A stretch of 64,000 nucleotides of DNA from Pilatotrama ljubarskyi (lineage: Eukaryota; Basidiomycota; Agaricomycetes; Polyporales; Polyporaceae). The stretch spans positions 788,012 to 852,011 of the forward strand of contig MU277672.1 of NCBI GenBank assembly GCA_022385805.1. The letters are read 5' to 3'. Under the pieces are notes generated by a model, which was not told the origin of the DNA, ran no database searches, and saw nothing but the letters and a program-made list of their open reading frames with translations. Position numbers and translations under genes: made by a program. This document shows positions 1 to 64,000 of the stretch, piece by piece; position 1 is the stretch's first letter; every line of letters starts with the position of its first letter.

Positions 1-2713
1 TCATGGACGAGGCCGGTCGACTGCGAGAGCATACCAAACTTGACAACCTCGTCAACACCGAGAATCAGGACGAATTCCTGGACATGATCAAGCGGCGGCG
101 ACCTGACCTGATCGCGATTGGAGGCTTCAGCATCGCCACCACGAAGCTCTCCCGGCGGATCAAAGAGCTGCTCGACGGTGCAAAGAACGGAATGGATCGA
201 TCCGATGATGTGCCGAATATACCAGTGATCTACGTCCACGACGAGGTTGCGCGGATCTACCAGCACAGTCAGCGTGCCCAGGAGGAGTTTAGTGCTTTGA
301 CTCCCATCGGGAAGTACTGCATCGGCTTGGCGCGGTACGTCCAAAGTCCGCTAAACGAGTATGCTGCTCTCGGCTCCGACATCACGGTGGTCACTTTCGA
401 GGATGAATGCCAGCAACTGGTGAGTATCAAATTCCTGTAGCTTGACACGACTTACATTTTGCTTGTAGATCCCGAAGGAAAAGTTGCTTGCGGCCCTGGA
501 GCGTGTTCTCGTTGATGTCGTGAACAAGGTCGGCGTCGACATCAACCGCGCCGTGACGGACTCGTACTACCAGCACCTTCTCCGCTTCGTCTGCGGTCTA
601 GGTCCTCGAAAGGCGCAGGTCTTAGTCAAGAAGATTGCTTCTATGGTGGGTGCACAGGTCGTGCGGTGCTCACCACAGCACTAATTTCGCCTTTCCAGGG
701 TGGCAACCTGATCAACAGAGATCAGTTCATCAAGAACGGGCTGCTCACAACGAAGATCTTCTTGAATGCAGCTGGTTTCCTTCGGATCATCCAAGACTCA
801 GAACCGAAGCCGGCGAAGAACCGTCACGGCGAAGACATCGACGTTCCTGATCCGCTCGACAACACCCGTATCCATCCTGAGGACTATGAGCTGGCGCGCA
901 AGATGGCTACGGATGCTCTGGAGCTCGACGAGGAAGACGTCCATGACGAGCACCCGTCTCATGTAGTCTCCCTCATCATGCAGGATGATGACAACGAGAA
1001 GAAGCTTGACGACCTCAACCTGGACGACTTCGCTGTGAACATGTTCGAGGCGAACAACGACAAGAAACGCCATACGCTGAATGTCATCCGGGCCGAGCTG
1101 CTTGATCCGTTTGGAGAGAGGCGTCCCGACTTCATTCTCCCTAGCGACTGGGAGGTTCTCACAATGCTCACTGGCGAGACTAGGCGTACGCTTCGCGTTG
1201 GACTCCTCGTGTCGGTCCAGGCCATTCGTGTCAAGGAGAACCACGTGATTGTACGGCTTGACTCTGGCATCGAGGGCATCATCCACAGGCGATATCTTAC
1301 CGACTCCGACTTGCCCCCGCCACAAGTTGTGAAGCAGGGACAGACGCTCTCCGGTGTTGTCATCGACGTCAAGTTGGATCTCGCCGCAGATCAATTCAGC
1401 GTCGAACTGTCCGCCCGTGAGACGGACGTCAGTGCCGGTGACAGCCAGTACCGTCGCATCAAGCCCGATGACGCCTGGAACCACACCCAGCACGATCGCG
1501 ACAAGGAGATGCAGGCAAGGAAGAAGCGAGCGGAGGTGGACCGGACACGGCGGGTCATCAAGCACCCGAACTTCCACAACTTCAACTCGCAGCAGGCCGA
1601 ACTGTATCTCGAGAAGCAACAGCGGGGTGATGTGGTCATCCGCCCGTCTTCGAAAGGTGCCAACCACCTTGCGGTTACCTGGAAGGTGGACGACAATCTA
1701 TACCAGCATATCGGTGAGTAGCTATGGTGAGTCTATGGGTTCGTTCTGATCGTATGTGTCTACTGCAGACGTCGTGGAGTTGACTGCCGATCCCTCTGGT
1801 CAAACGGCTGGGTCCAAGTTCGTGGTAGAAGGGACGCATCAATTCTCCGATCTGGATGAGCTGATCGTCAACCATGTCCAAGCCATGGCGAAGAAGGTAG
1901 AGGAATTGATGATGCACGAGAAGTTCAAGCCCGGAACGGAGGACGATCTGCGTACGTGCTCCTCTGAACAGGGCTGCGTACGGTGCTGATCGCAATGCAG
2001 ACCTTTTCCTACGGAACTTCGTCGCCGCCAACCCTTCCAAGAGTGCTTACGGCTTCACGCTCAACCGGAAGCGGCCAGGGCACTTTAACCTTTGCTACCT
2101 CGCCAACAAGAACTCTACGGTGCAGACCTGGGTGAGTGCCAGATCTAACCTTTTCCTCGGGTATTATTGACGGAGTTGCAGCCTGTCCGTGTGACGCCGC
2201 ATGCCTACTACCTCTTCGAGACGCCAGCTCCAGGCGTTCCGGAGCTGTGCGACGCCTTCAAAGTTCGGTATGTCGCAGCTGCCTTGCCAATATGGAAGAC
2301 CAGACTGACAAGTGTTCAGGCAAAAATCTATGTCGCTTACTGGCGGGCTTGGAGCGGCTGCTGGAGGCAAGACGCCGTATGGTGGCCGTACCCCCGCCGC
2401 ACGGACTCCGGCCCCTGGGCACGCCACTCCAGGACACATGTCCGTGCGCCAGGTCGGCCGTACGCCGAACCCGTACGGCGGCGCGTCGACGCATCCGAGC
2501 GCACCTGTGCCAGGTGCGTTCCCTCAGCCCGGCTACGGCGGCATGTCGCAGTACGGCGGCTCGCAATACGGCGCACCACCGCCGGCAGGCTTCCAGACAC
2601 CTGGGTACCAGCAGCCGGCTCCCTCCGGCTTCGGACAGCCCCCTGCTCCGCCTGGTGTTCACCCGTCGCGTGCTGCGATGATCCAAGGGAACGGATGGCC
2701 GGGCGGGTTCTGA
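1..2713 (+). CDS. SPT6: Transcription elongation factor Spt6, C-terminal part (5' end outside window)
   Basis: Spt6 is a histone chaperone that travels with RNA polymerase II. The reading frame is open at the window edge, so the gene starts upstream. Joined exons show, in order, a YqgF-like segment (to 419), a helix-hairpin-helix segment with GLGPRKAQ (469-645), and a long exon from 699 holding the DLD-like region and an S1 domain (about 1190-1430, [20 protein letters not shown]). A tandem SH2 region follows, beginning in [13 protein letters not shown] and spread over the next short exons. The tail is Gly/Pro/Tyr-rich with repeated YGG and ends ...GWPGGF at the stop at 2711-2713. At least six short introns are visible; the first is 420-468 and the second 646-698. 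Identity is firm from domain order; exon edges near 1720-2310 are approximate. Confidence 0.95.
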
Positions 2714-3273
2714 GCTGTTGGACTGTAGATCTGCGTCTACAGGCGCTCTGGGACAGTTCCTGTATCTGATCTGACACACATAACATATCGTCGTGCATGC
2801 TGCTGGCTGTAATACATTGTATATTATTCGAAAACTCGAACTGCACATGCCTTCGTGTGTATGGTGTCGCTAGGACAGCCCCTTTTGTCAGGTATACCTT
2901 CGGTATGCCTGGCGCCCGCGCCGCGCCCGCCGCACCTCCCTTCGTCAGCCTTGTCCTTTTCAAACGATGGCGGGAAGCAGATCTCTAATGTGGGCCTGCT
3001 CAACCGCAGTCACTGTTACTAGCAAGGCATGTGGTAGTCACCTCATAATCATCCCGACCTGTTGGCAGATTGACATGTGAAGACCGTGGGCACCATTGAG
3101 CGGGGCGCAGGAGCGCGGCAGAGCCTTGACAGCTGACGTTACAGCGCCTGAGGAATAAGTGGTGGCACTGCTCCCTGCAATCACGAGGAGCAGAGTATGC
3201 GGACCCGCACGGCTAGCATAGTAGTCGGTCTTTGCTGAAGCGGTACCGACATAAAGAGGCTCAGTAGCGCACC

Positions 3274-4662
3274 TCATTCGTCTAGTAGCCCCCTGACGTC
3301 GTCAAGGACTTCCTCGAGCCCGGGCACGAGAACGTTTTCGCACTGGGAACGTCTGATGAAGTCTTCGTAGCATCCCTTGACCCGGGTCTTGATGCATTCC
3401 AAGGGTGGCATGAGCTCGGATGGAGTACGTGGCCAGAGCGCCTCATTGATAGGGTATGACCTCCCCGTCGCGAGACCCAAGGCGTGTCGTACCATCCTCC
3501 AAAACGTCGCCCAGCTGGAGGAGGCAGAGAGATGTCAACCATCGGGAGACGAAATGACGATGGAAGAGGACATCATCTGCAGCTTCTACGTACTTCCAAC
3601 CAGCATCCTTCTCGACGACATCCTGGACGATGGAGACCCATTCTTGTTTCCATGCGCCCGGATCCGCGGCGTTTGCGCTGCCTTGCGAGAGGAGCTCTTG
3701 CACGTCTTCGAGGGCGTGCTCGACCTCCGACACTTTGGCGCACATTGAGTCGTAGAGGGACGGCAGGTTCACAGCGTTGCACCAGTTGTGGTTGATGGAT
3801 ATGCAGTCGGTGAGGTTCTCCACTTGGTGGTACCAGCCGCTCGGCCTGCCGGAGTGGTGACCAGGGGCATCAGGCTCAGTGCGCTTTGTTCAAGGATTCG
3901 GAGGAAACCCTACACGAATATGGTCTCCCCTGGGCCTTGCTCGACCACGATCGGGCTTGCTTGCTCGAACAATGGATACGCGGTCTTGTCCACATGCCGG
4001 ACGTCGTAGACGGTTTCCATATGCGCTTCCCCGCCTTTACGAAAGAGAAGCCTCGTCTGTTCAGGAGAAAAGAGCCACCACCGCTTGCGCCCGCAGACAT
4101 TCGTCGACCATGAGTACGAAGTGTACACGTCCCTGTGCAGTGGCGTGAATGTCCCAGCAGCGCCGACGTATACGAAGCGAAAGTCGTCCTCCGTGTGCGC
4201 CGAGTAGTACGCATTCATCCAGTCGTCGCGGAAGATGTCCGGCGTCATATAGAATGGCTCGCAGGGGGCATCTCGGCTCGTTGCGAGAGCCCGAGCAAGG
4301 TGCCAGTCTTTGACGTACAGCGATTGGCCTTCGCCTTCTCTCCACAGACAGACGACGTCCCGGAAGAGCATCGTCTCGCGTCGCTGGTCGCTGAGTTCTC
4401 GGGTCGAGCAGTCTGCCACTGTCACTTCGAAGTGGCCGTACTCAGATTCCAGGAAAGGCCAGTTTATGGAATCGTCTTTCCCCCTCCATAGCTTGCGCGC
4501 TCGCCACGAGTCCATGAGCGTCGGACCGATGATGACTGGCCGATTGGGTAGCAGGTACTGTGGCAAGAAGTCGATGTAAGAAGGCGGGATGTCGAGTCTA
4601 TCACACAGGCCCTCCATCATCACTGCACGGAGCCTGCCAGTCTGTACGAGCACATCAAACAT
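3274..4662 (-). CDS. JMJD4: JmjC-domain hydroxylase, JMJD4 family
   Basis: JmjC 2-oxoglutarate/Fe(II) oxygenase; the animal JMJD4 hydroxylates a lysine of translation termination factor eRF1, and the same role here is inference. Three exons fit: 4662 or 4620 to 3914, 3845 to 3594, and 3514 to 3274. The introns carry GTAGGG and GTACGT donors. The cupin core is clear: FTPLHRDVYTSYSWS supplies the HxD iron ligands, CGRKRWWLF follows, and the junction restores GETIFVPSGWYHQVENL followed by ISINHNW with the distal His. The start is uncertain: ATG at 4662 gives 413 aa, and paired ATGs at 4620/4617 give about 399 aa; either fits the family. The gene is divergent from the membrane-protein gene starting at 4911, so the 250 bp between them should hold both promoters. 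Confidence 0.88.
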
Positions 4663-4910
4663 AGGCCGCTGGGATTCCAGCGCAGGGAAATGCACGACGT
4701 ACGCGTTGATCGGCTGGCGTTGAGTGGTTGAGGGCGATAGCTTCTGATCCTAACACGGCCAAACATGATGCCGCGTCTGCTTCGGGATCGCGTGACGTCA
4801 GTGCCGCGTGCGCGCCGACTCCTGCTGTGGCTGAAGTGCGAGGAACACCGAACACGTCGCCGCAGCAGCTGCGTTCTCACTATCAACGACGATACTCCCG
4901 TCTGTCCTTC

Positions 4911-5716
4911 ATGGCCACCGACTTGGAGCTGGAAGACATGTCTCAACGCCAGCAGAACATTAATCTGGAAAGCGATGCCGAACACAGTTCAGAGAATGTG
5001 GGCCGTCCTATTGTCGTAGATGACGAGACGGTCATCCTCTGGTGGGCTTGGGTATCAGCCATCCTGTATGTTTACAGTTCTCTACAAGTCTTAGAGTTGA
5101 CCTCACATCCCATAGTCTCCTCATGCTTGCCATAGCCATGATACTGTTCCCGAGGCTGCTGCTGTTCTTGTCAGAAACGGGCACCGAGCGTAGAGTCGCC
5201 CTGACACCCCTGGAAGCCTTCATGGCGCTACACATTGGGATTTTGCTATTTGCGATCTCCCTTGCGTTGATCTTCAACGTGGGTCCCAAAACTCCATCCG
5301 TCATCCTGATAGGACACTGAAGTAGCGCCTCCAGATCCCTTCGAACCCGCTCACCGCAGGACAGAGTGCAACCGGACACCCTCTGCTAGGGGCTCTGTCT
5401 GTGGCTTGCGTGCTCATATCATTTATTGCATACAACACCAAGTCGGTCGGGTCATTGAGCTTCCTCGTCTTCCTGGGTTCTGGGACGATAGGTTTATGGG
5501 GACTCTGGGCGGTGTGTCCTCACCTCTTTGTTCAATTGCCCGCTCGCTTATGCAAATATCTAATTACAGATTGTGTTTTCTGGCACATCGTCCATCTCGC
5601 GTAAAACTGGCGCAGACAAGCATACGTCCCGCTTCATATTCGGCAACAAGGCAGCAGCATCCGTGCAGAAGAAACGGTGGAAGAAGGAGCAAGGAGCGCG
5701 GCAGAAGGACTTGTAG
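4911..5716 (+). CDS. Conserved fungal four-helix membrane protein, function unknown
   Basis: Four exons join to 213 aa: 4911-5065, 5116-5278, 5335-5511 and 5570-5716. The N-terminus is acidic and soluble ([14 protein letters not shown]). Four hydrophobic segments follow: [19 protein letters not shown], the [19 protein letters not shown] segment, the [15 protein letters not shown] segment, and one spanning [21 protein letters not shown] across the last intron. The C-terminal tail is strongly basic (QKKRWKKEQ), which suggests it faces the cytosol. The frame is open upstream of 4911 but has no earlier ATG in that frame. The third exon has two in-frame acceptors, before 5326 or 5335, which would add or omit Arg-Leu-Gln. 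No known domain was recognised. Confidence 0.75.
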
Positions 5717-5960
5717 GCTATAGACCACCCTGTTGTGTATCACTTCTAGACTTTCTTCTTGTATCTCTGTAGCTGTAGAATGTATGACCCTGTAGCATCA
5801 CAACGGCGTTGAATAGCCTCGTCGTCGCGGTGCAAGAGTGTGTGCGCGAATAGGCGCCTGCATTGCGTCATGCGACGCGGCCCGCAGCTGCACTCAGCAG
5901 ACGGACGACGTCCTCAGCGCAGGTCAGGGTGACACTACCCTCTCTCTCCTACTCACCACC

Positions 5961-7778
5961 ATGCCTGAGAACGGCGAAACAGAACCCCTCCTCGGCGAGG
6001 GCATTCCTAACCTAGCCCGCGACGTCAACTTCAACCGCGACACCGTGGCGGACCGCGAGAGGCGCGCCGCCACCGTCCGCGCGATTACCTATGGGGTACT
6101 CACAGCCGTCTTCGTTGTTGCGCTCGTGGTCATGTTGTCCCTGTGGGACAAGCTGACCGGAGTGGTGGGACGGCTGCCGAAGGACCCGCACAAGGCTGCG
6201 TTGGTTGTATTGCAGAGTTCGCCCGTCATTGTGAGCGCCGTGGCTTCTATATGAGCTGTAATCCTTGGCTTACTGAGACCGCTGCGTTAGGATGGTCATA
6301 TCGGTGAGCTGTGCTGGGTAAGTACGTCGCAGGGGCTGTATTCTGAACTCCGTTGGCTCTTTAGACTTGCCCATCTTGATCCGCTCGAAGTACGCGAACA
6401 ACGTCTCCGCGGTGGACCTGGCGAAGCCTTTCCCGGGGCATGTGGACATCCCTCGTCTGCAAGAGGGAAAGGTCGGCGGCTTCTTCTGGTCCGTATACGT
6501 TAGCTGCCCTGGAGACAACGAAGGCGAGGATTTCCTCAACGCGACATGGCGTGTTCGGTACGTCAATGCTCCTACCGCGATGGTCTTTTTTCAGGTTCGA
6601 GTACTGAGGCGCACCGCCGCACAGCGACACCCTGGAGCAGATCGATGTTGCGAAGCTGCTGATTGACAAACACTCTGATGTACGCAGCGCGCTTGGTTGT
6701 GCCCGCTGAGCCTGACTATGCACACAACATCCAGACGTTCAGCCTTGCCCTTGGTTCGAAAGACATCAAGACAGCAATCAGCCGCGGTAAGATCGCAAGC
6801 TTGCTGGGTATCGAGGGGTACGTCCTCCTCTCCTTGTGCACTTGAACCCTTCTCACGTCGCATTCTATGACGTCACAGTGGGCACCAGCTCGGAAACTCG
6901 ATACAAGTCCTCCGCCAATACCACGAGCTCGGCGTGCGCTACGTTACACTCACGCACGCCTGCCACAACGTATTCGCGGACTCGTGCGGGATCCAGCCCG
7001 GACTTGAGCCGCGTTGGGGGGGCCTGTCCGACTTTGGCCACCATCTCATCGACGAGATGAACCGGATCGGCATGCTCGTCGATCTCAGCCACACTTCGGA
7101 TGACACAGCGAAGCAGGCGATCAGGTACTCGAAGGCGCCCGTCATTTGGTCGCATTCGTCCGCCCGCGCGGTGCATGACGTGCCGCGGAATGTGCCGGAC
7201 GACGTGCTCGAGCTCATCGGATTGGGCCCGAATAAGACGGATGCAGTCGTCATGGTACGGAATCCATCGACTCAATGTAGTGATCTAGGGCTCTGTCGGC
7301 TTACTGTGGTATATTTGCAGGTGAACTTTGCCCCATTCTTCGTCGCGAAGGAGGGTGAGGCAAACCTCAAGGCGGTAGCAGACCACATCGAGCACATCGC
7401 AAAGGTGGCGGGCAAGAAGCAGTACGTGACTTCCTATCACACATCCGAAGCTGAGCGTCTGACAAGCCATGTATAGCGTCGGAATTGGCAGCGATTACGA
7501 CGGCATCCCTGAGGGCCCTGTCGGCCTCGAAGACGTCTCGAAGTACCCTGACCTGGTACGCCGGTTCCCTGCACGAACCTTGCAGGACTGGATCACTTAT
7601 GTTCTCCCAACAGATTGCGGAGCTTTACCGCCGCGGATGGAACGCGTTCGACCTCGCCGGGCTGACCGGCGGGAACCTGCTGCGCGTCATGGAGGGGGCG
7701 GAGCGCGTGGCATGGGAGTCCCAGCGGCTGGGTGTACGGCCTGTTATGGCGCGCTATGAGAAGAGGACTGACCTCTGA
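5961..7778 (+). CDS. Membrane dipeptidase, peptidase family M19
   Basis: Zinc-dependent dipeptidase of the renal dipeptidase type. Nine exons join to 444 aa: 5961-6230, 6291-6303, 6365-6557, 6625-6679, 6735-6817, 6879-7254, 7321-7421, 7477-7555 and 7614-7778. A cytosolic N-terminus is followed by one membrane helix (about residues 40-62, [18 protein letters not shown]), so this looks like a type II membrane enzyme. The family metal ligands are all present: HxD in DGHIDLP, Glu in LLGIEGGHQLGN, His in VDLSHTSDD and His in [12 protein letters not shown]; the family motif GSDYDG occurs near the end. The second exon is only 13 nt and encodes most of the first metal motif. The gene appears intact. 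Confidence 0.93.
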
Positions 7779-8149
7779 GGACGATTGTCGAGGCCTGAGA
7801 GGTGGCGGACCCATCTGATGGCCATGTTCCTTGTCGCGTTTTGCATGTACGATTCATAGTGTCATTCCTACCCTGTGGTACGAACGCCTTGGAGCCTACT
7901 ACCTGCCGTCCCAGTGATGCATACCCTGGTGAAGCATATGTAAGGCTGAGTTTGCGACATTCGTACCACTGGAGTCCGCTGTACCAAGGTATATACACCA
8001 TTGTCTTACCAAGTAGCATCTATTGTCAGACATCACCCAAATATGACGTTCCTGCCCACATCCCAGAGAAAGCGACCTATTACCCTTCGAAGTACATTAC
8101 TACATGATGACCTCAAGTCCATGAAGCCTATTTCAATGCCTTAGAGCGC
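7779..8149. other. Convergent intergenic region
   Basis: This stretch lies between the 3' ends of the dipeptidase and the first membrane-protein paralogue. I see no convincing coding sequence; it probably holds the 3' untranslated regions and termination signals of both genes. Confidence 0.5.
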
Positions 8150-9732
8150 TCAAAGCTTAGAGGGATCTGCGTTGTCGCTTTTCTTCTCAGCGGGCGATTG
8201 AAAGGAGGATGCTGGTGCACTCGCTTTCTTGTCCGTAGGCGCCACCGCTGACTCGCTATCCGATTCCGACTCCACGTCGCCAGATCTCAGTTTGCGGACA
8301 AAGCCGGCAAGGGCGGGATACATGCCCTGGAAACAAACGATACAGCAGGGCAAGATGAATCAGAAAGCGAAAGGTACACACCATGAGGGGAATGAGGAGA
8401 CTGTTGGTGAGGGAGAAGAGGGCGTATCCGAGCGTCGAGTCGCTCGATCTCCCTTCATCGTGTGCGTCGTAGAATGATACCCAAAACTGCGCGGGAAGAC
8501 GGTCAGCTCTCACGGCAAGGTACGATTCTGTAGTTTGCAGTTGCAGGCTAGGACACGCACGTTGGTGATGATCGCGGGCGCCACGAACGTGGTGAAGAAC
8601 CAATACACCCACTGAGCTCCAATCCTGATGGGGTCATCCCTCACGTACGCTTTGAGGATCTCTCGGTGGTCCCTGGGACGTGGATATGTCAGCACAATGG
8701 TGTTGTGAGGGTCTCTCCGAGTTGCGTACCACGCCCAGTGACACATGAGAAGCATTGCGAGGGTGTCTGTTAGGAGGGCGAACCTCGCCGTGGTAGTATC
8801 CGCAGGGACAGGGTCAAATACGGCCCAGCCCGGCCCCTCAAAGACGTTCCCTGCTTCGATGACGGCCCCCGGCGCGCAGGTCTTTCTGACATGCAAGACG
8901 GCGGATACTGTGCGAGACGACGTCAGCGCGTGCTATTACCGTGCGCTTCATATTCACCGGAGACGCACCGCTGGTGGCCATGAGTGACGCAAGCAATAAC
9001 GCAGCGGACCGTCGCCTGTGGGATAGAAGAAAGTACGAGAGAGGCAGGACGATTACGGCCTTATGCAGGACGGCCTTGTGCAAGAGTGTTTGAGAACTGC
9101 CTCGCTGGCGAGCAACCTGAAATCAGCGCAGGACTCACGTCTGCTGCAATCAGAGCTGTGCCAACACATCCGTGGTTGGTGTATTGGGGTGTTCCATCGG
9201 TAGCGGAGTACGCCCAGATGCAGTCATGACTGGCGACGCAATGGAGTAGTTTCTCAGCCGCGCCGTTTATGCCGGTGATCTGGCTCCCGAGGAGGGCAGA
9301 AACCTGCATAGCTCTAGAGAGCGACATGAACCATGCATAGAGTGCCGTAATCCAGTCCGGGAAGGTGTAGATCAGGAGGATGAGTGTCATGGAATCCCGC
9401 CATTTCTTTGAGCTGGCACGGTATCAGCACTCGATAGACAGTCTACTATCAGGGGCTCCGAGACGTACATCACGATGCAGAGGACGATGGAGATTATCAC
9501 CGTCAAGACGCCTGAATAGCAAACAGGTCAGTAATGCGCCATACGAACTCTCCGAGAAGTCAACCAACATACCCAGAGATATCGTGGACGACAGCGTGTC
9601 TATGAACACCTGTCTGAAGGCGAGCCATCCTGATTCTAAATCCTCGATACGATCCCCCAGAACGGATGCTATGCCATACACCTCAACGCTGTCGAGATGT
9701 TCGGGTGCAAACTCCGAGTCATCGAAAGACAT
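8150..9732 (-). CDS. Multi-pass membrane protein, unknown fungal family (complete paralogue)
   Basis: Seven exons join in frame to 403 aa: 9732-9573, 9511-9469, 9412-9139, 9074-8969, 8907-8561, 8486-8382 and 8326-8150. The start MSFDDSEFAPEH is an acidic soluble N-terminus. Hydrophobic helices follow: VLTVIISIVLCIVI, LILLIYTFPDWITALYAWFM, AVIVLPLSYFLLS/ALLLASLMA, ALLTDTLAMLLMCHWAWY, WVYWFFTTFVAPAIITN and GYALFSLTNSLLIPLM. The C-terminal tail is Ser/Lys/Asp-rich and likely cytosolic. No named domain was recognised. The last four exons match a second copy at 10768-11663, which supports both the exon joins and the reading frame. Transport or receptor roles would be guesses. Confidence 0.8.
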
Positions 9733-10019
9733 CGCAGATGTATACTGAGCAGTAAGGACGGTGAATCAAAAGAAGGGCGATAGACTTTGGGTAAGGGGCG
9801 ACTTGCAGCTTCAACTTGGACACAACGGAATCTGCACTGCCTCCATCGAATAATGCCGCGGCAAGACTGCGGAAATACAGAGGGCCACCGGTCGGGCACA
9901 GAGCACCAGGCAGGACATGCTCTGAACCGACCAGGCACCCCGCTTCCGAGTGAGGTGGTTGGTGGTAGACACAACGCCAGAATGCGCGAACGGCTCGACC
10001 CCATGATCATGGGTAGTGC

Positions 10020-10030
10020 GATAAAGCACC
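10020..10030. repeat. Target-site duplication of LINE remnant (left copy)
   Basis: The 11-bp sequence GATAAAGCACC here is repeated exactly at 10421-10431. The two copies bracket the 390-bp insert. Confidence 0.85.
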
Positions 10031-10420
10031 TTTTTTTTTTTTGATCTAGGGTATTCTATTATACAGCATACTATGTTACACGCAGTGCTTTGACAGCCGT
10101 CTGCAAGGAACGGGATTTTACTGTTCCCGCAAACAGAGATACGCTGTGCGTGTCGCGCCGGCCGATGGGCCTGTCAGACTCGCCGGAGCGAGCTGCTGCG
10201 GGGGGTAAGGCGCGCTCACGCCCAATCCGGAAGGTCCTCGAAGGATAACGCCGCTGGGTTATCCTCGAGGAATGTTTGAATATCGTAGAAGGGGTCGAGA
10301 GATTGAAGGAGCTCCTCGATAGACGAGTAGCGGTAGCGGCGGGTGTAGTGGTCGCAGTGGAACAGGACATGTTCGCGGGTATGGTAGCGGGGTGGTCCAG
10401 TGTGCAGAGTGCACCAGGTA
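10031..10420 (-). mobile_element. 5'-truncated non-LTR retrotransposon (LINE) fragment with poly(A) tail
   Basis: On the minus strand the insert ends in a 12-nt poly(A) tract (T run 10031-10042 on the plus strand) and is flanked by perfect 11-bp direct repeats. Its reading frame (stop at 10216) reads TREHVLFHCDHY, SIEELLQSLDPF and ALSFEDLPDW. This is the family signature of the extreme C-terminus of fungal LINE reverse transcriptase proteins; the zinc-knuckle-like HVLFHC motif follows the RNase H region. Only the last roughly 70 codons and the 3' UTR were inserted, as expected from incomplete target-primed reverse transcription. The flanking repeats are identical, so the insertion is probably recent. 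Confidence 0.85.
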
Positions 10421-10431
10421 GATAAAGCACC
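10421..10431. repeat. Target-site duplication of LINE remnant (right copy)
   Basis: Exact second copy of GATAAAGCACC found at 10020-10030. Confidence 0.85.
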
Positions 10432-10767
10432 ATTCAACGGCGACGGACTTCAGTTTGGACGACACTCCTCTGCATAGACAAACTTGTACAGTACATGCTC
10501 TTCGGTTCTGCCGGCTCAAAGGAATCCAAACACTAGCTATGGCCACATGCGTAGGCGAATGTATACACGTCACTTAACGGGCACAGTTATGATGCGATAT
10601 GGAGTATCACAGTACGACCATTTGAGTAAAAGAGGAACAGACTGTTCTGTGGTCGAAAGCGGGTCCAGCTCCCTGAGTTATATTCATGAACGTACGTGAA
10701 CAGAACCTGCTTGGGAATCCGGATGCGGAGACCGACTCTAAGACTTGGCGGCCATGTCTTGACAAGG

Positions 10768-11663
10768 TCAAGCCGCGGAACTTGATTCCACAATGTCCGT
10801 CTTGACCTCTTGAGAGTATTGGGGATGTACTACCGCTGCGGCCGCCAACTTGTCATCGGCAGGGGTCTGTTCACTGCCTTCGCCGCCAGTCTTGTATTGT
10901 TGACACTCACGGAGGCCGACAAGGAGGGGAAACGTACGCTAGCGGGGGACGATTTAGCCTTGACCGAAGATACGAGAGAGCAGACACACCATGAGCTTAG
11001 GAAGGAGACTATTTGTGACTGAAAAGAGCGCATATACGAAGACCGACGGACTTGTTCTTCCTCCGTCGTGGGAGCGATAGAAGTATCCCCAAGACTGCGT
11101 AGGTGAGCGTTGCAATTTCGAGCAAACGTCGACTTAGATCATGATACATACCCTTGCAACGCACGTTGGCAGCATGAATGCCATGAGAAGCCAGTATGCC
11201 CACCCGGATCCTCCATGCTTCGGTCTGTTTCTGATGTATTTTTTGACAGCGCTCCACTCAGCCCTGGGTCTGACCTTACTATCCAGTACCATCATGAGCA
11301 CCATATCCACTACGCACCAAGCCCAATGTACTCCAGCGATCACCGCGAATATTTCCGTGAGCCCAACAAGAATTGCGGTAGTGCTGTCTAGTTGTCGCGG
11401 GCCCAGTACTGTCCAAGCCTCCTTCACATACACCTCGCCCACTCGAGCGATGACCCCAGGCCAGCAGGTCGTCTTGATGTGGAGCGCTACAGAGACTACA
11501 CAGAGTTACAGGCATCGCATCGTTGGACAAGCAGCTCAGAATCAAGAGACATACCGCAGGAGGCCAGAACCGGAACGAGCAGAAGGCACCCAGTCATGAA
11601 TTTCTTGCTCGTTAGCAACGCGGCTGATATGATACCCGCTAAGACTGCCTGGTGTAGTACAGC
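10768..11663 (-). pseudogene. 5'-truncated paralogue of the multi-pass membrane protein
   Basis: Four exons on the minus strand match the last exons of the gene at 8150-9732. AVLHQAVLAGIISAALL matches AVLHKAVIVLPLSYFLL and begins at the same exon border (11663). ALHIKTTCWPGVIARVGE matches VLHVRKTCAPGAVIEAG. GVHWAWCVVDMV matches LMCHWAWY, and YALFSVTNSLLPKLM matches YALFSLTNSLLIPLM. A Ser-rich tail ends at the stop at 10768-10770. Nothing upstream of 11663 resembles the first three exons of the intact copy. It is therefore probably a truncated duplicate, although the surviving exons carry no obvious stop. A diverged short gene with a new start cannot be excluded. Confidence 0.65.
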
Positions 11664-12255
11664 CTAGCCAGGGAGGAGCTGAGTACGACGACACTGACTT
11701 CGGGGTGACGTATATGCTGCGAAGATGGTTCGGATGAATGGCCAGGGAGCCTTGGGGTAAGCTTATATGGCCACAGCGACGCGTTACTGCTGCGACCTTC
11801 TTGCGGCTGATAAAGTCAGTCCTTGACGTGAGGCAACAATTCATTCTGCATAGCATCCGTCAAGAGGCTTTTGCGACCGCAGCGGCGACGCACTGCCGAA
11901 CAGCGGGAAGCAGCGCCTGGGTACCTTGATATTGTAAAGAAAGGGATGAGTAGCTGCTGCGAATGTCAGCAACTGTACACATACACGATCTCGCATGCGC
12001 CACCCACCTACTACACGGCTCAATGGTTTGAAACCACCGTTGGAAAATCCGAACGCAGCGACCTCGAGGACTTCAGGACACCTTGAGCGTCTGGAAGCTA
12101 GATGGGCCCGCAGCTGGCTGTCAGCCGTGAACGTACCCACAAGCAATCCTGTTCTGATGAACACTGGAGCATGCAGCGTCCGGCTCCGACCCCTGCCTCG
12201 TCAGTCATGATTGTGAAGTACACGTAATGAATACACCTATGGATACAATTCGGTT
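11664..12255. other. Stretch without a recognised gene
   Basis: Lies between the truncated membrane-protein copy and the 3' end of SPT8. The open frames here are short and match nothing recognised; the missing 5' exons of the paralogue were looked for and not found. Confidence 0.45.
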
Positions 12256-14519
12256 TCACCACAAATGCTTAATCTCGTGCACGAAAACGGTCTTGGTATA
12301 TTCACCGTGCCAACCACGGTTGCTGCTTGCGCTGACAAGGAACCTGGCTGCGGGGTCTACCACTACGAGCCCAAGTCAGCACTCCCGCAGCACAGTGGGT
12401 CGACGTGTCGAACGCACGCATCTGGGAGACCAAACCGCCATGGTGTCCAGGGATGATCTTGAACTGCACACCGCTCTTCATTTTCCCTTGTGAGTCTGGT
12501 TCTCCGGCTTCGGCGACGTTCCATAGACGGATGTTGTCGGTCGAAGCACTGTCGTAACTCGCTAAGTCCTCGTCCGCAAAGACCTATATCCTGAGCCTAC
12601 TTACCATGCAAGATGTCGGCTGTCGGGAAAAGCTACCACACACGACACCACGCCCGAGCTGACCGGATTGCGTAGCGTTTTCCAGATCCTTGGGGTGCCA
12701 AACGCGGAATTGCCGGTCTGTCGGACATCGTATATCTCGACAGTCCCATTCCGGCGGCCGGCATAGATCTGATTGCCATCTGCGGACCAACATGCCTATA
12801 GGGGGTCTGAGCACATAGTCCGCGCCGGGAATGCACCGCACAGAGACGCACCGACATACACCAAGGCGGTGTCTTCTCGCTCATCCACAGTCGCCCGACA
12901 CCCTTGCCGGGCGTTTGGACTCTCCTATCCCAAAGGATGACCTGACCATCTACGTGGGCTGTCATAAGGAGGTCCGGAGAGAACGTAGCATACGTCGTCG
13001 GGTCCAGTATAGGCGGCGCGCCTTTCGGAGCGATCGCGCCGCGTCCGAGGTTTTGACCGCTCTGTTGCTGGTGGCCTGATCCTACAGTGGTGCTGAATGA
13101 GTTGTATGAGGGTTTCGTTTCGCCAGCGCCATCAGCGTCAGGCTCGTCGAATAGAGGATCATACGACGTGTCGGATCTGGCGTCGTCTTCCTGCTTAGGT
13201 GCACGGCTAGCACCGTTTGTTTGCTGTAGCGGAGAATCGTACAGATTTGGTTGGCCACCTCTCATGGGTATCGAAAACTCGCTGCCAGGCACGACAGAGC
13301 CCCACTGGCTAGGGGTACTGGCCATATTTAGTGGCCTAACGGCGACAATCGCAAGCTGCGCCCCGTGTGCAGAGAACCTGCGCACGCTCTGGCCGGTGTT
13401 GAGATCCCAATGCTGATAGAATACTGTCAGCTACTTGTGGGGTAAACGACGCACACAGCATACTGACAAGAGCTTCACCGTCCCATCCGGCACTGAAGAA
13501 CCCTTTCTCATCATGTTGCAGAGCCAGCGAGGAGACGGGTCCCTTGTGACCGTTCATGACATAGCAAAGACGGCCAGGACTATGCCGCACGGTAAAGAGC
13601 GAAATATGCCCTTGCTGGGTTATGCTTCATTAGTTCGTAGCAATTGACGTTCCGACTTGGACGTACATCTGAGCCAGCGAGTGCCCATAATGCATCGGAG
13701 TGCATTGCGAGACTGTAGACGGGTTCCAGCGTCGTATCGGCGACTGCGCCGTCTGGGTTCATGGTGGGTATCGCGTTCTCCCACCAGCACCGAATCTGTC
13801 CTGCCTTCATGATGCCCTCTATGACTCCGCAGTGTTGTCTTTGGGGAGCCGTCAGGAAGACCTTGCCGTTGACTGCGGCGAAGAGGTCATAGTCGCGAAT
13901 GTAACCGTCGTCGGAGCCGGTGATAAGGTGTGTCATACATAGGGAAGACGCCAGAGCATGGGTTGCACAGGGATGAGGAATGGCACATATGGCCTCAACC
14001 GTGAACGACCTGGGCCACTTGATCCCAGAGAGGATTTTCATTCGCCGGAGTTGGGCTGGGGATGGAGGTCGATTCTCTATTTGGAGTTGCGCTGCTGCAA
14101 ATACCTCCTTGAGCAGCTATTGCTATGCAGCATATAACGACTCACCATCCACAGTTATTGGTGAATCGGCAACAGGGGAAGGGGGCTTGCTCGGTAAAGC
14201 GGCCTCTTGCAATGTCTGCGTGAGGACCCGCTCGAGGTCCTTGTGAGGATGTATGTCACCCTCGTCTGCGTCATCATCATCCGAGCCGCCGTCTGAGGTG
14301 TCGGTGTCGGTGTCCTACGCAAGATGTATTGAGACTATAAGACATGTTCCAGGGAATAGACGAGCGGCTCACCTCCTCCGCCTCACTTGCTTCCTCCGCG
14401 ACGGCCGCCGCGAGGTCGCCCTCTAGCTCATCAAGGATATCCTCGTCGATGTCGTCTTCGCCCTCAGACGCATTGTCGAAGTCGAGGTCGTCATAGTCCT
14501 CTTCCGAGTCGCTGGCCAT
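12256..14519 (-). CDS. SPT8: SAGA complex WD40 subunit Spt8
   Basis: Spt8 is the TBP-interacting WD40 subunit of the SAGA coactivator. Translation starts at 14519 with a strongly acidic N-terminus (MASDSEEDYDDLDFDNASEGEDD), followed by an exon with DTDTDTSDGGSDDDD. The family-typical WD40 start is VEAICAIPHPCATH...LITGSDDGYIRDYDLFAAVNGK. Further repeats include GHKGPVSSLALQHDEKGFFSAGWDG and LLMTAHVDGQVILWD. The last exons read AFPDSRHLACASTDNIRLWN and end TVFVHEIKHLW at the stop at 12256. Several introns of 50-70 nt interrupt the gene. Length, about 600 aa, is normal for the family. Start sites of this gene and SRP54 are only 117 bp apart and divergent. Confidence 0.9.
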
Positions 14520-14636
14520 GGTCGTCGCAGGATTGGACGCGGCGGTCCATGAGTGTGATCGAAGTCAAGTGACTGCTGTACACGCTTCTACAGACGCGAG
14601 TCCGAGTGTGGCGCGCGCTCCTCCTCATCTTCTACC

Positions 14637-16793
<2,157 letters not shown>

Positions 16794-17189
16794 CCCGTCG
16801 ACGCTGTTCTGCGAGTTGGATACCTCAGTCTCGGGATAGATGTACAACTTCTGTAATAATAGGCTCATCAGGCTGTAGCATATCCTCTCAAGGCGGCGGT
16901 GACGTCGAGCAGCCACTGCACTGCATGCGCATGAGAGACAACCATCATCATTGGCGACGTCGCAAGCATGGATCCCACTAGTGTAGCTGCAGTGATATCA
17001 CCTCTCTGTTCCTATGATCTCGTACGCACAAAGGAACGACCACCACATAACCCTGTCCGCGCATGCACGGAGCAAAACAGAGAGAGTAGTAAGAGAGAAG
17101 AACGTCGGTGATGGAAAGGCGGATAGGGGGAAGGAGGGAGGGAGGAAAACTACAACATCATATCAAAACAACAACGCGACGAATTTCTC
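16794..17189. other. Convergent intergenic region
   Basis: Between the 3' ends of SRP54 and the poly(A)-binding protein gene. It contains no plausible gene; probably two 3' untranslated regions. Confidence 0.5.
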
Positions 17190-19494
<2,305 letters not shown>

Positions 19495-20115
19495 TCTGTT
19501 TTCAGGGGTTATGTGGGGTCGTTACTGCTTTGTGGACTTTTCTGCGACTATCAGGGTAGAAGAGCGACAGGTAAGCTGCTGAGCGAAAGCGGCGAGCAAT
19601 TTTGCCCGAGAAAGGAGAGCGCGATACGCACACAGGAGGCGACAGAGCAACTGCTTTTTGGATTTTTTTAGTATACGGGATTTTTTGAATGTGTTTTGAC
19701 CTGCGACGGGAGGGAGATCATCGGTGAGCACGACGCGGACGGACAGAGGGCAGCATCAGAGGGACAGACCTTGAATGATGGTTGGAGGAAAAGAGGACCG
19801 CGCGGGCTTCGCTCTATTACAGGGAAATGATTCAAACTCCGCCTAGTCGAAACGGGCGCTTGTGCCACACATGGCACAAAAGACCACCCTCACACAATGG
19901 GCGTGCTTTGGCCACGCTCTGACACTGATATGTTCTTACACATCTCGTATGTCATTGTCAAAGCGAGCTCGGCCACAGCATACACTCGGGCAAACGAGAC
20001 CCAATGGAGATTCGGCGAGTAAGAGTAAAGACATGCGTAAGTCACAGCATGCACTGATGTCCGTAAATACGGCAGCGTGGAAATCGTCATAGCATGTACA
20101 GAAGACACGAGAGCC
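19495..20115. promoter_or_regulatory. Upstream region of the poly(A)-binding protein gene
   Basis: No coding sequence seen. On the minus strand, 150-210 bases upstream of the PAB1 start codon, three runs of five to seven A lie close together (complement of 19650-19690). A-rich leaders of poly(A)-binding protein mRNAs are known in animals to allow self-repression. Whether this tract is inside the transcript is unknown. The part nearest 20115 is the 3' flank of the SCAMP gene. Confidence 0.35.
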
Positions 20116-21463
20116 TTATCCCCGCGTAAAGTACGCCTTCGCTCCGTGCGTGGCAAGTTCCGCCTTGGCCTGTAAGAGACTGGCATCAGCTTACGCCCAC
20201 CAAAGGCACCGGAGACGGTCATGAAGCACCTTCTCCACGGAATGTCCCGCGGCAGTGTGGTGAGCCCAGATCTACGGTGACGCAGCACTGGTTAGGAACA
20301 TGACGGGGGGGCGTGCGAGAACAACGCACCTGGCGGTAATAGTACGCCAGTCCCACACCCTGAACCACCCAGCCCACCGTGGCCACGGTACCGACGATTG
20401 CGGACGGGAGGGATGGCTTGGTGAAGGCTTGTATCGTTTGGATGAGACCTGCAGAGCCAGTACTACGCGAGCGTGGGCCGCTGAACTTCATATGCACAGC
20501 ACTTAGGGAGCTTTACCTAGGGATACCAATGATCCTAGAAGTACCTCGTCAGATCAAGCCCTGAATATGGGGAAGGTTGATACTGACATGTAGACTGAGA
20601 AGAGCAGGTGGAAACCTCCGAAGAAGAAGTACATGTCTGCCACAACGGGTGAGTTATGGACTTGTATGTGGTCCGAGTCCGCCTACAGTAGTATAGAGCT
20701 TGCTCCTGCACAACATGATCAGCCAGGCTTCGCTATTCGTGCACGATCATTCCCACCTTCATATAGCCATTATAGATTGGTCTTGAAGCACACGTCAACA
20801 TGAGTAGCTCATTGGCACGAAAGCCTGGAACTTGGGCCTACCTGTACCATAGGAGGAAGGACAAAGGCGTGATGAAGATCAAATAGCTGGACACAAACCA
20901 GCAGTGAGCATGCATGTCAGAAGACACGAGCGAGGCGGTCTCCTAGCGCACCCAATGCTTGAGCCAAGATCGCTGCCGCCGTTAGGTGACCCAGAGGCAA
21001 GGATGCAGATGCATGCTACCATGTTCACGACCAGGGTTCCAGCGAGGACCAGCCATAGCTGATACAGCCGGGTGATGAGTGGTTGGGATGCCTGAGGTAT
21101 TTCTTCCTGGACAGAGTGGAATATGAGGGGGTAGACTGCGTTTCCACAAGTGCCATGAACATCGAGGCTTCATTACAGCCGACGGAGCCTGCGGTGTTTG
21201 AGACTTACATGGCGGCCAATTGTTACGCCCATGTCTGCGAATCTGCTCCTGCTTTTGAGCTAGCTCCTGCTCTCTCCTCTGTAGTTCAAGTTCTCGTTGT
21301 CTGATTTCTTCCAAGCGTGCGGCATGGCTGGAGGACTGGGCATCGGTGGGGTCTTCAAAGGGGTTCGTGTCCAGAGAGTGCGTAGAGGCGAACGGGTTTT
21401 CGCTAGGGTAATCTGGTCAAGCAAGATGCATAAGCCACCAGTGATGTACGTTGCAGAAGGCAT
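20116..21463 (-). CDS. Secretory carrier-associated membrane protein (SCAMP)
   Basis: SCAMPs are four-helix proteins of recycling and secretory vesicles. The first coding exon is 14 nt (21463-21450) and joins to 21402, giving MPSATENPFASTHSLDTNPFEDP with two NPF motifs, the usual EH-domain binding sites. A coiled coil follows (LEEIRQRELELQRREQELAQKQEQ), then the family signature NWPPFYPLIFHSVQEEIPQ, the helix LVLAGTLVVNMVACICILAS, a second at YLIFITPLSFLLW, the conserved RPIYNGYMKEQALYYYFFFGGFH region, and the fourth helix VGTVATVGWVVQGVGLAYYY. It ends HGAKAYFTRG at the stop at 20116. About eight short exons. The order of features matches the family closely. Confidence 0.9.
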
Positions 21464-22780
21464 GCGTACTCATGAGGGATTACAGACTGGAAGAGGTATA
21501 GACGTATGACGGAGAGGAGAGAGGTTGAGACTTGCTGCGCGTAGCGCCGCGCTCTGCTGGCGTCGTGGCTTGTTCCGGTTGCCGCATTCGTACCCACCCG
21601 GTCAAATTCGAACCTCGACCAGTACACCAGCTGAGCTTGTTGGTACACTACGCCTGCTACGCTCCTCTGAATACTGCTCGAGACTTCTGCGGACGGTAGC
21701 GTCTCTTGCGCAAGACGATTGCCAGAACGGCTTGTTCGGTCCTCAATATGACGGCGAAGGCGGCTGCCCCTGCGATTTGCCGCCTCTCTCTGCAACGCGC
21801 ATGACGCCTGCGCGGACCGCTGCTCGATGGGCTCTCTGAGGACTCGGTTCTGACTCTGTTCGACGTCCCGACGGTTGGCTGGGAACGGGCGACGTTGCGG
21901 CGGTTGTTCTACGATGCTGGATGGTGCTCGGTTCACTTCGGGACTTCTCAGCCAGCCAGCGTTCCACATGTGCCAGTCAATAGGTTGCGCCCACGTCACT
22001 TGTACCGTTCTGGCCGTCGTGCCTGTGATGGCTGGGCCCGCGTCGCGTGTGTGGCACGTTTGCCGCTGGACGTGGACGGCGAAGACGCTTTGCTGGGAAA
22101 TGGACAGCCTGGACGGGTCGTGAAGCAACGACGGCGCTGACGGCCGGCATGTCCACGCGCGAGTGGGGCTGCGGACACCTCCATCAACCCTATCTCCCTG
22201 CGCGCCTCCGGGACCTTCGTCCGTCCGGAGTTGCCACAGCCAGCGGCAGACTCGGAGGTGAGCTCGGTCGTCTTGTTTTGCGTCGTGCCGGGGGTACGAC
22301 TTGGCATGGGCCTGAGTCTGACGCACGCCCCAAAATGAGAGACCGTGGTTCTAGACCGAAATGGAGAGGTACGAGCGTTGCATGTGCACGCTGCATACTA
22401 TTTTCTAGTCGGGGACGAAAAGGCAAATATTTTGGCGTGGACGCTGTGCCGCGGGCGCCTGCGGCGAACGCCGGGTGAGGTAAATAAAAGGACGGGTTCG
22501 GCGACTGTGGACGGTTGTCCGTTCACCTCACGGTCTTCATCACCCTCCTTTCCGCCCCTTCCCTTCCCTAGGCCTCCTCGCCTATTAAACGTGCCTTTGA
22601 CGGTGAGTCTCCCTTCGCCGCCCATCTTACGTTCCCCAGCATCCTCACGCGCGTCCTCGCACCCGCCGTCTCCAGTAGTCGCTCTCTTAAACCCCTCCAT
22701 TCTCTTCAGCTCTCTCCTTGCTTCCTTGCGTCAAAGGCTCTATCCCCTCCCGCCCTAATCACCACCGTCTCTCGTACACA
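21464..22780. other. Intergenic stretch with no supported gene
   Basis: A 1.3-kb region between divergent genes. A long minus-strand frame (21403-22326) is present, but its composition is rich in Arg, Ser and Gln, it overlaps the SCAMP start and it matches no family, so I treat it as chance. The last 350 bases are pyrimidine-rich on the plus strand (CCCTTCC, CTCTCC runs up to 22770), typical of a strong fungal promoter upstream of the secreted protein gene. Confidence 0.45.
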
Positions 22781-24067
22781 ATGCACTTCCTCTCCCTTGC
22801 TTCACTCGCTCTCGCTGTCTCTGGCGCCTCCGCCATTGCCATCCCCCGCAGCCACGTCCACTCTGCTCGCGCCGAGAAGCCCGCCACGTACTATGAGGGC
22901 TACCTCGAGGTACGATCTTTTCTCCCGGCCACAGGAAGTTGCATTCTGAACTGTTCCACAGCCGTATGCGACCTACCACAGCAGGTACCTCGCGATCGGC
23001 TGCGACAGCCAGCACAACACGCCCTTCTTCGATGCGTGCTGCCACCCCATGCTGGTAAGGGAATATTTAGCATCAACGTTAGGTTGGCCATCTGATCTCT
23101 GCTACAGGCGACGGAGACGCTCGCCAAGAACCGCGCTCCGGAGTGTGACCCTGCTAACCGCGTCTCGTCCGTAGCCTCTGCTGCCCCGACGACTGTCTCT
23201 GTCGTCCACACTTCCACCGCCTCGTCTGCCCACCCCACCGCTACCCAGGTCTTGAGCACCGGTGGCGACGATGACGATGACGAGGACTGCGACGATGATG
23301 ACGACGAGCCTACTTCCACCGCTTCCTCCGCGGCGCCCGCGTCGACCGACGACGATGACGACGAGGACTGCGAAGATGAGGATGATGAGCCGTCCAGCTC
23401 TGTCGCTCAGCCTTCTGTCACCACGCACGCTGCATCCTCGACCCACGTCTCCTCGACGCCCGCGCCGGCGCCTTCTTCTACGCACTCGGTCGCCCCCTCG
23501 TCGACCCACGCTCCTTCGTCCACGCACAGCGCGACCCCCACTAGTACCAAGGCTGCGAGCACCCCTGCTCCTACCTCTGGTAACTCCAACAAGGGGCCTT
23601 TCACCGGAAAGTACGAAATCATTGATTCGTGATACTTCGATGTGGCGCTAATGATATATCCACAGCGCCACGTTCTACTACCAGAACGGTGTCGCCGGTG
23701 CCTGCGGTGCCGTGAACCCGGATTCCGCCCACATCGCTGCTATGCGTAAGTCCGCTGCCTGGATGCATATATTCACAACTTCTAAGCCTCTATGCAGAGA
23801 CGGAGCGTTACGGTGACCTCAGCCGCAAGTCTTCCCTTTGCGGCCAGCAGGTGAAGATCACGAACAAGAACAACGGCAAGACTGTCGTCGTGACCATTGC
23901 GGACGCTTGCCCCACCTGCGGCACCGGCAACGACATTGACTTGTCGGAGGGTGCGTTCACCCAGATCGCCACCAAGGACGAGGGTGAAGTTCCCAGTAAG
24001 TCTCAGCTATATGCAGCCATTTGCGCCTCATACTTACTTCTATCTAGTCACCTGGGAGTTCCTTTGA
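22781..24067 (+). CDS. Secreted double-psi beta-barrel (RlpA/expansin-like) protein with acidic-Ser/Thr linker
   Basis: The first exon (22781-22909) begins with a signal peptide, MHFLSLASLALAVSGASAIA. Exon 2 (22962-23054) encodes a small Cys-rich module with GCDSQHNTPFFDACCHPML. Exon 3 (23108-23610) is a low-complexity linker with two blocks of Asp/Glu repeats around paired Cys, then a Ser/Thr/Pro/Ala stretch likely to be O-glycosylated. The C-terminal domain reads ATFYYQNGVAGACG, SSLCGQQVKITN and IADACPTCGTGNDIDLSEGAF, ending ITWEFL. This is the double-psi beta-barrel fold of fungal RlpA-like and Barwin-related secreted proteins, which act at the cell wall or as protease inhibitors; the exact role here is unknown. 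Six exons, apparently intact. Confidence 0.85.
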
Positions 24068-24703
24068 GGAGCACGCGCGCCGCGTCGCTTCCTGATCCTC
24101 TTCTTGCTCGGGTTCCAGTTCCGTTTCTCTCTTACTGCTCTCGGTCTGGGGCCAGCCCCCCTCTCTATTTCTGATGTTGCTGCATAGCGTACCGTCTGGC
24201 CGTGATGACCTGCGAAGAGATGACACGATACTGACGACCCCGGTGGCGGAGGAATCGCTCTCGCTGCTCTCATCATCACGATACGCTCTGTAGCTCTATC
24301 TGTCTGTGTATTCCCCGCGGCATTCCTGTGGAAGCGCTCTCTCGATTGGCTGTTGTCTGGTGCATATAGCTCTTATACTTATATGTATTCCTCGTCTCCT
24401 GTGCTTGCACGGTGTTCTGAATGGCATTATGTTCCATGCGTATCTCGGAGTGAGCGAGACCGCCAGCGTTCTTCAGCTACGTGAGCTTTATGCGGCGCGA
24501 TGCAGGCCGCGAACGCGTCGAGTCTTGGACAGTGTATGCTACGATCGAGATCTGGTCCCTACAGGTGCGAAGGTGACGTCGACGACTGTCCCGATCTGCC
24601 GGCGTTGCAAGGTAACTCGAACCGTACCATGTCCTCTTGCATGCCCTTCCATCTCGAATACGCTCCCTCCTAATCACTCCGTGTCGTTTCAACCAGGCAA
24701 CGT
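24068..24703. other. Intergenic stretch
   Basis: 3' flank of the secreted protein gene and promoter side of the Coq11-like gene. No coding segment or RNA gene recognised. Confidence 0.45.
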
Positions 24704-26053
24704 ATGGAGCCCATCATCCAAAAGATACTCGTCATTGGCGGGAATGGCTTCGTAGGTACGCACGTCTGACGCGTTACGCCGCACGAGCCTACAGTTCGCG
24801 AACAGGTTCCGCGGTCTGCAGGACTGCGCTCGCGCGTGGTATGCAGGTGGCCAGTGTCAGGTACTTGTTCTCTCGTGTGCACGACAACCACTGCGCTGAC
24901 CCGGACGCACGTCCTCCAGCCCGTCTGGCAAGCCCTGGCAGACACCCAAGGGCCATACGCCCAGCTGGGTGCACAAAGTGTGTCTCCCCCTCCTCCCTAC
25001 CGGCGCACCCACTCATGCTTCACTCCCATCCTCCGTACTCAGGTAGAATGGCACCATGGCGACGCGCTGAAGCCAGAGACGTACGCGCACCTTCTGCCTG
25101 GAGTGACCGCGGTCGTGCACACGATCGGCACGCTGTTCGAGAAGTCGGGGTACAAGAGCGCGGTCAAGGACGGCAGCGTGCCGCGTCTCGTAAGCGACGT
25201 CGCGGCGAACGCGGCAGGGGCCTGGTCGGCGAACCCCCTGGAGAGCGAGGAGAAGAGGAGGGAAGGCAGTTATGCGTTGATCAATCGCGACACTGGTGCG
25301 TCTCGCTCACGTCCTTGACCTGCAGCTTGGTCGCAGGGTTGCTGACCGTGGCGCTCTGCATGTTCTTCATGGTGTGCTTCATGTATGCGGTATCTTCGCC
25401 GTTCCTCGCGATGTAGCGTTGACGGTGTGCGAGGCGTTCATCAACTCAAAGCCAGCTGAGATGAAGCTGGTCGGCCCCCGCGCGTTCATATACCTCTCCG
25501 CAGAGGACTGTGGACGTCCAGTCATCCCTGCGGGGTACATCGAGACGAAGCGTGAGGCAGAAGCTGCCATCGAGCGCATGACAAACGACAGCAACCCTAA
25601 CTACCGCGGGGTATACATCCGTCCATGTGTGTTGCGCTTCCTCTTCACTCGTAGACGGAACGTTTCTGAGTCGTCGGCGCAGCTCTCATCTACCACCCCC
25701 ACTTCCGCCCGATCATCTCGCCCATCGCAGCGCTCCTCGACTTCTCCGCCACGATCCATGCAAGAGCCCCCGCGGGGCTGCCTACGCCCGCAGCGGTCCT
25801 GCGCACGCTGGGCGGCTTCCTCCCGCGTCCCGCGCGGCCAGACCTCACCCCGGACTCGCCGCTGCACGCCCTTGCGCGGTCGCTGACGATTCCGCCTATC
25901 CATGTGGACCACGTCGCGGAGGCTATATGCATCGCTGCGGACAACGCGAGAGCGGACGTGAGGGGCCCGTATGGGGTTGAGCAGATGAGGGAGTTGATCG
26001 GGTGGCATCAGAAGGGCAAGGGGCAGCAGACGCAGGCGGAGGCCCATGCGTAA
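24704..26053 (+). CDS. COQ11: NAD(P)-binding atypical SDR, Coq11-like mitochondrial protein
   Basis: The first exon encodes MEPIIQKILVIGGNGFVG, the Gly-rich dinucleotide-binding loop. Later exons give the order seen in the yeast Coq11 family: SGKPWQTPKGHTPSWVHKVEWHHGDALKPETY, LLPGVTAVVHTIGTLFE, KLVGPRAFIYLSAEDCGRPVIPAGYIETKREAEAAIE and GVYIRPSLIYHP, with a long C-terminal part ending at the stop at 26051-26053. Yeast Coq11 belongs to the coenzyme Q synthesis complex in mitochondria; membership here is inferred from similarity. The family also resembles the complex I subunit NDUFA9, which is the main alternative. Six or so exons, with introns of about 50-120 nt. Confidence 0.75.
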
Positions 26054-27014
26054 ACACTCCCTCGTCGACAATGTCGTAGCGTCTCTGGATAGGTCTCTGG
26101 ATCTGCCCTCGCGTCTTATGGCGCAGTGGAGGGATCGTTCGACGTCCGATCTAGATGGCGTAGTGCTGTGTGAGTACTGTAAGGTGGTGACGTCTCTTGT
26201 GAGCTGTCCGCCTCTCATTGTCACCAGCAGTGTCTAGAGCTTCAGTGGGTCTTTATCGGGCTTGGCAAAGGCTTGAAGCTTGAAGGCCCACTCGTATGTA
26301 TACGCACCGAAGTCAGACTCTCCGAGGGTATGATGACTTTTGGACGGTGGACGGTGCAGCTGGTGTATAAACACTGTCTGGACCGGGAGTCCGATGCAAG
26401 CCTTCGGATGAGAGTCGACAGACGCGTTCATGTCAGGAGGACATGCATGACATCCGCCAATTCTTCCCGAGGCCTACATAGCTGCAGTATTGGTGCCAGA
26501 ATCCAAACTAACTGCGCCAGAATCCATCATCCTATGACAGGTCTTCATCTGCATTCTCGCGATGTTCAATGTTCAGCTGCTCGTTAGGAACGGCGTAGAC
26601 GTGCCCAGACTTTGACGAATCTGGGGTAGCGCCTGAGTATGTACGAAAGATCGCGTGACGGGATGCCGTTCGATGCGTTGGGGAGCCGGCACTCCCGTCC
26701 AGCCATGGGCCGCTCACGCAGAGTCACGCTCAAAAGATAGGGGGCGCGGCTCTCCCCCCTCTCTTCCGTTCTCTCTGCCCTCATCTCTGCTGAGCACGCC
26801 AGGAGATACACCGACCCGCGGGACCGGTTCAGACGCTACGTTACGCCCGAAGAACGCCAGGAAAGTCGCCTCGAGGACCAGCAAGACAGACACAGCCCAT
26901 TTGCTGACCTCAGTCGGACTGGGAATCTGGGATCCTGTAGAATTCCGTAGCTGCAGAACGTTCCTCCCCCCGCACGCTCAGCGCTCAAGAGTCAAGACAA
27001 GCATCGGCATCGAG
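26054..27014. other. Intergenic region with coding-like minus-strand fragments
   Basis: On the minus strand a frame ending at 26234-26236 reads ESDFGAYTYEWAFKLQAF, and another near 26580-26680 reads SYILRRYPRFVKVWARL. Both look protein-like, but I could not join them into a gene or recognise a family. They may be the exons of a small gene or decayed sequence. The last part is the promoter of the adenylate kinase gene. Confidence 0.3.
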
Positions 27015-28488
27015 ATGTCGTCGGTCCCGGGCCCTCTCTTCTCCCTCCTCCGGCCAACTCCTTCCTCCGCGTCCTCATGGCTACTCGCCGCCGCGGTCCC
27101 AAGCTCTTCTCGGCGCGCGGGGGCCAGGTCGTACCGGACTCACCACCGCCCAAACCCAAGCTCATCCCGTGGAATCAGCCAGTCTGCCGCGCCGCGCAAG
27201 GCGATCCCGTTCTCGCTGAACAGCGCGACGCGCTCCGAGACCGCGCCCGCTAGCGTAGACGCGGACGTGCTGGGATCAGGGACGACGGGGTTAGGCGGAC
27301 ATCATGCGGACGGGAAGGTACTCAGGATGATCATGTTCGGTGAGTCTCTGTCTATGAACTATATACTATGACGGCGTTACGCCGTGAGCGTGTGTTGCGG
27401 CGCTTGCCCTCGAATGCTCGTGTGCGCATGTGACAGGGCGTGGTATTGACTGTCGGTCGCGTTGTGCAGGCAAGCCTGGGGCGGGCAAGGGTACGCTCTC
27501 GGGGCGGCTTGTGAACAAGTACGATATCGTGTCGATGTCCACGGGCGACCTGCTCCGACAGCATATTGCAGAGAAGTGCGTGCTCCGTTGCGTACGCTCT
27601 GTATGCGAGGTGTTGAGCAAGGTCGGCGAATCTACAGGACGGAAGTTGGTCTGCTCGCAGAGTCAATTGTCGCGTCCGGCGGACTCCTTCCAGACGATGT
27701 GATGCTCAAGGTCGTGACGAGCAAGCTCGACCTCTTGCAGAACAGGGTGGGCAGTATTGTCGTAGGTCATCGTAGTGCATGCGCTTACGTCCTCTCTCCC
27801 CTGATACAGCACTGGATCCTGGACGGTTTCCCGCGAACGGTAGGGCAGGGCAAGCTCCTTGATGCGCACCTCTCGTAAGTCTCGTTTCCCTCCGCCGATC
27901 CTCTTCGCAATCTAATGAACGCTTCCTCAGAGCGAAGGGCACCCCGCTAAGCCTGATCGTCAACCTCGACGTACCAGACGACGTCATCCTGAGCCGCATC
28001 TCCGACCGCTGGGTCCACTTGCCCTCCGGGCGCGTGTACAACCTGTCGTACAACCCGCCCAAGGTCGCAGGCCACGACGACGAGACCGGGGAGCCGCTCA
28101 CGAAGCGCCCGGACGATAACCCCGTACGTCCCTTCTTCCTGCCTCACCCAGTCCGCGTGGCCGTCACTGACCACTACTCCGCGTCTCGCAGGAAACCTTC
28201 GCGCGTCGGCTTGAGCAGTTCTACGCCTCGACGTCCCCGCTGCTCGCCTATTACAGCGCCAGGCAGGCCGCCGATTCCTCGGGCGCGACGAAGCTCGTGA
28301 CGCTCTCCGGCACGACGTCGGACGAGATCTGGCCGCAGCTCGAGAGCGTCGTGCGCACGCACTTCCCTGGGGTGAGGGAGCGCGCGGCGGTGCAGCGGCG
28401 AAACAGCTTGTCCGAGGCGGTGTTGGCGCAGAGGGAGCGGGAGAGGGAGGTGGCGGAGAAGGGGAGGGCGGCTGTTAGGGGTGCATGA
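27015..28488 (+). CDS. Mitochondrial adenylate kinase family (GTP:AMP phosphotransferase type)
   Basis: The protein begins at 27015 with a long Ser/Arg-rich, acid-poor leader that fits a mitochondrial targeting peptide. The first intron interrupts the P-loop, and joining restores MFGKPGAGKGTL. Then come SMSTGDLLRQHI (AMP-binding side), LLPDDVMLKVV, WILDGFPRT with the conserved DGFPRT, and the lid region RWVHLPSGRVYNLSYNPPKV followed by TGEPLTKRPDDNPE. No zinc Cys occur in the lid, as in eukaryotic mitochondrial AK3-type enzymes, which phosphorylate AMP with GTP in the matrix. Six exons. The C-terminal extension is charged (RERAAVQRRNSL, EREREVAEK). Exact nucleotide preference cannot be read from sequence. 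Confidence 0.9.
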
Positions 28489-28755
28489 GCGCGTGGAGGC
28501 GCTGAGGTGAAATATGTTGCTCTGAGGCGATGTGTGTTGCTCGAGACGATGGGGCCGGCGTTGTCCAGGCGGGTTTTCTCGTGCTGTGGGATCGTGCTGC
28601 GTTGCTGTATACCTTCCTTTACACCCTGATAATGATATGCTTGGATAGTGATGTACAATTTCTACCGCGCCCTTGCCGAGCCTTACAACTAATCGTGAAG
28701 GTGTATAGTACGACAGCAGTGGGCCGTCCTTCATGCGCGTTACCTCAGGGCATAC

Positions 28756-29857
28756 CTACGAGGTCCGGTCAGCAGGCGCCAAGTGCAGGGACGCGGATAC
28801 GTACATTTTGACGGGGTAGAGTCCTTCGGGGAAGCCTTGCTGCACCTGCTCGTGAATCACGCGCAGCCCAGCATCTGCAAAGGCCTTCTTCCAAGCCAGG
28901 TCCGATCTACGTCCAGCTTATCCTCAGCACACAACCCCGTCAGCCATCGGGGCAGAAAACGAAACAGACCTGGTCAAGCTCGAGTCGCTCGAGTCGAACA
29001 CCGCACGCGGCTCGCCCTTTTCCGAGCACAAATTCTCTTTGACGACGATGAGCCCGCGCGCAGGGTCGCGCAGCGCGGCCTTGCTCCGGCGGAAGAACGC
29101 GACGAGGTCCGGGTCGCTGAGCGCGCCGAGGCACCACTGGCACCACACGACGTCGAACCCCGAGTCCAAGTCAGAGTCGTCCCGCTCGCCGACGTATCCC
29201 ACGCGCCCGAGCACCTTGGCATTGGACGAGGCCGAGGGCCGGGCGGGGTCGAAGTCCTGCAGCGTCGCCTGAACGAACGTCACGCTCTTGCTCTTGTCGC
29301 GGATGCCCTTCCACGGCGCCGCCTCGGGATTGTTGTCTTCCGCGATGGACTGCGCGGCGTTCTCACTGGCGCGTCCGCGGCGGAGGGCCTCGCCGACGAA
29401 GCTCTCGACGGGCTCGACGAGGAGGACGTCGGAGAAGAGGTGGAGGAGGACGTCGGCGGTGACGCGACCGACGCCTGCGCCGACGTCCAGGGCGCGCGGA
29501 CGCGTGGAGAGGGAGGATGGGGATGGGTTGAGCGGGCGGATGGCGGAGGGGACGGTGCAGAGCTCGGGGAGGAGGTACATGAGGAATTGGCGGGAGCCCA
29601 GGGCGTCGACTCTCGGCAGAGACTAGTGTGTGTCATCTCAGTATATTCCTGCGCAATGCTCAGCAGAGGAGGGACGTACCCCGTTGCCAAAGCCGCCTGC
29701 CAACGAATATCATTCACGATGAGCGCGGAGAGGGGAAGGGAGGAGGCCTACCGAGGACGCCGTCGTAGTTTGCGGGCTGGTTGGCCCAGTACTTGATGCC
29801 CTCGTGTACATCTGGGTCTGGGAGAGAGCCCGACGAGGATTCAGAGTTGACCGACAT
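28756..29857 (-). CDS. NTMT1: Protein alpha-N-terminal methyltransferase
   Basis: SAM-dependent enzyme that methylates the exposed N-terminus of proteins such as ribosomal proteins (Tae1 in yeast). Four exons give 308 aa: 29857-29752, 29696-29680, 29622-28970 and 28906-28756. Family landmarks are YWANQPANYDGVLGGFGNGSLPRVDALGSRQFL near the N-terminus, the SAM motif ALDVGAGVGRVT, DVLLVEPVESFV, VVWCQWCLGALSDPDLVAFF and GLIVVKENL. The C-terminus reads AGLRVIHEQVQQGFPEGLYPVKMYV. The second exon is only 17 nt and encodes the GGFGNG loop. The gene shares a divergent promoter with the chimeric gene starting at 29996, and a decayed copy of its first exon lies at about 32160-32279. Confidence 0.92.
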
Positions 29858-29995
29858 CGTCCAGGAGGAGTAAGTTAGCAGAGAGCGATCATCTTCAAAA
29901 GCAGACGCGTGACCCACATGAGGCGTGACGTGCTGTGACTGACGCGTCTGTGGCACGCGTTCCCGCTCCTCGAAGCTTGAGCAGTGAACGCGACG
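29858..29995. promoter_or_regulatory. Bidirectional promoter, copy A (NTMT1 / chimeric kinase-like gene), with three MCB-type boxes
   Basis: This 138-bp gap separates two divergent start codons. It carries three ACGCGT sequences, at 29905-29910, 29942-29947 and 29955-29960. ACGCGT is the core of the MluI cell-cycle box bound by MBF in fungi, which drives G1/S expression. Bases 29932-29960 are identical to 32351-32379 in the second promoter copy. Regulation by MBF is inference. Confidence 0.7.
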
Positions 29996-31961
29996 ATGGC
30001 CTCGCTCGACCACGTCTGCGACGGACGTGACAATGCCGGCGACTTCCGAGTCTCCCCTCGTCACTCCGCCAAATTGAAACGGGCCACCTCTCCTCGGAGT
30101 CGCTCTCTCTTCTGCGACTCTGACTCGGGCGATGACGCTCCCTCGGCCTACGAGACGCACCATGCGTCTCAGCCCGCATCTGACGAGCCTGATTTAGCCA
30201 CGTCCATTGCCCACCTCCGAGATGACATGGCACGCCCTACTACTCCCATGCAATCGTGCCCAGCCCCAACGACTCCGACCCTTCAACAATACGTGGCAGG
30301 CCTGGAGTGGCCAAGAATCAGAGTCGACGCCGAGCAGGAGCAGAAGAAGACCTCTCTGCTCGAGCTCGACGACCTCCTAGAGCTCACAGCCGTCCAGTTG
30401 GTGGACTGCATCCCGCTCATGGGCTGTGTAGCAACCACTGCCACTGTCGACAGTATCCTCGCACGTACGGATACTGTAGCCATGGTAGAAGACTGCTGGG
30501 GCTCCGTCCAGCGGATCCCTTTGTATCAATATGAGGGCTGCCCCGTATGGCACTTCGGCGAGGTCTGGAAGGCCTTATGCTCCGGCCTCCCGAGACCTCC
30601 CCCCGAGTTGTACCCGCCGCAGGTCAGTCAGGCCGACATGTTCCGAGTGTGGTGCACTACAGGATACCGCGACATCCCTCACGACGTCGCCATGGTGGTC
30701 GACACATCCACGCTAACGGCACAGGGATGGGATGGTAAACGATATGTCTTCTGCTTTGCCAGGATCAAGACAGATACCGCACTCAGGGCAATGACGGATC
30801 AGATCATGGACATTTGTCGCATCGGGAAGATAGGTCACAAGGAGAACTTGACTTTCTCGCCAGCCGAGCGAATGTTGCTTCAGGTGAGTTAGGGAGTGTC
30901 AAACGCAACACGGCTTGAATGCATGTTGATTTGGCACATACAGGTCTGGAATCACCTCCGGATCATGGAGTGCGCGGGAGCAGTCCTCATGGGGGATAAC
31001 TGTGTATATGTCGTGGAGAGGGCGGCTGGTACCCTCTACATCGACGGTCCACGATACCGATTCCCGGAGCCGGGCCAGAAGGCCTTCACCACTCTCGACG
31101 CCATACGCCTGATGGCAGCAATGTATTTGGTGAGTGGGTCTCTGTGGCTGCATTGTACATGCCATTGATTGGCATTGATACCCTACAGGCAAAGGGCCGT
31201 GCGGAGTGCGCACGACTTGAGAGGGCAGCATATCCGCCGTCGACAAGTACCAGCGCAGGGCAGTACAGTCCCGTCCTTCGTACGTGGCTGTCATCAGCCA
31301 TCCCCTCGCTCCTGAGGCGGATGTGGGTAGAGCTCCGATTGGTCACCTGCCGCAGGGTGCAGGTCCAGTTCCCAGCAGGGCGTGTTGCAGAGTTCAGCCG
31401 CAACGCAGCCCCGTTGACAGGACCAGTGCCCGCCTCGGCATGGTGGGGCGTCGTCAAGCTGCTTGCACCGTTTCTCCCAGCAGTGGTGCACATCAAGCTC
31501 CAGGCTTACATCCGCGGTGGGGAGGACACAACTGCGTGGCGTGGTCACGTGGGAGAGACTCCAGTGGTGCTCAAGATGAATCGTTATGTTGACCCGTCCG
31601 GGGGAGAGCGTCCCGTCCTGGACGAGTGGCGGCGCATGTCAGCGCGGCTCCCGCAAGACGTGAAGAAGGCGAGCGCGCTGCCCATTCCCGCTTATCATGG
31701 GTTCTTCGTAGGCGATGAGGCCGACCTCATCCTGATGAGCGACTGTGGCCGGTCTCTGGATGACCTCGAGGACACGGATGAGACTCTGAGGTAAGTGCGA
31801 TTCTGACGCACAATCACGACTACTTTATCTGAAAATGCGTCAGGGAGGCCCATGAGCGAGTGCTGGCTGTGCTTAAGGGTGCGGGGATCGAGGCAGAAGA
31901 CGTTGCTCCGCGCAACGCGGTGTATGACGGGCAGGTCGTTAGGGTCATCGACTTCGTCTAG
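29996..31961 (+). CDS. Chimeric protein: CSM3-like N-terminus joined to a degenerate kinase-like domain
   Basis: Four exons (29996-30883, 30944-31129, 31189-31790, 31844-31961) give 597 aa without interruption. Residues 1 to about 75 copy the start of CSM3 downstream: MASLDHVCD against MASLDDIWD, and LFCDSDSGDDAPSA against LFYDSDSGDDAPSA. The middle part is unrecognised. The C-terminal third resembles a fungal kinase fold: PVVLKMNRY (lysine strand), LILMSDCGRSLDDLED (hinge), then EAEDVAPRNAVYDGQVVRVIDFV in place of the catalytic loop and DFG. The usual HxD histidine is absent and the chain ends right after VIDF, so catalytic activity is doubtful. The gene appears transcribable from the copied CSM3 promoter. 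A decayed fusion is possible, but the frame is open throughout. Confidence 0.7.
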
Positions 31962-32096
31962 GCTAACTTGGTACTACCCCATCTCATGCCCATATATCCA
32001 CAGATGGCCGCACGTCTCTGTCCCCAGTACATTATTCCATGTCGGTTTCGTAGCCTCTTGCGCCTCGTGAGCGACGTCGCGGCGAGTGCAGCGCGT

Positions 32097-32279
32097 TCAC
32101 AGTCTGCACACCCGCTGGAGGCCAGTGATGCGTTGTGTGCGTCCGACGATCCACTGGCACCTTCTGGTGCAGCGCGTCGCCGTGGTAGTTTGCCGCTGGC
32201 TCGTCCAGTGCTCAATGCGCCCCTTGAGATGCGAGTGTAGGAGCGGCGAGCCAGACGAGCACTCAAAGTTTACCGACAT
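32097..32279 (-). pseudogene. Relic of NTMT1 first exon
   Basis: Read from 32279 on the minus strand, the frame begins MSVNFECSSGSP and continues IEHWTSQRQ, matching MSVNSESSSGSL and IKYWANQPA of the intact NTMT1 start at 29857. Similarity fades after about 35 codons, near where the intact exon 1 ends (29752), and no later NTMT1 exon follows. It lies on the opposite side of the second promoter copy, in the same divergent order as the intact gene. This marks a duplicated segment that has decayed. Confidence 0.7.
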
Positions 32280-32440
32280 GCATGATCAATCGTGAGAGAT
32301 GTCACGGCGATCCACTGCAGGAGACGCGTGACCTAAACGAGCTGTGACGAGCTGTGACTGACGCGTCTGTGGCACGCGTCGATACTCGTGAACGCGGCCA
32401 GTGGTGTCACGCACGTCCGAGTCTCTCTCCGAACGCGACG
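32280..32440. promoter_or_regulatory. Bidirectional promoter, copy B (upstream of CSM3), with three MCB-type boxes
   Basis: Three ACGCGT boxes lie at 32324-32329, 32361-32366 and 32374-32379, in the same order as in copy A. Bases 32351-32379 are identical to 29932-29960, and 32431-32454, spanning the ATG, are identical to 29986-30009. CSM3 acts in S phase, so MBF-type control is plausible. Confidence 0.7.
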
Positions 32441-34024
32441 ATGGCCTCGCTCGACGACATCTGGGACGAACCTGCACAGTCATCCTCGCGCCAAAAGTCT
32501 CCTTCTGCCCCTCCCACTCACAGCCATGGCGGCGACGTCTCCCCTCCTCCCGCCAAACGGCCCTCCTCCTCCCGCCCTCTCTTCTACGACTCCGACTCAG
32601 GCGACGACGCACCCTCGGCCTCCAACACGCGCTACGCGTCCAAGCATGCTTCCAACAGGCCCGATATAGACGCGTTCTTTGCCGATCTCGACGACGACCC
32701 CGACACCGCCTTCCAGGACCTCGCACCTTCCCTCGACGTCGCCGCCCTCAAGCGTCAGGCCGACGCCAAGCTTGCACTCACCCCTCACCAGATCCTCCCG
32801 AGCAGCTCGCCCCCGAGAGATCTGGGCGATGAGGAGAAGGGAGGCGCGAAGGGAAAGGCGGGCGACAAGGACAAGAAGGGCGCGCCGGTGAAGAAGAAGA
32901 AGCGGCCCGTGCTGGATGAAGCCAGGCTTGTGGGTCCGGACGGCTTCCCGGCACTCGTGAAGCAGGCAAAGGACTTTAAGCCAAAAGGAAAGGGTCATGA
33001 GGTGAGTGCTTTGCCTTCTCACGGCTCTATGTCAACTGACGAGCCGTACAGTTGCAAGATTTGAACAGGCTCATGAATGTATACCAGTTTTGGACGCACA
33101 AGATGTACCCGAACACGCAGTTCATCGACACCGTCCAGCGTGTCGAGAAGCTCTGCCACTCGAAGCGCATGCACGTACGTACTCCTGTCTGAGCATGTCG
33201 CCTTACCCGCTAAATGCTTTCGCTTGCAGGTGGCACTCAGCGTCTGGCGAGACGAAGCCCACGGCCTCCTCAACGGGCGCAAAGTCCCCGGCCCAGACGA
33301 CCCCCTCGACTCCGACTCCGACGCCGACTCTGACAACGACGCCAACGCGCCCAAGAAACCCCGCGCTCGGACGCAAGACCCGCAAGACATCCCCATCGCG
33401 ACCGAAGACGAGCGGTCCTCCCCCGCGCGAAGCAGCCCGGGCCGCGGGGCGACCCTGCCCCCGTCCTCCCCCTCCTCGGGACGGGACTCGTCCCTCGGCG
33501 CGCTCGACGACGACTTTGACATCGACGCGATGATACGGGAGGACGAGGCTGCGCGTGCACAGGCCGCTTCTACTTCTACCTCAGGTGGGGGGGCGCAGGC
33601 GCGAGGGACGTATGGGGCTCCGAGAGACGCAGCGCCGAGCGCGGCGGAGGTGGACGAGGACGAGGCGATGTGGGACGCGGTCATGGACGACTTCCCGGAC
33701 GAGCCGTACGTCCCTTCGTCGCGGCCGCACGAGCCTGCGCCTGTGCCCGCCGCGGGCCAGCGCTCGGGAGGCGGCGGAGGCGGTGGTGGGGTGGAAGAGG
33801 ACATGGACGAGGATATGTGGGATATGGTGAGGGAGATGGACACAGATGCCCCGAGCGTTCCTGTCCCGAAGCCCGCGGCTCCGTCCGCGCCTGCCCCTGC
33901 GGCTGGCCCGGGCGCAGCCCAGACGGGCGGGGCAGGCGAGGCCAGTGGTGGCTTGACTCTGGCGGGGGTGGACCCGTCGAGGAAGGCGACGAACGACGAG
34001 GGGTGGGACGAGATGTACGCCTAG
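32441..34024 (+). CDS. CSM3: Replication fork protection complex subunit (Csm3/Swi3/TIPIN)
   Basis: Csm3 pairs with Tof1/Timeless at replication forks to stabilise them and support checkpoint signalling. Three exons (32441-33001, 33052-33174, 33230-34024) give 492 aa. The Swi3 domain covers RPVLDEARLVGPDGFPALVKQAKDFKPKGKGHE, LQDLNRLMNVYQFWTHKMYPNTQFIDTVQRVEKLCHSKRMH and VALSVWRDEAHGLLNG. The long tail is disordered and acidic, with a poly-Gly run and repeated DEDMWDMV/DEAMWDAV motifs, ending GWDEMYA. The N-terminus (FYDSDSGDDAPSA) is the donor or sister of the copy at the start of the chimeric gene upstream. Confidence 0.92.
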
Positions 34025-35024
34025 CTGTTCGAGGTGTCTATATACCGCCGTGGGGAAGTCTCGCTTTCTCTTCCTGCGCGCACGGGATGCCATCCGGTGT
34101 CTCGCTTCACGAACGCAGATAGGGACCGACAAAAAGTCAAACGAGCGTGCTGGGTTTCTGAAAGGACACGAGGCAGGTGTTGGGTTACAACAGGTTATGA
34201 GCCCTGACTGGCATCCTCCCCTCTCCCGGACGATATTCGAACCCACGACGCAGGGCGCCACCGTCTCCGAAGCGGGCGGCCCCGGCAGCCACAAAGGGCG
34301 GAGGGCGGCCGCAGTCAGCGCGCGGTACCGCTGCGCCAGAGCGCATATCCTTATACTTATACCGCTTGCTTATCGGAAATGACCGCGACGTCGTACTGCG
34401 AATCCCAGCTCGGCTCTGCGGCGGTGAGCTCAGGTGCAACGAGTCAGCAGTCGACAAGATGCAGTACGATAGCAGCGGCGGTAGAGTACAATGCTACAAC
34501 TTGTTGCAGCAAGCAAACGTGAAGAACGATATATGCAGGAAGGGTACGTACGTAGATGAGTGCAGGGCGACGATAGTAGGCGAGGAGATAGAACAATGAT
34601 ACAGGCGAAGGTATGTATGTAAGTACGTGAGGGATGCAGACTGTTGCGTATAGTAGACGAGCGTAGTGTAGTAAACAAGACAGGGACAAGAACAGGACGG
34701 ACGTGGAGACGCGGAGTAAGTAGGTAGGTACAGCAAAGCAGACGGGATGATGAGTAGGTTTTCCTGGACACACAGTAGACGAGCAGAAAAGACGGTAAAG
34801 GAGACAGAACGGACGTGGAACGGAGAGTAAGCAGCTTCAACAATGCAAAGAGGCGGATGGAAAGGGATCTTCTATATCACAACGAAAGCAAGATACGAGC
34901 AGGCACCGAGAAAGAGCGGGGGTCTTGCGATGGATGGTTTTCTGCGACGTAGGCGGACCAGTACGGCCCTTTTACGCGTCCGAGTCCCCAAGCCGGGGGA
35001 GAGACGAGGTTATGTGCCAGTGGA
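34025..35024. other. Gene-poor stretch with a degenerate tRNA-like segment
   Basis: No supported protein gene. On the minus strand, roughly 34340 to 34215, there is a good RNA polymerase III A-box-like sequence (TGGCGCAGCGG) with a D-stem and, about 100 nt on, GGGTTCGAAT resembling a B box. Acceptor and T stems do not pair, so it is not called a tRNA. 34440-34840 shares loose similarity with the 3' flanks of the two related small genes at 44.9 and 49.6 kb. Confidence 0.35.
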
Positions 35025-35716
35025 CTAGGCCTTGTCGATTTCCTCGACCCGGAAAATGCGCTTGACGGCCTGCACGGAGCGGCACCTGCGTAGGAGCGCG
35101 GCGAACAGGCCCTGAGACGTTCGCCGAGTTAGTACGCCCGTCCAGCAATCTGTGGAATTGCGACGGAAGAGACGTGGTACTCACCGAGAGAGCCTCCACG
35201 AGCTTGGGACGGCCAGCAGCCGCGGTGGCAGCAGGCGTGTCGTCTTCTGCCACGGCGTTTGGCTCGACGCGTGCAACGGGCAGCGGGTCGTGTCCACACT
35301 GGGGTGGGTCGTTGTCGGGAAGTCCTCCACACGCACCGACGCGTCGTTGCTTCATCGCTCCTCGTCAGACCACGTTGCACAAGAATACGTGTGAAGGGAC
35401 GCGTCGTTTACGTACCGGTGCCTCAACATACTCCTCTTCCTCCCATAGAGACTCGTCTTCGTACCGGCCGTCAAAGGTCCTCTACGATGCGTCAGATATC
35501 TGGCACAAGTACCGACTGGTTCGACGGCAGAACGGGGCGAGAGAGACGTACCGTCAGCCGCTCCTGGCAGGACACGCGGCCGGCCATGGGGTACGGGTGG
35601 AAGCGTCCCAGATGGGACGAGCGGTAGGCAGGAAGGCGGGACGGGTCGTTGTTGCGAGGCTGGCGGGCGGACGAGAGGGACGGAGGGGACGGGGAAGGCG
35701 ACGCGACGCGTGGCAT
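35025..35716 (-). CDS. Small unknown protein, three-copy family, copy 1
   Basis: Four exons (35716-35552, 35481-35416, 35298-35185, 35111-35025), all joined in phase 0, give 143 aa. Conserved blocks shared with the copies at 44934 and 49557 are SRLPAYRSSHLGRFHPYP in exon 1, RTFDGRYEDESLWEEEE in exon 2, GRPKLVEALS at the end of exon 3 and GLFAALLRRC at the start of exon 4. There is no signal peptide, membrane helix or known domain. The N-terminus is Ser/Pro/Arg-rich and exon 2 is very acidic. This copy is the most diverged of the three. Identical intron positions and phases in three diverged copies are good evidence that it is a real gene. Confidence 0.7.
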
Positions 35717-38700
35717 GAATTATATTGAGAGTGAGACGGAACAAGGAGAGCAGTAGCGACGACAGCGAAGAACTTCAAAGCGAATGGAGGACAGTGAGCA
35801 GGGGATTATTTAGAGGAAGTGCGAGGGCGAGGGCGGACGTTTGGGGGAGGGCGGAGGGAAAGGACAGAGGCAAGGCGCATGCCTGTCCTCGGGTGAGGTA
35901 ACAAAAGGGAAGCGGGGCGACTGCAGTCGCGTCCGCTCTGGAAATCGCGCACCTCTGTTGGCTCGCTTACTGCCACCTCCCGCCATCCTCTCTTAGACTC
36001 GACCTCCGGCCCCGCTAGACTACGGTATGCCTCTTGCCTCGTCCGCTCTGCATCCGCGTTGACGATCGGTGATCTTGTCACGTTATAGAACCGGTTTCTG
36101 GGAAGCACTGAGAGCACGTTGCACCGGGAGTGTGGAGACACACGCCCTCGAGTTGTCGAAAGTTCAGAAGAAGTCAGGCACGGCGGTGTGGTGGCTCAAG
36201 CGCCACTAAGCAAAGGTGATAAACCCTTCTGTCCGCTGTGACCTTCTCTGCCAAAACCACTCCGCGAGCACGTGCAGCACAAGTGTATCGTCTCCGATAA
36301 GTCGTCCTTGTGCAGCAAGTTGAATATCCATGCCCCCAGAACGTTGCCCAGGTCCACTAGCACCAGTGCGAATTCACGACTCCTGCACCCTCGCCCGCAG
36401 TGGTACTCAGTTGTGACTTTCATATTGAATAGGTTATCCCATTGATATACTTATCCAAGCCATAGCAGCCATCTAGTACATCATCGATTCCACCCGCACA
36501 GAGTGAACTAGACGGCTGCGGTCCTCGTAAGTGCCTTCATTCTACGAGCACGAGAAGCGTCACAATTACTGTGACAGGAGTCACCAGCGCTTCTGGGAGG
36601 AAGATGTGGGCGGTACGGCTTCGGTGAGCAAAGTTTACCACCCACATCCTCCACGCAAGATCGATGAATGCTGATTCTTGTCCGATGCCTGCCTCAACCG
36701 CACGTTGACCTCGTCAAGCCGTGCGTGCCGAGTGAAGCAAGAGAGGACATGAACGTTGCTTAGCCTCAAACTCTGGGAGCGAGATCATCGCTCATCCGGA
36801 GTGAGACGGCCCCCAAATCCGACCAAGGGCATGTCGCAAACCGATGGACAACTCCAGAAATGCTATTGCATCAAGTCAAGAGAGGATTGAACACGCACCG
36901 AGTGATGTGGATGCACCCCGCCTGGAAGGAGGACCCTGCGCCCTCCGCAGTGTGCCTCGCATGCTCGAAGCATGACGACGCTGGAATCTGCAGCAGCCCA
37001 CGGTTGTAAGCGCGAAGACACTCTTTGCGTCCGTCTTGTCTCGGGACCGAGAGAGCAGCATTATCGGTTGGCCGTATGCGGCTGACTGGTGTTGCTGACC
37101 TTGATGCCTTCCGGGATGACATTCGCCGACGCACATCAGGATGAGACGCAGCATGCCAGACGGATCGGCCGTAGTGAAGCGGACGACAAACAGAAAGGGT
37201 GGGATGCCGTCCGGATTTCTGCAGTATGAATACCAGCGTGGGTTCCGTGTTCGCGGGGGCGGACGATAGGAGACCAGAGAGGCAAGGCACCGTCACATGA
37301 AGATCACCCCAGGCGGCCGCGAAGATCAACGGTGAAGCAAGCACAAGTGGCAGACAAAAGTCGCTCGAATAGACTGGCGAGTGGCAGAGTCAGTCAAAGC
37401 TGGGGCTGCGACTCGCGAGCCTCGTGTTGGATCGACTCGCTGCGGCGATCGAACCAGAACGCCCCATCCGGCAACCGCCCCAGCCACCCACTCTCCCCTA
37501 TGTAGCCACATTGGCCGCCTACATATGCCTCCTCCTCCCACCGCAACAGGTCACCCGCTATGTTCTCCAAATCAACCCTCAACGCATCCGTACATGCTAG
37601 CAACTCGTTCCCTCGGACACCCAGCCGCTCTTCTGCGATATTGTACCGCAACGTCGTCTCCTGCATCTTCCCAAGTCGTCAAGCTCGGTCTGAACATGCC
37701 TCTTGACGTCCAGGAGCTCTAAGCCTTCGATGCCGCTTCGTATTCTGGACGAACCCTCAAGGCTGGATATGCTTAGCCATGACCGCACCCGAGTCCCCAG
37801 GAGCCTGTTGCGGCCGCCCATCGATTAGCGTAATGATTGAACATAGCCCACCTCGAAGAGAACGCAACGATGGCCTCGCAGTCTCATAGGTTGCCTCAAT
37901 GCCCAGGACCTATCCAACACCATCGCCGCCGCGGCTCGCTGGGACTTGTGGACAGGGAGGGCGTATGCCCGGTATGTACCTGGGTCGTCTTTGATCACTT
38001 CCCTACTGCTCTTCCCTCAATACCCCTTTCTGGACCTCGTTTGGATCTGTATAGAAAGACATACGGCTCTACCATCTTCGACCTCGATCTATGCGACTCG
38101 GCTTGTGCAGTCTGCACAATCAGTGCATAACGTCCTGTGTTCAGATGGGCCGCCCGAATTTGCGGGCCCTGCAGCGGAATCTGGTGAGTTTCGTCACAAT
38201 ATGTTATGCTATTAACCGGCCCCACGCCCTACGCTACGTCCACTGCAAGCGATGAGGGTGCCTTCCACCTCCTCGTGGTGCAGCTCACGCACCAAGTACT
38301 CATTATAATCCGTCATTCAAGACCTCGTTGGCAGTGATCACAAGCTGAGATGAGCCTACGCACGATCTCTACCGTATCGCGCGTGTGCGCTATCCTACCG
38401 GCCCTTCTCCGCGCGCCCAGAGATGCTCGAGAAGGCTCAGGCGCTGCGCTTCCCTCCTTTGCCCCCGGAGAACGACAGAGTATGCCCGGGCACAAGCGGT
38501 GGAAACGCGCTCCCCTTACACGCAGAAAGAACGCTTAGCCCGACCGCCGCTGCCGACATTAATTGGTCTACGTGGGCGCATGTCTACAGATGTCCCCGAC
38601 GTCCGGTTTCGCCGTGAGCTTGCGCCATGATGAGAGCAGAAGCAAGAGACGCACCGCATTGTATGGAGGAGCAACCCTTCGATAGCGATGGAATCTACTA

Positions 38701-39015
38701 CGCACACGGCGGTGAAGCCTCAGGCCACAGGGTAGACCTGCGCTCTCACCCGGCCTGAATATACAGTATGTCATCCATGACAAGAAAGGATCAACCGCGG
38801 GCCAGTGCCAGAACCACGCAAAGGATCGGTACGGATTTCCTCGCAGTACGATCTGCGGGAGCTTGTGTCACTCAGCCGTTTGCAGATCATTGGTCGAGCT
38901 GCGTGAAGCCGTGCGCGCGTGTGGGCATGTAGAAGACGCGCAGGCATCTCGAGACTCGGCATGCCAGCGATTACGATGCAGAAAAGGACGTAAGTGAAGC
39001 ACAATACTCCGACAC
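35717..39015. other. Gene-poor accessory stretch
   Basis: About 3.3 kb with no gene I can support. The part near 35880-35990 resembles the upstream flanks of the two sister small genes. A coding-like fragment on the minus strand (37394-37821) is listed separately. At 37850-37885 the plus strand carries ATGGCCTCGC in a context like the CSM3 start. The remainder looks like decayed, unrecognised sequence. Confidence 0.35.
37394..37821 (-). pseudogene. Frame-disrupted coding fragment, family unknown
   Basis: Two adjoining minus-strand frames look like one protein: the first ends ...LLDVKRHVQTELDDLGR and the second begins MQETTLRYNIAEERL and continues with LENIAGDLLRWEEEA. They abut at about 37668 but in different frames, with no room for an intron. 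This points to a small insertion/deletion, or a sequencing error, in a helical, Leu/Glu-rich protein. No family recognised. The second frame ends with a normal stop at 37394. Confidence 0.35.
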
Positions 39016-39023
39016 TTGTGGAC
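39016..39023. repeat. 8-bp target-site duplication, left
   Basis: TTGTGGAC directly before the element's first base. The same eight bases follow the element at 44365-44372. Confidence 0.85.
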
Positions 39024-42000
39024 CAAGGGGGCATCACACCGGCTTTCAGCGAACATATCCTTCAAAAGCGCTGGGTAGGACTCCGGACACCAGGGGAGGG
39101 GGGGTACTACATTAGCCGAGATAAGATTGCGAGAACGCTCGATCTCTGTGAATGGCATGTATCCTCATCTCGTCCGAACTGTCTTCCGGTTCCTCTCGAT
39201 GCCCACCGTCGTAGACTCAGCTCTGCTTCGCTTCTGCGCCGCTGCCTCCGAAGCGACAAGCTCCTGCTGTGCCTCCTCGATATCGTCACTGTCTGGTACT
39301 GCGTTCTCCTCTCTCCACTTGTCCGTCCATTCTGTTGCAATCCCCATTGCGAGCTCCTCGGTCTTTGAGATATGCATATCCACGATGAAACGAGGAGGGA
39401 GATCCGGCAGGCTGTTGTCGTCGCCACAGTGTTCCATCAGTAAGTGGACCATCGCGTTATACTTCCAGATTGTCCGCGGCTCTCCCAAAGGTGTCCGTGC
39501 AGGGCAGAAGGGACAGTGAATTGGGACGTTTGTCGAAGGTGTGGACACCGTCGTCTTGCAAGCGGAAGCATACGACATGCCTGTGTAGTGGTACGGGCAG
39601 CTTGATGATATCTTGTAGCTGCTTCCTCTCTTTGATAAGTGGGTAGTGCATTTACCCTCGCGTCCGCAAAATCCACAGGGCTCGACGTCGACCTATGATG
39701 ACCCGTTTGTTAGTCACACAAACCCGATTGCAATGAGCACTCCACAAACCTCTACAAGCAATTCCTTGTCATCCGGTATGTCCCTCATCGAAAATAGGAT
39801 GTGATGTCCGACATGATTTCGCATGCGTGAAACCGTAAGCTTTTCGCCGCATAGGAAGCACGGGACGAGCCTGTTCCCGCTCAACTTATCCACTGATAGG
39901 AGCTCCGGTATGTCCTTCACGATGAGCTGCGGACCTGGGGTATTGCAGTGAGCTTGTCTCAAGGGTGGATTTGACGACTCTGACTTACCCGTTTCGTCTT
40001 TGTAGGGCAATGCATCTGATCGTGCAGCGAAGGGAAGACGGTCGATATTGGCAACAATCTCGTCAAGTTGGGGATTCAGCGCGCTCCACGCGCTCTCCAG
40101 CGTTTGCTCCAACTGTGCCGCCGATAACGACCAGGTCATCCGAGATGTGGGAGCCGTCCCCTCGTGTCCTACAGCAGGCTGCTCGTCCTCTGCCGGAGGT
40201 GGCGGTGCGACGACTGATGGACCGAGGGGGAAGAGGAGGGCACCTGGCACAAGGAAGGTGTGCTTCGGACCTGTCGTTGCGGACCGCTTCTCACTCTCAA
40301 ACTGAGCATACTGATGATCCCAGAGCCATCGCGTGTCCGCAGTGTCGTCGGAGAGGTCTTGCACCTTGCGCATCCGCAAGACCTGCACTAGGGCCTTGAC
40401 CGGTGAGTCTTCACGCTCCATCTCGCTGAGTTCGACTGATGTCGTCCTTCTCAGCCTTTCACCATCGGTCTGGAACTCGAGGATTTCTACCACAGCGAGG
40501 CAGATCATGCCGCCAATGCGTATGAGTACTGCAGCTATGTCGCCGCACTTGATGAGGTCCTCCCCGTCAAGGTCTTGCATGTTCAAGCTGTCGTGAGTGC
40601 GACCGTGCAGGTCCTCGAGCGTCACTCCACGCACTCGAAGGATCCGCATTGTGGCCTTCCGAGATCGTTTCGCGGTAAGGAAAATGGTGACGACCGATGC
40701 TTTGAGGTAGGACTTCCCATCGATCTCCAGGAAGGCGTCCTCGCTAAAGATTTGCAAAGAGTCTAGCTGCGGAGCATTCCCCACCCGTTGCGAAAGACGG
40801 AGGAAGTCATCCAGTCCAACGCCTTCAGGTTCGTCGTCAAAGCCGCCCTCGGGATCTCCATCTGCACTGACATCATCTCCTACAGGCGCGGTGGTACCGC
40901 CGCCCTGAGAGGAGTGGCCCGCATGCGGGTCCGGCTCTTCGCCGTCGCCTAGATCCTTCAGCAAGCAAGCGGGCTCTGCGGCCTCCGTTCGTGCGTCATC
41001 AGGGTCGTAGTGGCATCCGACATAGACACCGAGGGGTCGCAAGAGGTCACGCCCTCCGTCGTCAGGGAAGGCCGCATCGAAGTCGACGCAGGCGGCACTA
41101 CCAAGGTACTTCTCCAATACCGTGTTCGCTTCCGCACGACCTCTCGCCCACTCTGCGGCTAGCTCAACGTCACCGACCTTGACGTTCCCTATCCATGAGC
41201 GTGGGTTCACGTGGTCAACCCCCATTGCGTCTTTCAGAGCGAGTCGCTGATGTCCACGGTCCAGTGCAGGGTCACGCTCGAAGATTCCCTGGATGAGCGC
41301 GCTAGTAGCGAGTTTCTCGGCAAGCTGCAGGGCATCAAAATTGCGATTGTGGTCCTGCGTACGACAGTCCCCGAAGAGGCCCTCCAGGCGATCAGTACCT
41401 TCCAGGATGATGTAGAACGGTAGGTCTGGATCGACAAGCTGCAGTCGAGCGACTGTGATAACAATATTCTTGATGATCGCTTGGGAGTCTGCGTAGAGCG
41501 CGCCCGTCATGAACTTCGTCCCATGCTTGATCCAAAGTGCAGCGATGAGGTGAGCGTATGTCGCAAGTAATCGGATCTGGTCTGACAAGCTCATCTGGAT
41601 CGAAATGAACGGAAGGAGGAAGTAGCCGAGAGTTTGCGCGAGGAAGGACAGAACGAGCCTGCGGTGAGCAGCCGAAGGAAGGTCCGGAGCAGGTGTGTCA
41701 TCTTCGAGTCTGATGAGACTCTGAAGGAGGTTCACGGCTTTCGGAACATTCTGCTTATCAGTGGGATCCAGGAGCTGTCGCGCCTTACTGGCCGTAATCC
41801 CAGGCAACGTCTGTAGATGTGCGAAGAGGTCGTGGCAGGTAAGGAGCGTGTCAGAGACCAGTATGCCCTTGGGGTTGCGAGCGAGCGTTGCGAACCCTGT
41901 TGCGAGTCAGACATTAGTGGACGCCGAGTGACTGAGGCATGCATGAAGTGCTCTACTGACGTTTGATGACATGCTTCGGATCGCATGTCCCACATAGTCC

Positions 42001-44364
42001 GCGGGGTCCCGTGTAACAATTCAAGCCTCGAAGACTACGGAGAAGGCGGCCCAAAGGTGCGTCTCTTTCAAGCAGCTCTGTCATGCACAGAACAAAGCGT
42101 GCTCGTCGGAACGAGGACTCCCCATCACTTGCGAGTGCCCAGACAGGGCCGTGCACGAGCTCACCACATGGGTGTGTGCGCCAGACGTCAAGAAATGTCC
42201 GGATCCAGTCTGCAAGTTCTTCCCCAGTCTCATGCTTGCATGAGGGCGAGAGGAGCACCGGGACAGGTGTGTAGTAGTCCGTCTTTGCATAGGGCGCGAT
42301 AGCAGCAACTGTCCCGTCCTTCCCATAGCAGCATGTTGTGGTCGGCGATGTCTCCGATCCATGAAGAGCTTGCTCGATCTCCTTGACCACATCGAGCCCG
42401 GTCACGCGTGTGCGGAGGTGCTGACTGTGCTCGCGGCACAACCCTAGGATGCTATTGCGATCTGTGTCGTAGCGGCAGCGTTCCTCGAGTGCGACACCAT
42501 CTATCATGAGGATCAGTCCAGCAGCAGTGGGTCTTCGACCTGGCTCGTCAGCGGCACCCTCCGGTACGGTGAGATCTTGTGACCGCAGCAACATTGCGGG
42601 CTTGAGCTGTGGGTTGCAAAGAGCAGTGATGTTTGCGGACATCTCAGACTCGGTTGGTTTACTAATGCAAGGGAGAAGATGTGGGATTGTCGTGTGACGA
42701 CTGACTGTCGTGGCAGAGGGAAGACCGTGCGAGTGTGCCAGTGCGTAGAGAAGTTGTGGGCCTCCCAAAGCCTTCGCGAGAAAGGCTACGTCCAGTTCAC
42801 GGCTGCTGAAGCCTCCCCGGGGTGTATAGAGCCCTTCAATCGACTGCTCAATCCGGGAGATGAGTGTACGGGGGCTCGCGCCCTTTCGGAGAGCAACCGT
42901 CAGGAGGCGGCGAAGACGGTGGACGTCGTGGCTAGCAAGAAGCATGACAAGGCGCTGGTTGTCTGTAATTCTCCGTCGCGCTACAGAGAGTTTACGCTCT
43001 GTGTTCCATTGCTATAATTGAAGACAACGTGGGTGAGTGCGATGCTAACAAGAGTTCATGATGCTCAAAATACCTTACCTTGAGCCGTAACTTCCGTAAC
43101 TCATGGACTGTCTTCCGAAGACTGGCGTGGAGCTGCTTGTATGTCAGAGCCATCCAAGGAGTATGATCCGCCGCAGAGATAGCCCTCTTCATGACCCGGT
43201 CAAATTGCAAGGATGTCGGTACCGCTGAGCAAGTAGGACAGACCCCCTCGCCCTCAAAGGCATAGCGAGTGCAATCCTCGGAGCGTATGCGCAGCCAGTG
43301 ATCATTCTCGATGGCGACAGGCTCCCATGGGAGATCGTTTTTGGCATGCCGATGATATGGGTAGGTACTCCATACAGACCCAGGCTTCCACTCGACAAGG
43401 GCACCCTTGCACTCGCGCATCGTGGAAGCAGACTGCATATCGGTGATGGCAGTGCAGAGTTCACCAACTTGGTGGTCCACCGGTTCCGAGTCCTCAGGCG
43501 ATGGCTCGTCAAGCAACCCGGACCCAACTGCTTCGTCAAGTACAGCAGACGGCATAGGAGGCGAATTGAAACTGGAATGTGGTGCTGATATAGTAGGCGT
43601 GACTGTGGGTGTGGCGGTACTCGATGATGGCCGGCTGCGATACATGCTGAGCGAAGTAGGTGGTACTCCTGGCTGAGGCCTATGCAAGGAGGTGCCACTC
43701 GGAGTGGGAGTCACGGAGGAGCCCATCGTATTGAGTATCGCGGAAACTCTCGCCTGCTCCTCCTGTAGTCTCCGCTGCTCTGCCAGTTTGCGACAATGAT
43801 TGGACCTCCGATGCGTGAAAAAGTAAGAAGAATTCCCATGCTTGGTGAGGTAGACGAGAAGACCGCAGAGGTCGCATACGATTGTGTGCCTTTGCGTTTC
43901 GTGGTCGTACACTGTGTGAAGCACGAGCTCATCGCCAACATGAACTGCGATAGGGGTTACAATGGAGCTGTTGGTCTCCATCGTATTCCAGAGAATGTAT
44001 AGTAGAGGCGAAAGGCGAGCTCGCACTGAGACTCGAGCGTACGGTGAGTCTGCCGAGCCTGCACTGATAAGATCGCCTGATCTGGTAGATCACCGGCGTC
44101 TCTGCACTTGCTCTGCCGCCCCGGTATTTACATGAGTCCTGCCCTCTCAGAATAATGTGAGAATGCCTCCGAGTGGTGTCAGGTCGAAGTAGTAGTATAA
44201 AATGGCATGCTAGCTCAATATGAAGCGTCACCGATGGCCCGGAGGCGAGATATGGGAGATTGAAGAGAAACGGCTTGGAAAAGTGAAAAATGGACCCCGA
44301 ACACCTGATTGGGGGTAGTACTACATAGGTTGATATCAGCGCTCCCTGGAGTGATGCCCCCCTG
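39024..44364 (-). mobile_element. Complete DNA transposon with terminal inverted repeats, superfamily not assigned
   Basis: The 5,341-bp unit is bracketed by TTGTGGAC repeats. The left end reads CAAGGGGGCATCACACC; the right end, read inward, is CAGGGGGGCATCACTCC, matching at 15 of 17 positions and 16 of 19 with the next two bases. Near each end lies a related subterminal motif, GGGGGGGTACTACAT at 39098-39112 and GGGGGTAGTACTACAT at 44311-44326. A single five-exon gene for a 1,524-aa transposase-like protein fills most of the unit and is uninterrupted. Eight-base duplications and termini starting CA(G/A)G recall hAT, P and KDZ elements, but the protein lacks the hallmark motifs I know for those. 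The near-identical ends, exact duplication and open frame suggest recent activity. Confidence 0.85.
39165..43981 (-). CDS. Large transposase-like protein, RNase H-like (DDE) core with zinc-binding modules
   Basis: Five exons (43981-43079, 43011-41961, 41896-39989, 39934-39750, 39692-39165) join in frame to 1,524 aa. An N-terminal zinc-finger-like module (residues about 36-63) has CDLCG followed by HRRSNHC. Candidate catalytic acids are D472 in LILMIDGVALEE, D597 in WALASDGESSFRRA and E822 in LEGTDRLEGLFGDCRTQDHNRNF, the last resembling the helix holding the final acid in RNase H-like transposases. CDPKHVIKRF lies between. The C-terminal third adds further Cys/His clusters (CFLCG...HVGHH, CGFCG, CPFCP...HLLMEHC). 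From memory, related unnamed proteins with GTDRLE..FG and D.KHV.KR motifs are abundant in Agaricomycetes. Start ATG at 43981; the earlier frame has no ATG. Confidence 0.75.
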
Positions 44365-44372
44365 TTGTGGAC
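44365..44372. repeat. 8-bp target-site duplication, right
   Basis: TTGTGGAC, identical to 39016-39023. Confidence 0.85.
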
Positions 44373-44659
44373 AGTAGCAACATCACTAGGTCGCTTCGGG
44401 TGCGAACGTGGTCGGCACATGCTGCGGAGGATTCGTCGGACGCGTTGTTACCGACGCCGCCAATGCTTAGGCTACGCTTGCGGTAGTTCGCCAGACTGGA
44501 CACCGTCGTTGTAGACGGATCCTTCAGTGTTCGTGGCATACTCGGAGGCTCACTGCTAGCCAAGATCACAGATGTACCTGAGCCACGACGTGTACAGGCA
44601 GCAAATTCGATCGTAGTATCTGATATGTACATCGTGAAGTGAACCATCCCAATCCAAGA

Positions 44660-47212
44660 TTTGAGAGCTCTAGCTATGATACAACGACGACGGCGATAGC
44701 GGTATATGTACAAACAGCTCATATGCTGAACAAGTGCGAGATAACGTAGACGGAGCACGACAAGCGCTACGAGAAACGGGACAAGTGAGAGCGGTGAGGG
44801 GGACGAGAGCAATCAAGATCTATGTACAAGTCGGTACACAAGAAGAGCATGGAGAGTGTGAGAGTTTTGCGATGGATGAGGGTGCCTGCGACAATCTTTT
44901 GGCTTTCGCGACAACGCGTGTCTGGAACGCAGCTCAGGTGTCCTTGGCCTGCCCCACCTTTGAAGAAGCTCCCATAGTGAGGAAGGGCAAACACTTGTCT
45001 CGCAAAGCCGCGAGGATATCCTGCTAAACGCGCTCAACATGCTGTCAACAAGGGGTAGTACGGGTATCGACGCACCGAGAGGGCCGCTGCGAGCTTGTTG
45101 CGGCCCAACGAAGGCCCCTCTCCAGCGATCTGCTCAGCCTTCTCCTCTCGAACGCTCACGGAGACCGCAGATTCGTGCTGGAGATGGCTGTTCGCGCCTT
45201 CTCCATTGATAGCGACGCGTCCCTGTCGATCGTACCAGGGTTGCATTGAGTGGAGGGCATAGTGCGGCAGCAGAACGACACGTACTTCTTCCATAGCGGC
45301 CTCTTCTTCCCACAGGGGATCTTCTACGTAGCGATAATCCACCGTCCTCTGCATTGGGTGCCGTTGATGTTGAATGTAAAAGACGCGTCGTGACGTGGTA
45401 CGCACCAACAGGCGATCGCGGCACCGCTCAGGCACCACTCTGGGGTACGGGTGATACCTCTCCATGTGCGACGCGCGGTATGCGGGGAGGCGCGACGAGC
45501 GGGTGTTGCGGATTTGGGGCGGGGACGAGAGCACCAGGGTGATAGAAGGGTAGGGCGGGTCGATGCGAGGCATGAATTATATTGTGGGGTAGACGAGGCG
45601 ACAAGAGCGATGGCGACGACGACAGCGAGAGGAACTCAAGTACAGCGCAAAGGAGGGTGGAGGAAGGGTGTGTGTGCAAGAGCGAATGGGGGAGAAGAGA
45701 GAGGGTGCAGGACGCGGCAGCCCCCGTCGACGAGATTAAGTAGGATGGAATCAATGGGGAGAAAAGCAACGACCCTGGATCCGCACGCCTGCTTAGCTGA
45801 TGCCACTTCTGTCAACGCCCTCTCCCAGCACAATACCGCTTCGCCCCACCCCGCGCGCCTTGCCGAATCGGAACCTCGCCCTTGCGCGATTCTAGCTCCC
45901 AGATCTCACGCATAGGAAATGGCCATTGCGTCGACAAGAAAGCGAGCGTGCTTGAGAGAGAGCAGTCAAGTGCAAGGTCGAGCTGCCAGAAGCCAGGAGA
46001 GGTAAGAGCGCTGGCGTGTCCTGCATGTCCTCGTCAACGCTCACTGCGCTGTGCAGCGCAATGGGCACTCCAGTCGCCATGCCAGTCGCCTACATTGATG
46101 CTGTATGATCTGTGTGCATCTATGCCATCTGATATGTGCACCTCCGAAGCGTCGCATGCCGATTTACTGAGGTTCCTCCTGGTGGCTCTCGCTCCCTAGA
46201 CGGGAAGCCAAACTGCCCGCGTCAACAGGCCGCTGTCCCCCCTGTGCGCTCCCCTTCCTCTCGAAAAGAAGAATGACACATTCACCGACATAGAACTCCT
46301 TTCAAACCCGCGAATGTGGCCATCGCGATGTCTTCTCCTCAATCCTAGCTCTCCGAGAACCTGTCACAGATCGCGTGACCCTGTCACCGGCGCTCTCGAC
46401 GGAAGATGATGGTGATCAAGCGGAAAAGGTGAGGCTTTCAGACTTGACCACCAACAGCTCCTGCATGAGAATCTGTCGTGTGCTGAAACGTCTGCCTCAA
46501 GCTAGTGTGATGTTTCAAGACCGTGTGCGGAAGTCTGTCGTCAAGGCGAAGAGTCAAGACGGAAGCATATATGCCCTTGCAAAAACGAGGCGTACGGGCT
46601 GCGGCAATGCCGCCCAATGCAGCGTGATTGAGCATGAAGAAGACGAGGACACTCCGAAGAAGAGGAACGTGCAAGATGTGTGACGAACGGAAGACATACG
46701 ATGGGGGACGTACCACAATGCCACAAGAGCAGCGTGTGCCGCAAAGACGCGTCCAGCCCAATGGCAGGGCAGCTCCATGCAGGAGAAGGCGTCCCCCATG
46801 CCATGTCGTGAGCAGAGAGGTGCTTCGAGACTGAGCAGGCGGACAACATGGCCCGAGAGGGCAGCGCGACCGGCCGGCTGGACGCAGACGACGGCCGGCC
46901 GGTGGTGTTGACCTTGACGCTGCCATTGTCTATGAAGCGCGGGATGGGAGGCCGATTCCTCTAATCAAGACGTCGAGGCGGGTTGAAGACCACGACACGA
47001 AGCGGATACGAGAAGACAAGAGCCGTGGACGCAAGCCAAGACGCGGCCAGGATATCCAACGTCGGATGCGCGAAGACGTCGTCGGGCATGCAAGTTTTGA
47101 AAAGAGACGGACAATGCGCCGAAGGGGCCATGGCCATGAAGGAGAGAGGAGAGCGCGAGGCGCATCGCCAGGGAGTGGAGGATGTTCGAATGTGGACCGG
47201 TTCGACTCGCCT
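44660..47212. repeat. Segmental duplication, unit 1
   Basis: This stretch is similar in order to 49264-51890, offset by about 4.6-4.7 kb. Anchors are CTATGATACAAC near 44673, the small gene at 44934-45573, CGACCCTGGATCCGCAC at 45770-45786, CTTGACCACCAACA near 46443, and a 21-bp identity at 47192-47212. Between anchors the copies have diverged strongly outside the gene. Limits are approximate. Apart from the small gene I recognise no coding sequence. Confidence 0.65.
44934..45573 (-). CDS. Small unknown protein, three-copy family, copy 2
   Basis: Exons 45573-45406, 45348-45286, 45222-45076 and 45020-44934 join in phase 0 to 154 aa. Shared blocks are MPRIDPPYPSITLVLSSP, SSRLPAYRASHMERYHPYP, RTVDYRYVEDPLWEEE, LGRNKLAAALS and DILAALRDKC. 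It is much closer to copy 3 than to copy 1, in keeping with their place in the same segmental duplication. The gene overlaps no other. A short A/T-rich box (CAATATAATTC) directly precedes the start codon, as in the sister copies. No domain, signal peptide or membrane helix. Confidence 0.75.
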
Positions 47213-48578
47213 CGCCAGCCACCGATCGATCCTCTCCCAGGTCCGGCAACCGCCTCCCCTGGGCCCGATCGCCTCTCCTCAGCCATCCCCGCCTCCCCCT
47301 CGTCCGTCTCTCGACCTGCCCGCCGCTTTCCACCGCTACATCGTCCGCCCCGACGACCAGCGAGCCAGCCGCAGCCTCCCCGCCTCTTTCCGCCCACAGC
47401 GCTTGCCGCCTACTCCTGAGAACATTGCTGAACTTGGCCACCGACTCACGGCACTCCTCTCGACGCACTCTCCGTCTCTACGCACTCTCTTGCCCACCCT
47501 CCTAGGATCCATCTGGCTTTCACGCCGGCGTTTCCCTCAGGTCGACGGCATCCCAAAACCCGCTCAATCAGGCGACGGCTTAGCCATCGGCAACCATAAC
47601 CAAAGAGGGCCCCAGCGACGAATCTGCGCGAGAAGCCTCGGTTTGCGATGCTTGTCGAAGAGCAGGAGAGAAGAGGACGCAGGTGCGGCCGTCAACAATA
47701 TTAATCACACTTCATCGTATCGGACGCATCCGGAGCTCCAGTTGGCTACGAGCTCGTGCTTGTGCTCCCTACAGCGTCGGCTACCGATAGGGAACGCGAC
47801 AAGGCATATAGGCTCCCGACCCCTTTCTTTCCCTCTTACTGCCAACCGTCGGACTCCTAGCCCCTGCGCAGCCTTTTACCGCCTGTCGCACTCCTGCGTG
47901 ATGTTCTGCGCCAAGCTGCGACCACCATCTTAGCCACCATCGCATCATCTGCCGAGAGCGAGACTTCCGCACCCCTTAGCTCTGGCCACCCACCGCCGTC
48001 CCTGATCCTGTCACTTGCGACGACGCATGCCGCCTGTGGGCTCTTCCGACGAAGTCGTGCATCCCAGCTCTTGCATCTATTCCGGCAGATGACCGCAACC
48101 TCGACGCCTTTTGGACGCAACATATCACAATATGTACGTGCACGACCCGAAGAACCTAGGAGTAGGTAGAAGCTGTCCCCTGTGAACCACGGATGCAACA
48201 GACTTCAAAACATGTGAGGAAGGCCTATCCAGGACGCTCTGGAAGTCGCACGTTTGGCAGACATAACTCAAGACGACCTACCGTCATAATCACCTTTGCC
48301 CTCCCGATGATACTGTCCGCACGGCATCTGTATGCCTGGGTGGGTTCTGAGCGTAAGGTGCGTCCTCATCCATCCACTATTTGTGTAGCCGACGGGCCTT
48401 CCTGAAGGATGGAGCAGTGAGGACGCCGCGCCCGCCCGCTTTGGTCTGCACGAGGTGGCGGAGGCAGCGGTGAGCTTACGGGAATATGCATCGGAGCGAC
48501 TTCATGGTGCGCCTGCTTCGTTTGACCCGCCCGCACACCTTGTCAACCGGTCTGGGTCTATACCACCTGGTCTGGCAT

Positions 48579-48646
<68 letters not shown>

Positions 48647-49263
48647 TGCCGCTAGCAACAGTGTCCTTCCTACGCCCAGCATGAGGGAATTGAATGGGGC
48701 TCATCCCCGCGCCGAACACGTCCTGGTGCAGAGGGTTGGCGGCTCCGCCGCTGCATCTTCACAGCACGGGACCGGCCAAGGTTGTGGTCATAGCGGCCCA
48801 AGCCACACTTGGCGATCATGCGAACCTACTCTAGCACATCCAAGAGACTCGAATGTGCATGTCCGGCAGGAATGCGTGGATTCGGAGAGACACCATGAAG
48901 CTCTCATGGGCCGCATCACTGAAGTAGTGTGCGATGTTTTACGCGACTGCTTAGACCTTTTGCGTCCTGAGGCTGCGCTATGAAATATACGACACTTTCT
49001 GTTCTGACGCCAAGTACCGTCATCAGGTCGTTGAGCTCGAACAACATCCCCGGGCTCATCCGTACCAACATTACATTACGAGTCACACAAGACGTTCAGC
49101 GCCGAGGGCAGCGTGTCACTGCAGAATCCCCTAGACTCCAGCCCAATGCAATATCCAAGTAAGAGCTCAAGCGCTCAATGACAGCGTTCCTCATGTTAGG
49201 GCGGGAGCGGGATCTGATATACTAGTATGTACAACGCGAAACTATGCAGCAGTTCAAGAAACC
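45574..49263. other. Gene-poor accessory stretch containing the duplicated flank and a C tract
   Basis: No supported gene in about 3.7 kb. Up to about 47.2 kb it is the first copy of the segmental duplication. The plus-strand frame 46983-47933 is Arg/Ser/Pro-rich and is not conserved in frame with the second copy, so it is not called. The region also contains 66 consecutive C residues at 48581-48646. Confidence 0.4.
48581..48646. repeat. Homopolymer tract of 66 C
   Basis: Unbroken run of C between GGTCTGGCATTG and TGCCGCTAGC. It could be a genuine unstable tract or an assembly/sequencing artefact. A chance frame across it encodes poly-Pro and should be ignored. Confidence 0.95.
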
Positions 49264-51890
49264 GAGACTCTAACTATGATACAACAGCGATCAAGAGTAT
49301 ATATACATGCGATGGAGAACTAAGCAAGTGCAGGATAACGTAGATGGAGCAAGGCAAAAACGCGGTACCGAAGCACTCTGCAGCGGATATACGCAGGGGA
49401 ATCGGGGTATATGTACACTGTGGCGTGAGAGCGGGACAATCATGGACAAAAATGTTTGCGATGGATGTAACGTCTGCGACGATGAAATGGGGCTTACTGA
49501 GTGTGTTCCTTTCATGAGAGAACAATCAAGCAGTGGCAAGAAACGGCAAGGTAGCCTCAAGCGCGCTTCAGCTGCTCCGGCTTGAGGAGGCTTTTCAACG
49601 CTTGACGAGACAGATACCGACGAAGAGCAGCTAGCGCATCCTAGAAAATGGCTTAGCACGTAACCAAGGGGACGTACATAGGTACATAGGCCGTGACTCA
49701 CGGAGAGGGTCGCTACCAGCTTGCTTCGACCCAACTGAGACCCTACTTCAGGCCCAGCGAGTGCTGCGTCATCACTGGGCTCGCGATGAGCTGTAGCGGG
49801 GAGAGCTTCTTCGTCTACGGAGGCATGTTCTTCGTGTTCCGCGACGTGTTCCTGTGCAAGAAAATTGCATCGGCGAGCGAAAAAGACGCGATACTGGACG
49901 ACACGTACGGTATCCCCCACAGTCTCCTCCCACAACGGGTCTTCCACGTAGCGATAATCCACCGTGCTCTGTTGTGGCCAGTGCAAGATCGACATCGGTC
50001 ACGCATAAACATCGCGCCGCGCCGCGGGACGCACCATCAACCAATCCTGGCAGCGCCCAGGGGCGGCCCTGGGGTACGGATGGAACCTTCCCATGTGGGA
50101 CGCACGGTATGCGGGGAGGCGGGACGATCGGGCGTTGCGGGGTTGGGACGGGGACGAGAGGACGGACGAGATAGAGGGGTACGGTGGCTCGGCGCGAGGC
50201 ATTGATTATATTGAGCGAGTGGGGATGTACTGTACAAGACAGCGAGGAGTAGAGCGACGAAGGGAGTGCAGCGATGTAGAGGAGAAAGAGCGGGAGGAAA
50301 AACGACACGTAGCAGGGCACGAGGAGGAGAGAGGAACGAGGCGGGGGCAGAGAGGGAGGGCGGCGGGCCCCTCTTGAAGAGGTAAAGCTGGGCGACCGGG
50401 GATCAACGCAAAAGAGTAGCGACCCTGGATCCGCACCTCTTTGGCTCGCCTGATGCTGCTACTGTCCATGTCATCCCAGCCCTACGAAATCTGCCGCCCC
50501 ACGCGCCTCGCTTCCCCGCAGCCTAATAGCCCGCAGGGCATGCCTTGACGTTCTCCGCCGATGTTATGATGCGGCAAAAGGCTAAGGACGAATAGTACCA
50601 AGAGGGCGACGTGGGGGAGGGTGAGAGCGCATTACGCAGACTCTGGCCGCCGCTTAGATCACGCTGTCCCGCGCCTGCGCTCTGCTGCATTCACCAGTGC
50701 TCGACCATTCTGAGCATGCGATCCCTCGGAGCTGATAGATTCTCGTTCTGCGAAGTCAATGCGCAAGAGTAGCGCTGCAGGGAGTCCTCTGAATGGCCCT
50801 GCCCTCCTAGGGTAATCGAGTCCTGCCAGCTGTATTCGACCGAGGCCCTCTCGCCACAAGACACCGCCCGGTGCGTGATCGCCAAACTCCTTATGCCTCG
50901 GTAGGCTTTTCCATCCCTTCTACAGGTGTGTGGTAATGTCTACCACCCGCAGTTCAGAACAGAACACGACCTCCGGCCGCGTTTCTAGCCCAACCTAGGT
51001 CTGCCGGAAGATGTCACAAAGCGTGACTCGGTCACCAGCGCTCAGCGTGGAAGATGGTGGCGACCAAAGCCCAGCAGTGAGTCTCTTGACCACCAACATC
51101 TTCGACGCAAGAACGTAGTGGATGCTGAAACGACTCTCGTTTGCCTCAAAATAGCGTGATAACTCAAGCCATGTGTGCGCAAGACGAAGATCAAGACACG
51201 TTATCAAGACGCAAGCGAGGACCTCGTACAGGACGAGGCATGGAGCGACGCTGCCTGCAACTCGTGCAACGTGAAGACATTTAAATACAGAGTACTCCCG
51301 GAAGAGGGTGGCAATCTTTCAAGATGCGTGTGCCAGAAGACAAGAGATGTGATCGAGAACGCACCGCGATATCGCAAGACCATGTGTGCGGCAAACATCA
51401 ACCCGACCAGAGGCAGTCTTTGCAGACAAGCCTCTGGTCAAATATGTATCGTGAGCAGAAAGAGCATGTTCCGCTTGATGAGTCGAGTGGGAAGGCCGGA
51501 GAAGGCAGCATGACCGGTTGGCTGAGCACGGCTGGCCGGTGGTGCTGGCCTTGACGTTTGCCTTGAGTGGTGCCCTACGATATCCCATTAGACCAGCGAG
51601 GCCGCCTTGTCCTTGCTGTACGGTGGCTAGGCCTATGCGAGCTTCTAGGCGTATGCGAGCTTCAAGGCGAGCAAGCAGACGACGACGCTCGGCCGCAGAC
51701 AAGTCTCAGACTTTCAGCCCTGAACGGCCGCGAGACGGACGCGCCCCGCTCTTCCATGAGAGAGTGTAGTTGACGAGCTAGCGGATGATCAGAACCATCA
51801 ACAGGACCAGCAAGAGGGAGAAGGCCAAGAAGGAGGAACGTCGTCCGGGGACGGGGGAGGCGTGTAGTAGTGGACCGGTTCGACTCGCCT
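49264..51890. repeat. Segmental duplication, unit 2
   Basis: Second copy of the segment at 44660-47212. Matching anchors are CTATGATACAAC near 49275, the small gene at 49557-50202, CGACCCTGGATCCGCAC at 50420-50436, CTTGACCACCAACA near 51085, and the 21-bp identity at 51870-51890. The pair forms a direct tandem arrangement, with about 2 kb of unrelated sequence between the units. Confidence 0.65.
49557..50202 (-). CDS. Small unknown protein, three-copy family, copy 3
   Basis: Exons 50202-50035, 49968-49909, 49851-49702 and 49640-49557, all phase 0, give 153 aa. Blocks shared with copies 1 and 2 are PPYPSISSVLSSP, SSRLPAYRASHMGRFHPYP, STVDYRYVEDPLWEE, LGRSKLVATLS and DALAALRRYL. Exon 1 has exactly the same length as in copy 2 (168 nt) and exon 2 is three bases shorter. 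Most differences between the copies lie in the acidic linker of exon 3. Function unknown; the conserved Arg/Tyr/His-rich exon 1 and acidic exon 2 look like short interaction segments of a mostly disordered protein. Confidence 0.75.
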
Positions 51891-52972
51891 GGGAGTGCGC
51901 CTCCGCCCGATCGATCCTCACTGCAACCGCCCCCAGCCAGACCCAGCCTCGATCACCACGGCCCCGGCCCTCGCTTAGCCACAGCCGTCATCCTCCCTCC
52001 GCCATCCTCCAGAGCCATCCGCTCGCCGCCCTCGATGATCCTGACGACCGCTATTGTGGAAATTGCTGCGAAGGCTCTCACCCGCCCGACCACCGAAGCG
52101 AATCCGCCCCTATCTCTCCCACCAATTTATCTGCAAGTCCGCTCTGGGGCATCGACATCCAGCCGCTATCTCTCGTTCAGGACACTTCCTGTTTCTTCGC
52201 CGTTGTCGAGAGTGTGCCGCGAAACATTGCGATAATTGAACCTCCTGGCCTCGCCAGACACCATTGAACGACCCCAAATTGCCTCTCGCCGCACGGCTGC
52301 TCCTATCGCAAAGCTGAAAGCGACGCAAACGCCCTACCCTGGTCAACCAATACACCTGACAGCCCGTCCACCCGAGCATTAGAGCAGGCTGGCTGGAGTG
52401 CGTGATACCAGCTCCGGAGACGGTCCTCCGGGAACTTGGTGTTCACGGTACGTGTTCTTGAATATCACTGATGGCCGTCAACCACAACTAGTCGCTGCCC
52501 TTGTCCCCGAGATCGCATTTACAACCCATGTCTATGTATATTTGATTCGTTCCCGTCCGGGGCCGATTCACCTCTACCCTACCGCACCGTGCCCAGATCT
52601 CCTCATTTCCCATGAATCCAGACTATAGCATCGTTGCGTTTCGCGCATTCTTCCTGTCCTGCTCTACGTTGCGGAATCCTGAAGGAGGGGTGACTTCGGA
52701 TCGCAGGATATTCGAAGGAGCGCACACAGATGCCTGTATCTCCCGCCCCGGACACCTTCATCATACATAATCAAGTACAGAACATGATTCGAAATGCCCC
52801 CTCATCCAGTTCTTCGTATCATAGTGGGCTATCCACACGAGCGCGGTCGCATCTTAGCCACACTCGGTGAGAACGGGCCGACAAGCCTTCCGAGATGTTC
52901 GGAACCCACGGACGCGCTGCTTCACCCACAACCACAACGTCGCTGCACCTCGCAGCTCTCCCGCGGCCCACC
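50203..52972. other. Gene-poor stretch
   Basis: Second copy of the duplicated flank to about 51.9 kb, then unique sequence up to HNT3. No coding segment could be supported. A plus-strand frame at 51870 begins MDRFDSP like a frame at 47.2 kb, but the two do not stay similar, so conservation there seems to be at DNA level only. Confidence 0.4.
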
Positions 52973-54214
52973 ATGGCGCACGTAACGATCCTCCGCACAT
53001 ACGCCATGATGGACCCCGTCCAGATCCCCGACTCCGTCAAGCTCTGCTACAGCGACACCTCCGTCACGGTCCACGACAAGTGGCCAAAGGGCAAGTACCA
53101 CGAGCTCGTCCTCCCGCTGATCCGCCCGCCCCTGCGCCCCGAGGACCTGCGCGACCTGCGCTCACTCCTGATGCTCCCGCGCGAGCAGGCGAAGGCGATC
53201 CTCGTCGGGCTGCGGCGCGACGCGCTCGAGGCGAAGCGGCTCGTCGAGGAGGACATGGTCCGGCAGCACGGGTTTGCGTGGGGCCTCCAGATCGGCTTCC
53301 ACGCGCTGCCGTCGGTGGAGTACGTGATTCCTCCGCTGAAGCACCTCTCGTGTGTCTCTTTCTTCTCCCGCCCTTGTTTGCTTGCGAGTGTGAGGGACAG
53401 ACAGGGTGCTGACGCGCGGAGCTGGCCCGGGTGCGCTCGGGCTGGCGCACTGCTTTGAACAGGCATCTGCACTTGCACATCGTGTCCACCGACTTCCTAG
53501 GAGACGGCTTCAAGAAGAAGAGACACTGCAATTCGTTCCACCCCACCCTCGGGTTCTTCCTCGACATCGACGAAGTCATCCGCTGGTTCGACCCCGACAT
53601 CGAGCCCACATGGTTCGCCATGGTTTGTGCCATCCATCTGCGCTCGAGCTCGAACTGGGTCCGGGGCGGCGCTAACGACCACAACCCAGAAATCAAGCCT
53701 GGACAAGAAGGAATACGAGGACCTCCTCCGGGTAGACATGTCCTGCCCGCACTGCAACGAGCCGTTCAAGACGATGCCCAAGATGCACAAGCACCTCCTC
53801 GACGCCTTCCAGAAGCTCCGGGACGAGGAGCAGCAGCGCCAGCTCCAGGCCATCCTCGCCGAGGACGCCGCGAACAAAAACAACGATGACGATCATCGTG
53901 ACGCCGGCCCGCCGCCCGGCATCCCGACGCTCGAGCAGCTGGAAGCCCGGATGGCGGAGCTGGCCGCTGCAGCTGCAGCAGGGGATCCGTTTGGCGGACA
54001 GATCATGTGGTCGTACGTGGGCGACCCTGAATCTGGCGCTGAGGATGAGGATGGGAACGCAGAAGGAGGGGGAGGCGCTGCTGACAATGGCTTGAAGCGC
54101 AAGCATGACGATGTTGAAGGCGGTGGCGAGCCAGAGGTCATCGACGTAGATGCCCTACCCGAGCCGTCGCCTGCGAAGAAGCAGCAAGTCGAAGCAGGGA
54201 CCAGCTCTGCATAG
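52973..54214 (+). CDS. HNT3: Aprataxin-like DNA adenylate hydrolase (HIT domain plus zinc finger)
   Basis: Aprataxin removes AMP from aborted DNA ligation ends. Exons 52973-53319, 53463-53622 and 53690-54214 give 343 aa. The HIT domain reads VTVHDKWPKGKYHELVLPLI and, after the first intron, EHLHLHIVSTDFLGDGFKKKRHCNSFHPTLGFFLDIDEV, with the HxHxH catalytic motif. The DNA-binding C2H2 finger follows: SCPHCNEPFKTMPKMHKHLLDAF. The C-terminal extension is acidic and low in complexity, with a KRKHDD stretch that could be a nuclear signal. The start at 52973 has a CACCATGG context; an in-frame ATG at 52895 would add 26 residues. The tail is longer than in yeast Hnt3. Confidence 0.9.
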
Positions 54215-54483
54215 CGTCCTGCATCGCAGCTCATGGCCAGCTGCGCTCTCCTCGTCTATCGCCTGAAGTCATCGCTCTCGTGCTTTCGTCGCTTTCGCAC
54301 TCGGATCACACAATCGGGCTGTACGACCTCGGAGCATTTTGTACAATACACACACTTTCCCAATTTGCTTGTCTTCCGAAATCGTACAACACCCACATGA
54401 TGGAAGGTCTATGTGTTTTGCCCCGCCCCATTGCCCTGCGAACCCGGGAACCCCTCTAGCCTTGAGTCAAGGACCAAGACAAC

Positions 54484-56189
54484 CTACGCCGGGGAGGGCG
54501 CAGCAGCCTCGGCGGCGGTCTCGCTGTCCTTCTTGATCTTGCGGCTGCGCTCCGACGCGAGACGAATTGCCCAGGTGAGCTCGTAGGTCTTGCACGCATC
54601 TGCGGAGGAGAGAGCACGCAAGTCAGCTAATGCCCGCGTTGGAAGAACGTCCCGGTTACGTACCCTCGAAGGAGCTCAGGATCTGGGCCGTCTCGGGATC
54701 CTCTTCGATATCCTCGATGTTGTCGATGAGGACGGAGATCTGCGTAGCGTAAGACGTCAGTGTTCGATCCAGGTGACCCATCGCGTGCACTAACCTCAGA
54801 GAAGAAGGGATCGTCGTCCGGGAACGTGTGCATCTCCTCCAGGTCGCTGCCGGGTCTGCGGATATAGAGCACGGGCTGGACGTAAGGGTTCACGAGCCTA
54901 ATGGAGGGGATCCGCGTCAGTCATGCGTGACGCGCCCGGACGAGTCTCTACGCACTTGAGCTGGTAGCCGTCCGCATACACCTCGAGCTCGCAGCTGTAG
55001 TTGTGGCCCTGGAGCGCGACGAGATGCGTGAAGCTGCCGACGGCGCCGCTGTCATACTTCCACGTCGCGGCGGTGACACGCGGGATCCTGTTCTCGGCCG
55101 GGATCGCGGTCTCGTCGATCTGCATCTTGGAGAGGTGGCCCGCGTTCTCGTCCCACTCGAGCGAGTGCGCGCTGACGGTGGCCATGTCGACCTCACCGCC
55201 AAAGTAGCGCGAGAGGTCGCAGAAGTGGGTGCCCTGCTCGACGATGGGGCCGGCGCTCTTGGACTTGTCCCACCAGTCGGGCTTGGCGATCGCCTCGTAC
55301 GCACACGCGTAGCGCGCGATCGTGGCCATGACAGTGAGGTTGTTCTCCTCGATGATCTGCTTCATCATCTGGACGGCCTTGAGGTAGCGCAGCATGTATC
55401 CGACGGAGCAGAGCGTGCCGCTCTCGTTGATCTTCTTCGCGACGGCGAACGCCTCCGGGATCTCGCTCGCGGGGCCGGTCGCGGCGGGCTTTTCGATGAA
55501 CATGGCGACGCCGGGGAAGTACTTCATGATCTGCATCTCGATGTCGCGCCCGGGCTGGAGGGTGCCGCGGAACATGGGCGGGGAGCCGACGATGATCGCA
55601 CGGGGCATCTCCTTCTTGGTCATGTTGCGGACAAAGTCCTCGAGGGTCTTGTAGACGCGAGTGTTCTCGTACGCGGAGCGCACGAAGGTCTCGCATTTCT
55701 TTTGGAGGACGGCGGTTGCACGCTCGATCGCGGGGTCGATGAGCGCGACGACCTTCAGGCGAGGACCGAGCTTGCTAGAGGCCGATCAGCATGATAGATC
55801 CAGCTTGGATGCGAAGGTGCACATACTGCTCGAGGCGGAAAGAGTGGTTCCACGGACCCTCGTCCGACCCTGCAGTGACCAGTCAATCGCTGCTCGGATC
55901 GAGTGAAGGTCGGCACTGCACGTACCGAACATGATGTTACCGGCGCCGACGAAGACGACATTGAAGTCCTCAGTTCCGCTCAGCTGGTACGTCCTATCAG
56001 GGTGCAAACGCGAGTCAGGGACGTGTCGGCATGCACGGGTGGACGAACGCACCTGTCCATGGGCACCAGCCTGGATGGATCAATGGACGGCCTGCGCGAG
56101 GAGGTGCTGGACTGCCTCCTGAGCATGTTGGGACTGTCGAGGGCGGAGGGGCGGCGGCTGCCAGAGAGACCAGACGGACGGCGGGACAT
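54484..56189 (-). CDS. GFO/IDH/MocA-family NAD(P)-dependent oxidoreductase
   Basis: The start at 56189 leads a Ser/Arg-rich N-terminal extension (MSRRPSGLSGSRRPSALDSPNMLRRQ). Short exons follow, with TEDFNVVFVGAGNIMFG as the Rossmann nucleotide loop. The main exon covers LKVVALIDPAIERA, PRAIIVGSPPMFRG, VAMFIEKPAATGPASEIPEAFAVAKK with the EKP motif, SVGYMLRYLKAV, PIVEQGTHFCDLSRYFGGEV and a C-terminal beta-sheet domain. The last exons end DACKTYELTWAIRLASERS and AAPSPA at the stop at 54484. The family oxidises or reduces sugars and related compounds; the substrate cannot be told from sequence. The phospho-prone N-terminal extension is unusual for the family and suggests regulation. Confidence 0.85.
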
Positions 56190-56761
56190 GGTGGTGGACT
56201 GAAGGGAGGGTGGGGGTGCGGGGTGTGTGTGTGGGGAGGAGGATGGGGACGATAAGGCGGAGGAGGTATATATGCGGGGCGGGGACCTGCGAAGCGATGG
56301 GAGGACGAAGAGCGTCGAGTTCTGCTGGAGAATGAAAACGGGGCGTAAATCAAAGTTGCGGGGTGTGGAGCTTGTCGCCTCTCGATCGTATCAGCACTTT
56401 TTATGTAGCTTCCTGCTCTCATCGATGTCGGCCAGGCCACCCGCGATGCGCCCGCTCGCCATGAGAAAACGCGCGTGAAACGGAGAGCTCGAACGCAGAA
56501 CAGACAGAAACCTGGAAGAGAGAGAAAGAGAGAGAGCGTGTGCTGCAGCCGCAATGGTATCATCTGTACAAGTACACTACCGTCGTATCCCATCTCCTTC
56601 CATCCAGTCGCCGTCGCGTCCACCGCCAGTCGCGCCGCGCGACCGACTTCAAAACGAGAAAATCCCCCGATCGCGTCGTCGGCCCAGACCAAACTGGGGC
56701 ATGATGCGCCCGCCCCGAGTCCCGAGCCCCAGGCCCAGCCCGCCGACCTATGCCTCCGTCC

Positions 56762-57582
56762 TTAATGGGCGCCTCCCGACCCGCCCTCCCCCGCCGCCGT
56801 CTCCTGCCGCTGTTCGCCCTGCGCCCCGCCGCCCCGCTGCGCCTGCGCCTGCGCCAGCTCCCGCTGCCTGCGCTCGGCCGCCTCCAGTCGCTCCGTCATC
56901 GCTCGCAGCTCTGCCTTCAGCCGTTCGTTCTGCTCCGCGAGTCGCATCACGTTGCTCGCCCGCTTCTGCACCTTGTCCATCCTGCACGGGGGAAGGGGAC
57001 GAATATGCGTCAGCAACATGTCCATCAGACGCACACGGTATGGTAGCATAGCACGGCGGATCGCGTCACGCATCGGTGGAAGCGATACTGTACGTGGATG
57101 GATGGGCAGAGGGGAGGGCAGCAGGACGAGAACTTGAACAGAGGACAAGCACTCACTCCGCCGCGCTCTGCGCGTCCTGGGGCACGCTCTCCGCCAGGAT
57201 CGAGTTGAAGTCCATCGTCAGATCCAGGTTCGCCTCGGGTAGGTCAATGTCCAGCTTCGCCGGGCTCGACGGCAGCCGCTGGAAGTCGTCCAGCTCGCCC
57301 CCGTCGCTCGCCTGGCTCATGTGCGACCGCGCGATCGACCGCAGCGAGTCCCGCGACGGCTGCCTCCTGTACGGCGGGAGAGGGACCGGTCAGTCGCGTA
57401 TCTCTCCAAAGCAGGAGTGGCGCGTTTTGGGTTGGGTTGGAGGATGCTACGTACTGGGGCTGGGGATGCTTGGGATCGAGGTGTCTAGGGATGCTGCTCA
57501 TTTCGACCGAGTCCGTCCGTTCGCGTCGAGGTGGTATATGCTGGGTCGTGTCTGGCAGATGTTCGTCGAGTCTCTCGTTCAA
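56762..57582 (-). CDS. Coiled-coil protein of unknown function
   Basis: Three exons join to about 187 aa: 57582 to about 57454, a middle exon ending at the GTGAGT donor near 57152, and a last exon to the stop at 56762. The middle exon reads SRDSLRSIARSHMSQASDGGELDDF and ANLDLTMDFNSILAESVPQDAQSAAE. The last exon begins EMDKVQKRASNVMRLAEQNERLKAELRAMTERLEAAERRQRELAQ, a clear heptad coiled coil without a basic DNA-binding region, so it is not bZIP. The tail is Gly/Gln-rich. The true start could be at the inner ATG near 57501 or in an upstream exon. Confidence 0.6.
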
Positions 57583-58563
57583 GCGGTCGTGCTGGCTGTT
57601 CAGGGTTACAGCTCGTCGGCGTCGGGAAGAAGCTCAGATCAAGCGAGTAGCAGCGAATGCTATGGAGGTGGAAGAGTGGTTGGAAGTAGAACGGGTTCAA
57701 CGGGAATACTAGGTATTACGATGACACTGATCAACGAGTGCCATGGAATCACGTCCATCGTCAGGCGCGACCAATGCCCGCCGGCCGAGCCCATCTCGGC
57801 TTGTGCCCTTTGCTGCAGGCAATTGAGCGTGTCGCACGTACAGCATGACAACGTTCCTTATATGCGCAGACAAGGCACGTTGCATCCGCCAGGATGATCA
57901 CTGCGAGACTGCGTCCCAACCACCGCCATCCAGATTCAAGTCGACCGTCGAGACAGTCGAGTACAACGTCAAGGTGATCGACGCGATATGCGATCGATTT
58001 GTGTGAAGCAAGTATCCATTATGTACGCAGTACTTTGGCAGAGAGACGAGGGGCCAAACAAGAGACAAGAGTGGGGGAGATGTGCACGGCTACATGGGGG
58101 CATGATCATGATCATGAGGGTAAGTACTGGGTACAACGACGACAGCGTAAGACAGCAGCGAGCAGGGGCAGGGCCGGAGAGGGATGACTGTCCGTCAGCG
58201 GGTTGGGACACAGTGAATATGTGCAGGATGAGTAAAGTATGCCGCTACAGCGAGAGGATGAGGGGAAATGGGGCAGCGCACCTGCGCGCGGATTACAACA
58301 CTAATTGAGGGATAAGACTACAGTGATGGAGGAGGGCAGGGAGGGGGAAAGGAGGCAGGGAAACGAGCATCAAGAACATGACCGGAGAATAAACGGAGCG
58401 TAGACAGGCCGGGAATCGTGAAGCTGGGGTAATCGAGGTACCAGGGGAATCGCGAGGTATCGAAGTGGAAGGAAAAGGATATCGCAGTGGAAGTAGTAGA
58501 GAACAGATAATGTGATAGGGAAGAAACAGGAATCGTAGCAGGGCGTCGCTGGACGACGACGCC
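57583..58563. other. Intergenic stretch
   Basis: Nearly 1 kb with no supported gene; promoter side of the coiled-coil gene and 3' flank of the next minus-strand gene. Confidence 0.45.
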
Positions 58564-60429
58564 CTACGTCACCTCGAGCACAGACGTCTCGAGGAGGCGG
58601 AACTGTGTCGGGTCCTTGCTGAGCTCGGACCAGCCGACGCGGTCGCGCCAGTTGACTTGATTCGCCTCCTTCTCGCCCGCGCCCGCAAAGTGACCGAGCT
58701 CCTCGTCCGACAGCCCACGGAACATGAGGAACAGCCGCGTGAACACGCAGTTCTCGACCGTGACCGAGATGTCGATCGCGGCCGCGATTTTGTGCGGCGC
58801 CATGAAGCGGTACGCGATGTTGCGGTGGGCAGAGAAAGCGGACATGTTGTTGCTGCGAGGGTGTGAGCCTCTGCAATGACGGATGAGACGAGGGGAACCT
58901 ACTTGATGAAGTTGGTTCGCGCGAAGAGCGACATCCCGAGCTGGTCGAGGACGCGCATGAGATGCGGCACGAAGTCCCGGAAGGTCATGGCAAAGCCGTT
59001 CCGGGGCGAAATGAATTCTTGTGGGTCCAACATGCCCGGCTCCGGTCTACAGAGTTGACAGGAGTTAGTTCTCGTGTTCAGAAGGGAAGCGCATATACTC
59101 ACATCGCTTCGTAGTACAGAGACGTCGCCGTCATCTCCGTCTCGAAATGCTCGACCGCACCGCCAGGGTGGACGCGCAAGAAATACTTGACCTTGTTCTC
59201 CGCGACGGGCTCCGCGGGCGGCCAGCTCACGCCAAGCTTCCAATAGGGGGAGAACGAGAGGATGACGTCGCAATACTGCTGCGTTGGCGCGAGTATGCCG
59301 AGATGGCAGCGAGCGGTCGCCGGCTTCGCGGCGACGGCGAGCTTGTTGATGATGCGCGAGTCAACGATGAGGTCCGTCGACACGTTTTCCGTATTCTGGA
59401 TGCGCGTGCCCGAGAACTCCATCTTGTGCACGTCCCCGTCGTGCACGATGTCGAGCTTGCCCCAGAACGAGCCATCGACGGTCGTTCCGTCCTCCATGCG
59501 CGCCATGTCCAGTTCGTCGGACGTGATCGTCGTGTCCAGCGCGACGTGCTGCCCGGGTGCGAGCTCCAGGCTGAACGTCGCCGGCATCTCCAGCACCGGC
59601 GGCGGTCTGCGAGAATGTTAGTCTCGTGGCACGGCGTTCACGAACTGCAGAATACCCACGGAGGGGGACTATGGGAGGCGATTGAGAGGTCAGGCGGAGA
59701 ATAGCTGCATGTGGCCGAAGCGACTTACGGAGGCTCATCCGGCGGTGGCGGAGTGTCACACACGATTTCGACCCGCAGCCCTTGCACTCCCATGATGGCG
59801 ATTTGATACGAGTCCTCGCTCGTCAACTGTACGCCACACATGAGCATAGCCCCCCGATAAGGACGGAATACGCACATAGATATATGGACTCGCCACCAAA
59901 CGCTGCAGGAGTCGGAGTGAGTTCTCTCATGGCTCAACAGCATGAAACCAAATGCGTACCGCGGCATGGAGTGATGCGTACTCTATGGGGACGCGTAAGC
60001 TGAGAGGTACATCTGGCGGAGGCTTGATCCACTCTCGCGCGAGTGCCTCAAGTTCCTGCATGATACACGATTACTCTATGTCCCAAATGGCGCGCAGACT
60101 TTAGATACGCACCATGAAGGAGGGGGGAAGCTGTGGCGAGGATGTGAGCCGCGAGTGGCATAGAGACTGCAGATTGCACGTACCATTCGTACTGTCTCCA
60201 TGTCCTCGAAGGCGAGCGTGAGGAGACGTTGGCGGGTGAGGGCGAGCTGGGCTTGTCTGTCGCGCAGCTCGGTGTCCTTGTTGCCCTTGGGGCTCTTGAA
60301 GCGGCCCCAGAAACCCTGCGAGGAGGGGAGGCTCGCATTGGACGCGCTATCATAGTGGCGAAGACATGATCAGATCAGGTGCGCCATCGCAAGAGACACA
60401 TGGAGGACATACGCTGGGGAGAGAAGCAT
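58564..60429 (-). CDS. Conserved fungal protein of unknown function
   Basis: The first exon at 60429 (MLLSPA) joins over an intron to ASNASLPSSQGFWGRFKSPKGNKDTELRDRQAQLALTRQRLLTLAFEDMETVRM, an amphipathic helix-rich start. Later exons give ELEALAREWIKPPPDVPLS, MLTSEDSYQIAIMGVQGLRVEIVCDTPPPPDEPP, and a large beta-rich exon (MPATFSLELAPGQHVALDTTI, FSGTRIQNTENVSTDLIVDSR, GILAPTQQYCDVILSFSPYWKLGVSWP). The end reads PRNGFAMTFRDFVPHLMRVLDQLGMSLFARTNFI and IAYRFMAPHKIAAAIDISVTVENCVFTRLFLMFRGL. No catalytic motif recognised. Good codon continuity over seven or more exons makes it a real gene. Confidence 0.7.
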
Positions 60430-60943
60430 GGCGGGCGGCGTAGAGGGAGGAGGGAAGGAAAGTGAAGAGAGGTGAGGGCGACGGAGAGAGGAAATATGGC
60501 GGGGAGAGAGTCAGTGGGCTTGAAAAGGACGGGAAGACGAGAACACGAGGCGGGGGAAACACGAGGCAGGGCAAGATCTGAACGGTAAAGGACGAATAAG
60601 AGGCAGAGTCGGACGGCGATTAGAGCAGATAAGTAGAGCGATGGTGATGGATAGTACCGCGCTGTTACTCTTCTCCAGTACACTATACGCTTGCCCTCAG
60701 CCCAGTCGTCGTCTGCACACAACCCCGGACGGTCGCAGTCCTCGCCCGGGCGCGCGCTGGACGCTCTCCCCGGCCGGCGAACGCGTCCAGACGATTCACG
60801 ATGCGCGATCATGTGCGCGCCTGTTCTCTCGCGCCACGTGGGATGAGATCATACACCGTCGATGGGCGTCTACCTCTGCTACGTCCGAATCCGTTCCGGC
60901 TCAACCGCTTTCTTTCTCTTCCCCAGTCTCTTCGCAGTCCGCC

Positions 60944-61939
60944 ATGTATCGTTCCGCCGTTCTCGCGCAGATCAGACACGCAGCAGCTCCCCGCTCGAGG
61001 CCCTTTGTCTCCACGGTTCTCTTGACAAAGGCATGGGAGAACGAGACCACCAACGAACTCAGGAATGAGGCCCGCAAACGCGGTCTGCCCGTGTAGGTCG
61101 CCCCATCCGCCCGCATAACCTGCCCGCGACCGTGCTCACGCGAGTCCACTCTTAGTAAAGGTAATAAGGCCACCTTGATTGCGCGTTTGCAGGAGGACGA
61201 CAAGAAGAAGGTACTCGCATCCCAGCCCGTCCCGCCGCCCAATGCGCCTCAAGTCCGCCGCGCCTCCACAGTCGACACTCCGACTGAGGTTCCCGGCGTC
61301 CCTTCTTCTGCCGAACCCATCTTCCCCAAGTACAACCTCGACGTCAAAATCCCCAACGTCTCTGAACCCGAGCCCGAAGTCCCCACTCCCATTGTACGTG
61401 CCTCTCAGTTGCTCCACGTGAGTGCCCGCTGACCGCATGCTCAGCCGTTCCTCCCCGACTTCTGGGAGTCCTCCAAGGTGAAGAAGGAGGCTGCTCCGCC
61501 ACAACCTGAGCCCTCCAAGCCCAAGGTCATCGCCGTCGCAGGAGACATCACCCATCACGGCGGCGGACCCTCGCACAACCTCTACTCCCCCAGCCTAGCC
61601 TCCGCGTCCTCAGAAGACGCGCCTACCTCCATGCTCGGCCAGCTCGCCGCCGACATGGCGGATGATTGGAACCTCCCTACCTCGTTCAAGCGCAGCCCCC
61701 CGGCCGAGTCACAGTATGACGTTGCGCAGAAGACGGAGACGTCCGGCGGGCAGGACAAGAGCTACTCCCGGACGCTGGACAAGGACGAGAAGATGGGCGT
61801 ATGGGTACTCCTCGGTCTTTTCGCGGGCTCGTGGCTCGCCGCCGGCTACTTTGCGCCCGTCTCTGAGTGGTCGCATAAGGTGGTGGAAAAGGCGCAGGAC
61901 GTGGAGGAGAAGGCTGCAGGCAAAAAGCCTAAGGCCTGA
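60944..61939 (+). CDS. SAP-domain mitochondrial membrane protein (Aim34-like)
   Basis: Exons 60944-61092, 61156-61393 and 61445-61939 give 293 aa. The N-terminus (MYRSAVLAQIRHAAAPRSRPF) fits a mitochondrial presequence. A SAP motif follows across the first intron: TTNELRNEARKRGLPVKGNKATLIARLQ. A Pro/Glu-rich linker leads to one hydrophobic helix near the C-terminus (GVWVLLGLFAGSWLAAGYFA) and a short charged tail. Yeast Aim34 has a SAP motif and a mitochondrial location; this protein shares that plan, but orthology is inference. The coding start is supported by the leader; the same frame is open upstream. Confidence 0.75.
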
Positions 61940-62181
61940 GCGCCCCGAAGCTCTGCGCGTGAGCTGGAGGACTCACCCTTTGGGCTGGGCGTATAGATAA
62001 TCCGTACCACATCACTATCTATAATGCGCATGAGTCTTCTGTCCTTAATGCCATGTTTTTGGACCGAGAAACGCGTTTTCCCGAGTCGAACCTCAAGCCG
62101 GGTGTAGCTTGGCTGGACGGACGCAGAAAACACTGCTCGCGGCACGTGAAAGGCGCCCATGCACCTCTCCTGGGGACGGCC

Positions 62182-62847
62182 ATGGTCAGGCTCCCCCTCT
62201 CCCTCTCTTCCTCCTCCACCTCCTTTGCCGTAAAGCCACGCCAAGGGCTACGGGCATTCCACACATCAATCTCGCGAAGCCATCTCGTAGGCCCTCCAGA
62301 TCCGGTCTCGCACCTCCGCCCGGTCATCTACGACGATGCGCCTCCGCCGCCTGCTCCCCGCGTCAGGCATCCGTACTCGCTGACGGAGTTCACGGGCGAC
62401 ACACGCGAGTACCAATGGAAGATGCAGAGGCAGGATCTCGACGCGTTCAACCATGCTTTCTGGCTTGACGTGAGTGTTTCTGCGCCTTTGCTTCCTATAC
62501 AGCCCCCTACTCCAGCCCTTACCCCGGGGTCCCTCCTGCTATGCATCTATCACTAGAACTGACATGCTGTTCGCCTTCCGACACAACAGAGCAACACCCG
62601 ATTTTACGCCGCCAAAGACGCAGTCCTGCAGAGCCTCCCCGAGGGGGCGAGCGCCGAGCAGCGAGAGCACGCGCTCTCCGACTTCTACGCCCGCTGGGTC
62701 GCGCAAGAGCGCGCGCGCATGGCCGCGTACGATGCCGAGTGGCGCAAGCGGAACTGGTCGACGATCATGCTGGGCGCGCGGGTGAGGTACCAGGAGTTCG
62801 TGGCGCGGGTGATGCACCCGTTCGGGCGGGGAGGGCAGGATGAGTAG
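62182..62847 (+). CDS. COA8: Cytochrome c oxidase assembly factor 8 (APOPT family)
   Basis: Two exons, 62182-62469 and 62590-62847, give 181 aa. A Ser/Arg-rich mitochondrial leader (MVRLPLSLSSSSTSFAVKPRQGLRAFHTS) precedes the family core: HLVGPPDPVSHLRPVIYDD, HPYSLTEFTGDTREYQWKMQRQDLDAFNHAFW, RFYAAKDAV, LSDFYARWVAQERARMAAYDAEWRKRNWSTIMLGARV. In animals COA8 protects complex IV assembly from oxidative damage in the matrix. Length and order fit the family. Confidence 0.88.
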
Positions 62848-62985
62848 CGCGTATGTGTATGATAGCTGCAGGATGCCTTAGGCTCTTCGCTACCGTAGAG
62901 CCAGCTTCATGTTCCGAACATCGGACAGCAAGCACACATGTACAGGACGCGTATAATCATATCTTGGGCACCGGGCGCTCGAGGC

Positions 62986-64000
62986 TCACGAACTACCCGA
63001 AGCGCCTTCGTCCATACTGACGAGCTGCTCCATGCTCTGGTAGATCGCGTCCAGGTCCAGATCCTGCAGCACCCGGCTGTCGCGCCAATAGTCGCGCTCG
63101 ACCGCGCTGACCTCCTCGGGCGACATGCTGGGCCAGCGGAGCGCGAGCTCGTCCTCGGAGGGCACGTCCAGTGCCTCGGCGGGCGGGAGCTTGTAGCCCT
63201 CCGGCCGCTGCCGCTTAGGCGCGACGGCCTGCAGCGCAGCGTACAGCGCGGTGCTGCGCAGGCGCTGGTTCAACTCTTCGTCGGATACTCCGGTCGTTTG
63301 ACGGATCATGTTCCAGCTGGTGGGCGGGTCACATCATCCCAGATCGCGGAAGAGGGCCGGGAGGAAGACTTACTCATCGTGAATATATATCCTGCGCCAG
63401 ACGTTCCTGAACACGCTTAGCCTTCTCGAGCTCGGGATGTTCTGGTGGTCTTTGTGAGCAACAAGAGCAATGGAGGACGTTGTGCGCGGACTTACCTCCG
63501 CGCGCGCAAGGAGGTGCAGGGCGGTCGCATAGTCTTCCACCCGCTCGTAGTTGTCCTTCAGGCTGAGCAATTCCGCCATGTCCTCCACCGAAAGCGCCTT
63601 GCCTTGTAAGAGCTGGCGCACGAGGAATTTGAAGACCTACGCGAAGAGTTAGCTCTCACGGATTATCAGACAGGCCAAACGGCTCACGTTGTAGAGCGCT
63701 CTGCGGTTGCTCAGGTTTGCCGCCTTCTTCTGGGCGATCGTCTCTACCTGCGTCTCCAAGGATTGACGTCCCCGAACAGACGCGAGCGCAGACTTGAGGT
63801 CCTCAATAAGCGTCTCGTGTACGCTCACGAAGTCCAAGCCGTCGTGGAAGGCTAGCGGGCATGTTTGTTAGGATTGAACAACACTGCATTTTCGGTCGGA
63901 CGCACCATCCAGAACATCCTGGTTAATGGTCTTCGTGCCTTCATGCAGCTGCGCCAGGTGTGACAGTTTGCCGATACTGAGCATGAGCTGAAGAAGCACA
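62986..64000 (-). CDS. NUP133: Nucleoporin Nup133, C-terminal part (5' end outside window)
   Basis: Scaffold nucleoporin of the Y (Nup84/Nup107) complex. The frame is open at the right edge. Exons read LLQLMLSIGKLSHLAQLHEGT, LDFVSVHETLIEDLKSALASVRGRQSLETQVETIAQKKAANLSNRRALYN, VFKFLVRQLLQGKALSVEDMAELLSLKDNYERVEDYATALHLLARAE and NIPSSRRLSVFRNVWRRIYIHDE. The last exon continues MIRQTTGVSDEELNQRLRSTALYAAL and ends MDEGASGSS at the stop at 62986. The helical C-terminal order with LLxGKxLSVEDLxxLLxLKDN and RxxWRRIYxHD is typical of Nup133. Introns are 50-70 nt. Confidence 0.88.

Follow-up and report, generated by a model that had tools for sequence, protein, structure and literature searches.

The 64,000-nt stretch of Pilatotrama ljubarskyi DNA analyzed here (the window) contains a 5,341-bp transposon bounded by 17-bp inverted ends, with an 8-bp duplication directly abutting these ends on the outside. 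The 8-mer TTGTGGAC occurs four times in the window against 2.07 expected, which is not significant alone; its weight comes from its placement, and the insertion reading is settled by independent copies rather than by 8-mer frequency. The element and its boundaries are as follows.

39016..39023, no strand: left target-site duplication TTGTGGAC (from the sequence)
39024..44364, no strand: transposon, 5,341 bp (a second copy has identical ends)
39024..39040, plus strand: left terminal inverted repeat CAAGGGGGCATCACACC (15/17 matches)
39078..39091, plus strand: left subterminal motif GGACTCCGGACACC, element bases 55-68, candidate transposase-binding site (same position in three elements)
44292..44305, plus strand: right subterminal motif GGACCCCGAACACC, oriented like the left motif (comparison of elements)
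44348..44364, minus strand: right terminal inverted repeat CAGGGGGGCATCACTCC (15/17 matches)
44365..44372, no strand: right target-site duplication TTGTGGAC (from the sequence)

A single gene on the minus strand, with five predicted exons and GT-AG introns, encodes 1,524 aa with no internal stop, in agreement with the initial annotation of a spliced gene filling the unit. The deposited model for this species, P0001 (1,387 aa), is spliced differently at three places and leaves out aa 90-190, 292-306 and 1329-1349 of our prediction. Exon limits derive from splice reconstruction.

43079..43981, minus strand: transposase exon 1, start codon at 43981
41961..43011, minus strand: transposase exon 2
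39989..41896, minus strand: transposase exon 3
39750..39934, minus strand: transposase exon 4
39165..39692, minus strand: transposase exon 5, through the stop codon TGA (included)

The protein has an N-terminal zinc-finger-like motif, a core resembling that of the P element transposase and ~660 aa of C-terminal extension beyond this core, and its conserved C-terminal Cys/His clusters (aa 1313-1437) probably bind zinc.

43796..43876, minus strand: N-terminal zinc-finger-like motif, aa 36-62 (CxxC...H...H), no THAP match (protein sequence)
41271..42933, minus strand: P-element-like HTH / RNase H / helical insertion core, ~aa 328-860, with intron 2 inside (limits transferred from homolog P0011)
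42499..42501, minus strand: D472, predicted catalytic residue 1 (D230 of P; conservation and profile alignment)
42124..42126, minus strand: D597, predicted catalytic residue 2 (D303 of P; same basis)
41980..41982, minus strand: D645 of the DxxH motif (D339 of P; same basis)
41382..41384, minus strand: E823, predicted catalytic residue 3 (E531 of P; same basis)
39990..40733, minus strand: beta-rich domain in the C-terminal part, aa 1040-1287 (weakly similar to PWWP / chromo-barrel / Tudor folds)
39429..39860, minus strand: C-terminal conserved Cys/His clusters, aa 1313-1437 (conservation and sequence)

Second copy, empty sites and relatives in the host genome

A check for other copies with the same termini was positive, as in the host assembly contig C120 terminates in the element's first 94 bp and contig C2 in its last 95 bp, both 100% identical to the window copy. 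The 8-mer GCAGCGCC flanks the element end on both contigs, and the two flanks jointly make up one ~402-bp repeat (405 bp here) that is split by the element and keeps its own 3-bp duplication (TAA/TAA) intact across C120 and C2. Given this jointly split repeat and its intact TAA duplication, the simplest reading of the contigs is that they represent opposite sides of a single insertion, a second copy known from its two ends only, with its interior unassembled. With the joined flanks as query, 16 other matches to the repeat spanning the site were listed. Fifteen of these are close copies, uninterrupted at the site and each carrying the 8-mer once (exactly in 14, with a single-base change in one), and the sixteenth (69% identical) is also insert-free, with small deletions and the 8-mer not intact. 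The site of the second copy is thus seen in both its empty and its occupied state, which demonstrates the 8-bp duplication. The empty-site check accordingly succeeded for the second copy, through paralogous empty sites with a single 8-mer, but not for the window copy, for which none was found in its own genome. The intact transposon with an 8-bp duplication and CA-starting ends that had been proposed is confirmed by sequence and by independent copies: the window element is a real, intact and recently mobile transposon of a wood-rotting mushroom.

Relatives are present in the same genome. An element of 5,504 bp at C33:499-6002 (duplication ACCTCGAC, ends CAGGGGGCAACYGCC) has 68% DNA identity to the window element over the best stretch, while C18:128792-129965 (1,174 bp, duplication TGTGCACC) derives from the C33 type by internal deletion and is 94% identical to both ends of C33. 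An 8-bp duplication is present in all 4 insertions having both ends found, the scan for C33 and C18 having demanded exactly 8 bp. Two more relatives (C22 and C8) are detectable at the protein level only and gave no convincing ends in the exactly-8-bp scan. Over 1,496 codons, skipping those opposite C33 stops, the window gene and C33 differ by 0.27 at nonsynonymous and 0.77 (saturated) at synonymous sites, which indicates long selection on the protein.

In three of these elements (window, C33 and C18), GGACTCCGGACACC occupies bases 55-68 exactly, counted from the left end, and a variant of it (GGACCCCGAACACC or GGACCCGGGACACC) begins 73-74 bases from the right end, in direct rather than inverted orientation relative to the left motif. 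The exact form of GGACYCCGGACACC has four occurrences in 33.1 Mb, all at left ends of the element group (window, C120, C33 and C18); only this form is telling, as with up to one mismatch the pattern is no commoner than its reversed control (61 versus 65). Since the transposase of P elements binds internal 10-bp sites that lie inside the inverted ends, as described in an excerpt of PMC7776569, GGACTCCGGACACC is a candidate binding site, and by analogy the mushroom transposase would bind this subterminal 14-bp motif.

The protein family and its P-type core

A protein database search that scored only the 7,992 candidates sharing most words returned 110 homologs of the transposase at E ≤ 0.001, and a second search with distant family members returned 44, 39 of them new. 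The organism-named hits all belong to agaricomycete genera, so that the 110 homologs uphold the earlier claim that unnamed relatives are common in this class. Homologs go by 'hypothetical' or 'uncharacterized' names; a few are called 'C2H2-type domain-containing', and one takes its name from a fused oxidoreductase domain. Many hits are metagenomic and nameless. The window protein has no significant Pfam match, and across 35 homologs a single transposase model is listed at E ≤ 0.1: PF21787 (TNP-like RNase H), matching one homolog at E 0.019. This large mushroom family escapes standard protein-family models, and the lack of a significant Pfam match marks it, at the sequence level, as a lineage very divergent from P. 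Such models leave a whole Agaricomycete transposon family as 'hypothetical proteins' that can be mistaken for host genes. No description of the family appeared among the listings of the full-text literature searched, and we claim no priority.

The signature string of the P superfamily, D ... D ... [C/D]xxH ... E in the RNase H domain (excerpt of PMC8230255), is present in full as D472, D597, D645xxH648 and E823, each conserved in no fewer than 98% of the sequences that cover it. Counted over the 110 first-search homologs and the window protein, with the 39 later homologs left out, equivalents are conserved in 105/106 (D472), 111/111 (D597), 108/109 (D645), 109/109 (H648), 109/111 (D820) and 110/111 (E823). 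Comparison by hhalign of three family alignments with 52 P proteins gave 96.6-96.7% at E near 4e-10 and paired D472 with D230, D597 with D303, D645 with D339, H648 with H342, D820 with D528 and E823 with E531, while one reversed and 20 block-shuffled family alignments reached at most 7.2%, with scores of at most 37.3 versus 98.75. The profile match extends over the core, at ~13-16% identity between family and P. Alignments A1, A2 and A3 took in 52, 82 and 35 of the 110 first-search homologs, A4 comprised 63 of the 149 homologs from both searches and the window segment, and A5 drew 52 sequences from the 120 P hits listed, out of 123 found.

The predicted structure, modeled for a homolog 62% identical to the window protein over 78% of the region searched, has a P-like HTH and an RNase H domain split by an all-helical insertion ahead of the E-bearing helix. 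This insertion lies in the same place as in P, with 178 residues from D645 to E823 versus 192 from D339 to E531. Two results count against a P assignment: an hmmsearch of the A1 profile against the PDB did not retrieve 6p5a at E ≤ 10, and N308, D444 and Q527, invariant in 52/52 P proteins, are not conserved at the corresponding family positions, which are mostly F, variable and mostly T, respectively.

The initial annotation had seen no hallmark motifs of P and suggested a possibly undescribed superfamily. Neither view is supported, as the P signature string occurs here and hardly varies, and predicted structure and profile comparison single out P; the proposed checks gave no significant Pfam match for the window protein and, for its homolog, a P-like structure prediction. 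On the basis of signature, fold, profile and duplication length, the element is very probably an autonomous cut-and-paste transposon from a fungal branch of the P superfamily that is deeply divergent. Beyond insects, an excerpt of PMC3985635 reports distant homologs of P in one amoebozoan and one chromalveolate; the present assignment would place a P-type system in mushrooms.

GTP contacts are a feature of the P enzyme outside the signature string, and we compared the P set K385, K400, V401, S409, F443, D444, N447 and D528, of which K385, F443 and N447 are not aligned confidently. In a region of uncertain alignment, equivalents of V401 (111/111) and D528 (109/111) are kept, whereas that of K400 is N (109/111), that of S409 is mostly Q (88/110) and that of D444, a GTP contact essential in P (excerpts of PMC7776569 and PMC8230255), is variable. 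Given that these contacts are kept only in part, it is doubtful that the mushroom transposase uses GTP as P does. A large, recently mobile fungal branch with the P fold and signature and incomplete GTP contacts offers a natural test of GTP's role in the reaction. THAP (PF05485) has no match in the window protein or the 35 homologs, several of them without an N-terminus, and an excerpt of PMC7776569 describes the THAP domain as confined to animals. With no THAP match, the element does not count as a canonical P element; its transposase is a remote relative of that of the fruit-fly P element.

Alternative placements and proposed mechanism

It is improbable that the element represents a separate DDE superfamily, sister to P, which shares the P core fold and signature and has its own architecture, termini and cofactor use. 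The ~13-16% identity to P, a best P-type Pfam match of only E 0.019 among the 36 proteins scanned, the missing THAP match, the lack of conservation of D444, N308 and Q527 of P and the ~660-aa extension past the core would all fit such a separation, yet the signature string is complete, the helical insertion has the same place and a similar length, the duplication length equals that of P, the profile match spans the core, and a superfamily boundary is partly convention.

Very little probability attaches to a hAT or KDZ (Kyakuja-Dileera-Zisupton) transposon, although such elements are common in these fungi and can have CA ends and 7-8-bp duplications. Duplications of 8 bp and CAGGGG-type ends are also usual in hAT. 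An excerpt of PMC12730594 reports 8-bp duplications for Zisupton and 7-bp duplications with CA..TG termini for Kyakuja, the latter without inverted repeats. However, the KDZ profile PF18758 (29 matches elsewhere in the genome) and the hAT dimerisation domain PF05699 (14 matches) have no match at the element, its four relatives or in the 36 proteins. The Plavaka (CMC) profile PF18759 behaves likewise, with 75 matches elsewhere. As all three profiles match elsewhere in this genome (exon-level counts, E ≤ 0.001), their silence at the element carries weight.

That chance repeats flank an ordinary host gene, with no transposon present, is scarcely credible: TTGTGGAC alone is not rare, but the second insertion, which has a duplication of its own and empty sites, and two related insertions besides refute this reading.

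For the element as a divergent P-superfamily transposon, the 1,524-aa transposase would bind the subterminal 14-bp motifs, probably via its zinc-finger regions, and pair both element ends. The RNase H centre (D472, D597 and E823), split by the all-helical insertion domain, would then excise the element, and its joining to staggered target DNA would generate the 8-bp duplication. Target choice may conceivably be guided by the C-terminal barrel and zinc clusters. A bolder proposal, speculative and unlikely, is that of a distinct mushroom DDE superfamily sister to P, with the P fold, a nucleotide cofactor that is lost or changed, a direct-oriented subterminal motif and a chromatin-reader-like C-terminal barrel steering insertion.

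Comparison with known systems

The Drosophila P element (PDB 6p5a/6pe2) shares with the mushroom element a DDE core with D, D, DxxH and E, a predicted insertion domain, all helical, that sits between the strand preceding DxxH and the final catalytic helix, target duplications of 8 bp, derivatives with internal deletions and subterminal sites inside the inverted ends, which are candidate sites here. In contrast to Drosophila P, the mushroom family has no THAP match, keeps GTP contacts in part (V401 and D528 equivalents, not D444), has 17-bp rather than 31-bp inverted ends, a direct-oriented subterminal motif ~55-74 bp from the ends and a long C-terminal extension, and measures 5.3 kb rather than 2.9 kb.

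THAP9 and zebrafish Pdre2 have the P catalytic signature, 8-bp duplications and 13-bp inverted ends (excerpts of PMC7776569 and PMC8230255). By description, the mushroom element resembles them in signature, duplication length and short inverted ends, whereas the animal THAP domain is theirs; THAP9 was compared only as one hit so named (P0267) within the P alignment. With the KDZ elements Zisupton and Kyakuja, the element shares 7-8-bp duplications in fungal DNA transposons and, with Kyakuja, CA..TG termini, but the KDZ profile matches elsewhere in the genome and not at the element, and Kyakuja is reported to be without inverted repeats. An RNase H core that contains an insertion domain is a likeness to hAT (Hermes) and Transib/RAG1.

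A dispersed repeat hosts the second copy

Besides the window element, a 5,341-bp P-like transposon, the host genome contains a non-autonomous, dispersed repeat of ~402 bp, found at C11:318675-318971 and in 14 other places (loci L037-L051). Two reference copies of this repeat share about 93-98% identity with the others, and a 3-bp duplication flanks 13 of the 14 copies for which both ends were found. Its termini are CACACCGGGG; the CAC ends, together with the 3-bp duplication, suggest a CACTA/CMC-type MITE. One such repeat is the host site of the element's second copy, and this insertion is most simply read as split between two contigs of the assembly, C120 and C2. Because each contig breaks off within the inserted second copy and carries part of the split repeat, C120 probably adjoins C2, which would let the two be ordered as neighbours.

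C33-type termini and other transposases

The related C33-type element has the terminus CAGGGGGCAACYGCC, which gave 10 matches in total versus 1 in the control. Six sites carry this terminus with one mismatch (C4:680463, C7:676590, C10:368458, C13:352832, C31:140848 and C38:240797) and may represent the ends of additional, perhaps non-autonomous, copies. Transposase fragments of two other kinds are also abundant across the whole host genome, with 75 exon-level matches for Plavaka and 29 for KDZ.

Host genes and a fused homolog

Domain matches place two stretches of host genes in the window:

516-1721, Spt6 domains (SH2_2, Spt6_S1)
17190-18593, poly(A)-binding-protein-like (RRM, MLLE)

The protein P0047, deposited for Antrodiella citrinella and 1,835 aa long, combines GMC oxidoreductase domains with a homolog of the element's transposase, probably an artefactual fusion produced by gene prediction spanning a transposon insertion.
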